This document shows, one piece after another, positions 1 to 64,000 of a stretch of 64,000 nt of DNA; position 1 is the first letter of the stretch; each line of letters starts with the position of its first letter. This DNA is from Tenrec ecaudatus (lineage: Eukaryota > Chordata > Mammalia > Afrosoricida > Tenrecidae). A program made the position numbers and the translations under genes. The DNA lies in contig NC_134535.1 of assembly GCF_050624435.1 (NCBI RefSeq), positions 126,219,731-126,283,730 of the forward strand. Reading direction: 5' to 3'. The notes beneath the pieces were generated by a model that saw nothing but the letters and a program-made list of their open reading frames with translations, made no database searches and was not told where the DNA came from.

Positions 1-780
1 CTTCATGTGGGTGACAAATTATTGGAGGACGAGGAGGAAATGAGGACCACCATCAGGTTTGATACTTTTTAAATAACATAACATGTAGCAGTAGGGAGTT
101 CCCATGCTGGACAGCCCTGGCCATACCTATATATCACTACTCTGCAAACTTTTAAAAATCATTTTATCAAGCTTCCATTAACATATCATACCAATTCAAT
201 AGTTCCATCATAGTAAGAAGCCTTGTGCAATTGTGGGAAACTGAGAACCTGGAAGCAGCCTAATCTCTTCCCTTGTAACCTCAGGGCTGGGAAGACCAGC
301 TCCAGTGAGAATCCAACCTAATGTGCACTCTCTGGACAGAAAGCGTTCTCCCCACGACTGCCCTCCTTTAAAATGCTAATATGAAGCTGTATGGCACCTG
401 GCTTTTGCCCATCTCTAAAAGCAGCCAAGCCTTCTCCTCCTTCGTCCCTTAGTTGTCCAGTACTCATAATGAAGTATTTCCCTTGACCTGTGTGTAAAGA
501 AGCCAGACGTGTATAATTGTCCAGGAAGCAGACTCTTGTCATGTACCCTCTATAAATTGATAAGCTCCTTCCAACAGAGATCTGGTTTCTCACAGTCACT
601 GTTAAGCGTATGCTGATCTCTAAACGCATCTGGTGGATTCTGCAATGGTTTACCGAGGTTCTTGCTTCTCAATGCTGAATGGATGCCTGGGGCAGGAGCA
701 CTTTTGTAACTCCAAGTGACTTTTATCAGGGAAAGGGAAGCTTCCAGTATGACAGTCTCAGAAAGTGCATGCCATCTGTG
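1..780. other. Intergenic, nothing recognised
   Basis: AT-rich to mixed sequence with no gene, exon or repeat that could be named. Confidence 0.4.
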
Positions 781-1114
781 GAAAGATGGCAAGGCCGCCT
801 GGTGGGGCTGGGGGCGTGAAGAGGAGTCTACAGGTTCAGTATAGTGCCTGAATCAAAAAAGAGGCAGGCGCCTGTGCGCCAAGCACACGGCAGAGATCCC
901 ACCCTGGGGCCTGCAAGAGAGCACCTGCAGGAGGGGTGACCTGCCCTCTGCGATTTAGCCATTGGCTTGCGAGGGGAGGGTGGGGCTGGGTTCAGGTGCA
1001 CGTGTGTGATGTAATGTCTCTGGTGCCCTGTGTGCATGCTCAGGATGATCTCCACCTGGGCCTAGAATCATTCCCATAGGTGTCTAATGTGTGCCTGATC
1101 TCTTTGTAACCCCT
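780..1114 (-). mobile_element. Partial solo LTR, class I-like (family A)
   Basis: Matches the family A LTR at 5,625-6,275 in reverse: both share a segment with the inverse of ATTAGACACCTATGG next to a GCATGCACA-type motif. It is a partial, diverged fossil lying directly beside a second copy. Confidence 0.45.
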
Positions 1115-1796
1115 TGATGGTGGCATGGCCAGTTAATTTTTGTTTAGGTAGGCATTCAGTGGAGATAACCCCTTCTATCCCTAATCTTGCTACCTTTCAC
1201 AGCCACTCTCTGCTGGTTACAATTAAAGAGAGGTTTAAGGGAAGCCACACGTACGAGACTTGGGGAGGGGCCCCAGGGGCTGAGAGGTGGAGGGAGAAAG
1301 GGCAAGAGGACTGGGCCCGAGAGAGCACGGGCCACAAGAGAGCTTGATGGAGCAAGAGAGGCTGTGGCCCCAAAGTAGGCCAGGGTGGGTGCTTGTGCGC
1401 CCATGCAGCGGAGGGAGACCTCACCCCCATCACCCCTCACCACCACCCTGACCTGCCACTGACCAGGAGCAGGGTGAGAAAGAGGAAGCCCCAGAGTGTG
1501 CTTCCTGCCTTTATTCTGACCCACCCCCTGGCTGGGGGAGGCATGGTTGAAGGTATAAGTTGAGCCCATTGGTGCTGTTAAACCCACCTGGGTAATGTCA
1601 TGGGTCTGGGCCTAGTTTGGACTGCCCAGGTGTACCTCCCACCTGGCTAGGGGTTTGAATTTGAGCACGCTCAGTTAAGAGTCTTCATAGATGTCTAATG
1701 ATCGCATGAGTTCTTCCCAACCTCCTTTATGGGGACCTTCACAGGCATGGGAGGGACAACGCCCTTGTCCCTGACCTAGCTACCTAACAGATCCAC
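1115..1796 (-). mobile_element. Solo LTR, class I-like (family A)
   Basis: On the minus strand it starts TGTTAGG, followed by a TTGTCCCTCCCATG segment and an ACCTTCAACCATGCC segment, both also found in the 5,625-6,275 copy. It interrupts an L1 3' end. A moderately old fossil. Confidence 0.55.
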
Positions 1797-2135
1797 CTGT
1801 CCTGACCTCTCTGCGCAGAAAAATATACAAAACAGAAACAAAGAATAAAAAAGGACCCCACAACAATGGCCAAATAAAACAGACAAAAACCTCCATTGGA
1901 AAGGAAGCAGAAAAATGCTTAAAAACAGAATAAATTGAGAAGGGAGATCTAATGAAAAGGTGTTGCATTCCAGCCTGGCTGCACTGGTTCAAATCCACTT
2001 TACAATGCATGCTCTTTGTTATTAAAGCTATCCCCATTCCTAGACCATGGTCCGTGGGGATTCACCAGTTGCTCAACCCACAGAAGGACCCCACAAATGG
2101 ACTTGGGGCGTCCACTGCCATCCATAAAGCACTCT
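1797..2135 (-). mobile_element. L1 3' UTR fragment
   Basis: Related by eye to 2,160-2,640 and 17,640-18,230: an A-rich stretch followed by the same CCATGGTC...GATTCACCAG segment. Truncated by the neighbouring LTR. Confidence 0.5.
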
Positions 2136-2159
2136 GAACACTGTTAAAGCCCGTTGAGA

Positions 2160-2640
2160 TTTGCCCAATGTGTGTTTGTTTGTTGTTGTTTTCAATAGTT
2201 TTATTGGCATAGACTTTACATAGCATACAATCCAATTCAATCACATCAAGGAGAGTTGTACAATGATCACCGCAATCAGTTTTAAAATAGTTTTCTAACT
2301 ATTGTACTCATCGTTATTAACTCCCCATTTCTCCCAATCTCCACTGCCACACCCCCAAGGAACCATTAATCTAGTTACTGTCTCTCTAGATTTCCCTATC
2401 CTGAGTTTCATACATGGGAAACTTTTTTTTAAAAAGCATACAAAAGCTAATAACTATAATAAAGTAAAACAGATAAAAAGTCCCAATCATAAAGAAAGCA
2501 GAAAATATTTAAAACCAGAACAAATTCAAAGGATCATAGGGGAGATCAAATGATAGGGTGCTAAATTTTAGCCTAATTGCATCCACTTTCTAATGCGTTC
2601 TACATTGATAACAAGGCCATGCAGGGTCGCGGGGAGGAAA
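2160..2640 (-). mobile_element. L1 3' UTR fragment
   Basis: Shares long stretches with 17,640-18,080, such as AGAGTTGTAC near 2,252 and the GATAGGGTGCTAAATTTTA segment near 2,553. Reverse orientation, with the 3' end at the low coordinate. Confidence 0.6.
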
Positions 2641-3195
2641 AGAGTCAGATTGCAGGGTAGCAACGATGAAACATACAACTTTCCCTTACTTCTTAAATGC
2701 TTCCTTCCCCACACTAACATGATCATAATTCTACCTTACAAGTATGGCTAGACAGAGGATGTACACTGGTACAGATAGGAAATGGAAACACAGGGAATCC
2801 AGGACAGATGATCCCTTCAGGACCGTGGTGAGAATAGTGATACCTGGAGGGTGGAGGGAGGGTGGGTTGGAAAGGGGGAACCGATTACAAGGGTCTACAT
2901 ATAATCTCCTCCCTGGGGGATGGACAACAGAAAAGTGGGTGAAGGGAGACATTGGACAGTGAACGATATGACAAAATAATAATAATCTATAAATTATCAA
3001 GGGCTCATAAGGGGGGGGGGATGGGGAGGGAGGGGGAAAATGAGGAGCTGATATAAAGGGCTCAAGTAGAAAGCAAATGTTTTGAGAATGATGATGGCAA
3101 AAATGTACAAATGTGCTCGACACAATGGATGGATATATGGATTGTGATGAGAGTTGTATGAGCCCCCAATAAAATTATTTTAAAAAAAACAAAAC
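2620..3195 (+). mobile_element. L1 3' UTR, tenrec type, with AATAAA and A-rich tail
   Basis: Nearly the same sequence recurs at 28,738-29,312: GTAGCAACGATGAAACATAC near the start and GAGCCCCCAATAAAATTATT at the end, then an A-rich tail. 5'-truncated insertion. The G-run near 3,011 is a polypurine tract of the kind found in L1 3' UTRs. Confidence 0.75.
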
Positions 3196-3219
3196 AACAA
3201 CAATAAAAATCCAAAGAAA

Positions 3220-4130
3220 GTAATAAAAAAAATAGCCATTCCCAATCGTGGTCTAAAATCAGAAGGGATTTAGATGGGCCCAGTTTGGGGGTTTTCTGCA
3301 TTTCATCACACATTCTTTCTTTTCAAAAATGTTTCTAACAATATTAAGTACTCAGGCTGAAAGGCTGGGGGAGAAATGGGAAGCAACAAGCTCTTTCAAA
3401 TGTACGTGTATGCAAATTGTACCTTGCTTCCTTTTCCTTCCACTAAGTACGACCAAAAACCTTAGACATAATACATACAATAAACACAACCATGTTCAGA
3501 GAGATGGAGAAAAAAAGGCAGTCCAGATAGGGATTCAGAACCCAAGAAACAAGCAGTGGGTATCTAGAGGTGTTTTTGGTTTTGTGTTCTCTCCCATATC
3601 ACAGGCTGGGTGCTAGAGAAGCCAGCAACCCAGAAACACCCACAGGTGCACAGAACTCCAACAGAAGCCGACTTTTTCTGGCCAGACGGCTGGGGAAAGA
3701 GCAGCCTGCCGAGACAGAATCTTTTAGACGATAACCCCTTGGTTCCCGCCAAACACCACAGAAAAAAACTGTCCGCATAAACACCCGTTATGGCTGGGCA
3801 CTGCGCACAGACTTCTTCCACTGTGAAAGCACAAGGGATGTCACTTCTCTGGCACTTCAGAGAAGGTCAAGTAGGGAACTGGGACTTCCGTCTCCACAGG
3901 CCATAGCTCCTCCCCATCCCCTGTAGAGGCCACATGGTGAATGGGGGACAGGAGCCCCCACCACCCAGGAGCAATGAGGAGTCCTCCTCCCACTCATGTG
4001 TCAACGGAGGCCAGATGAAGAACTTCAGTTTCTCCTTCCATCTGGCCCTAGCCAGATGGTGGCCCTAGAAGCGTGATGCCTGGCTTCCCCTCTTGGAGCA
4101 GCATCTGAGGAAGCCAATCAAAACAGAAGC
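3220..4130. other. Intergenic, nothing recognised
   Basis: No exon-like frame or nameable repeat was seen between the L1 tail and the L1 fragment that follows. Confidence 0.35.
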
Positions 4131-4139
4131 ATCCGGAGT

Positions 4140-4590
4140 CTCAGAGCACAATGCCCCAAATGTCCAGGTTTCCATTTAAAAATCGCTCACCATGCCAAGA
4201 ACCAAGAAGATGTCTAAGCGAGGAACAAGAGTTACTGGACGCCAACATCAAGATGACAGAAATAGTGGAATTCTCTGAAGAGACTGGGGGAGGTTTTTTA
4301 AATGTTTCATGCGCAACGATGAACACACTTGAAGCAAATGCAACAAAGGAAAGCCTTAGAAAAGAAGTGGAATGTGAAAAGGAAAACCATAAAAAATATA
4401 ATAAGTAAAACAAAAATATCAATAGGCAGATTCAATAGTAGAATGGAAGAGACTGGGGCGGGGGGGCAGGGAATCAGTGAAGTGGAAGATGGAACAATAG
4501 AAATTATTCAATCTGAACAAAGAGAAAAATCATCCCCCCAAAACTGCAAACAGGTCTTCAAGGGACCCATTTCCACTTGGTGATGATTCT
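4140..4590 (+). mobile_element. L1 fragment from the ORF1 region
   Basis: Contains ATAGAAATTATTCAATCTGA and a GAGACTGGGG...GAATCAGTGAAGTGGAAGAT stretch typical of mammalian L1 ORF1. A short 5' and 3' truncated piece. Confidence 0.6.
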
Positions 4591-4619
4591 TCTCATGAGT
4601 TTCATCCCAGCTTAAGTGA

Positions 4620-4715
4620 CCCTGTGAGAGTCTGCTTATGAGGACAGGGGCTTCAGCCCTGTTAGTGCTAGATCTCTAGAACCTAGAAATATGCTTGACA
4701 CATAGTAGATAGTTA
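4620..4715 (+). repeat. L2 3' end fragment
   Basis: Segment GAGGACAGGGGCTTCAGCCC...TGACACATAGTAGATAG resembles the L2 3' terminus. Ancient and short. Confidence 0.45.
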
Positions 4716-4729
4716 AAAAAAAAAACTCT

Positions 4730-5560
4730 TTGTGGTTTTAGCTCAGTAAGGGAATTGGCCAGCTTGTTAATAATGCAAATAAGGGGCCTTGTGGGGATGG
4801 AATCATGCAAATAAGGAGTATGGAAACCCTAATTTATTACAATACTAATGGAAGGCCTTGGTCAGTCTTGCTATCCTGATGGATTTAAGTAAGCCAGCCC
4901 AGAGGTGGAAAGTGGAGCTCTCACTACTACCAAGAAAAAAATCAGTGAGAGAGAAGACCACATCTTTTGGACCCAGGGTCCCTGAGCTGAGAACCACCTA
5001 GACGCAAAAGACAGAGAGATCTGTAACCCCGGAGATTGCATGAGATGGTGAGGAGCCTCGGCAGAAAAACGGAAGGAGCAGAACCCAGAGCCAACACGAG
5101 ATGGAACAGTAGGCTTCTGGTCCACAGAGAAAGCGCTGAGCAGCACCTTCAGCAAGGAGCATTTCTGACGGGGTGAACCTAAAGAGCTTTGTAACATCTT
5201 CCAGAATCAGGCAAAGGCCAGCCTGACCCAAGAGGCCTAAAGGGCCAAGGGACAACAGGCTTAGCCCCAAGGAAGGGTCAGCTTGCGAGCAGGACTGAGA
5301 ACAGACTGGCCTGACCAAAGAACTGTATCCTGATTCTGAGTTATAACCTGCTGCTTCCCTAAGAAACACCATAACCATAAAAAGGAATGAGAAACCACCT
5401 ATGTGTGGAAGAAAGGATGTTGAGTGGTGATTATACCCTGAGCTCAGAGAACTGAGGTTCAGAAGACAGAGACCGAGATCTGTACTGCAGTGAGTTGTTC
5501 TTACCTACGCTCCTTGGGGTGTTGTGTTGATAATTCTGCAGGAATAATTATCCTATGATT
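4730..5560 (+). repeat. Unclassified interspersed repeat, copy 1
   Basis: Resembles 27,080-28,720, which has the same order of segments (an AGCAGAACC...GATGGAACAGT block, then a GGACTGAGAA block and a TTATAACCTG/TTGTAACGT block). The second copy is split by an LTR. The class was not recognised. Confidence 0.45.
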
Positions 5561-5624
5561 GGTCTGTTTTAGGCAACTAAAAGTACCAAGGGTTGGCACA
5601 TCTTAGTACTCATAGTGACACCCG

Positions 5625-6275
5625 TGTTCTGTTAGGGACAGGGGTTGTCCCTCCCATGACTGCAAAGACCCACATAGAGGAGGTTGGAAAGAAATCAGGC
5701 ACCCCATTAGACACCTATGGGAAGACCCCAAACTGAGCATGCACAGACTAGGACCCCTGAGCACAGGTGAAACTTAGAACCCATCCTCCACCATATCGCA
5801 GAGGTGGCCATAACTCAGCCAATGAGGTCAAACAATACCTTCAACCATGTCTTTCCAGCCAGAGGTGTGGAAAGCCGGGTCTGGGAGGGCCAATTTCTCT
5901 CTCTTACCCTGGTCCTGCACAGGTGCAGGTGCGTCCGCTCCGAGCCTGCTCGTGGCCCACAGCCTCTTGGCCCACATGCTCTTAGCCTTTAGGGTTCTTG
6001 GGTTTCTGACCCCCTGGCATCCCTGCCCGCCCCCACCCTAGTTCCGTACGTGCAGGTGCTCTTTTCCACGTGGTTGTTCGTGCCCAGTTGTGAACCCCGC
6101 GCAGCTCCCGCGCAGCTTGGCACTCCTTACATAAATAGCGCGCACCCTTTTGAGACGGTAAAACATAACACTTCTCTTGTCCTTCATAAAAACTCGCTTG
6201 CATGACAAAACATGCTTCGGTGTGAATTCTTTCAGCGTGCAAACGAAGAACCAAGGCACAACCCTCTCCAGAAAC
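5625..6275 (+). mobile_element. Solo LTR, class I-like (family A)
   Basis: Begins TGTTAGGGACAGGGGTTGTC. It has a CATAAATAGC TATA-like box and a GGTGTGAATTCTTTCAGCGT end typical of class I LTRs. Two further copies lie at 780-1,796 in reverse. It appears to be the least decayed of the three. Confidence 0.6.
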
Positions 6276-6439
6276 CTAACATGCTTTAACTTGTGCGATT
6301 AGCTCATTTGTTTCCTTGACCGCCGCTTCCACAAGCATTGATTGAGGATCCAAACAAGAGGAAATTCTAGACAACCTCGACCCTTTCTGTTTATCACGAC
6401 GTTGCCTATTGGTACTTGTGAGGATTTGAGTTTGGTTTT

Positions 6440-6575
6440 GTTTGTTAATATTGAGTTGTGCTTTGAGAATGATGAGGGCAATGAAGGTACAGATGTGCTT
6501 TACACAATTGATGTATGTATGGATTGTGATCAGAGTTGTATGAGCCCCTAACAAAACATTTTTTAAAATATTGAG
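6440..6575 (+). mobile_element. L1 3' terminus, short copy
   Basis: Short copy of the L1 tail at 2,620-3,195: GAGAATGATGAGGGCAATGA, then GAGTTGTATGAGCCCCTAAC and an A-rich end. It abuts an RTE fragment. Confidence 0.65.
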
Positions 6576-6960
6576 TTGTGATCCATATTTATAGTTGCAA
6601 TCCTTGATCTTCATCAGCAAGGGCTTTGAGTCCTCCTCATTTTCAGTAAGCAAGGCTGTGTCCTCTGCACATCACAGGTTCTTAATAAGCCTTCCTCTAA
6701 TTGCCATGCCACACTCTTCCTCCTCGTGTCCTTCAGCTCCTGAGATGATTTGCTCCGCATACAGAATGAGTAAATGTGGTGAGAGAAGACAATCCCGACG
6801 CCCCGCTTTCCTGACTTTCAAACCGTGCAGTTTGTCCTGTTCAACACTGCCTCTTGATCCACGGACCGGTTCCACATGAGCACAATGAAGTGTTCCGAAA
6901 TTCCCACTCTCCTCAATGTTCATAGTTTGTTAGGATCCATGCAGTTGGATACCTTTACGA
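6576..6960 (-). mobile_element. RTE/BovB LINE fragment, reverse transcriptase region
   Basis: Minus-strand translation gives KVRKAGRRDCLLSPHLLILY and ENEEDSKPLLMKIKD, matching the RTE palm segment (KVRKGVRQGCILSPYLFNLY) and the following ENEEDLK. Frames are broken. Same family as 37,195-38,975. Confidence 0.7.
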
Positions 6961-7086
6961 AGCATATTTAGGGGCATAAAGAGTGAGCATTCAGAAATAT
7001 TAATTGCCTGAAACTGTGAAGTGGCAGAGAGGAAAGAGATGGAGGAGGGAACCTTATAAGCCAATATTTTGTTGCTATTCATAAAA

Positions 7087-7233
7087 GATCCCTGCTGGTG
7101 TAGTGGGTTCCAAGTTGGGCTGCTAACCGGAAAGGCAGCAGTTCGAAACCACTAGTTGCTCCTCGGGAGAAAGATGAAGCTTTCTACTCCCATAAAGAGT
7201 TGCAATCTTGATGTGCTTGCTTCGGCAGCACAC

Positions 7234-7269
<36 letters not shown>

Positions 7270-7418
7270 GCCCCTGCACAAGGATGACACGCAAATTCAT
7301 GAGGCGTTCCATATTTTTCTAAAAAAAAGAAAAGAGTTACAGTCTTGAAAACCCACAGGAGCAGTCCTACTCTGCCCTATAGGGTGGCAAGCGTTGGGAT
7401 TGAAGCGATGTCATTGAG
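7087..7418 (+). repeat. AfroSINE, split by a U6 retropseudogene
   Basis: tRNA-like head (GGGCTGCTAACCGGAAAGGC, then GCAGTTCGAAACC as B box) and SINE body on both sides of 7,212-7,330. The body resumes in register after the insert. Confidence 0.75.
7213..7318 (+). pseudogene. RNU6 pseudogene: U6 snRNA retropseudogene
   Basis: Near full-length U6: GTGCTTGCTTCGGCAGCACA at the start and CGTTCCATATTTTT at the end, with changes such as a lost G after GATTAGCATG. It ends in an A-rich tail and is flanked by an 18-bp target-site duplication (7,194-7,211 and 7,331-7,348, two mismatches). The upstream sequence is SINE, with no U6-type PSE or TATA, so it is not an active gene. Confidence 0.88.
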
Positions 7419-7429
7419 TTGCATAGACA

Positions 7430-9260
7430 GGACCCAAAGGGATTGCCTAAGGAAGAGGTGATTACAGATATGAAACACCACTAAGATAGACATAAACTTT
7501 CCAAGATGCTGACAGCCCACAGAGTGAAAGGACACACACGCACGCAAGCACACAGGTGAATCCAAAAGTCACCCTTACCAGGGTTCCAGTTTATACATTC
7601 ATGGGTTATAACTTCTGAGCAAAAAGTGTTCACAGATGTCCCCGCCGCCAGGGGACAACTCTAGTTCTTTCAGTAAGGCAATTGTCTCATTTCCTTAAAA
7701 AACCCTCCAAATAATTAGAGCCAATTAAAAAAATTAAGTGACTTCCAAGGGCAGCTGAGCAGTCCACTGAGAAGGTAATGGTGAGGGTTTTCTTCTTGTG
7801 TTTTTTTGTTCTTTCATTCCAAATGAGTTGTCCTGCCCCTTCTTTTTGTTCCCCAAAAGCAAAGATTAATTCAAAGGAACACAATTTTTGAGACCTTAAG
7901 GATGCCTAAACTGCTATGTGACATCATGTCCACTGAAGAATGCAGAATTCTTCAGAACAGGTGTGGAGAGAGGAACACACCACTCTGAGAGCCTGAGAGC
8001 CTACATAGAGGATGTGCTGAGAAACAGGAGCTTCACATGTTGATATTTCTGTTTCATGAAGGTTTCTATGATTTTGTAGCCATACATTTTTTACTTACTC
8101 TCATATACAAAAGACACTTTAAAATAAAGTACCGGTAGGTACTTCAGAAAGGTTGATAATTAAAGAATGGACACGAGAAACCAGGCAACTTAATAAAAAG
8201 AAAAGAAAGTAGATATAATGTTGACATCAAACAAGATGTATTCAGGCCAAAAAGTGTTAAGAGGGAGAAAAAAAAGGTATGTTGTAATGCTAAATGGTAC
8301 CACTTCCAGTGAAGATATTATCTTTATAAGTGACCAAGTAAATTGGCAACAACTTTCATCAAGGAAAAACAAACCACTACTCACTACTGGTAGTGACTTT
8401 TATCACCTTTCTGAATCCAAGCTCAAGTGGACAGAGAATAAAGCCAGGAAGTCTATAGGGTAGAATTCACTGCTATGAATCAAATTCTGTGCCCTGATAT
8501 TGTAGTACACTTCACGTGTTCATGTTAATTTATGAAAATTAACCAAATACTCCTGTAATCAGTTCCACAAGCCACGTGGGCAACCTTCTCTCATAAGCAA
8601 TGCAGTAAAACCATAAAGCCCGGTCTAAAATGGTTTCATCAATTCAAAACATATACAGTAGATTTCCCATTTAAAAATGAGTAAATAGTTAAACTAAAAA
8701 ATATGTGGACAATGTGGCTATTGGGAAAAAAGTAAGAAAATTAGCCACTAGAAAATGTAATGGAGTAAGGAAATAAAAGTGGAGAGGGGAAGCATTAGCA
8801 TGAAATATAAGAAATTACAGAGCGGGGAATAATCGCAGAATCAAAGAGGGATGTCTGTTTTGTGAGAAAGTGTGATATTACTCTGTATAACTCCATCGTC
8901 ACAGGCTGGGTTCCTACAAAGGAAACTTGCATGCACAACGTTTACTCGAGGCTGTCTTCAGAATCAACACTCGTCTTGGAGCAAAGAAGACAGAGTTGGG
9001 CAAAAGGAAAAAGCATCCTGCTCTGCAGTCGTAGCAGGTCCCAGCTGGTCCTACAGGAAGCTCTGGATTGGGATAACCCTCAAATCGGGATGGGGGGTCA
9101 GGGCTCAGTCATCCCACATCATTCCATCTTTGGATGTGGGCTCCCACGAAAAGAGCGTGACATGGTAGAAGTGACTCCCTTCCACTCAGACAAGTCCCCG
9201 CTCCTCCCAGAAGCTGGGGCATGCCATTATATGAAGAAACTTAATAGTACTATATAACAT
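7430..9260. other. Intergenic, no gene recognised
   Basis: AT-rich sequence with weak L1-like flavour around 8,200-8,450 but nothing that could be named safely. Confidence 0.35.
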
Positions 9261-9269
9261 TATATAATA

Positions 9270-9690
9270 TACGGTCCCCAAGAAGAGCTCCTCCTGTATC
9301 TGTGCCCTTGTGGAATCTACGCTCTCCCATATAGAATCTGGGATTGACCGTATGATTGGCTTTGGCCACTGAGACATCAGCAAGTGTGACACAAGCAAAA
9401 GCTTGCAGCAACTTTGTACCCTGGGGTTTACCCTTTGGGAATACTTCCAGTTTGTGAGAAGAAACCTGGACAAGCCTGCTGAGAGACTGAGCATCCTGCT
9501 TACAACCTGCATCCCTTGACAGTCGTAGGTGAAGGGTCATCTTGGCCATTCCCTCCAGTGGGTCACCTGACTGCAGCCATCTGAGTAATTCCAGGTGAGA
9601 CCAACAGAACTGCCCAACTGATCACAGTCCAGAGTGTCAGTTCTCACAATGTGAGCCAATGAAATTGGTATTATACTAAGCTACTAAATC
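9270..9690 (+). mobile_element. MLT1-type MaLR solo LTR remnant
   Basis: Order of segments matches MLT1 LTRs: GGCTTTGGCCACTGAGACAT, CACAAGCAAAAGCTTG, ACTGCAGCCATCTGAGTA, GAGACCAACAGAACTG and CACAATGTGAGCCAATG. An old, mammal-wide fossil. Confidence 0.65.
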
Positions 9691-9699
9691 CTTTCAGTT

Positions 9700-10150
9700 T
9701 TCATAAGAAAAACACATACATAACTTTGTCCAAGACCTCTGCTCCCACCCTCAAGGAGAGGAAAAAATACTAGGCCCGGATATTTTCATAGCAGAATGCT
9801 ATCCAATCTTTAATGAGCAAAAAAAAACACTTTAATTAAAGTTTTTTTTAAAAACTTTAATGTCAATGCTATTTAAACTGTCCCTTAGCATAATAGAGAT
9901 GGGAAAGCTTTCAACTTCTCATATGACATGATTAAACATGAGTATTTATAACTATCTTGAAAGCTGTATGTTGAAGATGTCAGATGATATCTTTAGAGGA
10001 GACTTGCCCGTTGATGAGGAAACTCCCATTGCAGAGTTTAGGTGAGTGAGAAATAAACTTCTATTTGACAAAAACCCACTGCGCCTTTGAGATATTCCAG
10101 CAGCTAATGTTGCCTTGTTTTGAGGTGGCACCACGTCCATTTGCACCTCA
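9700..10150. other. Intergenic, nothing recognised
   Basis: AT-rich, with an imperfect inverted ACACTTTAATTAAAGT-like palindrome near 9,830 and no other structure. Confidence 0.3.
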
Positions 10151-10164
10151 ATGATCTTCTGTGA

Positions 10165-10640
10165 CGGGGTAGCCCTGCCCCCATAGGATACTCTAGCCTC
10201 CCATCTTTATGGAAGAAGACCACCAGGTCTTCCTCCCAAATAGATGCTAGGTGTGTGCAGGCCACCACCCTGTAGGTTGGTGTCGCGCGCTCAGTCTCGC
10301 CAGCAAGAAGGACGCGCCACAACAGGATTCTTCCACAGGCGTTTAATGCGGGTTCGATTTGCAGATGCGGAAAAAGACCCCGAAGCCCCAAACTACTGCT
10401 GCTTATATGCGCTCTATGGGGACGTGCTGTGCATTGATTGGTGCATTCGCCAGAACCCTTATTAGCATACTCCAGGGTGGAGTTATGACTACGTCATCTA
10501 AGCAGTGCGCATGCTCTAAGTGGTTGTTTACCATTTAACTGGGCCACCGCCCTGACTGCCCGGCGCCATCTTGTAATGGCGGCGAGAGCTGCAGCTTCCC
10601 ACAGGTTGGCAGCTAAGCCCTTAACCATTGAGCCACTAGG
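10165..10640 (-). repeat. AfroSINE split by an LTR
   Basis: SINE body at 10,165-10,251 and tRNA-like head (reverse of CTTAGCTGCCAACC) at 10,604-10,640, with an LTR between them. Orientation and order are consistent on the two sides. Confidence 0.6.
10252..10603 (-). mobile_element. Solo LTR, class II (betaretrovirus/IAP-like)
   Basis: On the minus strand it runs TGTGGGAAGC to GGCCTGCACACA. It has a TTACAAGATGGCGCCG start region, a TGGTAAACAACCAC block, GCATGCGCA, a CATATAAGC TATA box and a late ATTAAA. These features resemble IAP/ERVK-type LTRs. It is inserted in an AfroSINE. It looks fairly whole and CpG-rich, so probably comparatively young. Confidence 0.68.
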
Positions 10641-10692
10641 TTTCCTTAGCTCAATGGATTTCATCTCAAAGAAGTTTATTTCTCACCTAAAT

Positions 10693-10850
10693 CCTACAAG
10701 GGGAGTTCCTCATCAATGACGTCATGGTTACGCACTAGGCTGCTAACCAGACAGTCCCAGAAGCCCACAGGGCCAGTTCCACCCTGTCCTACAGGGTCAC
10801 TATGACTCAGACTCAACTTGGCGGCAGTGAGTTTGGTGTTTGTTTTGTTT
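10693..10850 (+). repeat. AfroSINE
   Basis: TAGGCTGCTAACCAGA head and a CCTGTCCTACAGGGTCACTA...GACTCAGACTCAACTTGGCG tail shared by AfroSINEs. Confidence 0.72.
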
Positions 10851-11044
10851 TCGTTGTTGTTGCTTTTTGAATTGGGATGCTGTCTTAACTAAAAATAAAT
10901 GTTGCTGGTTTCGCAGGCAGGCAGTGGTGAAGAAATGTATGTGGTGCTGAAAAGACGGAGACCCAATGATTACAGCTGTAGAACTTTGAATAAAACAGTT
11001 CTAACCACTCGAAGGCAAATAGATCCACTGAAACGATGCTCTCC

Positions 11045-11190
11045 CAAACACACTGTCATCACGTTGACTCAGATTAGTAGTGGCCCCAGGGGTTTCTGTG
11101 TCTGTAAATCTTTAGGGTAGCAGATAACCTCATCTTCTCCCAAGGAGCGGCAGGTGTATTTGACCCCCAGGCCTCATGGTTGTTGATCTG
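11045..11190 (-). repeat. AfroSINE, degenerate
   Basis: Reverse-orientation SINE body: CACTGTCATCACGTTGACTC, then a CTCATCTTCTCCCAAGGAGC block. Confidence 0.6.
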
Positions 11191-11975
11191 ACAGGGCCGC
11201 CACTGTGCTCTGGTGAAAGTATTTGGAAAAGATCCACGTGAGAAAGCATAGAGGCTTCAAATTTCTGCTTTTAGCAAGTATAACAAGCTAGGAATAAAGT
11301 GACTCAAGACAAGGTTGGCTGGTTTGTAAGCAGAAAAGAAAGGAATTGAGTCCAGAAATGTGGGGTCTTGATTAGGTGGGAAACCCATGTTTGTCTAGAC
11401 GTCAAACAAGAAAATGAAGCTAAAGAGACTTTGAGAAGCGACGGCTCATTGGAGCTCATTCCTGCACAAAGATCAGATGCAGATGGAATCCCTTCTTCCA
11501 GGCCTATGACAGGTGGCTTAAAGGTTGCCTCCCCTAAGCATGGAGAGAGCAAAGGTGAAAAGCCAGTAAGTCAGATTTAAGAATTGTGTTTAGGAAAGAA
11601 CTTTGGGTTTAGCTACAGATGCTTGAAATTATCTAGAGGCAAAAACAGATCAGAACCCCATGGCTTTGTGTAAGATAGTATATTAGAAATCGGGGACCGG
11701 CAAGCCTTACAGCAGCCCTCGCAAGAAACAGGTTGCAAAGGCTACATAGCTCCAATCAAAGGCAGCGTCCGTTGCTCGCTTCAAGTGTGGCAATATAATA
11801 GCAAGGAGGTCAGGAAAACGAGATGGCGTTAGGGGAAGAAACTAGGAATTTTTCAAGCGGTTAAGGCAACAGAAGCAAATACGATCCTCTGGACAGCCCT
11901 GCCGTGATGGTGGTCTGCAAGCAGGTGCTTGGATACAAGCAGGCTGAACACATGAGGGAGAATGAGTATACATAA
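11190..11975. other. Intergenic, nothing recognised
   Basis: No gene or nameable repeat seen. Confidence 0.3.
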
Positions 11976-12173
11976 TAAGATTGACAGAGGATATTTATAC
12001 ATGTGTGTTCGTCTTTGTTGCCAATGTATCCATGAATGTGGTGGAGCCCACGGGGGCAAAGTTTTGAAAATGTGTTCGACATAACCAAATGCCTTGAGCA
12101 AATGAGCCTCCGAGGCAGCTCACGACCATAGCTTTTGGGGACACCAAGGTCACTTGGCATAGCAATCCATCAA

Positions 12174-12212
12174 TAATAAATAGATAGATAGATAGTTAGA
12201 TAGATAAATACA
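12174..12212. repeat. TAGA microsatellite
   Basis: Imperfect (TAGA)n of about 38 bp inside the L1 3' UTR. Confidence 0.85.
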
Positions 12213-12313
12213 ATGTTCTCATCCTACTTTGGTGAATAGCTACTGGAGCCTCAAAAGCTCATGAGCAGTCATTTAAGGTGAAACGGTGCTTTTTTGTCTA
12301 AAGGAAAGGAGAG

Positions 12314-12887
12314 TGTGATCAGTAGGTTTATTGTGCCAACATAGCCAATGAACACGTGTGGGATTAATTGAAGGGCGGAGAGATAAATGGCTCAGTGAGC
12401 CTAGCCTTTCTTGTCTCTTGCTCTTTGATCATCGGACCAGTGTGCGGCTGCCTTGCTGGTTCTTTGCCTCAATTTGCAAACTACACTACCTGTGGGACAC
12501 CTAACCCATGGACTGTGTCGCTGTAATTTGAGGTTCCTTCAAGACCTGCTTCACCATGCTACTGGAGTGTACATCACTTGAGCTGGGGACTGTCTGGACC
12601 CTGTCATCTGGCTGACTGTTGGTGACCTGCCTTGCTGTTTGCTGCCTGTGCCCGGAGAGCCTGAAGTGCTCTACAGCGGCCCTCAACACTTGAACAACTG
12701 CCAGTGTATTAGCTGTCTCACAGAAGTAAGTTGCACTGAGCCATTTGTACTGCTTTATAGATTAATTAACTGTTTATTTCTTGTGTTTTATATATAATTA
12801 TGTATATCAATTAATAATATATATATACACACACACAAAATCATTAGTTTCCTGGTTTTGTTTCTCTAGAGAACCCTGTCTAACATA
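12314..12887 (+). mobile_element. Solo LTR-like element (family B), ERVL/MaLR type
   Basis: Starts TGTGATCAGTAGGTTTATTG and ends TTCTCTAGAGAACCCTGTC plus ACATA, flanked by a 5-bp duplication GAGAG. Related copies lie at 15,063-15,654 (reverse), 26,169-26,680 and 27,690-28,317. The 5-bp duplications and TG...CA-like ends point to an LTR. Confidence 0.65.
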
Positions 12888-13399
12888 GAGAGTGATGAAC
12901 TTCAAAAGACATGTGGAAACGATTCATCCAGTGCACTACTGAACCATATGAACATCAATCTCCACAACCCTGAGACCCGAACTGTATGGGACCCAGCTAA
13001 CACTGCCAACTGCTCTGAAAGGGATCCCATTAGATACAATGGATACAATGTGAGAAAAATATCCTGGATATAATGTGAGAAAAATATGAACAAAGCCCTA
13101 AACCCTTAAAGAGATCAGGCTTAATGGTCAGATACAGACTGGTGCCCCCCACACACACCAAACTATTGTCCCTAGTCACCCCTCAAGTGTTAGAATAATC
13201 AACCCTTTACAATAAAAAAGGCAGCATTTGCCCAAGGACAGGAGGTTCCGAAAGGAGGAGGAATGGAAACAGGATACCAGAGAGGAGGAGTGATAACCAA
13301 TATTACATTGAGAGGATTGAAAGGGATGCATAAAATATTAAACATGAAACTGATGATCAGTTCTGTGAACCTTCACCTAATTCAGAATTAAAATGTAAA

Positions 13400-13970
13400 A
13401 AAAGAAAGAAAAGGGAAAGATGTGGTCATGGAAAATAATAAACAAGAAAGAGCTCTCGGAGGGTAAGGTCTGCGTTTGCAGAACAATGAAGGGAATTCCT
13501 ACAAGAGAGCAGAATTATCATTTGATCCAGGATTATGCTTCACAGGGGTGGGGGTGCTTACACAATTTCTGCCCAGTAGGATTCCACAATAGCAGTGGTC
13601 CAATGGTAACTGCACATCCCCCTATCATTTTTTAAAAGAGGAATTTGTATTTCATTCTGTTACTCCTCTATCACACAAGTACCAGTAGTGGATGGTGCTG
13701 TACAGGGCAGGTGCAATGTTGCGATGGTTTGTCCTTTTTAACTCAGAGCTCAGCCAGACTTTAGTTGGATGCAATATCTGCATGGGATTTGCCACAGAAC
13801 TAGCATCAGCTAATAGAGCATGAACTAGCATTAGCCAATGACCATGAGCAGAACAATAAGCACTACATCATCAGGTAACCCATACCCACCTTGCTTTAAG
13901 TTCACAGTCCCTTAGCTGACAACTTTTGAAAACAAATGTGTTTCAGTATTCAGAACTTTGGGGGTTTTCA
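13400..13970. other. Intergenic, nothing recognised
   Basis: AT-rich sequence after the L1 tail, with no nameable feature. Confidence 0.3.
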
Positions 13971-13979
13971 TATACAGTA

Positions 13980-14420
13980 TCTTCGTTCTCTAGTGCTGCT
14001 GTAGCAGAAATACCACAGTGGACGGCTTTAACAAATTGAAATTTATTCTCCTACAGTTTAAGAGGCAGGAAGTCCAAGTTCAGAGCACCAGCTTTAGGGG
14101 AAAGCATTCTCTCTGTGTGAGCTCTGGAGCAAAGGCCTAGTCTCCTAGCTGTACAGGCGGCCCGGCCTTCCTTGGAGTCTAAATGTGTCTTGCTATCCAT
14201 CTGTTCTCAGCACAGGAGCCATGGATCCAAAGGATATGCTCCCCTCCCAGATCTTCTTTCTCAGTAATACTGGGGTCCTTTAAAAGGTCTCACCCCAGGG
14301 AAATTCCTCCTACCTCGTTTGAGGGTTGTGACCTGAGGAAGGGTGACACATCGCACACTAATTCTCTTACAGTTGATTGGCTGATGGCCTCATATCAAAT
14401 CACACACTGTCATATTGTAT
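13980..14420 (-). mobile_element. Ancient LTR-like repeat, unclassified
   Basis: AAATTGAAATTTATTCTCCTACAGTTTAAGAGGCAGGAAGTCCAAG-type order (positions 14,033-14,080), common in old mammalian LTR-type repeats read in reverse. The family was not resolved. Confidence 0.4.
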
Positions 14421-14564
14421 CATGTAGAATGAGAAGATCATTGCATAGGTGCCAAATTGCGTCATTACAGAACTGCCAAGCCACCAAGAATCTGGCACCA
14501 GTTGACATGTTTTTGGATGACACAATTCATCACATACGATATAACAGAACAAACCAATAGACCC

Positions 14565-14750
14565 CCTGTCATCGAATTGATTGCAACTCATATTGACCAG
14601 GACGTAGCAGAGATGTCCCTTAAGGGTTTCTGAGACTCCACAGTAGCAGATTGCCTCATCTTCTACTCTGGAGCAGCTAGTGGGCTTGAATCATCCACCT
14701 TCTGGTTAGCAACTGAATGTGTAACCTACATCACCACCAGGGACCACTGT
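14565..14750 (-). repeat. AfroSINE
   Basis: Reverse SINE: CTGTCATCGAATTGATTGCA body start, TTCTGGTTAGCAACTGAATG head end. Confidence 0.72.
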
Positions 14751-14756
14751 CATAAG

Positions 14757-15663
14757 CAGTGGTGGGATTCAGCTGGTTCCCACAGGCTCAGAAGAACTGA
14801 GACCTAATTTGTTTGTTGAGTTTGGGGAACTGGTTGTTAAAATGGAACTTGTAGTCAGAGTTATCTCCAAGATGGGAGGCTGGGCAGCTGCCCAATGTGG
14901 AAATAACAAATTTTATTCCTTACTCTTCTTTAATGTTCATCTGCCCACTAGTGGTATTCGGATATTATGTTGAAATCATAAACTATCTTTTGGTATGTTG
15001 TTTTTATACTTAAAGTGGTAATTAGGGCAGTGAAGTGGTTTTTAGATTCTTTGAATCCCACCTGTGTTAGGTAGGGTTCTCTAAAGAAACAAAACCAGGA
15101 TATATATATGGAATACAACAGCTAATTAGTCCACACAGCAGTACACAGGGCTGAGTCCAACTCACTTTTGTGGGACAGTTAATATACTGAAGGTCCTTCC
15201 TCCTTATGCTGGCCACTGGTCCAAGGTCAAGGCAGCAGACAATTAAATGAATGACGGGGATACGTAGTCTGCCCGCAGGCAAGACAAGCACAGTTGGCTT
15301 GCAGGCAGCAGATGTGGCAAGGTGAGGCAGTAACAGCAGGGAGATGAGATGTCAAGGCGTAGCGGAGGCCAGTGCACGGCAGCAGTGTAGGGAAGCAGGT
15401 CGTGATGGAGCTCTAAGACATAGTGATGCATGGCACTGAGACATGATCCATGGGTTGGCTCGGCCCACAAGTAGCACAGCACAAGGTTGAGGCAGAGCAG
15501 CTAACTCAGGCCGCAGAGTGCTGGTCAGATCACCAGGGAGAAAGAGAGAGCCATTTATCTAGGTCCCCTCCAATCAAACTGCAACCTGATTGACTGGCTA
15601 AACTCCACCCACATGTTCCTATGAGAGCCATGTTGGCACAAAAAAACTATCACACCACCACTG
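14757..15663. mobile_element. Non-autonomous hAT-like transposon, split by an LTR
   Basis: Terminal inverted repeats CAGTGGTGGGATTCA (14,757) and its inverse ending at 15,663. The right end is cut by an LTR-like element at 15,063-15,654, so the last bases lie beyond it. The AACTGGTTGTTAAA interior motif is present. It resembles hAT families reported from tenrec and bat; the exact family was not fixed. Confidence 0.62.
15063..15654 (-). mobile_element. Solo LTR-like element (family B), inside a hAT transposon
   Basis: Reverse copy of the 12,314-12,887 family, starting (in + view) TGTGTTAGGTAGGGTTCTCT and ending AACTATCACA. A perfect 5-bp duplication CCACC is seen at 15,058-15,062 and 15,655-15,659. 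Confidence 0.72.
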
Positions 15664-16740
15664 AATATATGTAACATAAATTATATATTTACTGCAACTA
15701 AGTGTGGAGCAGCAGCCAAGAATCAAGTACGTTAGTATTTCTTCAGCAAAACGTATGAAAATTTACTCTGAGATGAAGTCTATAAATAGCCTCACTTGAG
15801 GTCCTACCAAATGAATCTTGATGCTAACTCATTAGAAACACTTCTATTTTCAGAGTTTGATAGATTTCAGCATTACATGAAAGAGACTGTTCAACTGTGG
15901 AGCCACAGCCCATGGTAGAGACTTGGCAATATTTAGAAGAGTAATGAGTAAAATTGTGGGGTTAGAATCAGGTTGCAACAGTGACCATTGAGTGGATGCT
16001 GTAGTCGAGAGTTTGGTGTGGCGGCCTAAGTCTTCCCAGGAGGTGGGATATCGGGTTCATCAGTTGTCCGACTATGCTTTCTCTTGTAGCTTTGAGCAGC
16101 CACCTCTCAGTTATATTCTGGACCCGAGCTCCTTCATGAATTGCCAGTCTCTGTTCAGTCATCTCCTCTCCATCTCTTGGATTTCTTTGGATCCAGTCAC
16201 CCTTTCGGATCCAACAGCTGATACATCCTCTTCTCTTCAGCAGCATCAATATTATTGATGTCTAAGGCATGTGGAAAGGATTATTTCTAGTTATGTGGCT
16301 CTAAATTAATCTACTAAAAATACAAGTATAGAACCTGACTTTGCTTAAACCTTTTAAATTCAACTTACAAATCCTGATGTTCTATTTATAAGCTAATGGT
16401 GTTAATATTTTAAATAGCATTTTCACTCATTCTTTGATGTTTAACTCCTCTTGAACAGAATTCAATTTCCTTAACAATTAGTCTCATCTACTAATTTAGT
16501 AAATTTTCCACAATTGCTCTAGACTATATTCATTCAAGTGTTTAATTTTTTTTCTTCTTCATGAGCTACAAACTGATGAGACAGATTTAAAATTCTTACA
16601 TGCAAAATCTTTCTTAAGACTTAGGCAGCACTTACAAATCTCATTATTCGATTTACCATGCTTGAATATTTGATTTGTCTTATATAGTCAAATGCCATTT
16701 TAAGGCTTGAACAGTGTGCTATACTTTTTAATTAAAAAAA
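15664..16740. other. Intergenic, unassigned; two overlapping open frames at 15,968-16,258
   Basis: A stretch of about 280 bp is open on both strands (88 and 93 codons). Neither product was recognised, and nothing else supports a gene. It could be an unidentified retrocopy. The rest is AT-rich with no feature. Confidence 0.3.
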
Positions 16741-16743
16741 ATC

Positions 16744-16975
16744 ATAAGCCCCTGGGTGGTACAAATGATTAAGCACTTGGATCCTAACCAAAAGGGATGT
16801 GAGGAATAAAATAATAATTTTTTAAGGTTTGTGTTTCTATCTACTCCGACGCCCCTAGAAAGAAAAGCCTGGCAATCTACTTCTGAAAAGACACAGCCAT
16901 GGAGAACTCCATAGAACACAGTTCTAGTCTGACACACGTGGAGACGCCATGACTCAGAATCAACTCCTGGGGAAA
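16744..16975 (+). repeat. AfroSINE, with internal A/T-rich insert
   Basis: CCCCTGGGTGGTACAAATGA head, GGAAT..., and CATGACTCAGAATCAACTCC tail. Confidence 0.68.
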
Positions 16976-17099
16976 TGCCTGAAAAATCAGTATAGTACCA
17001 AGTTGAAATCCAAGGCTAAAGGCAGATTTAACACAAGTATACGCAGAATAGAAAACTAGTTCTTTTTTTTAATTTAAAACTAATTTGTAATGTCTTAAG

Positions 17100-17600
17100 A
17101 TTGGGTTGTCTAGAGAAACAAAGCAGTGACCCTCATCTATGTACAAGAGAGAACATTATATGAAGAAATCATTTCATATCAAGAAGGCATCCTGGCCCAG
17201 TCCAACTCAATTCCGTACGTTCAGTGTTACCAAGCCCTCTTCAGACTCTCGTAGCCGCAGGCTGATGACACAGAGAGGTGAAGTGTGACGAAGGGAGATC
17301 ACAAGCCAGTGGGTACAGATTCACATGAACCCAGGGTTGGTGGAACCATGGCATGGCACAGACAGTTGTCCGGGTTAGGAAGCCCACGTGGGCACCACCC
17401 ACGTGGGCACCACCGGAGGCAAACACCCAGTCCCAGCAAGATGACGGAGGAGGGCGAGAGCGGAGCCGTTTCTAGGGTCTCTCAGTCACACAAAAGGTCA
17501 CACCCCAAAAGAGGCGCCATCAGGCTACCAGTTGATTGACAGGTTGAGCTCTGCCCTACCCCCACACAGGTCCCATCAAGTTGACATAAAACCTAACCAC
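17100..17600 (-). mobile_element. LTR-like element, distantly related to family B
   Basis: In + view it begins GGGTTGTCTAGAGAAACAAA and ends TCAAGTTGACATAAAACCTA, a pattern seen in reverse copies of old LTRs. It contains a short tandem CCCACGTGGGCACCA duplication at 17,386-17,415. Confidence 0.45.
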
Positions 17601-17639
17601 CCCCTGTGATTTCTTCACCTCTAACTGCCACACTCCATG

Positions 17640-18720
17640 CTTCCTGCCGTTGTCTTGGTTTATAATTCACATATCACGCCATTCATTAGTTCAATCACCT
17701 CAAGAAGAGTTGTACCATCGTCACACCACAGTTTCAGAACATTTTCTTCATTCTTGTACTCATGGTTATCAGCTCCTCATTTTCCCCCAACCTCCCCTGC
17801 CACATTTCATCCAGTGTCTGTCTCTATAGATTTGCCTATCCTGAATTTCACAGACATAAATATATTTTTGAAACAAACAAAAACTAAGGGGAATACCAGT
17901 AAAACGAAAACCTCAACGGAAAAGAAATCAGAAAATATATTTTTTTTAATTTAAATGACTCATAAGACAGATCAAGTGATAGGGTGCTAAATTTTAACCT
18001 AAGTGCATCTGCAACAATCAACTTTCCAATTCATGATAACAACGCCGTTCATTCACATCCCTGGTCCATGGTCAGAGGTGATTCACCAGGTCCATGTGTA
18101 TTTGATCAAATGATAATATCTTACACTTTAACCTAACTATGCATTTTAAATCACCTATTACAATTCACCTAACTAGCCATAATCAACTTCACAATGCTCT
18201 CTATCTGTTAACAGGGCTATCACACCCACTTCATTATGATGAGTGGGGATTCACTAGAGACTGAATCCATGTGTGGACCCTGAAAATGGACTCTGAGCTT
18301 CCAGAGTCTTCTGTAAACCAGTGTTCATGATTTAAGCTCTGATACCATTTCCTCCTTCGGATCTGGATTATATTATTCACAATCCTTGGATCACACAGGC
18401 TGGTGCACTTCTTCCATGTGAATTTAGTTGACACCTCACTTAGATGGCTGCTTGTTTGAAAAGAAGCCTCTCCGGCCCCAGATGCTATTCTTTCTGATAG
18501 CAGGGCACCGTCTGGTTTCTTCTCCACAATTCACTGTAGCTCCCATATCTTCAGTGATCTCTTCATTAGGGTGAGCATCAAGCATGGCCATGCTTTAGGA
18601 ACTGTTTGTTCTTAGGTTGGGCCTAGAACTAAGTGCAAGCCCCAAATCCATTCTTGCATCTATGGTTTCTGTATGTCTCAGGTTCACCTTAGAGCCATCA
18701 CTGTCACTTTATGTTAGAGA
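17640..18720 (-). mobile_element. L1 3' UTR, about 1.1 kb
   Basis: Reverse copy of the L1 3' UTR type seen forward at 21,725-22,775 and 49,760-50,700: a CCATGGTCAGAGGTGATTCACC block, AGATGGCTGCTTGTTTG and a GCCCCAAATCCATTCTTGCA end. Confidence 0.65.
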
Positions 18721-18756
18721 ACATCCCCTGGGGGCATCACTTCCGCTGCCATTGAG

Positions 18757-18925
18757 CCAATGCTGAATCGTAGCAACCCTGTCGGGCAGTGTAGAACTAC
18801 CCAGAGAGTCCCCGAGCCTGCAAACCTTTACGGGAGGGGAAAGTTTCCTCTTTCCCCTGTGGAGCTGGTGGTTTTGAACTGCTGACCTTACTGCTAGCAG
18901 CCCAGTGCACAGCCACTACGCATTG
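18757..18925 (-). repeat. AfroSINE
   Basis: Reverse SINE: CGCTGCCATTGAGCCAATGC, CAACCCTGTCGGGCAG, GGTTTTGAACTGCTGACCTT. Confidence 0.8.
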
Positions 18926-18929
18926 ATAG

Positions 18930-20480
18930 CGTCACTAGTTCAGCCAATGATACAGAATTTAAAACGCCGTTAAGAGGAAATTATGCATAGTCTAGCTATG
19001 AACCACAATGCATGAATTGTTGGCATGTACAGATTAAACGCTTAAGTGACTGTACACTGTTTGCACAAACAACAGAGGTTGGTGATAGGGTAAATCTTCC
19101 AATAACCTATATATTGACAATAGCAGGAGCATGCCGGGCAGATTAACACATGTCATCATGAAGAAAGCGGGGCATTAAAATGGTAAGTATATGGTAGTTC
19201 CGTGCCTCCATTCACTGGGTACCTTCCAGCAAGAGAATTGAATCTGCCAGTTCTAGGCCCTTGGGATAGCAGTCATCTGCTTCTTCTCACACGAGTTTCA
19301 GCCCGAAGTCCAAGGGTGACAGGTGAGTTTGAGGCCAAGCCCAGTTCACTTCGTGGGGTTTCCACATCGAGTCGTCCTGGCGTGGCCTATGAAGGATGTT
19401 GTGCATCTTTAAAGAACAGAATCTAAGGTCCCAGAAGTCTAGTATACAGACTAGGTCTCCAAGGACTACATAGGAACTAGGTCAGAAGTGTCCAATTAGG
19501 ATCTTGGTAGCAGGCATAGTCTCCCATTGGTTTCCCTGTAAGTATTGGTAAGCGTTTCTCCCAGAGGGGTTGTCCCTCCCCATTTTCCGACCAACTGAGA
19601 TGTAATTGCCTTCTCTGAGATACGCATATCCTCATCCTCCCACCTTGACTTCAAGTTCCTGTGATTACCTCGCTTTCTCTATAATCCTATACCGTCTCAG
19701 GGTTGTAAAATCAATTCGCTCCGAAGGACAGCAGTTTTGGCATCTCAAGAAGACTGAGATTGTCAGGTCAAAATTTAGTGCCATAAAAAGTTACCTTTGA
19801 ATCAGAGATTGAGGAAGAGGATGGTGGGACTCAGGGCAATGTACTCCAAAGGTGGTCCCTCAAGGTGAATTCTTGAGCCTTCTCCTGGTGGACCACAGAC
19901 CAGACTATCTGTTGGCCTTGTTCCACAGCTCACCTCATCGGGCCACCTTGCACAGAGCACCTTCCCCCACCTGCACTGCTCGAGCAGATACATGGACTGA
20001 TGCTGTTGCCCCTAATCAGATCCCAGCCGATTTCCCTTCCTGATAAGATCTGCATTTCTTTTGTATTTTTCTTATTTCACCCATTCTGTAATCCGGTCAA
20101 TATCCTCTCTAATTCTCTCACTAAGAGATGTCAAGAGCCAAATTGATAAGTTTGGAGTTTATGCTAAAGGTCATAGGGGATGAAGTCATATGTAAACATA
20201 GACACGTTTCTATCCTTACCCTCTCCCCTAACAGAACTAGATCTACCTAGGTCTCAAAAGTGGTCATGCAGATGCCCTTAATTTGCTGTGACCGCTAGGC
20301 TTATTGGTATGGAATCTTCAGTAGAAGTACAATTTAGCATACTCACTTGGTTTTAGTGTATAAAACTTCATCGATATTGTAAATAGCAAACTGTTATCTG
20401 AGGATAACTCTGAAAATAGAACGGATGAGAGGAATCATAAAAACAACATACAAATGAGAAGACAAAAAGGAATCTATACA
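18930..20480. other. Intergenic, nothing recognised
   Basis: Mixed sequence with no convincing exon, RNA gene or repeat. Confidence 0.3.
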
Positions 20481-20485
20481 TGAGG

Positions 20486-20562
20486 GATGTGTGGTTCACG
20501 GGTAGAATTCTCACTCTGGATGCAGAAATCCCAGGTTTCATTCCTAACCAAAAAAAAAAAGA
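20486..20562 (+). pseudogene. tRNA-Gly-like retropseudogene with A tail
   Basis: TGTGGTTCACGGGTAGAATT followed by CTCACTC and AGGTTTCATTCCTA matches the D-arm and T-arm pattern of tRNA-Gly (GGTTCAGTGGTAGAATTCTC). The anticodon arm has decayed. A run of about eleven A follows, as in a retrocopy. Confidence 0.6.
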
Positions 20563-20851
20563 GTTGTTAGGCATTTTCAGATTCAACTAATCTGCCCCGG
20601 CCTCCAATGCCTCATGCTCCTTAAGTAAATGGCGTAGCCAATCTTCAACAACCATAACCACATCTTCCAGTAAAATCTCTCTCTTCCTCCATTCACTTAG
20701 CCATTTACTTTTCTCTTCATTTCCACTGCCCCTACTCTGGTTTTAAGACAAAATCATCGTTGTGTTGTTGCTATTGTGTTAACCAAACAGTCTTCCTTGA
20801 TTTCTTGAGCAAGACTGACTCTTCGAGTCAGAATGTTCCCAAACAACAGCC

Positions 20852-21026
20852 TCTCGCAGCCATCGAGTCAATTCCCACTCAGAGTGAGCCTATGAGACAC
20901 AGCAGAACTGTGTCTTATGGGAGTAAGAAGCCTCACTTTTGTCCCTTGGAGCAACTAGTGATTTCGAACTGCCAACCCTCTGGTTAGCGGCAGGACACTT
21001 AACCCACTGCGGCACCAAGGCTCCTT
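20852..21026 (-). repeat. AfroSINE
   Basis: Reverse SINE: CGCAGCCATCGAGTCAATTC, GATTTCGAACTGCCAACCCT, CTTAACCCACTGCGGCACCA. Confidence 0.85.
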
Positions 21027-21029
21027 CAG

Positions 21030-21720
21030 AATGTTCCAAGCATGGCCTTCTAATTGCATTTTGAGCTTGTGAATATCCAATACAGTCAATGACTTCACTA
21101 CTTTAGCAAGAAGATTTTATATCCCTGATGTAATAAGGGAGCTCCACCCTTTGATATCTTCATTGGAGGGTGGGGGGCGGGGTGGAGACACACACCACCA
21201 TTGGTGACTAGAGTTACAATCTGTGTCTCCAAAATCCCAATTCATGGTCAAGCACGATATAATTAACTAAAGAATATGAGGAGTCACAATTTCAAAGCCA
21301 CCTTGAGATACCTGGAGGTAACTATTTCAAGCATGAGCCTTGCAACCTCAGATAATGATGTTTCTATACTTGTCTGAAAAATACATAAGGACCAAATTGA
21401 TTCTACCCATCAGCGCCTTCCCTAAAAAGCCTTTATAACTTAGAATCACCAGCCTATACACACTTTTTTTATCCTTACAAGAGGAAATTTTATTGTTAAT
21501 TATTTGCCTTAATAGTTTCACAAAGAGAAACAGATTCGCGCTGAGTCCAACATGATTGGCAGTTGGCAAATACCTAGGGAAGCAAGTATTCCGATCACTA
21601 CAGCTTCAGGATGGATGCTCTTAAAACTTAGCCGTTTAACCTCTCAAACTTAATCCAGAATAACTGTCTCATCTCTTTCCTTTTCATTTTAACCACCCAC
21701 CTACCTCATTTCAATGTGGA
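21030..21720. other. Intergenic, nothing recognised
   Basis: AT-rich; contains GGGTGGGGGGCGGGGTGG near 21,169, a G-rich run that could fold as a quadruplex. Confidence 0.3.
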
Positions 21721-21724
21721 AATA

Positions 21725-22775
21725 TCCTCATTAAAAATGATCCCCCAGGGAAACGGGCTCCCTGGGGAGTGGAGTCAGGAGCTCAATGCACAAAAAGAAA
21801 TACTGGAAATAGAACTCTGAGACTCTCGACCATAACTAGCAAGGAGTCTCTAAGGGGAGCTAAAGGCAGATAAAACACATAGAACCAGAATGGGTTTGGG
21901 GCTGACACTAAATCCGAGCTCCAAGTTAAGAACAATTCGATCTTCCATCATATCAAGGCCCAGCTCACTATCGCCCTCAGGAAGAGAACGTAGAAGCTAT
22001 GGGTGCTATAGCAAAGTGCAGTGAGGAAATTAGATGGTATCTAGCTCTCAGATTTATATCTGGGGTTTAAATGCTTGCTTCCAAACAAGCAGCTATCTAA
22101 GTGAGATGCCAACTAAGCCCACATGGAAGAAGCACACCAACATCCGGGACCCAAGGATTGTAAATCATATTAATCCAAAGAAGGAAATAGTATCAGAGCC
22201 TAGGAAATTGTGAAATTCTGCTTTGCAAAAGGCTATGGACAACGGCGGAAGCCCAAGATCCAGCTGTGAGATCGACACAGGAAATAAACCTCTGTTGATT
22301 TCCCTCTGTTCGCGGTGGAGGGAGGGGAATGAACTGGCTACCAGACAGAGTATTGGAGAGATGACTGTAGAAGATCACACCAGACTTGAATGGCTAAAAC
22401 CTCGTCACTTGGTCCCCTCTCTGATCAGACATTGGGTCTGATCTGGTTTTCAACATTTTCTGGGTTTGGATTTTTGCTTATTTTTCACATTAGGGTTTGT
22501 CTCTAATGTATTTTGTCATTGTGGGTAGCTCTTTTGAGTTTTTCTTATGTATTTTTCTGGGTTTTGATATAGAAAATCCAGGACTGATTAACCTCTAGAG
22601 ATAAATAGAAAAAAAGTTACTGAGGATGGGGGAGGGGGTTAAAGGTGAGCTGATGATATCAAGGACTTCGAAAAGGAAGGAAATGTTTTGAAACTTAGCA
22701 ATTGTGCAATATTGCTTGTGTGACTGAATTATGGAATGATAATGATATCCATATCAGCTCCCAATAAAATGGTTT
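21725..22775 (+). mobile_element. L1 3' UTR, about 1 kb, with AATAAA end
   Basis: ATGGGTTTGGGGCTGACACT, AAACAAGCAGCTATCTAAGT, GAAGAAGCACACCAACATCC and CTCCCAATAAAATGG recur in order at 49,760-50,700. The 5' end is truncated. Confidence 0.75.
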
Positions 22776-22786
22776 TGAAAATATAA

Positions 22787-22925
22787 GGCGTTCTGGTGAT
22801 GATGTGAGTGAGGCGGTGGGCTATTGCCTGCAGCATTGGTGGTTCAAACCCACCAGCCTCCACACAGGAGAACAATGAGACTGTCTGTAGAATCTCTGGG
22901 AGTGGGTTTTGTTGTTGCTGTTGTT
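22787..22925 (+). repeat. AfroSINE, degenerate
   Basis: GGTGATGATGTGAGTGAGGC head and TGGTTCAAACCCACCAGCCT B-box region, placed right after the L1 tail. Confidence 0.65.
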
Positions 22926-22939
22926 TTGTTTTTAAAGGA

Positions 22940-23398
22940 AACAAAACCATCCAATATGTGAAGAAATAAATCCAGTTACAAATGCCGAGAAGTTCTGATG
23001 TCGTAACTGAAACTGGCCAGCTCTCTACCAGACCCACAAGCAGGAAGGGTGCACCCAAGTGATGCCCTGGGTATAGGTCACACACAAGAACCCATCTCCA
23101 TCCGCTTCCCTCTTGTCAAGCTGCCCACCGGCAGTTAGGCTGGATGTGAGCCTGTCTTGTCCACAGAGAGGAAGGCCGTCTGTCCAGAAGGAAGCCGGGT
23201 CCTTTTCCTAATGATCCCCGTGAACTGAGCCGCCATGGTGTCAGATGGAATCAAGTATTTATTTTTCAGTGACAGCAATCTGAGAGCCCAGAGACTTTTC
23301 CACAATAACCTGAATACTATCAGGATGTTCGATGTGGATTTTTCCCAGATTCTAAGCTCTGTGTTCCAAGAAGTGGCCTTCTTAAGCATCCACTTGAT
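22940..23398 (-). pseudogene. GABARAPL2 pseudogene: GABARAPL2 (GATE-16) retropseudogene
   Basis: The intronless minus-strand sequence matches the GABARAPL2 message along its length. It gives KWM at the start, KYLIPSDTMAAQFTGIIRK (parent: KYLVPSDITVAQFMWIIRK), RLPSGQTAFLSVDKT, and a GATGGAGATGGGTTCTTGTG end (parent: DEDGFLY). The initiator ATG reads ATC at 23,398-23,396, and the frame is broken both before and after the KYLIPSD block. Sequence down to about 22,940 looks like 3' UTR and A-rich tail. The parent is an Atg8-family ubiquitin-like protein of autophagy and Golgi transport; this copy cannot encode it. Confidence 0.85.
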
Positions 23399-23429
23399 GG
23401 CGGCAGTGAGGAGAATCGGAGACCCTCTC

Positions 23430-24360
23430 GGAGTCAAGGAGCTCAGCGCATAGGCCACTAGCAGGACCACAGCAGCTGCCCCATTCTGTCCACTTCAAGG
23501 TGAAGCCAAAAGATCATCTGTTGGATGAACTAATTCTTAATCCCAGTTCAGCAATGCCTGCGTGTAGCTCAAGGTCAACCACAGACATTGGCTGGCCTGC
23601 AAGATCTTGCTTACTAGCAGCTCCTCTTTCCTGAAATCTCTACTGATTAAAAAAAAAATTAAAATAATAGCCCTGCACTGGTTTAAAACAGGCTGATCAC
23701 TAAAATTAGCCACACTCCTCAGGGCATTCACCACAATCAGCTTCTGCAACCTGCCAAGGTGAAAAGTCCTGATGTGTCATTCTCCAAAGCGCGTGTACAT
23801 ACCACAGCCTCCTGCTGCCTGGACCTGGGATGGAGCGTTGGGCCTGGGTAAAATTTAGACATACCACCATTTAGAGCCCATGGTCACTGAGGGTAGGGGG
23901 TGGTTTTCTACCTCCCAACAATCAATGATAATGATAGTTATAACACGAATCATGTGCTTTAAAAAGAAAAAAATAAATGTTTCCATCAAGTCCATTCCAA
24001 TGCCTGGCAGCCCCATGTGCATGAGAGGAAGACCTTGCTCCATGGAGGTTCCTTCCTTCTTCCTTGTTTCAATAAATAAGAAAAAGCTTTATATCAAAGA
24101 GTAATTGTACGTTACGAAAACATCCATCCCGGTCCAGATCAAGTCCGTAAGTCCAATACGAGTCCATCCCTCCCTCTTCAGACCCACGCAGCCACATGTA
24201 ATGATGCCAAATGCAGGAAGCTCGCAGGCTGGTGGGCGCAAAGTCTTCTGGATCCAGTGGTGGTGGATGCATCTCAGTGCTGGCTCCATGGAATTTCCAT
24301 GTTGATTTCTGGGAGCAGATCACCAGGACTTTCTCCTGAGAGGCCCCAAATCTCTAACCT
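23430..24360. other. Intergenic, with possible degenerate SINE fragments
   Basis: A weak AfroSINE-like stretch (TTTCCATCAAGTCCATTCCA near 23,981) and otherwise unassigned sequence. Nothing firm. Confidence 0.3.
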
Positions 24361-25150
24361 TTCCGTTAGCAGGTGAGTGCATGAAGCATGGGCACCTCCC
24401 AGGGACCCCGGCTGTACTCTACATTGTGCCAAGTCTGAGTGACTTCCAATGGGATCTTATGTAAGCCTCGCACAACCCTTCCAATAAATGACACACCATC
24501 ACCACCACCTGTAGGTGATGAAGGGAAGTTCATCGGAGTTAAAGACCACAGCTGAGCTATGGACCCGGACAATGCTGACAGCAAAGCCCAGGCTCGCAAC
24601 CACGCACCTGACCGTCCCCACCCCACCACACAGCCCCCCCCCCCACACACACACACACACTACACCCACCACACCCCTGATGAGAGGCAACCTCTCTGAG
24701 CACTAGGATTTCTTCACAACAGATAAGGAGCAGGGTGTGAAAAAAGAAATCATGGGCCCAATAGTCTCAGAGGACTACTCACCTTCCAGGGGAACAAAGT
24801 CGTGATAGGCGGTGGAGGTGGCTGTGGTTCCCTCGCTTGAGTCCGTTCCGGCCGTTGCAGCCCTAGCTACTGACAACAGAGCAAAATGCAGGGTCCGGGC
24901 CTCCACCGTCCTGGCAACTGCTCTGTCTGTGCCCACGGAGGCAGCGACGGTGTCAATCCACCTGGGGGAGGGCCTTCAGAATCCTCAATTTGGAGACGCT
25001 CCTCTGGTCTGGTACCCTAGTGCTTTGGCCCAGGTGTGCTCTGGCAGGATGTCAGCCTGTCTCCACTGTTTGGTGCCTCCTGGGCTTATGGGCCCTCTCT
25101 ATAGGGCCATGGAATAAAGACTACCTCCCTTCGGTACCCTGAATGTGGTC
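24360..25150. other. Intergenic; C-run and CA microsatellite at 24,635-24,660
   Basis: A run of C passes into (CA)n. No gene was recognised. The 24,800-25,130 part is GC-richer but shows no exon that could be identified. Confidence 0.4.
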
Positions 25151-25345
25151 CAAATGGTGACCATGCTTGGCTGCTAACCCAATGTGGACAGTTTGAATCC
25201 ACCCAGGCGCCACTCAGCACACAGGCCTGGGGAGCGTCCACTGTCCTCTGCAAAATTGACCACTGAAGACTCGGGAGCCCAGGCGGGCTGTCAGCCACCA
25301 CCAGAGTCAGAGCCGATGCAGCAGCAGCAGCATCGCTTGCGTTGT
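25150..25345 (+). repeat. AfroSINE, degenerate
   Basis: TGCTTGGCTGCTAACCCAAT head, AGTTTGAATCCACCCAGG B box, GTCAGAGCCGATGCAGCAGC tail ending in a short CAG run. Confidence 0.65.
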
Positions 25346-26168
25346 TGTTTTCCTCAAATGTTGTTTGTGTCCCTGCTGACAGCCTCCTCTTCCCAGGGCC
25401 AGCCACAGTGTGCCCACGGCCAAAGGGCAGCCCAGTCACCGAAGGCCAGCATTTCAGAGGGAAAGAGCACATGGCTGTGGCATGGGGACTGAGAACTTCA
25501 GCCATCTGGGCCAAGCATTTGGAAGCGCTCTCCTATTTGGGGACAGAGGCCTTCTTGCCCCTGAGGGTCAGAATGCCCATCCAGGAATCCCTACGCCTGT
25601 TTTGACTGCACTGGCTCCACCACATGCCCCGTCCTCATCCCCCTCTTCCGACCCACAGTTGCTAAACTTAAACCTCATCTGCCCTTTCTCCTGTAGGATG
25701 AAGATTTCTAAGTGAGCGACCATGGGGTGCCGCGGGAGATGCACTCACACCAGGGTGACAAAATAAACATGCCAGCTCCTCTTCTCTGTGTGCCACACAC
25801 CAGCTGGCCAGGGACTAGTCCACGCCCAATTCAGAGATTCCCACACCCATCCTCCTTCCTCCTGCTCTTCCTCTCCCAGGAGGCAGCCTGGGAGCCCTCT
25901 CTGGGAGAAGAGACCATTCCCAGGGAGGTGCACTCACAGGGCACAGGGGAACATAATGAGCATACACCCACCCTCTGTCCGTGTTTTCAGAGACCCCACA
26001 AGACATCTCAGGTGTGAGGAATTCCCCGGATCAACACAGTGAAAGAGTGCCAAGTTGTGGTGAGTCTGGAGGGAGTATATCCTCTGGGGAGCTCCAGACT
26101 TGGACATAACATCCCACAGGAACATGAGCATTCCCTTGTTGGCCTACCTCAATCGCCCCCAAGAGGGG
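25345..26168. other. Intergenic, nothing recognised
   Basis: Moderately GC-rich, open on several frames by chance. It contains a repeated segment (GGAGATGCACTCACACCAGG near 25,735 and GGAGGTGCACTCACAGGGCA near 25,923) that may be a small local duplication. Confidence 0.3.
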
Positions 26169-26680
26169 TGAGATAGTTAAGGTCTATTGTGCCAACCTGG
26201 CTGATAAACACATGTGCAGTTAATTGAAGGGCTGAGGGATAAATGGCTCAGTGAGCCTCACCTTTCTGGTTTTTGTGTCTCTTGCTCTCTGATGGTCGGA
26301 CCAGGGTGCAACTGCCTTAGCCAGTTCCCTGCTTCAGCTGGCAAGGCTCACTTCCTGCAAGACATCCCTGAGGAGAAGCCACATGGACCTGCCCCGATGC
26401 AGCCCTGGGTGCTGGAGCAGCCATGTGGAGACCCCTGCCAGTGCTGAGATGCTTACACATTCACTGATTCGGCTTTCCTCCTGAAGTCCGCATCATTGCA
26501 TGTGTTTTGTGAGATGGAGGAGGACTTTGTGGATTGGTGTTGGACATATAGGCTAACGTTGGACTTGTGGGCTTCGACAGCACTGGTTGGGAGGCTTTCT
26601 TAATGTACACTTGCCTTTTATATAAAACTCCCTCTTATACATATGAGTTTCTGTGGATTTGTTTCCCTAGTTTACCAAAC
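26169..26680 (+). mobile_element. Solo LTR-like element (family B)
   Basis: GGTCTATTGTGCCAACCTGG start, GGATAAATGGCTCAGTGAGC, and a TTTGTTTCCCTAGTTTACC end, matching 12,314-12,887 in order. The middle part differs. Confidence 0.6.
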
Positions 26681-26689
26681 TGATACGGG

Positions 26690-27075
26690 GAGTCAAGGGA
26701 TTCTGAGGGCGAGAGAAATGGACATTTCAGAACTACGGCTGACTAGAGCCTCTTCCCAGAGGCTGCAGGATGGGACCCAAACCAGAGTGGGCAGAGATTT
26801 GGTTTCTCACACCATCAATTTGCTTGTGTCCACCTAAGGGGCGTGAAGGCAAGTGTTCAGGCTTCTGGTGTGTAACGGGAAGAAGGATACACTCTGTTCT
26901 TGGGCTGGTGGGAACCTACAGGCCTCTACAGCATCACTATCCACAAAAGCATAGCTGTTCATCATGCACCTTTCAAGAAGCTAATTAATTTTCACTGCTG
27001 AGAGTAGACTTAGAGGAAAACAATCTTCTATTGCAGGGAGAAAGATTTGAATCTAACCAAAGAAAACCTATTGCT
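26690..27075. other. Intergenic, nothing recognised
   Basis: No feature could be named. Confidence 0.3.
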
Positions 27076-27079
27076 GTTT

Positions 27080-28720
27080 CGAGTTAAATAGGGAATAGGT
27101 GTTTGGGAAGCCCTGCCCAAGCCCTGGTGTGATGCAGTGAACTACTTGTTGAGGATCTTCAAACCATAGTCTTTAGGACTTCTACCAAGTGACTGTGGGG
27201 AGCCATACAAACAGAAATGTATGGGACCCATTCTGTCATCCTGCTGGGTTTAAAATGAGTCGTCTCAGAAGCAGGGATCTCACCGCCATCAAGAATGAAG
27301 AGCCAAGAGTGGAGTGTGTCCTTTGGAACCCAAGATCCCTGCACGTTGAGCCTCCTTCCAGGAAACAGAAAGATGTGACAGCAGAGAGGCAGTGAGAGCA
27401 GAACCAATAACGTGATGGAACAGTGGGGTTCCCAGCCCACAGGGAGAGAAAGCTAAGTGTCTGTGGGCAGGAGGCTCACCTATAGAGCGGAGTGTTTCCA
27501 GGTACTTAAGTAAAGGAGCTTGATTTGCCAACCAAGAGATCTGGAGTACAGTACCTTGAAATGGAAGCTTTGTACCGAGTACAGTGCCTTGAGGGCATTT
27601 ATTGGCAGCACTGAAGGAGCTTTGTGATACTGCTGAGAGCTGAAGACCAGACCAAAGCTTACTTATAGGCAGGGCTGAGAAATGACACTTGTGACAGTTG
27701 GGTTTATTGTGCCAACCAGGTCAATAGGAACAGGCCACAGCTTGATTGGAGGATGACCAAAATAAATAAAGATAGCTGGCATCCCATTGCCCTCTTGCTC
27801 CCTGGTGATCGGACTAGCATGCTGCTGCTTTAGCTAGTTCTCTTCCTCAACCTGTGTGCTGCACTACCTGTGGGACAAGCCAACCCATGGATCGTGTTAC
27901 TAGAGCTTGAGGCTCCTTGAAAAGCTGCTTTGTCACGCTGCTGGTTCGTGCATCGCTAGAGCTTGAGGCTGGTGGATCCTGTCTCTGTACTTGAGTTCCA
28001 GATCCCATCAAGGCCTGCTTCACTAAGTTCCAGAGCTGCTGACCCACCCTGCTATCTGCTGACTGCTGGCAGACTCTGCCTGCCTTGCCTGAGGGAAGAC
28101 TGTTGTCTGCTTCCTTGACCTTGGACCTGGTTGAAGGACTTCCAGTATATTAACTGTTCCACAAACGTGAGTTGAACTGAGCCCTCTGTACTGCTGTGTG
28201 GACTAATTAGCTGTTACATTCCTTCTCGCTGTATAAACCTATTCGTGTGTGTGTGTGTGTGTGTGTGTAATCATAAGTGTCCTGGTTTTGTTTCTCTAGA
28301 GAACCCTGCCAAACACAGCACTCTTAGCCAAAGGACTATAACCTGAGAATTTCTGGTCCTGAATTGTAACGTATTAACTTCCCTAATGAACCTCATAATC
28401 ATGAGTGCGGCATGTGAATTCTGTGTGGGTTTTTATAATGAATTATTGAAGCCAGAAGAGAAGCAGAGGATTTCTTTGCAGGAGTGGTGGGAGTTGGAAT
28501 TGGTAAAGAAGACTGGAGGGTGGAGACCTGCCTGACCTCCACCCCATAGGACTCGACCTTAAGCTGATGTTGAGTTTATTCTTTCCGCTTTGTGAAGTCA
28601 AAGGAGGTCAGAATCTGACCCCACACTGTTTTCACACCTGCCATCTTGCAGTTCAGCTACTTCTATGAGGGAGATTAGATAATTTCCTTCCAGAATATTT
28701 TAAACAACAAAATAAAGATC
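27080..28720 (+). repeat. Unclassified interspersed repeat, copy 2, split by an LTR-like element
   Basis: Resembles 4,730-5,560 on both sides of the insert at 27,690-28,317: an AGAACCAATAACGTGATGGA block before it, and CAAAGGACTATAACCTGAGA after it. Confidence 0.45.
27690..28317 (+). mobile_element. Solo LTR-like element (family B)
   Basis: TGTGACAGTTGGGTTTATTG to GAGAACCCTGCCAAACACA, with flanking ACACT and GCACT (4 of 5 match). A GT microsatellite at 28,243-28,269 lies near its end. Confidence 0.68.
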
Positions 28721-28737
28721 CATCATCCCCTTACAGA

Positions 28738-29312
28738 AGAGTTGCAGGGAGGAGACGAGCCAGTCAGGGTGCAGGGTAGCAACGATGAAACATACAACTT
28801 TCCTCTAGTTGTTAAATGCTTCCTCCCTCCCCCCCACCCCACCACCCCCACTATCATGATCCAATTCTACCTTACAAATCTGGCTAAACCAGAGGATGTA
28901 CACTGGTACAGATAGCAACTGGAAACACAGGGAATCCAGGGCAGATGATCCCTTCAGGACCAGTGGTGTGAGTGGCGATACTGGGAGGGTGGAGGGAGGA
29001 TGGGTTGGAAAGGGGGAACCGGTTACAAGGATCTACATTTAACTCCTCCCTGGGGGGCGGACCACAGAAAAGTGCATGAAGGGAGATGTCGGACAGTGTA
29101 AGATATGACAAAATAATAATAATTTATAAATTATCAAGGGTTCATGAGGGAGGGGGGTAAATGAGGAACTGATATTAAGGGTTCAAGTAGAAAGCAAATG
29201 TTTTAAGAATGAGGATGGCAACAAGTGTACAAATGTGCTTGACACAATGGATGTGAGTGTGGATTGTGATAAGAATTGTACGAGCCCCCAATAAAATTAT
29301 TTTCTTAATTAA
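28738..29312 (+). mobile_element. L1 3' UTR, tenrec type
   Basis: Near duplicate of 2,620-3,195, ending GTACGAGCCCCCAATAAAAT. 5'-truncated. Confidence 0.78.
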
Positions 29313-29744
29313 AATATAAAGATCCATTTAGAGTCCTGCCTGTTGCCTTTTGTCTACATCATTGGCCTTGGCACTCTGCCTCGTTGGGTGCCAGCTTTTT
29401 GTTTCTTGTGTGTGATGTGTGTACACGTACGTGTGTGCATGCGTGTGTGTGTGTGTGTGAAGAGAGAGAGAAAGTGGTGGCACAAGCATTTCAAGGTCTC
29501 CCCATCCTCCATGTTCCAGTTCAAACCCCTGCCACCATCACCACCACCATGGCATTTCTACGTACCCAACTGTTACGTAGGAAGATGGCAGTGACCACAG
29601 TCTGGGCTCTGGGGTATCAGAGACCAGGGTGGAGAGGGGAGGCCAAGAGAATAAGCTGTTGTATCCTGCACCTGTGAGACATAATCAGTGGTCCGTGGTT
29701 GTGCTGCTGGAAGGACTGCACTTGAGAAGCAGCCCGTGTTGGGC

Positions 29745-29922
29745 TCAGAGACAAATGACCAAGCAAGACTAAGACTAAGAGTTGGCAGAGGTGGGGCCGA
29801 GGCTCAGAGACGAATGACCAAGCAAGACTAAGAGTCGGCAGAGGTGGGGCCGAGGCTCAGAGATGAATGACCAAGCAAGACTAAGACTAAGAGTCGGCAG
29901 AGGTGGGGCCAAGGCTCAGAGA
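29745..29922. repeat. Tandem repeat, about 60 bp, three copies
   Basis: Three copies of a unit containing GACCAAGCAAGACTAAGA and CGGCAGAGGTGGGGCCGAGG. Unit lengths differ by the presence of a second GACTAA. Confidence 0.85.
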
Positions 29923-29924
29923 AA

Positions 29925-31375
29925 GACTCTCTTTTGAGTGTGTGTCCATTGGGAAGGGGAAGAATGTGCTCGCCCTTCCATTCATTTCACAGAGTTGAGG
30001 CTTGAACTGAAGGTGCATGAGGACCACAGTTCCCCAGTCCCGGCCACAGTGTGGGGGCTCACAGACACAGAGAACAAATGGAGCCCACTTTTCTTCTGTC
30101 CCTCTGTGGCCCGGGGGTGGGGTAAAAACCAGGAAGGGTAGCAGAAGGGAGGAGAAGGTTGCGCTCACTGGACTTTAGCACCACGCTTCTGGAAAGTTCT
30201 CTTACACTCCTTTGAGGGCTACAGATCTCAGATGGCTGAAGACTCTGACCTTTGGAGCCACCACCCCGAGCCTCTGAGGAATGCCCTGATGAACCAATAG
30301 GGCTGCCTCCCACATGGTACTGCCACATTTATCCAATCATCAGCGTGGCCTCTCGGCAGCCCCCACCCACCACAGAAGCGGCTACTCCAGAGCATCTGCT
30401 TCAACCAGCCTCTGTCCTCTGGGCACTGCCCTCCTGGGCACTGTCTGTGGCCACCAAAGCAGCTCCCCTCTCTCCTCCTACCAATACGTCTTCTCCGTTA
30501 TGAGAAGATACATCCGGCTTTTACAGAGTCCCTAAGCGAGATGCTGAGGACACAGTAGAAATTCTGACAGTACAGACAGACTCACACCACTGCCTTGTAG
30601 GAAGGGAGGGTAACGGAGGTGTGAGCAAGGAATGCAGAGCGCAGAAGACCTCCCAGAAGAGGCAGCAACCTGAACTGGATCTTCAAGGACAAGTAGAGGA
30701 TCGCTAGGCTTACAGAGGCGAAAGAAGATTCTCGTCAGAGAGAACCATAGGTGCAAAAACCCAGAGGCCAAAGAAGAGCAGAGTAAGTGAGTTTGGGGCA
30801 AATAAAAATGGTTTATGTGTCCAAAACCTAGTGTGCATGGAGTGGGGTAGAGAAGCCAGAGAGGGAAGGAGATGGAGCCAGGCCCACCAGGATGAAGGGC
30901 CAAGGTTGGCACTTGACCCTGGAAATAACTGGGAGGCGGGCAAAATTCCTGATATACAGGAATGATTTAAGCAGAGTTGGACACAGCTCAGGAGGGGCTG
31001 CAGTGGAGCAAGACTACAGAGGCAAGAACAGGAAGGGGTGAGCCGATAAGAGGCACACAATGAAGAGTGCAAACAGCAGGAGGGGGAAGCGGGGCAAAAA
31101 GACAGGGTTGAGAGACTTTAAGGGGTAACAATGACACAGTTTAGTCACCAATTGGTCACGGGATTGAGGGAAAGGGAGGAATCCAGACTGACTGGAACGG
31201 GAGTTTCTGGTTCAGGGAACTGAGTGAAAGGTGACGTGGCAGGGCACAGAAAAGAAACAAGAATTCGGGGAAAGGTTGAGTTCAGGACAGAGGGCACAAC
31301 GATGGACATTCCAGCAGGTAGTCCCAAATCTGCGTGAGGCAAGAGGTCTAGGTCAGAGCTGTACCTACAGATCTT
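29925..31375. other. Intergenic; old interspersed repeat at about 30,550-31,050
   Basis: CCATAGGTGCAAAAACCCAGAGG and TTTAAGCAGAGTTGGACACA-type text (30,745-30,990) belongs to an ancient mammalian repeat pattern that I could not classify. No gene was recognised. Confidence 0.35.
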
Positions 31376-31380
31376 TGTTA

Positions 31381-31680
31381 GAGGTTGAAGCCGTGGGTGA
31401 GGCTGTGTTAGAGGCTGAAGCCGTGGGTGAGGCTGTGTTAGAGGCTGAAGCCGTGGGTGAGGCTGTGTTAGAGGTTGAAGCCGTGGGTGAAGCTGTGTTA
31501 GAGGTTGAAGCCGTGGGTGAGGCTGTATTAGAGGTTGAAGCCGTGGGTGAGGCTGTGTTAGAGGTTGAAGCCGTGGGTGAGGCTGTGTTAGAGGTTGAAG
31601 CCGTGGGTGAGGCTGTGTTAGAGGTTGAAGCCGTGGGTGAAGCTGTGTTAGAGGTTGAAGCCGTGGGTGAGGCTGTGGCA
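31381..31680. repeat. 30-bp minisatellite, ten copies
   Basis: Ten head-to-tail copies of a unit starting GAGGTTGAAGCCGTGGGTGA, with only a few variant bases. Because 30 is a multiple of three and the unit has no stop in several frames, it is open on both strands and would encode decapeptides (VEAVGEAVLE on +). No gene context supports translation. Confidence 0.95.
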
Positions 31681-31689
31681 CCCGGTGGA

Positions 31690-32280
31690 AGAAAGAATAG
31701 ACATGGTAAAGGGAAAAAAGAACAAAGAATCGCCATCGAGAGGCACTCTGGGGGCACTGAAAGTCCCCACCTTCACCCAGGGGCAGAGGGAGGTTCCAAA
31801 AACCCCCAGGGCAATCAAGGGGTGCCCAGGTCCAAGGGCCATCTCTAAACTGGGCTCCCCTTTCTCCCCTTCCCCAGCTACTAGAGAAGGAGCCATTGAT
31901 CGCTGTGAGGAGTCAGCAGAAATACCTTCCCGGTCTAGTCTTGCTATCTCCCTCAGATGACCTTACTATGTGAGGCACCTGCATGCCTCATCGGCGTCCA
32001 CTTCAACCTGAACTATCGGATTAAAGTCACCCTCTTCTCACTGCACCTGTGTGTCTACCAGGCTGGAAGAAGGACCGTGAACCTTACCAGTTACTAGAAA
32101 GTGCTCAGCGACACTCCTCAAGTGACGCCCTGGACATGGGTCACAGCTGCAACACCTTAGATATGCCTCTGCCTGCACTCCAACTGTGTTCCAGATACCC
32201 ACAGACTCTCAAAACTAGAAGAAACATTATCGATCACCCCAACCCTTCATGCTATGAAAAGAAATTAAAACTCAAAAAGG
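31690..32280. other. Intergenic, nothing recognised
   Basis: No feature could be named. Confidence 0.3.
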
Positions 32281-32282
32281 AG

Positions 32283-32475
32283 AAAAACCAAACCCACTGC
32301 GCTCGAGTCGATTCTGACTCACAGCGACCCTAGAGGACTGGACAGCACTGTCCCTGTGTTTCTGAGACTGTAACCACAGTCTCATCTTTCTCCCGAAGAG
32401 CTGGCTGGTGGTTTTGAACTGTTGACCTTGCAGTTAGCAGCCTACCATGTGAGCACTATGCCAGCAGGACCTGGT
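32283..32475 (-). repeat. AfroSINE, well preserved
   Basis: AACCCACTGCGCTCGAGTCG, ACTCACAGCGACCCTAGAGG, GTGGTTTTGAACTGTTGACC in order. One of the clearest copies. Confidence 0.88.
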
Positions 32476-32572
32476 GCTTCCTGGGGCAAGGACAGCACAG
32501 GATAAAAGCCCCCGTTAGCAGGTCACGGTTCTGCTAGAAGCCCATCTGGTTATGGTGCCCTATGACTTGGAG

Positions 32573-32722
32573 CAGCAGAACAGCCCTTTCACAGGTGTTG
32601 CCCCATTCATAACAGTAGAAAATTATGAAGTAGCAATGAAAATAATTTTATGGTTGGGGGGTCACAACAACATGAGGAACTGGATTAAAGGGTTGCGGCA
32701 TTAGGAAGGTTGAGAACCACTG
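32573..32722. mobile_element. SPIN hAT transposon, internally deleted
   Basis: The right end GGTTGAGAACCACTG is the SPIN inverted terminus, preceded by TGGTTGGGGGGTCACAACAA and CATGAGGAACTGGATTAAAG as in SPIN. The left end keeps only CAG and then resumes inside the element. An 8-bp duplication is seen: ACTTGGAG (32,565-32,572) and ACTTAGAG (32,723-32,730). Confidence 0.85.
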
Positions 32723-33024
32723 ACTTAGAGCTTAGGCAAGACCTGGGCTAGAGAACCAGGGACCCAACAGGCTGAGCAAACCCATCAGGTGCCCACTCTC
32801 AGACCAGGCTACTGGATCAGCAAGGATGACTCTCAGCAGACACATTGTGGTGCCGTGTGGACATGGACCTGGGGCCAAGACTGGTTACCAAAGGAAAGCT
32901 CAGCCTTTGGAATAAGTCTCCACCTCACTCTCGCTCGTAGTAGGGCTGCCTGCCCTCTCTCTCCCGTGGACTCGGGCCTGGAAGGCCGTGTGCTCATGGT
33001 GGAATATTGCAAATGATGGAGAGT

Positions 33025-33135
33025 ACCACAAATGGTTAACATGCTTGCTGCTAACCCGGAGGTTGGCAGTTCAAGTCCACTCAGAGTTTCCTCGGATAAA
33101 AAGACCTGGTGATCCACTTCCAAGTGGTGGGCCAC
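33025..33135 (+). repeat. AfroSINE, partial
   Basis: AATGGTTAACATGCTTGCTG, GAGGTTGGCAGTTCAAGTCC head, truncated 3'. Confidence 0.75.
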
Positions 33136-33349
33136 CCCACCCTGAGTTTTCCACAATGCAGGGAGTGCCCGCCCAGGATCTGCAGCATTCCCTGTGTCAT
33201 GTCTTTACTTTTTCAGGAGGTGCTGAGGGAAGGAGGCAGTGAGACGCCTGCCCCAGTTTCCTTTCCCAGGGGACTGGAGTTCTGGGATCTTCCCAGGTTC
33301 ACGCAACTGGGATGAGAGAGCCTGTCATCCGTGGCCACAAGCAAGAGGC

Positions 33350-34275
33350 AGCTCATAAAACTTTTTTTCTGGTTGTTTTATTTGAAAATCCTGGGATGTG
33401 TGCCCCTTCCTCACCGGACCCATCCCCTACCCCACCCCCCAAGAACATGACGATGCCACACATACACACACACACACACATACACACAGGAACATAGGGC
33501 TGCACTCACGACAACATTGAAAAAATATACATTATATATAATACACCTGGGAGGTGGGGCGGCCTGCTTCCCGCCTCCATCCTCACAACCTAGCCAGGGC
33601 CAGGCCAGAAAGGAAGGGGCAGGAGCAGGGGCCTGGGACCCCAGGATTGCAAGGGTCGGAGGAGAAGACGACACAACAGGAAGGGAGATGGGAATAGGGG
33701 AGAAGCAGGGGTCCCCAGAGTGAAATGGAAATAGAGGTGGTTGAGGATCACAGAGGGAGAAACAGGGATGGCCCAGCAAGGGGTGGGGCTGGAGTCAGAG
33801 GGAGAAATTCTTCCCAGGGACAGGAGAGAGTAGGGGAGGATAGAGCAGAGGATTTCCTTTAATTCCCCCACCCCTGCCATTGCTACACACTCCCCCCACC
33901 TCTACAGTGCATGGATGGTGGGGGTGGGGGGACAGCCAGAGCTAAGGCCCTGCGGGGGTGGACATGCAGCAGAAAAGGCAGCCAAAGTCCTCCAGCTACC
34001 TTTCCACGGCAGCCAGACCAGACCTGCCCACTGGGGTAGCCCTGGACAGCCAGAGGCAAGAGAGGTTCAGGGGGCCCAGGGGGAGAGGGAACGGCTGGAG
34101 TGGAGGGTGGAGGCACAGATCCCAGTGGGACCCACTGGGATTTGGAGACAGAAGGCGGATTCCCTCTGGAGGGGCTCTTGGCCTCTCTTCTTTCCGAACG
34201 TCCTTCTCCCTTTTCGGGGTGTGCCTGTGTCTCCGCAGGGCAGGAGCTGCTCTGTGTCAGGGGAGGGTGTCGGCC
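33350..34275 (-). other. CLSTN3: CLSTN3 3' untranslated region
   Basis: Runs from the stop codon to just past an AATAAA signal. It is GC-rich with G-runs and contains a CA microsatellite near 33,463-33,487 close to its end. The exact cleavage site is inferred. Confidence 0.7.
33377..33382 (-). terminator. CLSTN3 polyadenylation signal AATAAA
   Basis: A canonical hexamer on the minus strand about 890 bp after the stop codon, followed by a T-poor stretch. It would serve both CLSTN3 and CLSTN3B transcripts. Confidence 0.65.
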
Positions 34276-34416
34276 TTAGTAGCGGTGCGGGGGGGTCTCG
34301 ATGATGCGCCTCTCGTCGCTGCTGGGGGAGTCGGCTGCCTCGGAGTCACTGCTGTCCTCTTCCTCCCGCTGCCCAGCGGCAGCCCCGGTCACACAGACCT
34401 GCCGGCTCTGGTAGGA
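34276..34416 (-). CDS. CLSTN3: CLSTN3 exon 18, C-terminal coding part and stop
   Basis: Residues about 908-953, SYQSRQVCVTG to ETPPHRY, then TAA. It is an acidic serine-rich tail (EEEDSSDSEAADSPSSDE). The acceptor is CTCTAG. It is also predicted as the last exon of CLSTN3B. Confidence 0.97.
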   Translation of the reverse strand, partial: SYQSRQVCVTGAAAGQREEEDSSDSEAADSPSSDERRIIETPPHRY

Positions 34417-36121
34417 CTAGAGAGGGCAGAGCCCAGGAGCAGGGGTGGATGGCAGGCACGCACCTCAGGCCCTCCTCTTCACCCCATTCTCCCTGCCCCA
34501 CAGCCTCCCTCCCACCCCTTGCAGCCTAGGGGTGGGGCTGGGGTAGGGGGTGGGAGCCAGGCCTGGACCTGGGTCCTTGTTTGAGGCTTTGCCGTGACCG
34601 GTCCAGCCAGCAGAGTAGGACACCCCCCCCCCCGCCCACCCCAACGGGCGTCCTGCCCCCTCCCCAGGGCCACTCACCTCCATAGGATTCACGATAATCG
34701 TGAGGGCTGAGTCGTCCCAGAAGAGGTCAGGGTCCTTGGGGTCACTGGAGGCCCCCGGGGTGAGCCCGGCCCCCGAGACGCGGCGGTGAAGGGAGTGGAT
34801 GCGCACGAGGCCCAGGACGACCATGAGCACCAGGAAGCCCACACACACCACGATGATGAGGGTGGCGGCACTCGGGACCACTGGGGGGGGGAGAGCGTGG
34901 GTGAGGGGATGACGGGGGGCCAGGCCCCCCGTAAGGGGCTGCACACAGCAGTGGCGGGGGCTGGGTGGAGGAGGGAGACCAAGAGTGAGAGGGGACAGGA
35001 TCCAGGCTAGCTGGAAGAGGGGAGCATCCCACAGAGCTGGAAGAGAAATGGAGCCCCCTGGGAAGGGCAGAGAGGTGGGGGTGAAGGTGGAGGTGGGGTG
35101 AGGGTGGAGGGGCAAGACAGACGGAGGAGGAAGGTCCCCTGGCCTGCGCTGTTCTAAGCAGCACTGTTCTCCGCCAAGAGGCCAAGGACGGGAATCTGCC
35201 AATGTCATTCTGCTTGTGCCATCCCCAGGGCCCACTGAGCCTAGGAAAGAGGTGCCCCAGTGCCCAGTGGGGGGAGAGGCAGCCACAGGACCCTGGCTGG
35301 TGCAGGAGTGGAGACACAGGCCAGGTGCCCAGGAAGCGGGGAGGCAGGTCTAAAGTCCTCCAGGGGGCCAGGGGCAGCCGTTACCCACCTGCCCTGAGCA
35401 AGCTCCTGCTTGCTGGCAACTCCCTCCTCCTGGTGGGCTCCCGGCTACCGGACATAGGGAGCTTCTGCTCCACCCTAGCCTGTCTCCGAGGTGTGGCCAT
35501 GTCCACCCTAGGCCTCTCTTGCCTGTGATCCCGCAGCCTCATTCTAACACCCAGGTTCAAGGGGGCATAGACCCGGAAGGGCAGAGAGACCTGGAAGGGC
35601 GCGTGCACCCTCACCCTCACCTTGGAGCTGATGGCGGCAAAGCAGAAGTGCATGCACAGGGACACACCCAGGAGGAACATGTGGATGCACAGCTGGGCAG
35701 CGGACCACACAGGCCGCACCCCAGACAGGATCCTGCAGGCCTGCACCGTGGCCCGCACCAGCCACCTGGCAGCCCGCTCACACAGCGGGATCAGAGCACT
35801 GCTCCACAGGAGGGAGTCCAGCAGGGCCCTAGAGAGCCACACATGCAGCATCACCCAGCTCCCTACCGCCTGAGCGGTCAAGGCGATGCCCTGGAGGATG
35901 ACGTGAGCGCACCAGACGTGGACCGCGAGGGCCGCAGAGTGAGTAGTCCGTCGCACGACCCTGCCTGCCCCCTGCGCACACAGCCATGGCAGCCGGAACA
36001 TCACAGAGAGGCAGGACAGGAGTGCCGACAGCCACAGGGACAGCAGGTGGAGGAAGAGGCCGCACACACTCGCTCCCAGGACCACGGCCCTTAAAGGCAG
36101 CTGGATCACTATTCCCCACAT
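34276..36121 (-). CDS. CLSTN3B: Calsyntenin-3 beta (CLSTN3B), alternative product of the 3' part of the CLSTN3 locus
   Basis: Predicted segments are 36,121-35,389 (unique exon), 34,880-34,678 and 34,416-34,276 (CLSTN3 exons 17-18), 358 residues in all. The unique 244 residues begin MWGIVIQLPLRAVVLGASV. They hold hydrophobic stretches at about 12-42, 62-96, 98-113 and 138-164, then an arginine-rich segment (18 Arg in residues 165-244). The donor GCAG/GTGGGT leaves one base, G, and the exon 17 acceptor supplies the other two, so the CLSTN3 transmembrane helix and tail follow in frame. Known biology: CLSTN3B is a mammal-specific fat-cell protein of the ER and lipid droplets that keeps droplets small and multilocular. 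The assignment rests on position, architecture and splice phase. The start is uncertain: the frame stays open to an upstream ATG at 36,271, and neither ATG has a strong context. Upstream noncoding exons were not found. Confidence 0.82.
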
Positions 36122-39100
36122 ACATGAAAGCACCTGTCCCCCTGTGTGTGTACACGGGGGCTCACCTGACCCCAGAAGCTCCGTGAGGCCGAGACCCTGG
36201 GCAGTCCTGCCACGGGGGAACTGTCGCACACACCTGTGCCAACCCCGGCCACACACACAGACCAGGGTCATACACCCCTAGAGACATACACACATTCTAC
36301 ACCCCCAGTCCCAAGTTCACCCAGCACTTCCGCCACTCAGGAGACAGAACACAGAGAAGCCCCTAGCATGGAAGCCCCCACTCCCGTTGTGCACCTCTTC
36401 TCTAGGCAGCCAGCACCCTCACACAGCCACACGCTCCACAGACCAGCCAGGTATGGAGACAATGCCCTGCCTGACCGAGTGTGCCAGTCAGAGGCCTCCC
36501 TGAGGGCGCCCTGGCAGCACTCCACCAAGTTGGTGCTTCGTCTTGACTCGACCCATGGCCCACTTGGGGCCATTCTCCAGTTTGAACTGGCTCGTTAGGG
36601 CAGGGCAGGGCAGAGATGGGCCTGCCTGTAAAGGCATTTCTCAATGGAGTGGGCGGGAGGGAAGAATGAGACAAAGTAGCACTTTCTGTTCATTTGCAGA
36701 AAAACAGTGCCTCCCAGGTCTCCCATGTCAATGGAGGAGACCCAAGGACGAGTGACAGCGCCGGCAGATAAACCCTGTGACCAAGCCCAGGCGCTGGAAG
36801 GAATGCGAGACCCCTCTTCCGAGTGCAGGCCACATGACACCAAGTCCACGTGTCCGTCTTGGGCCTCAGTCCAGTGCATCGGGTCCCTCTGTACTCTTGG
36901 CCTGGTAAAGGAGGTGACCGGCTGACTACCAGGAATAAGAAATGATCACAAGGAAGACAAAATACAGACCCTATCTGCAGGTAAACAGCAACTATTATTA
37001 AATGAGCCGAGAGGCTAGGGAGCTGCAGTTGGTCTCATTTTGGGCCCTGGCCCATCAGCAAAGGAAGGCCCTGAAGGCTTTCCTCCAGCAGGTGTCGCTG
37101 GACCTGAGCCATGTTGGTTGACTGCAGTTTACTGAGGAAGAAGGCAGTTCTTCCTCAGTCGTATTTTGTGTACCTTCCGATTGGCTCCAGACAGATATCC
37201 CACCACTCGTCTGTCAGATTTTTGTACTGAAGTGGCTTGTGTACTGCTGTGACACTGGAAGCTATGTCGCTGGGACGGGAAACCCCAGCAGGGTCACCCA
37301 AAGTCGACAGGCGTCAGCAGAGCTCCCAGACTAAGAACAGACTACGAAGAAGGAATAGGCTGCTCACTTCGGAATTAATCACTGAAAGCCGTATGGATAA
37401 CACCGAAGCATCGTCAGTTACTGGAAAACTAAAACCTAGCAGCAGAACGTGGTCAGAGATAACACTGGAAGGTGAGACCCTCGGGTGGCAAGGTACTCAA
37501 AATGTGACTGCGGAAGAGCTGCCTTCTCAAAGCAGAGTCAGCCATAAAGACCGGCGAGAAGTTTTCAGGACCTTCACTGACCGCTGGGCACAGCCCGAAT
37601 GAAAAGCAATAGCGCCGAGCATCAACTGGAACTTGGAATGCACAAAATATGAATCTAGGAAAATTGGAAGTCATCAAAAATGAAATGGAATACATAAAAA
37701 TTGATATCCTAGGCATCCATGAGCTGAAATGGACCTGTATTGGCCATCTTTAATCAGAAAATTACATGGTTCACCAAGTCTGGGATGACACAATCAAGAG
37801 GACTAGCACTACATTCATCATCAAAAAGGACATTTCGAGAAGGGTATTTGAAACGCAATGCTGTCGGGGATAGGATGATGGCTGTCCTCATACAAGGAAA
37901 TACAAGCAATCCAACTGTTACTCAAATTGAGGCACCAACCACGGAGACTAGCAATGCAGAAAATGAAGTACTCTACCCATGTCTTCCATCTGCAAATGAC
38001 CAAGCATGCGATCAAGATGGCGCTGATAATTATTGGTGATTGGAAGACAAAGGTTAGGAACAAAGAGAAAAGAATGGTCGTTGGAAAATACGGCCTTGGG
38101 GATAGAAATGAAGATCGAGATTGCGTGATAGAATTTTGCGAGATCAACACCTTCTTTTTCCCCACTTTTTTTTAATTCCAAAAACACAGATTGTGATAAT
38201 ACACATGGACTTCTCCAGATGGAATACACGGAAATCAAATGGACTACATCTGTTGGACAAGGCAATGGAGAAGAAGCTCAATATCAGCAGCCATAATTAT
38301 TCCAGGGGCCAACTGTAGAAATGACCATCAGTTGCCCGTAGGGAAGTTGAAGTTGAAGAAAAGGGAAACGAGACCACAAAATATAACCGTGAGCGTACCC
38401 CACCTAATTTCAAGACCATCTCAAGAACAGACTTGATGCCTTCAATGCTAATGACAGAAGAGCTAGGGAGCGATGGGAGGACATCAAGAACATCATTCAA
38501 GAGGAAAGCAAAAGGTCATTTTAATAGACAGGTTTGTCAGATGAGACTCTGAAACTTGCCCTTAATCATAAAGTAGCTGAGGGATAGGGGCAAAAGACGA
38601 AGTCAAAGAGCTAAACAGAAAATTTCAAAGGGCCACCCAAGAAGACAAAATAGTAAAATAAAATGTGCCAAGTCCCAAAATTAGAAAAACAAAAGAGCAA
38701 AACACGCTCCTCATGCCTTAAATTGAAGGAACTAATGAAAAAGTTCGCGTCTCCAATCACAATATTGAAAGACTGAATGGGCAAAATAGTGAATGATGCT
38801 GCCACTTGGAGAAGGACATCCTGCTTGGTCAAGTAGAAGAGCCAGGAAAAAGTGGAAGGCCCTCCAGGAGACAGACGGACACACTGGCTGCAACCATGGG
38901 ATCAACCATGGGGATGGCGCAGGACCGGGCAAAGTTTTGTTCCACGACACCTCACATCAACAGACAGACAGATATGAAGAGATTAAGAAGTCAGAAGAGC
39001 CTTTCTTGCTGCATTGGCTCCAAGCAGTGAATTCTGGTTTGAAATGGCCTGGGGGGGACTGTATGATCTGGTTATAAGGACACTGTTGAAAGCTCTGTTC

Positions 39101-42100
39101 ATACACCCAAAAAGGGGCCAGAGGTCCCTGGAAGAGACTTCTTTCAGTCGTGGTTCCTCCACGTCTCTTGACATAGGCTTGATCCTGTCATACAGCTTTC
39201 ATGACTGCTCCTGCTTCCTCTTGTTCTAGCCACAAGGAAGCTTCGGGTAAAGCCCTGGGCCCATTGTAGCAACTGCCAGGCCTCCGGCCTCTGTCTTTCA
39301 TGGACAGGTAACCCCCGATGGACGACTGGGCTCCATTCAACTAACGCCTTCAAAAGTTAGTTCTGATTTAAGACAACCAACGCTTCGTTCTTTCTTTATT
39401 TTTTCCAGTTTTCATCACTGGTGCCTTTTACTGGCTCCCATCTCCAGACATTCTGATTTAATTGGTCTAAGGCAGGGGTCCTCAAACTTTTTTAACAGGG
39501 GGCCCGTTCATTGTCCCTCAGACCCGTTGGAGGGCCGGATTATAATTTTTTTTTAAACTGTGAACAAATTCCTGTGCGCACTGCACATATCTTATTTTGA
39601 AGCAAAAAGACAAAGGGGCCAAAACACTCGGCGGGACCGTTGTGACCGGCGGGCCGTAGTTTGAGGACGCCTGGTCTCAGGTGTAACTTAGGCAGCAAGA
39701 TTTTTTTTTTAAAGGCTCCTCGGGTGATTCTGACATGCATCACAGTTTGGAAGAACTGGATGAAGAAAAAATGGAATGTCTTTTCTCATCTTGCCTCATG
39801 CTTCTCAGAAAAGATATTCGTTAGAATGGGACGCCTCCCACACCCAGCCTGGAGCCTCCAGCCCTGAGGAAATAAAGATTGAAAAACCTCACCAGGCCCA
39901 GTCCGGCCACATCACCATCCCAGATCTCCACTGGGTCGACGTTTGAAGGGGTAAGACCCAGTATCGCACCCAGAGGAGGTTGAATGAGAGGATTCTGAAG
40001 GAAAGACCTGGAGAAAGAGTTAGGGAGCGACTAAAGAAAAAGAAATAAATTACCCTCAGAGGCTGGTTAGATTTAGTTCGCTCACACGTCTCTGTCCACG
40101 GATGATTGTGTGAAGCTTCTTCCAGCTTTTACAACTGACTGTGCCTGACACTCTCTCCTCGCCCGTACTTCCATGTGCTTGGCCGTCATGAATCACAGGG
40201 CTTAAAATGAAAAGGGTCTCGGGGCTTGTCCTCAGAGAGAGTGGAAAAGAAGGGAGCCCGCCCCAGAGACAAGGAAGCACAAGCAACAGTGCACGTGGCG
40301 GCCACTGCACCGGAGAGGAAACCAGACTGAGTCCCTGGAGCTACGAGGACGAAGCCTGAGTCAGAGAAGTCCTGGAAAGCTCCCCAGGAGCTCAGTACAA
40401 CTGTAAATCATGAGACAGACGAATTTTAAAAATGCTAAAGTGGAGAATCATAGTCAGGAAAAGGAGCTTAGTCGTGCAGTGGACAAGCGCTCAGCTGCTG
40501 ACGGAAAGGCTGGCAATTCAAACCCACCAGCCGCTCCCTAGGAGAGAGCTCTGAGTCGGTCTCCATAAAGATTACAGAACCTTGAGAACCTTGTGAGGCA
40601 GTTCTCCTTTGTCCTTCTGGTCACCATGGGTCAGAACCACTCTGCAGGGCCCAACAACCTCATCACTGCACAGGCGCTGAAATCACGCTGCCTGGGTTGA
40701 ATCCTGGCTTGCGCTAGGGTCTCGGTCTCTGTCTGTCCTTGCCTTCAAAAGAAGATAGTCTAGTTCCAGGTTCACTTGTGGATAAGCTCTAAGCGAGTTA
40801 ATACGTGTGAAAGCCTACAGCCTCTGGGTTTCCGATTCTTATTATGCCATGACACCGACTGCAAGGAGGGCTGGGCTTTCATGGAGAGACGTGGGTGCCC
40901 GTGAACGTCTTCCCATGCAGCCTCTGCTGAAAGTCTTCACAGAACTCTTTTGGGAATGTCCCACACAGCCTATGATGCAGACTTTGGACTTTTTCTCAAA
41001 AGTGACAAGCCTATGTGCCCTTTGAGAGTAGATTTCAGACTTAAAAATATAATGTGCTATGCAGAGCCAACACCAACAAAAGTGAATAATGTCGTTGGGT
41101 AATATTGCACTGGGCCAAAAGCAATGTGTGACTAAAAAAGTAACAAAAATAAAATGCACCTCATGAATGGCTTGGAAGGCAATTTTAAAAAAGAGATTTA
41201 AAAGCAAATATCAAAGCAAAACCAAAAAAAATCTTTAGCTTTTATAGTTTTATCATTTGATTTTAAAATGTTATTGTTTAATTAGTGAAAAAGGACGCTT
41301 ATTTTATCATATAGGTTACAAACTAATGTGCTCCCAATTTTGTAAAAAGAGCAAGGTAGGCATTGAACAAGGTTAGAACCTGTTTTCAATATTACCAGTG
41401 GTTCCCTCTCCAAGAGGAAATGATGACTCTTCTTTATACTTACATTTTCCAGATTGCGTACAATGAAGCAACTCTTTGGTTGGAAATTGAAAAATGCATT
41501 ACTGCTAAAGGGGCCTGGCCAAGAAACAAAATTACCTTAAAGGGGGTCTCTGTATCGGGATTAAAATCTTATATTCTTTGCTTTATAAATATCCTCATGA
41601 ATTGCAGATAGGGCATAATTGCATGTGTAATATACAGACCTTCTACTTGAGGACAGGGGCTGCACCAGTCCCATGATGCTTTATAGTTCTAAAAGCACCT
41701 GAGACAGTGCTAACACATAAAACCAAACCATTTGCTAACTAGTCAACTCTGACTCATGGGACCCTCCGTGTCTCAAAGTCGGACGATGCCCCAGAGTTTT
41801 CAACAGCTGGTTTTTCTGAAGAGCCCCAGCCCCGACATCCCCCTGAATAGACTGGTACCATCAACCCGAGGGTTTGCGTCGAAGTGCTTCATCATTTACA
41901 CCACCTGGAGTCTGCTAGTACACATTAGGTGCTTAGTCGATGCTGAAGTGCTTTGCTACGGAGGGAACGTCCGTCGGTCCAGACTGAGCTGATATTACTG
42001 GAGGACGACAGAGAGGATCAAAAACACCAAGACCACGACTCCACACCGATTCTTCGCAGCCCAGTCCTGACCGATAAGTGAAACTGGAAGTGATCTGAAT

Positions 42101-45100
42101 TTATGAAATGTGTCTGCATCCAAATAATCACTGGGATGGGAACGATTACCGTGGACACCCTACTAGGCACCCTTTCTCCCTCTTAGGGAATGAGGGTAGC
42201 AGTTCAGTGTGTAGCAGCCAAATCTTTTGACCAACAGAGTCAGAAACAATGACGCCCAGCTCCAAAAAGGATGACCAACGATACCACTTTGAATGTGTGT
42301 CACTCTCCATATTCCTGGCAACAATCTCCTACATCAGATTCCTCAAAGGATACACGCCACCTCTCTCAGTCTCCCTCCATTTTTCCCTGTTCCAGTCATT
42401 ATTCCAACACACCCACATTTTACAAATTCAGGTCTGCTCCGAAGTTGCTGCGTCCGCCATGACTGAAGGCCTTTGATCCCCTGACCCGAACCCCATCCTG
42501 ACTTTGAGATTCAAAGTGCCCTGCAATGACACCAAGCTCACATTCTTCATTGGGGCTGGGGGTAGGGGTGGAGTAATGATCCAGAGAGATACATTTGCCT
42601 ACAGCCATCAACCAAGTCAAGTGTCACAGAGGTCAGAGCCCCATGCTCCACCTCTACCTCCCTTCCATGGCCCCAGCAGTCAAGCAGGAGAACACCTGGG
42701 CCCAGCCCTCTCCCCCATCATCCAACCCTCCCCGCTGAGCCCCACCACACCCCACCGTACGTACTAGAGTTTCGATGGGAGCTGGCCAGGCTGTGTCCAG
42801 CCATCTCAGGGGGCGGCTGATGACCACGGTGCAGGAACTGCTGGGAACTGAGCACATGGCTGGGGTGGGCAACCCGATTCATGCTGTGCAAGACGTTGAC
42901 CTTGGAGCAAGAAGTCTCAGTGGGCACATGGGCGTTGACCCAGACCTCACGCCACAGTCCCCCAGCCCAGTCCTACCTCTTACCTACAGCCCCAAACCGT
43001 CTCCTCCTCCACCCACCATGAGCTCTAGGCACCCTCCCTCCCTCCTGCAGGCTCCATACCCACCAACTATGGGTTTCAGTCCATGCCACCCTGCCTCCTT
43101 GCCAGTGGAGGGAAGGAGGCCATGGGTACCTCCACGATGAACTCATTGCTGGAATAACGGCCATTCATTTCCGAGCAGGAAAGCCGGAATTTCCTGGCAT
43201 AAAGTGCAGCTCCATGTCGCAGCCGATAGCGCGCCTGCCTCAGGATCTCCTCGTACACGGTGATACTTTCCACCCCTGGGGAGAGGAACGTTCAGGGCCC
43301 AACACAGTGGAGACAGGCCCGAGGCTCAACCCTCCCTCGATCTCCTCCACACTCACCAGCTCACACCATGCAAAACCTAGGGAAAGGGTGTGGGGGTGGG
43401 GGTGGGGGTGGGAAATAAACCCAAGTCACATAAAATGGGTTAGACCGTCCCTCAACAGGAGTGTGACTCAAACTCTCACTCTCAGAGCAAGGGCAGCTCT
43501 GTGACTGACCCACAGCAGCTCCGTCTCCTGCTCTGCCCTCTCCCCGTGTTCTATGGCTTCTCAGGAGGGATGGGGGAAGGAACAAGGAGATGCTGAAGAA
43601 CAGAAGGGAGGGGCAAGCAGGAAGGACTCTGAGAGATGGGAACACAAAGGAGTTCTCAATCAGGTCCTGGAAGGGAACGGAAAGAGGAGAGACACCTTCT
43701 GGACGAGTCTCTGGAGACTCCTAGTCTGTCTGCCTTTGCCTCACTTACCATGAAGCTACAGTGTGTCCATGAGGTTTGTGAAATGGAAGACAAGCCGTTT
43801 GGCTCATGCTAAACCACGGCAGGACTAGAATATTAGTTAGGGATGTCTGAGCCACAAGAGGAGAGTGAGAAGAGAGATCTGGGGGAAGCCATGAGTAGAG
43901 GTGAATCAGAACAGAAAGGAGTTGGGTGTGGTGAGAAATATTTTCAGTCCACCCCTTAGACACCACCTAGAAGACAAAGGGTCTTCTTCCCAGACCGGGC
44001 ACAGGGTCCCGCAGACCCCTCTGGGTTTCTCACACCCTTGATCAGAGAACGGGGTACCAAAAGGCGAGGCCAGGCGTTCGGCCTCCACTGACCTGCAATG
44101 GTGAGGTAGGCAGACGTGTTGGTGAGCTCCAGGCCGTGCTGCTGGAAGGAGGTCATGTCCAAGAGCAGGCTCTCCCGCTCGGGGTCCAGGTCATCCCCCA
44201 CCAGAGAAATCTCACAGCCATCCAGGTTGTGCACAATCTCATCTGACATGCGTGTGTCTGTCACTGGGCAAGAGAAGGTGGGGGCCTGGGTCAGAGCTGA
44301 AGGGTTCGTTGAGGTTCTGAGCCAGCCAGGTGTTTGGGACCATTCTTGTTCCCCTTCCGGGGCCATTTCAAACGATGACTTACAAGTCGGCGGCATCATT
44401 TAAGAAGCGCAAGACCCAACCATTTTCTAACACCTATGTACCTCCCACTGGAGCTACTTCCTATTGACAAGTGGTTCCCATCAAGCCAATGCAGGAGGAA
44501 GCGACTGTCGTTTCCAGTGCCAGACTCCCCCACCCTCCAGTTCCTCTCCATGGAGTCATGCTTACCAGTGCCCTGCCAACTCTCATCCTTCTTGGCCTCC
44601 ACCTGGTGGGAAATGGAGCAAGTAACTTGAAGATCAGGAAACAGAGGAACCCCCTCCGGTCCCTCAAAGTCCATGGCTGGACGGGCAAAATGGGCTGTGC
44701 CACTCAGCAGGATTTGTGGGGCATCAGGCTGAAGAACCACCACATAGCCCTCCACTTCAGGGATGGAGACACAGGATTCCTCGCTGAAGCACCTATGGGC
44801 GGACAGGGAAGAGAGGCAACTTGTGACCACAAAGCCCCCTCTCTTACAATCCATATCTAGCTCACCCTTCTGGGCCTCAACCTCTACAACGGAGCACCCC
44901 ATCTCAGAGAGGAAAGGCGGGTAGCGTCTCTTCCCCCTCACCCCATAGGACTATGCTGGAGGGGAGAGGCGCCCTTTGTGGTTGGTGCCACTGCAGAGAC
45001 AGAAGTTCAGGTACCCCTGACCTGACCAGTACAGGTAACCATGGGATCATGCCTCCAATGGCCTGCCCCAGGATCGCAGAGCATCTAGCAAACCTTATTA

Positions 45101-48100
45101 TTGATGAAAAATAATAAAACCTGAACTTACAAAAAACATACAAACACATACAATTCTTTTCCCAGGAGGTTCAAAACAAGACGTGCTTTCAGTACAGAGT
45201 CTAGTAGAAACGGTGCCACAAAATAGCCAACAGCCAAAGTAAAGCGGGGGCGATCGAAGGAAGCCTTCGGGTGATGCCTTCCAGGCTCTTGGACGTCAGG
45301 GAAACTCACCCTGGGAGGTGAGCGAATCTATCTTGCATTGGGTGGCACCTCCCAGGAAGCCTCACTGACCTTGGCACCAGAGACACGGGCCTATCCCTCC
45401 AGGATATCCCCAAGCCAAGCCAACCAACCAGACGGCTGCCCGGGAAGTGCCAACCTTTCAGTTTGTAGCTAAGCCTTAACCGTGGGCATCAACCAGGGTC
45501 TCCGTGGTAAAGTGCTTGTTTGTATTCAGTGGAAAAAAGGAAGCCTGTCTTTCTTATCAGGTAAGGATGAGGGTGGAATGTTGGATTTATCATGACTGCC
45601 CCAGCCTCAAGAAACCATGAGCGCACGGTGGTCAGGACACTGGGCTGCTAACCAAAAGGTCAGCCGTCCCAACCCACCAGCTGCTCCATGGGAGGAGGGA
45701 GTGGCAGTCTGCTTCTGTAAAAATGTGCAGTCTAGGAACCTTATGGGGCAGTTCGACTCTGTCCTCCAGGGTTACTATGGGGTGGAATCGACTCCGCAGC
45801 AGTGGGCAATGCAAACCCTCGCCGCAAGATGAAGGGTGAACCGAAACCGGAAGGCAACGATAAACAAAGTTAGGAAGCTACTGCCAGATGATCCGAAACG
45901 AGAACTTGGGCAGGGAAAATCTAGCGGGACCGCCAGGCACCATGCAGGAGTCTGACAGAAGTCTGACCGTTCGATCCATGTCACCTCAAAATCAAAACTG
46001 CAAGCTCACTGTCATCGAGTCAATGCCAACTCGCAGAGACCCTATACGACAGGGTAGAATTCCCCTGTGGGTTCTGAGATTGAAACACTTTACAGGAGTA
46101 GAAAGCCCCATCGTTCTCATGCACACTGGCCGATGGTCTCAAACCGCTGACCTTGCTGACCATACCCCAAAGGGTTCCACAGAAAGGCAGGATCTGGGCG
46201 ACCTGGCCATAAGCGATAAAGAGAGGGAAAACTCAAAGGTGACTCAGAGGCTTCAAGCTTGGGTGACAGCAAGGACAGAGACGTCATTGCAGAAAGAGAG
46301 AAACCAAGAGGCATGTCTGTTCTTGGCATTGAACTTGATTTAACTGATTTGTTTGAGAAGCTGGCTGAACTAGATACAGATTGCAGCATGTGTCTTCAGT
46401 TGACCTCTGGGAGAAACTAAAGCAGAGTAACAAAATAGAAACCCCAGAGTAACACTTCTCTGGTGGCTAGTGGATTTGTACTGCCAACCTTGCGGCACAA
46501 TGTGTAACCGCCAGGGCTTCCGGAAGCTGTGTAAGGTAGGATCCTGAGGCCGGAAGGCAGAAATCCTCACCCCTCACGGGCATAATCCACCCACTAGGTG
46601 GCAGTGTCTCCTTACAACGGCTCCATAAATGGTTCTAAGGGATGAAAATGCCTTCGCGGAACAGCCAACACGGATGGAATGTTAACTAGGCCTTCGCGAA
46701 GCATGCAATCAGACCACTTAGTTCTTATAACAATCCCACGAGTTAGATTCTATTGGTATCCCTGCTTTATAAATGAGAAAACTGACGCCCAGAGAGATTA
46801 ATTTGCCCACTGCCAAAAAGCTAGAAATAGGTCTTGCGTCCTTAATTAGTATGCCCTTGCGGCCTCTCAATTAATTTGTATTTTTAAAGCATCTGCTAAA
46901 TACTTAAAGCCTGAAATAGGCTAGCGTTTTTCTTTTAGGGAATTGAAAATTATTCACTGAAGATCTGGAGTCAGAAGATTATGAGGGCAACCAGAGAGCG
47001 GGAAGAGGGCAGCGAGGAACGAGTGTTGAAGGAACACTGGGCTTCTGCTCAGGGTGAGGAAGCAATTGGAAACCAGTCATGGTGATCGCCGCACAGCCCG
47101 GTGCGTATAATCAATGTCACCAAGCTGCACATGTAAAAATGGCTGAAGGACATATTTATATCTCATTTTTACAAAACCCAGGAGACGGCTAGCTTTTTCT
47201 GCGAAGGACGAGACAGTAAAGAGTAATGACTTTGGCAAGTGATCCGGTCTCTGTCCCAACTGCTCAGTTCTGCCATGGTATCACCAAAAGTAGCCAGAGG
47301 TGATATGCAAATGAAATGGCCCCAGCTCGGTTCCAATAAAACTTTATTGACCAAAATAGGTCGCAGGCCCCAGATTTCATCATTGTGTTTGACTTTGCAA
47401 GAACTAGATTAAGCAAGATTCAAATCGGTAAAAGAACTAGAGCTCACTAATTACCAAGGGCATGGAGGACATTAATGGAGTCAGAATGTATTCCAGACTC
47501 CCAATTCCCAATCCAATACCCTTTCTGTCCACGTTACATATCAGCATAACCCCAAAGCCCACTGCCATAGTCGACTCCAACTCACAGCGACCCCATCTCT
47601 ATAGGGTTCCTGAGGCTGTCGATCTTTACGGGAGCAGAGTCATGCCTTTCTCCTGTGGAGTGACTGGTGGGTTTGAACCAACAACCTGGTGGTTAGCAGT
47701 CCAACACGTACCCAAAAGTGTCACCAGGGTATTTCACATTACGGCATTAAAAAGATAACAAAATCAAATTAAAACTCTGACTCATCGTGTGACCGCACAG
47801 AAGAGAGTACAACTCCCCCGTCAAGTTTCAGAGGCTGTAACTCTTCGCCAGAGCAGAAAGCCGTGTGTCTTCCTCCAGCCGAGCGGCTGAGCAGTGCCAA
47901 CAGCTCCTCTGTGGTCAGCAGCCCAACAAGTAACCCTCCGCCCGTGCCCCCAGAGCCGCTTAGGTCCCCGCACAGAGGAGATGAAAACCCAAGGTGTGAC
48001 TAAGTGGAAAGGGAAATGAATTCACTGTGAGGCACTGATGTCATTCGAGGTCATCTACCAACATTGCTGGTCAATTGTCTTCTCTCAGAGCCCAGGCCCC

Positions 48101-48104
48101 CTCG

Positions 48105-48143
<39 letters not shown>

Positions 48144-51100
48144 CTACAAAATCGGAGAGGTGTGCCAAACCCCAGATGATGTCTAAGGCCAAGGACTCCT
48201 GGCACTGTCCCTGCTCTAAGACTGGCCTGCCCCACCCAACACTCACTTGACGGCAGTGGTGAGGCGCAGGGGCCTGACGCCAGGCGTGGCAAAGCGCAGA
48301 GTGTTCATGTAAGCCACATGCTGCAGGGCATGGTTGAAGGTCTCCACATCATCCCCCTCCAGGGTGAGCAGGGACTGCGAGGGGTTCACGTGGACCTGGG
48401 CCCCAGACACAGACACAGCTGAGAGCAGGACCAGGAGGCAGGGAGCAAATGGGGAGAGGGAGGTGGGGTGGCAGGGTTGAGGGGCAGAGGGCATGCCAGG
48501 AAAGAAAGGGCTAGAGAAGGGGGGTATACCTTCATGCCTTTGCCCAGGCTCTCGAAATCCCTATAGTCCAGCCCCTCCCGGCATGCATAGAGGCACTCGA
48601 TGACCTCCCGGCTCTCCAGGCGACCTGAGCGCACGCTGAAACCAGCCAGGTAGCCGTGGAAGTAGTGGTGGATCGGCAAGGGGTCTCCTAGGGCAGGAAC
48701 ACAGGAGGGGCACCAGGAGGTGAAAAAAGGTTAAAAGGAGCAGATGGGGCAGAACATGGGAAGGGGGACTGAGAGAGAGAGAAGAGAGAAATACAGAGAA
48801 AGGGAAAAGGGGGAAGAACAGATATCCTGAGGGGGGGGGGCAGAAATGAGAAATATAGAAATAGAAAGAAGGCAGGGGAAAGGAGAAGGAGACAGGAGGA
48901 TAGAGGGAGGAGGCAGGGAAAGGGAGCAGGATGAAAGAAAGAGAAGAAAGTTGGAGGAGAAGAAAGGTGAAAAAGAGAAGTCACCATCCTCAGGAAAGCT
49001 TCCAGGAGAAGGAATCAGGACGAGGGAGGCGAGAGGGGAGCCAGGAGGGGCGTGCAAGAGAGGGCGTCTTTCACGGTGGCATGCACGGAAGCCCAGGGAG
49101 AGGGTGTGTGCACTTGGCGGGCGCCCAGACCTTCCCCCTCTGTCCCATTAGACCTCTTCCACTTCCTTTCCACTGTGGGGACACCAGCAAGAGAATGTCT
49201 GCATCTCACTCCGTAGTCAAGAAAAGACACCCCCTAGGCCGCGCCAGAAGGATTCGATGTGGAGACCCCACCAAGTGAACAGGGCTTTACCTCAAACTCA
49301 CCTGCAGCAGAGCGGTGGAACCGACACACTCCCTCGGACATACGGCTACACCGCCCCCGCGTGGGAAGAAGCGGATGACTGTGGTCCCAAGGGTATGGAA
49401 TTGGCAGGCGCTGGACTTGGGTTCAGATCGCTTACTTTGAAGGTGCCCAATGCAAGACTCCCATTTATTTACCACTTCAATGCCTCCTTGCTCTCTTGGG
49501 ATGATCTATTCATCTGGTAGGCATGGTTTTGCCTTTGTGAATGAGTGTTAATGAAAGTTTGCCCCATCCCCAATCCCCATTGTTTGTGGTCAGTATCCGG
49601 TCACTTGAGAGTTTAATCTGTACAAGTCAACAATCCAAGTATTACAGTCTGAAGTCAGCCTATACGCGTATAAATTCCTTTTCCCAACGGCGTTTTAAAT
49701 TCTCTATCACTGGCCAAATGAATGACACTATTAAAATAACTACTTTATGGCCCAGGGGGATGACGGAAAATGCTCTCTAATGTAAAATGATGATGACGTC
49801 CCTGAAATGATCCAGAGACATATGTAAATCATAGATACATGAATGGATTTGGGGCTTGCACTTAATTCTAGCCCCAATCTAAGAACAATTGGCTCTCATG
49901 CCACGGCCCTGCTCGAGGCTCCCCCTCATGAAGAGATCGCTGAAGAATGGGCGCGATAGCAACATGTGGTGAAATAACTACATGATGCCCAACTATCAGA
50001 AAGAATAGCTTCTGGGGTCTCAAACAAGCAGCTATCCAAGTGAGGTGTCCACATGAAAGAAGCACACCAACCTTGACCCAAGGACTATAAAAAGTAAAAT
50101 CCAAACTTAAAGGAGGGAAAGGTTTCAGGGCTCAAATTGTGAACACCAGTTTGCAGAAGGCCATGGGTGACAGTGGAAGCCCAAAATCCAACTGCAGGGC
50201 CCCCACCTGGAGCTGAGGCTCTGGAGAATACCCTGACTAGAGTTGAGCAAAGTGAACAGCCTTGCTAGCAGGGAGCACTGGAAAGTCGATTATGATCAAT
50301 GTAGTTAGCTAAAAGGTCATACTTTGCTATTCGATCTCCCTTTTGACCCATTTTAAAGTTGTTTCCATTTTAAAATATTATCTGCTTTATGTTTTGATTT
50401 AGGTTTTGCTCTTGTGCCTACTTGTTGCCGTTGGGTTCTTGTTTACTTGTTTGCTTCCTGTGTGTTTGTGTTTTGTATGATTTCCTGTACATCAAATCCA
50501 GGACCGGTATCCCTAGAGAGACAATAACTGGATAGGGGCGTGACAAGGGAGGATGGGGGACGTGGGGAGTCTGAGAAGAAAGTGTTCTGAAATGGATTGA
50601 GGTGACGACTGCACAACTCTTCCTACGATGGTTGCGTGACTAAGTTGTACGATGTGTGATGTACATGCCAATAAAATGACTTTTAAAATAAAGAAGAAAG
50701 GATCCCCATACTCCCGTCAAACGCCATGTCCCGCCTCTCTGGGGAAAACCTGCCCTGCTGCCGTGCTCCGGGGGCTCTGGCCCCTGGGGGTGGGTGAAGC
50801 GGGAACTGCAAGGACTGTGGGACAAGGATTGGGGGTGCAAACGGGAACGTGGAACAGAAAGGTCAGGTAGAAATCTCCGGGCTGCAGGTCTCACACACAG
50901 AGTACCTTGTGCTGGGTCCATGCTGCTGTCTCCTCCTTTCTCCTTCTCTTTGCTCTTCTCCTCTGGGGGACAAAGTGCCAGAGAGCTCAGTCGGGGGTGG
51001 GGGGCAAATATGGACTTAGGGGAGTGAGGGGATTTGTCATGTTTCCGTCTCTCAGGTCTGCTAGACACACACACACACACACACACACACACGGGGGGGG

Positions 51101-54100
51101 GGGGCGGGAATTAAATCATCTGAAGACCAGAAGACTGGTGAACCTCTGAAGGGAGTGGTTCCGGTTCTCCAGCAGGGGACAGTGGAACTGTACAAATCAC
51201 CAGACTGCAGATGGAACCACATGAGAACAAGAAGCGATGCCGAGAGGGCAGTGCTCCAGGTCAGAGGTGATGTGCGCTGGGATGGGCAGAGACATGGAAG
51301 GCTTCCACTGGGAGACCTTGAGCTGGCGTCCTACCCTCATCTCACAGGGAGGCGCAAGAAGGGGCCTGGACTAGCCCTGCGGACGCGATCAGGCTGCTCT
51401 CCCAAGCCCGCCTCCCCTCATCAATCCTAAACCTCTGGATACCTTTGATACAAGTTCAGAGGGTCTTACCAGCCCAGCAGGCCCCGATCATCAGAGCAGG
51501 CTCCCTTCGGGGTGGGTGGATGAGACCGTTGTCGTGGATGAGGGCGGGGTCGAAGGAAATCCCATCAGCATAGAGCGTGACCGTGGGGAACTCGAGATTC
51601 AAAGCGTAGTGGTGCCACTCATCATCACAGACCTGGGGAGACCAAGGGCAAGCGCCTCCCCGTCACTTCAGCTTCGGGGAACTGTGCTCGGGAGACAGGC
51701 CCCAACCCCTCATATGCCCAGTGCCTCCCGGAACAGCTCAAGGACCAGCACCCTTGCCTCAAATCTATCCAACAACAAACCTAGTACCTAAAATCCCACC
51801 ATCTTCAAGAAAACCTTTAAAAATATGTAACATTGCCAAAAAGGAGTGGCATACCATAGCACCACTAATTCCCACCCACCCGCCCCCCAAAATGTACATA
51901 TATGAATGCATGCGTGTTTATATTATGTATCTATGGCATCGGACCAACACTGGTCTGTCAGTTTGTCCCCCTGAGGTGGCGTGTGTGTTGCTGTGATGCT
52001 GGAAGTGAGGTCACCAGTGTTTCGAAAGCCAGACCGGCCCCTGGAGAAGCGCATCCTGTGTGGGGAAGTAGCTGGGCAGCAACAAGGAGAAAGACCTGCG
52101 ACGAGATGGGCCAGCGCAGTGGCTGCATCGATGGGCTCAAGCCGAAGAACACTTGTGAGGGGGACACGGGCACCGGCAGGGTTTCCTCCAGTGCACACGG
52201 GGTCACTGTGCGTCGCCCTCACAGCCACATGGCACAGGGATGTTGAGGATCATTGTGTCTAGACCATGGCACGTGATCTAGGATCATTTCTAATCCAGCG
52301 GGAACCACAAAAACAAACGTGGGTCTCCCTTCGCAGGCAGCCGAGTTAGGAGTAAGGGATGGTCAGAGAAATGAAGGGTGGAGAGTTTTCTGCCTCTGCA
52401 GTTCCAAATAGTGGGGTTCCTGAAGGCTCTGGCTCTTTTCCCTTTACTCTCTACACTCTCTTCCAGGGGACAACCTCATCTGTCCCCCTGGATTCAGATA
52501 CAGCATTTATGCCCCTCATTCTAAAATCTAACATCCTTAACCCAGAACCTCCCTTCTAAGGCTGACGATCTCCACGTGGCTGGGTCACAGACATCTCACC
52601 TTTCATGTGTGTGAGACAGAAGTCTGGTCATACTAAGAGTTAGGCGTTGGGCTGCTAACTGCAAGGTCAGCAGTTCAGACCCAGCAGCTGCGCCAAGGGA
52701 TACAAACGAGGCTGCCTGCTCCCACAGAGATGCACAGGCTTAGAATCCCTGTGTGGGGTCACAATGAATCAGAATCAAAATGAGGGTCGTGGTTTGGGGG
52801 GTGTGTTTTAGTCCCGGCCTCTTTCTGACTTCCTCAACATTGCCTGGGCCGTAAAATGTGCCAACACATACCCAGTGCGTGACTTAGGAAAGAGACACTC
52901 TGAGATCCTCCCTTCCCTCATCCTGCAGATCTAGTCCATCAGTAGTTCCTGTCGGTCTCGGGTTCAAACTGAACAAGAAGCCCTGTTGCTTCTATGAGGT
53001 CCTCGACATCTCTGTTTCCACACATCCGCCAAGTCTCAGTGTGGACGCTTACAACTCCACCACGTGTTGTTCCCACGGATCCCAAAGGGATCTGCGTAAG
53101 ACGTAAATCTGACCAGGCCACTTCCCTACTTCCAATCCTTCCAAGGCTTCTATCTCTCATCAAACAAAATCTCAACCAGCACACAGGCCCACTGCGGAAC
53201 CTGGTTCCACCCACTGCCCCCCCACATTTCCAGTCATCTTTGGGCTTTCTACCCCAATCACCCCAGCCTCCTTCATTATCTAGAGCTCACTCTGGCCTCA
53301 AGGCACCTGCCTCTCCCTCCTCCTGGGCCACTGCTCCTGTCTCTACAGGTGACTACTTCTCAGCCTTTAGATTACATTTCGCCTCAGTCTCACCTTCCCT
53401 GAACATCTCAGCTGAATCCCTCCTTTCCCGATCTTCCCCCATTTTCCACCTCAATCCCTTGCTTATTTCTTTCAGAGAATTCATCATAAGCTATCGTTTT
53501 CACACGCCTGTTTATTTTATTTAAGCCTACCTCTCCAGCTACCACGTAAGCTCCGCGAAGGTAAAGATTGGGTTCCCTCTTGGATTCCACCGCATCCCCA
53601 GAACTTCAACAAGGACCTGGGACTTCACTGGCATGTAATAAATGCTTGTTGGGTAAATGGAAGTGGATTAAAGAGGAACAGAAGGGTTCGTGTAAGCGGC
53701 CAATGTCAGCAGCCCAAAGGAAAGAGTAAGAATTGGTAACGAACAGAATGTTTCTTGACATGATTTCTGTAAAGAGCTTTTACAGCCAGTCCTTAATTGT
53801 CCAGTTTGTGCATTTCCCACCGTCTTCATTTCCCTCCCTCTCTCTACTTCCTGCCCTTGCTCAGCCACTCTTCCGCCAGGGCTTACAAGAAAAATAGAAG
53901 ATTAAAAACTCAGATTGGTCCCATTGGTCCTCGTGAAGGACCAGCTTGGAGAATGACTGAAAACAGACGAGGCTGCAACTCAAGAGATAATTTTTTTAAT
54001 TTCTTCCAACATTCTATCCCTCATAATCATGTCCAATAAGAAGAATTAACATGTCAGGAAGTCTTTTAGTTTACAAAGGATTAGTCTATCGTTGATCCTA

Positions 54101-54786
54101 CCAACGACCCTGGAATAGAGACTTCTTATGCTCCCCACTTAGCAGGGCAAAGGAGAAGAGGCTTGGACACATTGGCTAGGAGACTGAGCCCCAATTCACA
54201 TATGTCAGAATGACCTGTTTTCTCCATTACAACATGTGAGCTGCTGAGAGTCGGGGACGGGCACTGTTAGGTTAGGTTCTAGATAAAAGCGAGATAGAGC
54301 CCAAATCTAAACAGAAGGTGGTTGTTGGAATTGGATATCATAGTACGTAATCCCAGAGTGCTTGTTATAGGAGACGAGCCTTAGAAGGAATGTACAAGGG
54401 AGCCTAGGGATGGGATGTTTAATGGCCGTAAGGAGAGAATGAAAGACGTAGTACGAAGCAGCCTAGAAAATGCCAGCCCCTGCCCTGCCCCAGGGCCCTC
54501 CGACCCTCCGTCAGCTACCAACAACCGGGCTCACCTGCTCCAGCTTCCAGAGGAACTTGACCGGGCGGGCACTCTCAAGCAGGGGCCAGTAGAGGAAGGC
54601 AATTCTGCAGCCATGGACCGTCAGTGAGTAGTGAGAGAAGCCGTCCTCTGATGGGAGAAGGCAGAAGCAAGGATCAAACACCAGGCCTGAAGCAGGAACA
54701 AGCTCAAAGCACCAGGAGGGGGAGTGTGCTTGTTTCTCCAACTAACCCTCCCTCGTGTGCTCTCTCACTCCTTCGTTTATTCTCAA

Positions 54787-54872
<86 letters not shown>

Positions 54873-57800
54873 TTACACTCATACACCATTTACTTCCAGT
54901 GGTAACTAGGATGCTCAAGCACTCTGATTGGCTGAAGGAGGAACCTGTTTCCAACCACCCTTGATTGGGCTTATGGCTAATATAAATGCCATGAGAGACA
55001 ACCACCTTCAGGTTGAGAGAAATGGGGTCAGAGGAGTGACCATGAATGAAAGAGCTGAGCCCTCCCACCGGGGAGGGGAGAAGTCCTTTGAGGAAAAGGA
55101 TAAGGTAGTGGTCAAGGGGAAGGAAGGGGCACCCCCTTAACCAGGCTTTTCCAGTACCATGGAGGGCTGTAATGGGCAAGGAGAGAGGCAGTCTACTGCA
55201 TGGCGGACCTCAGGGAGATGGGATGACGACAAATGAGAGCGGCTATGGCAGGTCCACCGCGTGCTGAGAGCAGGACCATCTCAACATAGCCTGTTGGGCA
55301 CATCGCTGGATTTCAGGAAGGAAGACATGCTGCACTGTCACTTTGCAGAAGAGGGTAAGTGACCTGCCCACAGTCACATAACGGGCAGCGACCGAACCAC
55401 AACAAGAGACCAGCTTGCCCACTGTGGAGCAGTGCCCCTAGGGAGGCTCACCGTTCTGCACCGTGTTACACACAATGGTTTCCTCTTCTTTCTTGCCCTT
55501 GCTGGGAGTTACGCCATGCTTCATCCAGAAGGACAGGGTGAAGTGGTCACTGAGGCTGTCCTGGGACCCAGAGCCTGTTCCACCCTGGGGCACCTGCACA
55601 GCTTGGGTGCCATTGAACCAGTAGATAAGGCTGCTGTCCTGGCTGTAGTGCACGGAGAGGCCTGCGGTCCAGTTGGCATTGGGGCCAGGCATTGGCAACA
55701 GATCTACCTCCCCCGTGGCAGCACCTGCAAGAGCCCAGGTGGCATGAGTATCAGTCCGGGGCAACAAAGGTAAAATGGAAAGTAGGTGGGGGGTAGAGAA
55801 AGGTTTTCTACAGCTAGTCTAATCGCTTCTTCGAGACTTTCAAAGACAAGATGGGGATGGACCTCGAGGGCTCTCTCTCGTTAACTCAACCCATGCTCCA
55901 ACTCTTCATCGCTCCCCACAATGCATCTGATGACGGCATTGTGCCGCGACGAGTCTTTGCAATGACCTATCCATCGCCCTGTCGGCCCCCCAAAGCTAAC
56001 CAAGGACCACGATCCCTGTGGATATAGTAATGTGCTTGGAGGAGTCCAGCAGATTCTTTGAGAGGAGCCCAGGGAGGCCAGGCAGAGACTTGGTTGGAAG
56101 AGATAGGCCTGAAGGAGTAAGTCGGGGGCAAACCTACCGCAGAGTTTCCTCAGCGCCCGCTCGGAGTAGTTGTCCCGGTCACAGCCCTTGGCCACATGGC
56201 TGGTCTGTAGCTCTATGGTGGCCTGAATGTTCCAGAGAGGCTCATCACAGGTCTCCAGACGGATGCCAGGAAACAAAGCCAAGCTCCCAGCGCCCGGGGC
56301 ATACTCAATCCTTTTGTTCCAGCCTGTATGGGTGAGACAGAGAGGCCAGTGAAGCAAGAAGGTAAGACAGCTGCTTTCCTCCTGCCTCCTCCTGCCATGC
56401 GCCCCACCAGCCTGAGTCCCTGGGCAAATGGCCCAGCCAAGGAAGACAGTGGTGAGCCTGCCCCCAGGTATCCCGTCTTTGACCCCCTAGATTGCCAGAG
56501 GTGCAAACAGGCCAAAGGGAAAGCTGATTCACAGAGCGGAGCACCTCACCTTGCCAGCTGGGTTTACAGGTGGGCTTCACCTGGATCTCCACCTCAGCGT
56601 CATCCGCGGCCCGCTTCTTCCCGCAGTCGTAAGCCGTCACTGTAAACTTGTGGAGCCGCTCCCCACTGTACTGCAGCTTCTCCGTGTTCTCGATGTTCCC
56701 TGGAGGAGAGGAGGGCAGACGGGGTCAGCGCACTACAGAAACCACAGGGAGGCCAGCCCAGGAGTCAGGGGCTCATTGAACCGCAGGTGAATGTGGATGC
56801 ACGGGAGAGGGCTGGGGCGGGGTTTTCACATCTGAGGAGGAAGATGTGAAGTGAGCATCCCAAGGGCAGGAGATGTGGCAGCCTGGGCCCGAGGGGCACT
56901 GACAGAGATGGGCCACTGGGGTGCCCGGGGGATGGACTCACCGTCATTGTCAATGAGGAAGGGGGTGTTGGGCGTGAGGATCTCATAGTAGCAGATCTGG
57001 CTGTACTGTGGGGAGCAGTCGCCATCAATGGCTTCCACCCGCAGGATTCGGTCATACAACTTCCCCTCCGTCACTGCCGCCCGGTACAGCCGCTCCACAA
57101 ACACAGGAGCAAACTCATTCACGTCGTTAACCCGCACGTGTACTGTTGCCCTGCATGCACCAGAGTGGGAGGAGGTGAAGAAGGGGTGAGGGGACAAGGA
57201 AGAGTCAGCCAGCATTTGTGCCCCCAGAAAGGCAAAGGGGGCCAAGTAGGGATGCAGGTGGCACACCGAGCAGGAGAGGAGCCATCCAACCCTGAGCCTG
57301 GGGCAGGTCAGCAGGCTCACTCCCACCCTGCAGAGCGCCAAGCTGTGCCACAGGGGAGCAGGCTCCAAGGAGAAGGGCCTCACACGAACAGGGGCTAAGG
57401 AAGGCATATATATATATATATACCCCAAGAGACACCCCGGAGCTGATTTTGATGACTTGTGAGCACAATGGGTGCCCCACCAAGGGTCGGCAAAGTCAAC
57501 TGCTATCTGAGCAGTACATGTGAGCTGTATGCTGCCTCTGTGCACATGAGCTTGTCATGAGTGGCACAGACACACACTCTTGGGCCTTGGGCAAGTGGAC
57601 CTGGGTGGAAGCCCTCTGTGCTAAGTCCTGCCTGTAGCTAAGATCCAGGGGCCCAGGGCCAAGGGCAAGGGTGGTATCTCCAAATGGGAAACAAGATCGC
57701 AAGGAGAGGTTTCTCTCTTGTACCCTCTTAGTGGCCCAGGAATCCTGCCTGACAGTCTCTCACCATGGCACGTGGCAGTGAGAGTCAGCAGGAATGGATG

Positions 57801-60800
57801 TAGGTGTTCTGGACCCTGGCCATCCCCTCCCCACCGTCTCCAACAACTGCGTATGTGAGTGTTCCTGTGTCCACTGCAAGTAGACTGGGGAGCAGTGGAC
57901 AGGGGTTCTGGATGTGTGCTGAGCATGGTTCCTCCTCCTCCTCCTCCTCCTCATCATCATCATCATCATCATAGCTCCCATGTGTTGAGCTGTTTACCCT
58001 GTGCCAGGTAGTGGGACGTGTGCTTTACACACGCCATTTAATCTTCACAACAACCCTGCGAAGCAGGCACCCATCACTATCCTCATGTTACACAGAGGAA
58101 AAGGAGAGCCGCAAAGGTCCGTAAGCTGCCCAAAGCGGGGGTTTCCAAGGAAGGGAGGAAGGAAGGAAGGAAGGAAGGAAAGAGGAGAGGGAGGGAGGAA
58201 GAGAAGAAGGGAGGGAGGGAGGAGGAGAGGGAGCAAAGAAGGGAGGAAGAAAAGAAGGAAGAAGGATGGAAAGGAGGGAGGAAGGGAGGGGGAGGGAAGG
58301 AAGAGGAGAGGAAGGGAGGGAAGAAGGAGGGAAAGAAGGAAGGAAATTAGGGAGAGAGGAAGGGAGGGAGGGAGGGAGGGAGGGAGAGGAGGAGAGGGAG
58401 GAAGGGAGGGGGAGAAGAGGGAGGAAGAAAGGGGGAGGGAGGGAGGAAGAGGAGAGGGAGAAAGGAAGAGAGGGAAGGAGAAGAGGGAAGAAGGAAGGGG
58501 GGAGGGAGGAGGAAGAGGAGGGAGGGAAGAGGAGAGGTAGGAGGGGAGGGAGAGACGGAGGGAGGGAGGAGGAGAGGGATAGAGGGAGGGAGGGATGGAG
58601 AGAGGGAGGGAAGGAGGAGGAGAGGGAGGGAGGGAGGAGGAGTGGAAGGGAGGGAGGAAGGGCATTTGCTGTGAAGTTGACTCCAACTCATGGGCACCCC
58701 AGTGTGACAGAAAAACCTGTGCCTCATGCAGTTTCAATAACTTGTTTTTCAGAAGGAGATAACCAGGCCTCTGGATGGACTCAAACCTCCCACCTTTGGA
58801 TTAGCAGTCGAGCACGTTAACATCGGCACTCCCCAGCCAGGGTTAGAGCCAAATAAACTCTATTATGTGCTTCTGCCACCTTGACTGGAAGGATCCTAGG
58901 CAGGGAGGGAGCAAACACACTGATCCTAAACCCTGAGAACATCAAAGAAGTGGGTGGACATTCAATGGCCACAGGAACATGGCATGGTGAGGGGCTGGGA
59001 AAGGAGGACAGGAGGCAGAGGAGTGGGGGGGGGCGGCTATGGGGCAGGGAAGGGCCCTCACTTGTGGGACTTTTTGGTGTTGGCCCCATCAGGGCCCTCA
59101 CCACAGTCATAGGCCTGGATGGTGAAGGTGTGCTCCTTCTGAGCCTCGCAGTCCACTGGCTCCTTGGCCCGGATCAATCCTTCTCCTGTAGCCTTGTCCA
59201 AGATCACTGCCTCAAAGGGCACGCCAGACCCATGGAGCCGGAAGCCGCAGATCTCACCTGGCCCGGAGGGAGGAGTGGGGGAGCAGTGAGCCTTCTGAAC
59301 CCCCTCTAGCATGGCCTCCTCCACCTCAGGTTCTCCAGCTGTGGTTCTGGCTTCAGCCCTTCTCCCCAACCCGGATCCTTCTCCTGAATGAGCTAACATA
59401 ACTCCAACCTCAGTTGCTCTCTCAGAGTCACTAGGTCTGAGAGGTGACAAACCTTGATCCAATTATCCCCTGCCTGCGTAGCACGTCCTTCTCTCTGTGC
59501 TCCTGTCCTCAGTCACAGTCCTTCAGTGGATCTCATTCCCCACCTTGAGCCTACTTCTGTCCTCAGGTCCCTTCCCCATGGTCCCCTTATGCCCACTCTC
59601 ACAGCCCTCGTGCTCCTGAGATCAACCCTGCCTTCTTTCACTCTCTGCCCTCCCAACCACTTTTCTCTGCTTTACCTGCTTACCATTCCCCAGCCCCAAT
59701 TACCTGCATATCGCAGGGGGGCGTCCTTGTCCAAAGCGAAGAGTGGTGGATTCAACAGGACAGTGTTGTCGTTCTCCATGACGATGCCCTGGTACTCTGC
59801 CTCGATCCATGGCTTGTGCTTATTGGCTGGACCCAGAGAAAGGAGGAGAAACACCTGTGACCCTGGGTCTCCGCTTCAAGAACAGCACCCGAAGGTCCGG
59901 GCAGACTCACACCCAGCACCCTCACCGTTTCCACCCCCTGCAGCAGCTCCTCGGAGGAGGACAAGGAGGAGGGTGTGGATGAGGGTGAACCATTAAAGGA
60001 GTAAGATGATCTGTGGAAGGTCACAGCCTTCTCCTATTGCAAGATAGACAATTTCCATAGCAACAGCCTATACTCCCCCCCCCCCCCAGGAGGTAGGGGA
60101 GGAGACCATCATCTCCCCTGGGGACCAGGGTCTGGCAGAGAACTTTCTTCAGGTTCAGGGTGTAAAGCACTTGACAATGGAGACTGGAAGTCAAGGAACA
60201 GCGGTGGCCACCGAAGGGCCCATGGAAAATTCAGGGAGAGAATAAGAGCAGAGCTGGGATTGCATGAAAGGAGGTGCCCCTTCTTGGGGATCTGTTTACT
60301 ATCCTCCTGCTCCCTTCATTCTTCATCCTTCTCCCTGCACTCTTCCCTGCTCCCAACCAAGTCTCAGCCTAAGGCCATTCTCCCAGAGCAGATGGAACAG
60401 GAGAAAGGAGGGGCAGAAAAGAGATATAGGACAGAAGGAGGGGGGACGGAGTGTGGCTGGGATGGAGCAGAGGAATCAGTGTCAAATGCCTGCACCCAGC
60501 AGAGCCAACATCCTAAGGGATTATGGAGTTGGCCTAGAAATACAGCCAATCCCCTGCTGGCTTCCCACCCCCACCCCCAGAAGAACACACTCGTCTCCAG
60601 CCTATGTCCACCCCCCTTACAGGGCCTCCGAACCCGGGCTCCCCAAACCCACCATTTTGTAAAGCCCCAGGACTTAGCTCCAATGTTTTCCCATCCAACC
60701 CGCTTCCCTTCAGCCATCAGCCAAGTCAAAGTGGGTGTGGGGTTCAGAACGGGTATGGGGCTCAGAGTGGGTGTGGGGCTCACTCCAGATGCTCCCACGC

Positions 60801-62358
60801 TCTGCTGACCCACCTCCTTCCCAGGATCAGTCTCCAGCTAGCCTAGTCAGGAAGGGGCTATGGAGACAGCACACAAGCGGGCCTTAGGAGCCTGAGGACA
60901 CCCTTCCTCCCAGCCTCCACCCGCTCCTCCACGTGATGCTGTCATGACAAGCCCCAGGCTCTCACAGCACCTTCATGACGGCACACTAGTAGGCTATGGA
61001 TGGAGGAGGACAGATCACCAGGTGGGAAACGGAGTCATCCATCAAAAACCAACTAACTTATTTTTAGTATTTGCGATAAGCCAGAAATCCTCATTTCCAG
61101 CGCTTCTTCTGATCCACCCCTCTTCCATCCCCCCCCCCCAAAAAAAAGCTTCCTGGTATCTGAGTGCCTGCCCCTCCCATACCCATGATAATGACAACCC
61201 TTTCTCTGGCGGTGCAGGAGCCACAAGATGGGGTACTGGAGGCAGCACAGGATGTGGTGAAGGCTGGGCCGACTGTGGTGGGAGGTGGGAGGTGGGAGCC
61301 CCAGCCAGGCCAGGCGGGGGATAAGGTAGATGCAGGGGCTGAGAATCCCATGGCGCAGGGTCAGAGCCAGGGGTCTTCTCTGCAGCCCAGCCCTCCACCC
61401 CAGCTTTCCTGCCCAGTGATGGGAGGCCCTCTCCTCTAGGCACCCAGTGCCCACTTCCTTGGCTCGCTCCTGGGTTCCCTTTCTGCCTTCCTTAGCATCC
61501 TCCTCTCCCCACTCTTCTCTTTTCCTCCTGATTTTTTTTTTACTGTCTCTCCACCAGCCTCCTCTCGCCTCCCCCTTTGCCCTCTCCGGCTTCTCAGGTC
61601 GCTTCTCACCACTCCTTTAGCGCCCTCCCACGCCCACTTGTGCCCCTTCCTGCCTTTATCCATCTGCTCCCACCTACCTGAGCCCTGAGGGGAAGCCCCA
61701 CCCCCACCTACCCTCCCACCCACCCGCAACCCCACACCTCCTTCCGTGTCTCCCTCCTCCCTCTCAATCCTTGTGCCGGCCTCACCCAGCTGAATGTCCC
61801 TGCTGTCTGCCAGAGAGGGCAGCTCCGCTAACCCCCAGCCCAGCTGCGTGCAGACACCAGGGGCCGGGCACGGAAGAGCACGCAGGGACATACGTGCTCG
61901 GAATTGCGGAGCCACCCGGGCCCGTCTCTCCCTGGCTGGGCTGGAGATGAACCCTACAGAGCTGCTCATGGGAAAATGCAGCCAAGGAGAGAGGCCATGA
62001 GTCAGTCCCCTGAGCCCTGCAGTACCTGCCAGCATGAGGAGACTGGGCAAGTGTGGGGTTGGGCAAAGACCCCAAGATGGGATGGGGACCATGTGGGGGC
62101 AAGATGGCCCACCAGAGGAGAGATGCGCCAGAAAGGAGGAGGCATGGCCAGGGCGATGCTGCGGGAGAGGAGAAGGGGGCTTCGTCTGAGAAAATGGGTG
62201 GGAAGGGCATGGTTGGGAAAGATGCCAGGAGCCTCAACACCTCCAGCCCTGCTGCCCCTGCCCCTCTCTCGGGGTCTCCCACACCCACCTCACTCACCTT
62301 TGTTACTGGAGCTGGAGGGGAGCAGGGAGGCCAGCAAGAGGGGCCACAGCAGGGTCAT
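34276..62358 (-). CDS. CLSTN3: Calsyntenin-3, complete 18-exon gene
   Basis: Type I membrane protein of the cadherin superfamily. It acts at the postsynaptic membrane as a synapse organiser that binds neurexins (family knowledge). Eighteen exons join in phase to 2,862 coding bases, 953 residues, against 956 recalled for human. Visible parts: signal peptide (about 1-19), two cadherin repeats (about 29-245, with VNDVNEFAPVF and EAIDGD), a laminin-G/LNS-like region (about 330-560), a membrane-proximal domain to about 835, a transmembrane helix (about 846-868) and an acidic tail. The tail carries the FWDD kinesin-light-chain-type motif and NPME, the Mint/X11-type site. The start ATG at 62,358 has A at -3 and opens a hydrophobic signal sequence. 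All introns are GT-AG. No stop or frameshift was seen. Identity is certain from sequence recall; expression is inferred. Confidence 0.97.
34678..34880 (-). CDS. CLSTN3: CLSTN3 exon 17, transmembrane exon shared with CLSTN3B
   Basis: Residues about 840-907. It begins VPSAATLIIVVCVGF, followed by the rest of the transmembrane helix, a basic stop-transfer RIHSLHRR, and the tail motif LFWDDSALTIIVNPME. The acceptor is CCCCAG and the donor is GGAG/GTGAGT. The same acceptor fits the upstream CLSTN3B exon in the same phase. Confidence 0.97.
35389..36121 (-). CDS. CLSTN3B: CLSTN3B-specific coding exon in CLSTN3 intron 16
   Basis: An uninterrupted 733-base frame lying between CLSTN3 exons 16 and 17. 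Without splicing the frame stops two codons after the donor, so it is the splice that adds the membrane anchor. The opposite strand is also largely open, which is expected of GC-rich sequence and not taken as a gene. Confidence 0.8.
36122..37190 (-). promoter_or_regulatory. Likely CLSTN3B 5' region and internal promoter
   Basis: About 1 kb of repeat-free sequence directly upstream of the CLSTN3B exon, between it and an RTE element. A donor-like TCAG/GTGAGC lies near 36,165 on the minus strand. No TATA box or certain fat-cell element was identified. The promoter role is inferred from the position. Confidence 0.35.
37195..38975 (+). mobile_element. RTE1-type (RTE/BovB) LINE, internally deleted
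   Basis: The 5' region contains CTGTGACACTGGAAGCTATG. The endonuclease reads LGKLEVIKNEMEYIKIDILG, then ELKWT and IIGDWKTKV. A C-terminal piece reads EKDILLGQVEE and MAQDRAKF. Most of the reverse transcriptase is missing between about 38,780 and 38,810, and frames are broken. Lies in CLSTN3 intron 16 in antisense orientation to the gene. Confidence 0.8.
38980..39470. other. Intron 16 sequence, nothing recognised
   Basis: No repeat or exon could be named. Confidence 0.3.
39473..39673. mobile_element. Non-autonomous hAT transposon, OposCharlie/OC1-like
   Basis: CAGGGGTCCTCAAACTTTTT at the left and AGTTTGAGGACGCCTG at the right form inverted termini. 8-bp duplications GTCTAAGG (39,465-39,472) and GTCTCAGG (39,674-39,681) match at 7 of 8. 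GGGCCGGAT and CATATCTTATTTTGAAGCAA are typical interior text. About 200 bp long, so internally deleted. Confidence 0.85.
39682..40466. other. Intron 16 sequence, nothing recognised
   Basis: No exon or nameable repeat was seen. Confidence 0.3.
40467..40660 (+). repeat. AfroSINE
   Basis: CAAGCGCTCAGCTGCTGACG, GCAATTCAAACCCACCAGCC and CACCATGGGTCAGAACCACT. Confidence 0.82.
40700..41715. other. Intron 16 sequence, nothing recognised; possible L2 scrap at 41,640-41,715
   Basis: AT-rich. A TGAGGACAGGGGCTGCACC stretch near 41,648 recalls an L2 end. Confidence 0.3.
41720..41935 (-). repeat. AfroSINE, degenerate
   Basis: AAACCAAACCATTTGCTAAC start, GTCAACTCTGACTCATGGGA, and a TTACACCACCTGGAGTC end. 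Confidence 0.68.
42000..42764. other. Intron 16 sequence next to exon 16, nothing recognised
   Basis: No repeat or additional exon was identified. Confidence 0.3.
42765..42900 (-). CDS. CLSTN3: CLSTN3 coding exon 16
   Basis: Residues about 795-840, VNVLHSMNRVAHPS to ASSHRNS. It is the last exon before the transmembrane exon. The acceptor is TCCAAG and the donor is TCTA/GTACGT. It ends in phase 1, so the ATG methionine is split with exon 17. Confidence 0.96.
43130..43275 (-). CDS. CLSTN3: CLSTN3 coding exon 15
   Basis: Residues about 746-794, VESITVYEEILRQA to EFIVEV. The acceptor is CCCCAG and the donor is GGAG/GTACCC. It ends in phase 0. Confidence 0.96.
44093..44263 (-). CDS. CLSTN3: CLSTN3 coding exon 14
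   Basis: Residues about 689-746, VTDTRMSDEIVHNL to AYLTIAG. The acceptor is GCCCAG and the donor is GCAG/GTCAGT, a slightly weaker but acceptable donor. Confidence 0.96.
44566..44792 (-). CDS. CLSTN3: CLSTN3 coding exon 13
   Basis: Residues about 613-689, CFSEESCVSIPEV to DESWQGT, in the membrane-proximal extracellular domain. The acceptor is CCATAG and the donor is ACTG/GTAAGC. Confidence 0.96.
45000..45435. other. Intron 12 sequence, nothing recognised
   Basis: No feature could be named. Confidence 0.3.
45436..45510 (-). repeat. AfroSINE head fragment
   Basis: GTGCCAACCTTTCAGTTTGTAGCTAAGCCTTAACC (45,449-45,483) is the reversed tRNA-like head. Confidence 0.6.
45612..45812 (+). repeat. AfroSINE, full length
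   Basis: CACTGGGCTGCTAACCAAAA, CAACCCACCAGCTGCTCCAT, TTATGGGGCAGTTCGACTCT, GGGGTGGAATCGACTCCGCA in order. Confidence 0.88.
45988..46190 (-). repeat. AfroSINE
   Basis: CACTGTCATCGAGTCAATGC, CCCTATACGACAGGGTAGAA and GGTCTCAAACCGCTGACCTT. Confidence 0.85.
46455..46522 (-). repeat. AfroSINE head fragment
   Basis: TGTACTGCCAACCTTGCGGC then GTGTAACCGCCAGGGC. Confidence 0.6.
46700..46835 (+). repeat. MIR element
   Basis: AACAATCCCACGAGTTAGAT, CTTTATAAATGAGAAAACTG, CCCAGAGAGATTAATTTGCC in MIR order. Confidence 0.8.
46900..47540. other. Intron 12 sequence, nothing recognised
   Basis: No feature could be named. Confidence 0.3.
47548..47735 (-). repeat. AfroSINE
   Basis: GCCCACTGCCATAGTCGACT, GGTGGGTTTGAACCAACAAC, GTGGTTAGCAGTCCAACACG. 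Confidence 0.85.
47765..47955 (-). repeat. AfroSINE, degenerate
   Basis: ACTCTGACTCATCGTGTGAC and CCTCTGTGGTCAGCAGCCCA in the expected order, directly beside the previous copy. Confidence 0.55.
48106..48140. repeat. CA microsatellite
   Basis: About 17 CA units in intron 12, about 105 bp downstream of exon 12. Confidence 0.95.
48247..48395 (-). CDS. CLSTN3: CLSTN3 coding exon 12
   Basis: Residues about 564-613, VHVNPSQSLLTLEG to RLTTAVK. The acceptor is GCCCAG and the donor is TCAA/GTGAGT. A CA repeat lies about 105 bp downstream in intron 12. Confidence 0.96.
48530..48687 (-). CDS. CLSTN3: CLSTN3 coding exon 11
   Basis: Residues about 511-563, GDPLPIHHYFHGYLA to ESLGKGMK, the end of the LNS-like region. 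The acceptor is CCCTAG and the donor is GAAG/GTATAC. Confidence 0.96.
48760..49060. repeat. A/G-rich (purine) tract
   Basis: About 300 bp dominated by GA and GGA words on the + strand, in intron 10 just upstream of exon 11. Confidence 0.7.
49070..49755. other. Intron 10 sequence, nothing recognised
   Basis: No feature could be named. Confidence 0.3.
49760..50700 (+). mobile_element. L1 3' UTR with AATAAA end
   Basis: ATGGATTTGGGGCTTGCACT, AAACAAGCAGCTATCCAAGT, CTTTATGTTTTGATTTAGGT and GCCAATAAAATGAC. Same type as 21,725-22,775. Lies in CLSTN3 intron 10, antisense to the gene. Confidence 0.75.
50906..50962 (-). CDS. CLSTN3: CLSTN3 coding exon 10 (small)
   Basis: Only 57 bases, residues about 492-511, a charged loop EEKSKEKEKGGDSSMDPAQ. 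The acceptor is CCCCAG and the donor is CAAG/GTACTC. It is in phase on both sides, so skipping it would keep the reading frame. Confidence 0.95.
51065..51105. repeat. CA microsatellite plus G-run
   Basis: (CA)n followed by about ten G, in intron 9 about 100 bp upstream of exon 10. Confidence 0.9.
51470..51632 (-). CDS. CLSTN3: CLSTN3 coding exon 9
   Basis: Residues about 438-492, VCDDEWHHYALNLEF to LMIGACWA, in the LNS-like region. The acceptor is CCCCAG and the donor is GCTG/GTAAGA. Confidence 0.96.
51935..52250 (+). mobile_element. RTE1-type non-autonomous element (5' and 3' ends joined)
   Basis: 5' part GTGTTGCTGTGATGCTGGAA matches the RTE copy at 37,239. The 3' part GTGGCTGCATCGATGGGCTC then AACACTTGTGAGGGGGACAC matches the RTE 3' end. 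The coding region is absent, so a short derivative. Confidence 0.7.
52612..52805 (+). repeat. AfroSINE
   Basis: GTTGGGCTGCTAACTGCAAG, GTCAGCAGTTCAGACCCAGC, GGTCACAATGAATCAGAATC. Confidence 0.85.
53060..53665 (+). repeat. L2 LINE 3' region
   Basis: CTCAAGGCACCTGCCTCTCC, ACCACGTAAGCTCCGCGAAG and GGCATGTAATAAATGCTTGT follow the L2 3' consensus order. Ancient. Confidence 0.75.
54065..54200 (+). repeat. MIR-like fragment
   Basis: GATCCTACCAACGACCCTGG then CTTATGCTCCCCACTTAGCA. Weak but in order. Confidence 0.5.
54535..54647 (-). CDS. CLSTN3: CLSTN3 coding exon 8
   Basis: Residues about 400-437, EDGFSHYSLTVHGCR to FLWKLEQ, in the LNS-like region. The acceptor is CATCAG and the donor is GCAG/GTGAGC. 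It ends in phase 0. A long CT/CA microsatellite lies about 150 bp upstream in intron 7. Confidence 0.96.
54789..54872. repeat. Compound CT/CA microsatellite
   Basis: About 25 CT units followed by about 15 CA units, in intron 7 about 140 bp upstream of exon 8 (GA/GT in the transcript). Confidence 0.95.
55325..55395 (+). repeat. MIR fragment
   Basis: AGGGTAAGTGACCTGCCCAC then AGTCACATAACGGGCAGCGA, the MIR core end. Confidence 0.6.
55452..55724 (-). CDS. CLSTN3: CLSTN3 coding exon 7
   Basis: Residues about 309-400, AATGEVDLLPMPG to NTVQN, the largest coding exon at 273 bases and the start of the LNS-like region. The glycine-rich loop after QAVQVP is a few residues shorter than in the recalled human protein. 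The acceptor is TTGCAG and the donor is AACG/GTGAGC. Confidence 0.96.
56138..56323 (-). CDS. CLSTN3: CLSTN3 coding exon 6
   Basis: Residues about 247-309, WNKRIEYAPGAGSL to RALRKLCG, between the cadherin repeats and the LNS-like region. The acceptor is ATACAG and the donor is TGCG/GTAGGT. Confidence 0.96.
56550..56699 (-). CDS. CLSTN3: CLSTN3 coding exon 5
   Basis: Residues about 197-247, NIENTEKLQYSGERL to KPSWQG, the end of cadherin repeat 2. It keeps the AYDCGKKRAADDAEV segment. The acceptor is CTCCAG and the donor is CAAG/GTGAGG. Confidence 0.96.
56942..57150 (-). CDS. CLSTN3: CLSTN3 coding exon 4
   Basis: Residues about 127-197, ATVHVRVNDVNEFAP to FLIDNDG. It holds the linker between the cadherin repeats and the first half of repeat 2. 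The acceptor is ATGCAG and the donor is GACG/GTGAGT. Confidence 0.96.
57975..58130 (+). repeat. MIR element
   Basis: CATTTAATCTTCACAACAAC, CCTGCGAAGCAGGCACCC and CAGAGGAAAAGG in MIR order. Confidence 0.85.
58147..58660. repeat. Polypurine GGAA/GGGA tract, about 510 bp
   Basis: Almost pure A/G on the + strand and therefore polypyrimidine in the CLSTN3 pre-mRNA. Lies in intron 3. Open frames across it are compositional only. Confidence 0.95.
58660..58835 (-). repeat. AfroSINE
   Basis: CATTTGCTGTGAAGTTGACT, CACCTTTGGATTAGCAGTCG, GCACGTTAACATCGGCACTC. Confidence 0.75.
59062..59257 (-). CDS. CLSTN3: CLSTN3 coding exon 3
   Basis: Residues about 62-127, EICGFRLHGSG to NTKKSHK, the body of cadherin repeat 1. 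The acceptor is GGCCAG and the donor is CACAA/GTGAGG. The last lysine codon is split with exon 4. Confidence 0.96.
59704..59826 (-). CDS. CLSTN3: CLSTN3 coding exon 2
   Basis: Residues about 21-62, ANKHKPWIEAEYQGI to LRYAG, the start of cadherin repeat 1. The acceptor is GTCCAG and the donor is GCAG/GTAATT. It is 123 bases, entered and left in phase 1. Confidence 0.96.
59830..62290 (-). other. CLSTN3 intron 1, no further feature recognised
   Basis: GC-rich, with C-runs at 60,077 and 61,129 and a short GGGTGTGGGGCTCA duplication near 60,732-60,781. No exon or repeat was named. Confidence 0.5.
62298..62358 (-). CDS. CLSTN3: CLSTN3 coding exon 1
   Basis: Encodes residues 1-20 plus one base: the hydrophobic signal peptide, starting MTLLWPLLLASLL. 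The donor after AAAG reads GTGAGT on the minus strand. The exon ends in phase 1. Confidence 0.93.
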
Positions 62359-62960
62359 AGTGCCACTTGGGGCAGGGCAGGTCTGGAGCGCGCTCTCCCC
62401 CGGGAGCCTTGAGCCTGCGGTTCCACCTGCGGGGTGGGGGGGCTACAGGGGCTCTCCGAGTAGGGCCGAGAGCAAGTCAGGGACAGACAGGAACCTGTCA
62501 CCCACGCTGGTTCACAGAGCAGAGCTGAGCAGACCCAACCTGAGCGGCTGAGACGAGGGGCTTGCAGCAGCGTGTGTTCAGTCCGCTCCAGACCGGCGTC
62601 CTCACTCTCTCTCTCTCTCTCTCACTCCCACCCCTGCCCCGCTACTGCAGAATGACGTTAGCACAGCCCGCGCGGAGTGATGGGGATGCTGGCCAATCGG
62701 GGACCTGGGGGGGCCAGGTGCTGCAGGGGGGGAGGTGACCAATGGGGCTGGTGAACGGGGCGGGAGAATGTAGGGGGCTTTTGGCCCCCTGACTGTAATT
62801 TGGGGGAGCAGGGGGACTGCGGGGACCGGAGAGGAGAGTGGAAAACCTTAGGAGGGATGCGGATTCGAGAATCCAGAAGCCAGCTGGGAGCCAGGGACTA
62901 CGTCAGCAGGGAGCCTAAGAGGTGATGGGGAGGGGGGGGGGTAGTGTCAACGTCACCGCC
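62359..62960 (-). promoter_or_regulatory. CLSTN3: CLSTN3 5' UTR and GC-rich promoter region
   Basis: GC-rich sequence upstream of the start codon with no TATA box. A CT-rich run lies at about 62,602-62,626. CCAAT boxes are at 62,693 and 62,739. TGACGT/ACGTCA half-CRE sites are at 62,653, 62,900 and 62,950. The transcription start was not determined and is probably between 62,550 and 62,650. Regulation through CREB-type sites is inference. Confidence 0.5.
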
Positions 62961-63202
62961 CGCCCCCAGCTCTGCATTAACCCCTTTTCACAGCCATTCC
63001 ATCAGCAACAGAGAAGTTGCTTCCTAGGCCCCAACCAGAGAGAAGCTGGCCTTTGGGCTTCTCTTCCCAGCACCTGAGGAACCAGTGGTGGTGGGCGGAG
63101 AAGGAGGGGCGCTCTAGAGGGGGTTGAAAGCCCCCCACCCACTATTGTAATCCCCTCACACACACCTGTGGGGACAATGCATCAGCAGCTGGAACGTCAG
63201 CC

Positions 63203-63205
<3 letters not shown>

Positions 63206-63240
<35 letters not shown>
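63206..63240. repeat. CA microsatellite
   Basis: About 16 CA units upstream of CLSTN3. Confidence 0.93.
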
Positions 63241-63369
63241 CAACCACTGCAGTTGTTCGCACCCCCACCTGCCCAATCCCTGCTCCTGCGCCTGGATTTT
63301 CCCATCCGAATCACAGGCAGCTGATCCTGACGCTGGAGAAGCTGGTAGGTTAGAAGGAGTGGGCAGGTT

Positions 63370-63663
63370 TTGGGTTTTATTTAGGAGGGGGGAGGGGGAG
63401 AAGTGACACAATAATTTACGCAGGGCCCCCTCCCCCCCAAACTACATTTGTTACAAGCACCAGAGACTCCGCAGAAGAACTGGTGGGTGACACTGGCGAC
63501 CCTGGAGGGAGAGGGAGGGCCCTGGGACCAAAGAATGAGGCATTTGAGAGCAGCCAGGCAGCCGCCTCCAGAGGTTGAGCTCTAACTCCACGACGCTGTC
63601 TGTGTCTGGGAAGTGCCTGCTCCCGCACCGCCGGCCCTGCACTTCTTCCCAGGGACGATTTAG
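63370..63663 (-). other. Unidentified 3'-terminal-exon-like sequence
   Basis: On the minus strand, GC-rich sequence that is open in two frames runs into an AATAAA signal at 63,376-63,381. One frame ends RSLWCL and another ends NVVWGGGGPA. Neither was recognised. It could be the 3' end of a neighbouring gene, a retrocopy or chance. Confidence 0.25.
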
Positions 63664-63665
63664 AG

Positions 63666-64000
63666 CAGTGGTTCTCAACCTGTGGGTCGCGACCCTTCAC
63701 CAGAAACCATCGGAAAACACGTATATCCGATGGTCTTAGGAACCAAGACACCGCTCCTCTATCCTTCAGGCGGGTCCGCCCACATGCAGATATGGCCACC
63801 TAAGAGTATCCAATGTGAAAACCGTTTACCCATACTACATCATGCTTCAAAACAAAATTTCATTTATTTTTCATTAGAAATAAATATTTCACAATATATG
63901 ACATTGTTTTGTGATTCATGGCTATGCTTTAGTGATGTTCAATTGGTAACAATGAAAATACACCTGCCTATCAGATAGTTACATGACGATTCATAACAGC
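63666..64000. mobile_element. SPIN hAT transposon, running off the window
   Basis: CAGTGGTTCTCAACCTGTGG at 63,666 is the SPIN terminus, followed by TCGCGACCC, CCATCGGAAAACACGTATAT and GGAACCAAGACACCGCTCCT. The sequence reaches GATTCATAACAGC at the window end, which in the other copy lies about 130 bp before the right terminus. The left flank is ATTTAGAG. Confidence 0.88.

Follow-up and report, generated by a model that had tools for sequence, protein, structure and literature searches.

Does the open frame on the minus strand of CLSTN3 intron 16 encode an intact CLSTN3B, and would such a gene say anything about brown fat? Both questions arise from the window, the whole stretch of 64,000 nucleotides analysed here. 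We address them through the splice geometry of the locus, its relatives among database proteins, the constraint on its unique exon and its state in lineages that have lost UCP1.

An alternative first exon in CLSTN3 intron 16

The initial annotation proposed an open minus-strand exon of 733 bases between CLSTN3 exons 16 and 17, and it was found at 36121-35389. It starts ATG TGG, encodes residues 1-244 plus the first base of codon 245, and its 3' boundary reads GCAG/GTGGGTAA. The donor GTGGGT (35388-35383, minus strand) opens an intron of 508 bases (35388-34881, minus strand), which separates the unique exon from exon 17 and is the 3'-terminal part of CLSTN3 intron 16. Two minus-strand exons are common to CLSTN3 and CLSTN3B: exon 17 (34880-34678, 203 bases), which encodes the transmembrane (TM) helix, and exon 18 (34416-34276, 141 bases), which contains the stop. 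The annotated match between the phase 1 donor of the unique exon and the phase needed by exon 17 is borne out, as the joined frame gives 358 residues plus stop. CLSTN3 exon 16 (42903-42765, minus strand, with a 5' end approximated by tblastn) ends at 42765 with ...AACTCTA/GTACGT, also in phase 1, and therefore either exon can join exon 17. Intron 16 measures 7884 bases. The junction codon is A+TG (Met) in CLSTN3 and G+TG (Val) in CLSTN3B. Exon numbers follow PMC12153863; those mapped here start at the LNS region (54657) and continue to the gene end, and are part of the 18. CLSTN3B is described as a three-exon gene (PMC11748976, PMC12153863, PMC7272401) whose first exon PMC12153863 places in intron 16, and the locus has this layout, with a first exon inside CLSTN3 intron 16 in phase with exons 17 and 18.

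An open frame of 298 codons appeared in one of 4000 local dinucleotide simulations, scored in one fixed frame. The GC fraction of the unique exon is 0.81 at third codon positions, 0.61 at first and 0.51 at second, a third-position excess as in coding sequence. Rfam and tRNA scans returned no match within the unique exon. Elsewhere in the window, a full-length U6 snRNA match (7213-7318, plus strand, 108.7 bits, model positions 1-105 of 105) is either a gene or a retrocopy.

If the intron were retained, the frame would gain Gly-Gly past the donor and then meet TAA at 35383-35381, for a total of 246 codons, so that the unspliced frame does end two codons on, as had been noted. Several gene predictions show this form, and database models of 245-252 residues end in Gly-Gly (for example P0012, P0015, P0018, P0024 and P0026). 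We nevertheless regard it as extremely unlikely that the functional product is this 246-residue frame without the calsyntenin tail. Exon 17 is joined in frame in 11 of the 28 database proteins that carry the unique part (P0001-P0011), and three of these (P0007, P0009 and P0010) come from contigs of 2.1-2.3 kb, a size consistent with an origin in spliced cDNA. Choloepus P0013, together with P0023, P0045 and P0047, reads through past the donor, and thus the early stop is not universal. The published descriptions cited above count three exons, and pig protein was detected by an antibody against the CLSTN3 C-terminus, as PMC12153863 reports.

The start codon has unusual surroundings. An out-of-frame ATG (36125-36123, minus strand) lies four bases 5' of the CLSTN3B start and opens an overlapping frame of 98 codons, whose stop ends at 35829. 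There is also an in-frame ATG at 36271, 50 codons upstream of the start used here. By the general rule for good start-codon context, all three are in weak contexts. Sequence extends 5' of the aligned start Met in 12 of 23 proteins with the unique part; human and the two macaques carry an earlier Met, nine residues ahead, P0021 has one six residues ahead, and in P0009 and P0017 the earlier Met is further upstream. The residue preceding the start Met in the 12 relatives is Pro in 11 and Leu in one, and such a codon excludes the out-of-frame ATG from all of them. In the window, the overlapping ATG may lower translation.

Relationship to CLSTN3B of other placental mammals

The top database match to the whole 358-residue product had E = 4.1e-133. 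The human isoform CLSTN3beta (UniProt, P0004) matched with 63% identity, 100% coverage and E = 2.7e-128, so that the alignment to human CLSTN3B suggested by the initial annotation extends over the whole length. Among the whole-product matches listed, the best were marmoset (65%), a bat (63%), donkey (63%) and human CLSTN3beta. The unique part was aligned in 23 of the 42 proteins matched in the first search. Judged by coverage, the other 19, which include the named turtle and fish proteins, match the shared tail alone. A profile search added five proteins with the unique part and brought the total to 28; both protein searches scored the best ~8000 candidates. Where a listed match with this part has a species name (16 species), it is always that of a placental, and each name stands for one member of a 90% cluster.

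With this homology and the gene structure given in PMC12153863 and PMC7272401, the orthology that had been proposed stands. The exon is very probably the CLSTN3B ortholog of a placental mammal, probably one outside Boreoeutheria and plausibly a tenrec. CLSTN3B here is an intact copy of a known gene with the same architecture as in other placental mammals. What is new is that it comes from an apparent deep placental branch and is absent from the listed database matches, none of which is marked as encoded by the window.

The window and human genes share a unique first exon in intron 16, exons 17-18 joined in frame, a hydrophobic N-terminus, an arginine-rich linker, the TM helix and an aligned MWG start. 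However, the unique parts are only 50% identical, and the window has one additional residue near 106 and 18 arginines in residues 168-244 versus eight in human. In addition, the human protein has an in-frame Met nine residues ahead of MWG that the window lacks, whereas the window has the overlapping out-of-frame ATG at its start. The C-terminal 114 residues of the product, encoded by exons 17 and 18, are shared with CLSTN3 (calsyntenin-3), a synaptic adhesion protein, but the product has its own N-terminus and lacks the upstream ectodomain exons, which in CLSTN3 encode the cadherin and LNS domains.

A tree of the unique part was built from the window and 24 proteins (25 rows). Groupings were largely as expected for mammals, with simian primates (99/99), carnivores (84/93) and Sus plus Catagonus (100/99) recovered and the mouse lemur outside the other primates. 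With P0010 as outgroup, the window and the sloth branch outside the remaining 22 rows, although support at the two forks that place them is weak (68/94 and 73/57). A place outside the boreoeutherian rows fits an afrotherian and is compatible with a tenrec. The outgroup itself is an unnamed CLSTN3B-like protein of 349 residues that joins exon 17, with identities of 33% for the unique part and 86% for the tail. A search for relatives of this most divergent ortholog returned nothing beyond P0010 itself. It may belong to a marsupial, a monotreme or a fast-evolving placental; an origin beyond the placentals would give a date for the exon.

Divergence and constraint in the unique exon

The unique exon is fast-evolving: its identity is 50% to human and 55% to sloth, compared with 91% to human for the shared tail. 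Across twelve full 20-residue segments, mean pairwise identity was highest at 161-180 (0.72) and lowest at 201-220 (0.40). Neutral simulation at d = 0.4 gave 48% identity, close to the 50% observed to human, and therefore identity by itself is no proof of selection.

This quick divergence, together with the weak start context and the overlapping out-of-frame ATG, could suggest a decaying relic that is open by chance, in a species that makes no CLSTN3B. Measured from the sloth-plus-boreoeutherian ancestor, with the inner branch included, the path to the window (0.611) also exceeds 20 of 23 others. When rooted with P0010, however, the same path is 0.455, the second shortest of 24, and the exon keeps 244 codons without a stop or frame break and an intact donor and phase. 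At d = 0.4, which matches the observed identity, neutral copies acquired ~6 stops each and 0 of 400 were stop-free, which argues for selection on the open frame. Changes relative to human are also milder than neutral (mean BLOSUM -0.52), with 0, 4 and 25 of 300 neutral runs as mild at kappa 2, 4 and 8. In each of the five comparisons the average change was milder than under neutrality, but the number of neutral runs (of 300) that matched the observed value at kappa 8 was 25 for human, 23 for sloth, 41 for donkey, two for pig and one for P0010. These protein-level simulations, which depend on kappa and d, favour coding constraint on the unique exon, and we consider decay very unlikely.

Lipid droplets and the question of UCP1

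Hydrophobic stretches, an arginine-rich segment and the CLSTN3 TM helix had been noted in the product, and all three were seen. An AlphaFold2 (AF2) model from 25 sequences predicts four long hydrophobic helices (3-55, 60-106, 108-133 and 136-167), with low confidence from 168 and nothing structured after 167. Block means were mostly 74-87, falling to 55-64 in blocks 1-10, 51-60, 131-140 and 161-170. With a mean pLDDT of 65.7 and a pTM of 0.30, the predicted packing of the helices is not reliable. A PDB structure search with the model gave no matches, and the sole weak PDB sequence match, to aquaporin-3 (E = 0.097), was set aside. The 18 arginines of residues 168-244 are the second highest count of 25 rows; in the row with the most, the segment is 26 residues longer than in the window.

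PMC12153863, citing earlier work, describes arginine-rich segments, contact between ER and lipid droplets, CIDEA binding and phospholipid transfer for CLSTN3B. A promoter inside CLSTN3 intron 16 would drive a short adipocyte transcript whose first exon joins exons 17 and 18. By homology, the encoded protein, with its hydrophobic N-terminal helices, disordered arginine-rich linker and calsyntenin TM helix, would reside at ER-lipid droplet contacts, where the arginine-rich part would draw the two membranes together. It would curb CIDE-driven fusion and keep droplets small and quickly usable. The arginine-rich segment and TM helix match the published membrane bridging, which we infer for this species too. 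A motif scan of intron 16 found no enrichment of DR1 (0, 0.8 expected), EBF (0, 0.7), NBRE/ERR (1, 3.4), C/EBP (2, 5.1) or CRE (2, 4.4) sites. Expression is not strictly confined to fat, since Clstn3b mRNA is also reported in mouse liver (PMC13367965).

The initial annotation took an intact copy to be informative on brown fat, given the loss of UCP1 in several afrotherians. This does not hold up. PMC5611445 reports that the lesser hedgehog tenrec has thermogenic brown fat and lists lineages with inactivated UCP1, including pigs, Equidae and Pilosa; these statements are at the level of lineages, and the status of donkey and sloth is taken from their lineages. Equus asinus (P0003) and Choloepus didactylus (P0013), each with 239 positions aligned to the window, keep the unique exon open, as does Sus scrofa (P0008), with 229 aligned and one six-residue gap inside the conserved block. 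Their P0010-rooted paths (donkey 0.556, pig 0.740, sloth 0.408) fall within the range of all 24 (0.408-0.885), and thus UCP1 loss has not broken or clearly accelerated CLSTN3B there. An intact CLSTN3B therefore does not report working brown fat, and its survival does not simply track UCP1.

That the exon stays open in these three argues that CLSTN3B acts on lipid droplets separately from UCP1 heat, and its conserved function is probably to handle lipid droplets independently of UCP1. According to PMC12153863, pig CLSTN3B was detected in PK15 cells and was overexpressed there in a test of droplet number. We give even chances to the broader proposal that selection on general lipid-droplet handling in fat, not on UCP1 heat, keeps CLSTN3B, which should then also have stayed intact in elephants, hyraxes and sirenians, all of them UCP1-null. 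It is less likely than such UCP1-independent retention that, in this species, CLSTN3B output has been tuned down by the upstream ATG and the linker made more basic.

The window also holds two arrays outside the CLSTN3B exons. A minisatellite at 31376-31677 (unit of 30 bases, 10.1 copies, 97% matches) is open in several frames, and a purine-rich AAGG-type array of ~515 bases lies at 58147-58662.
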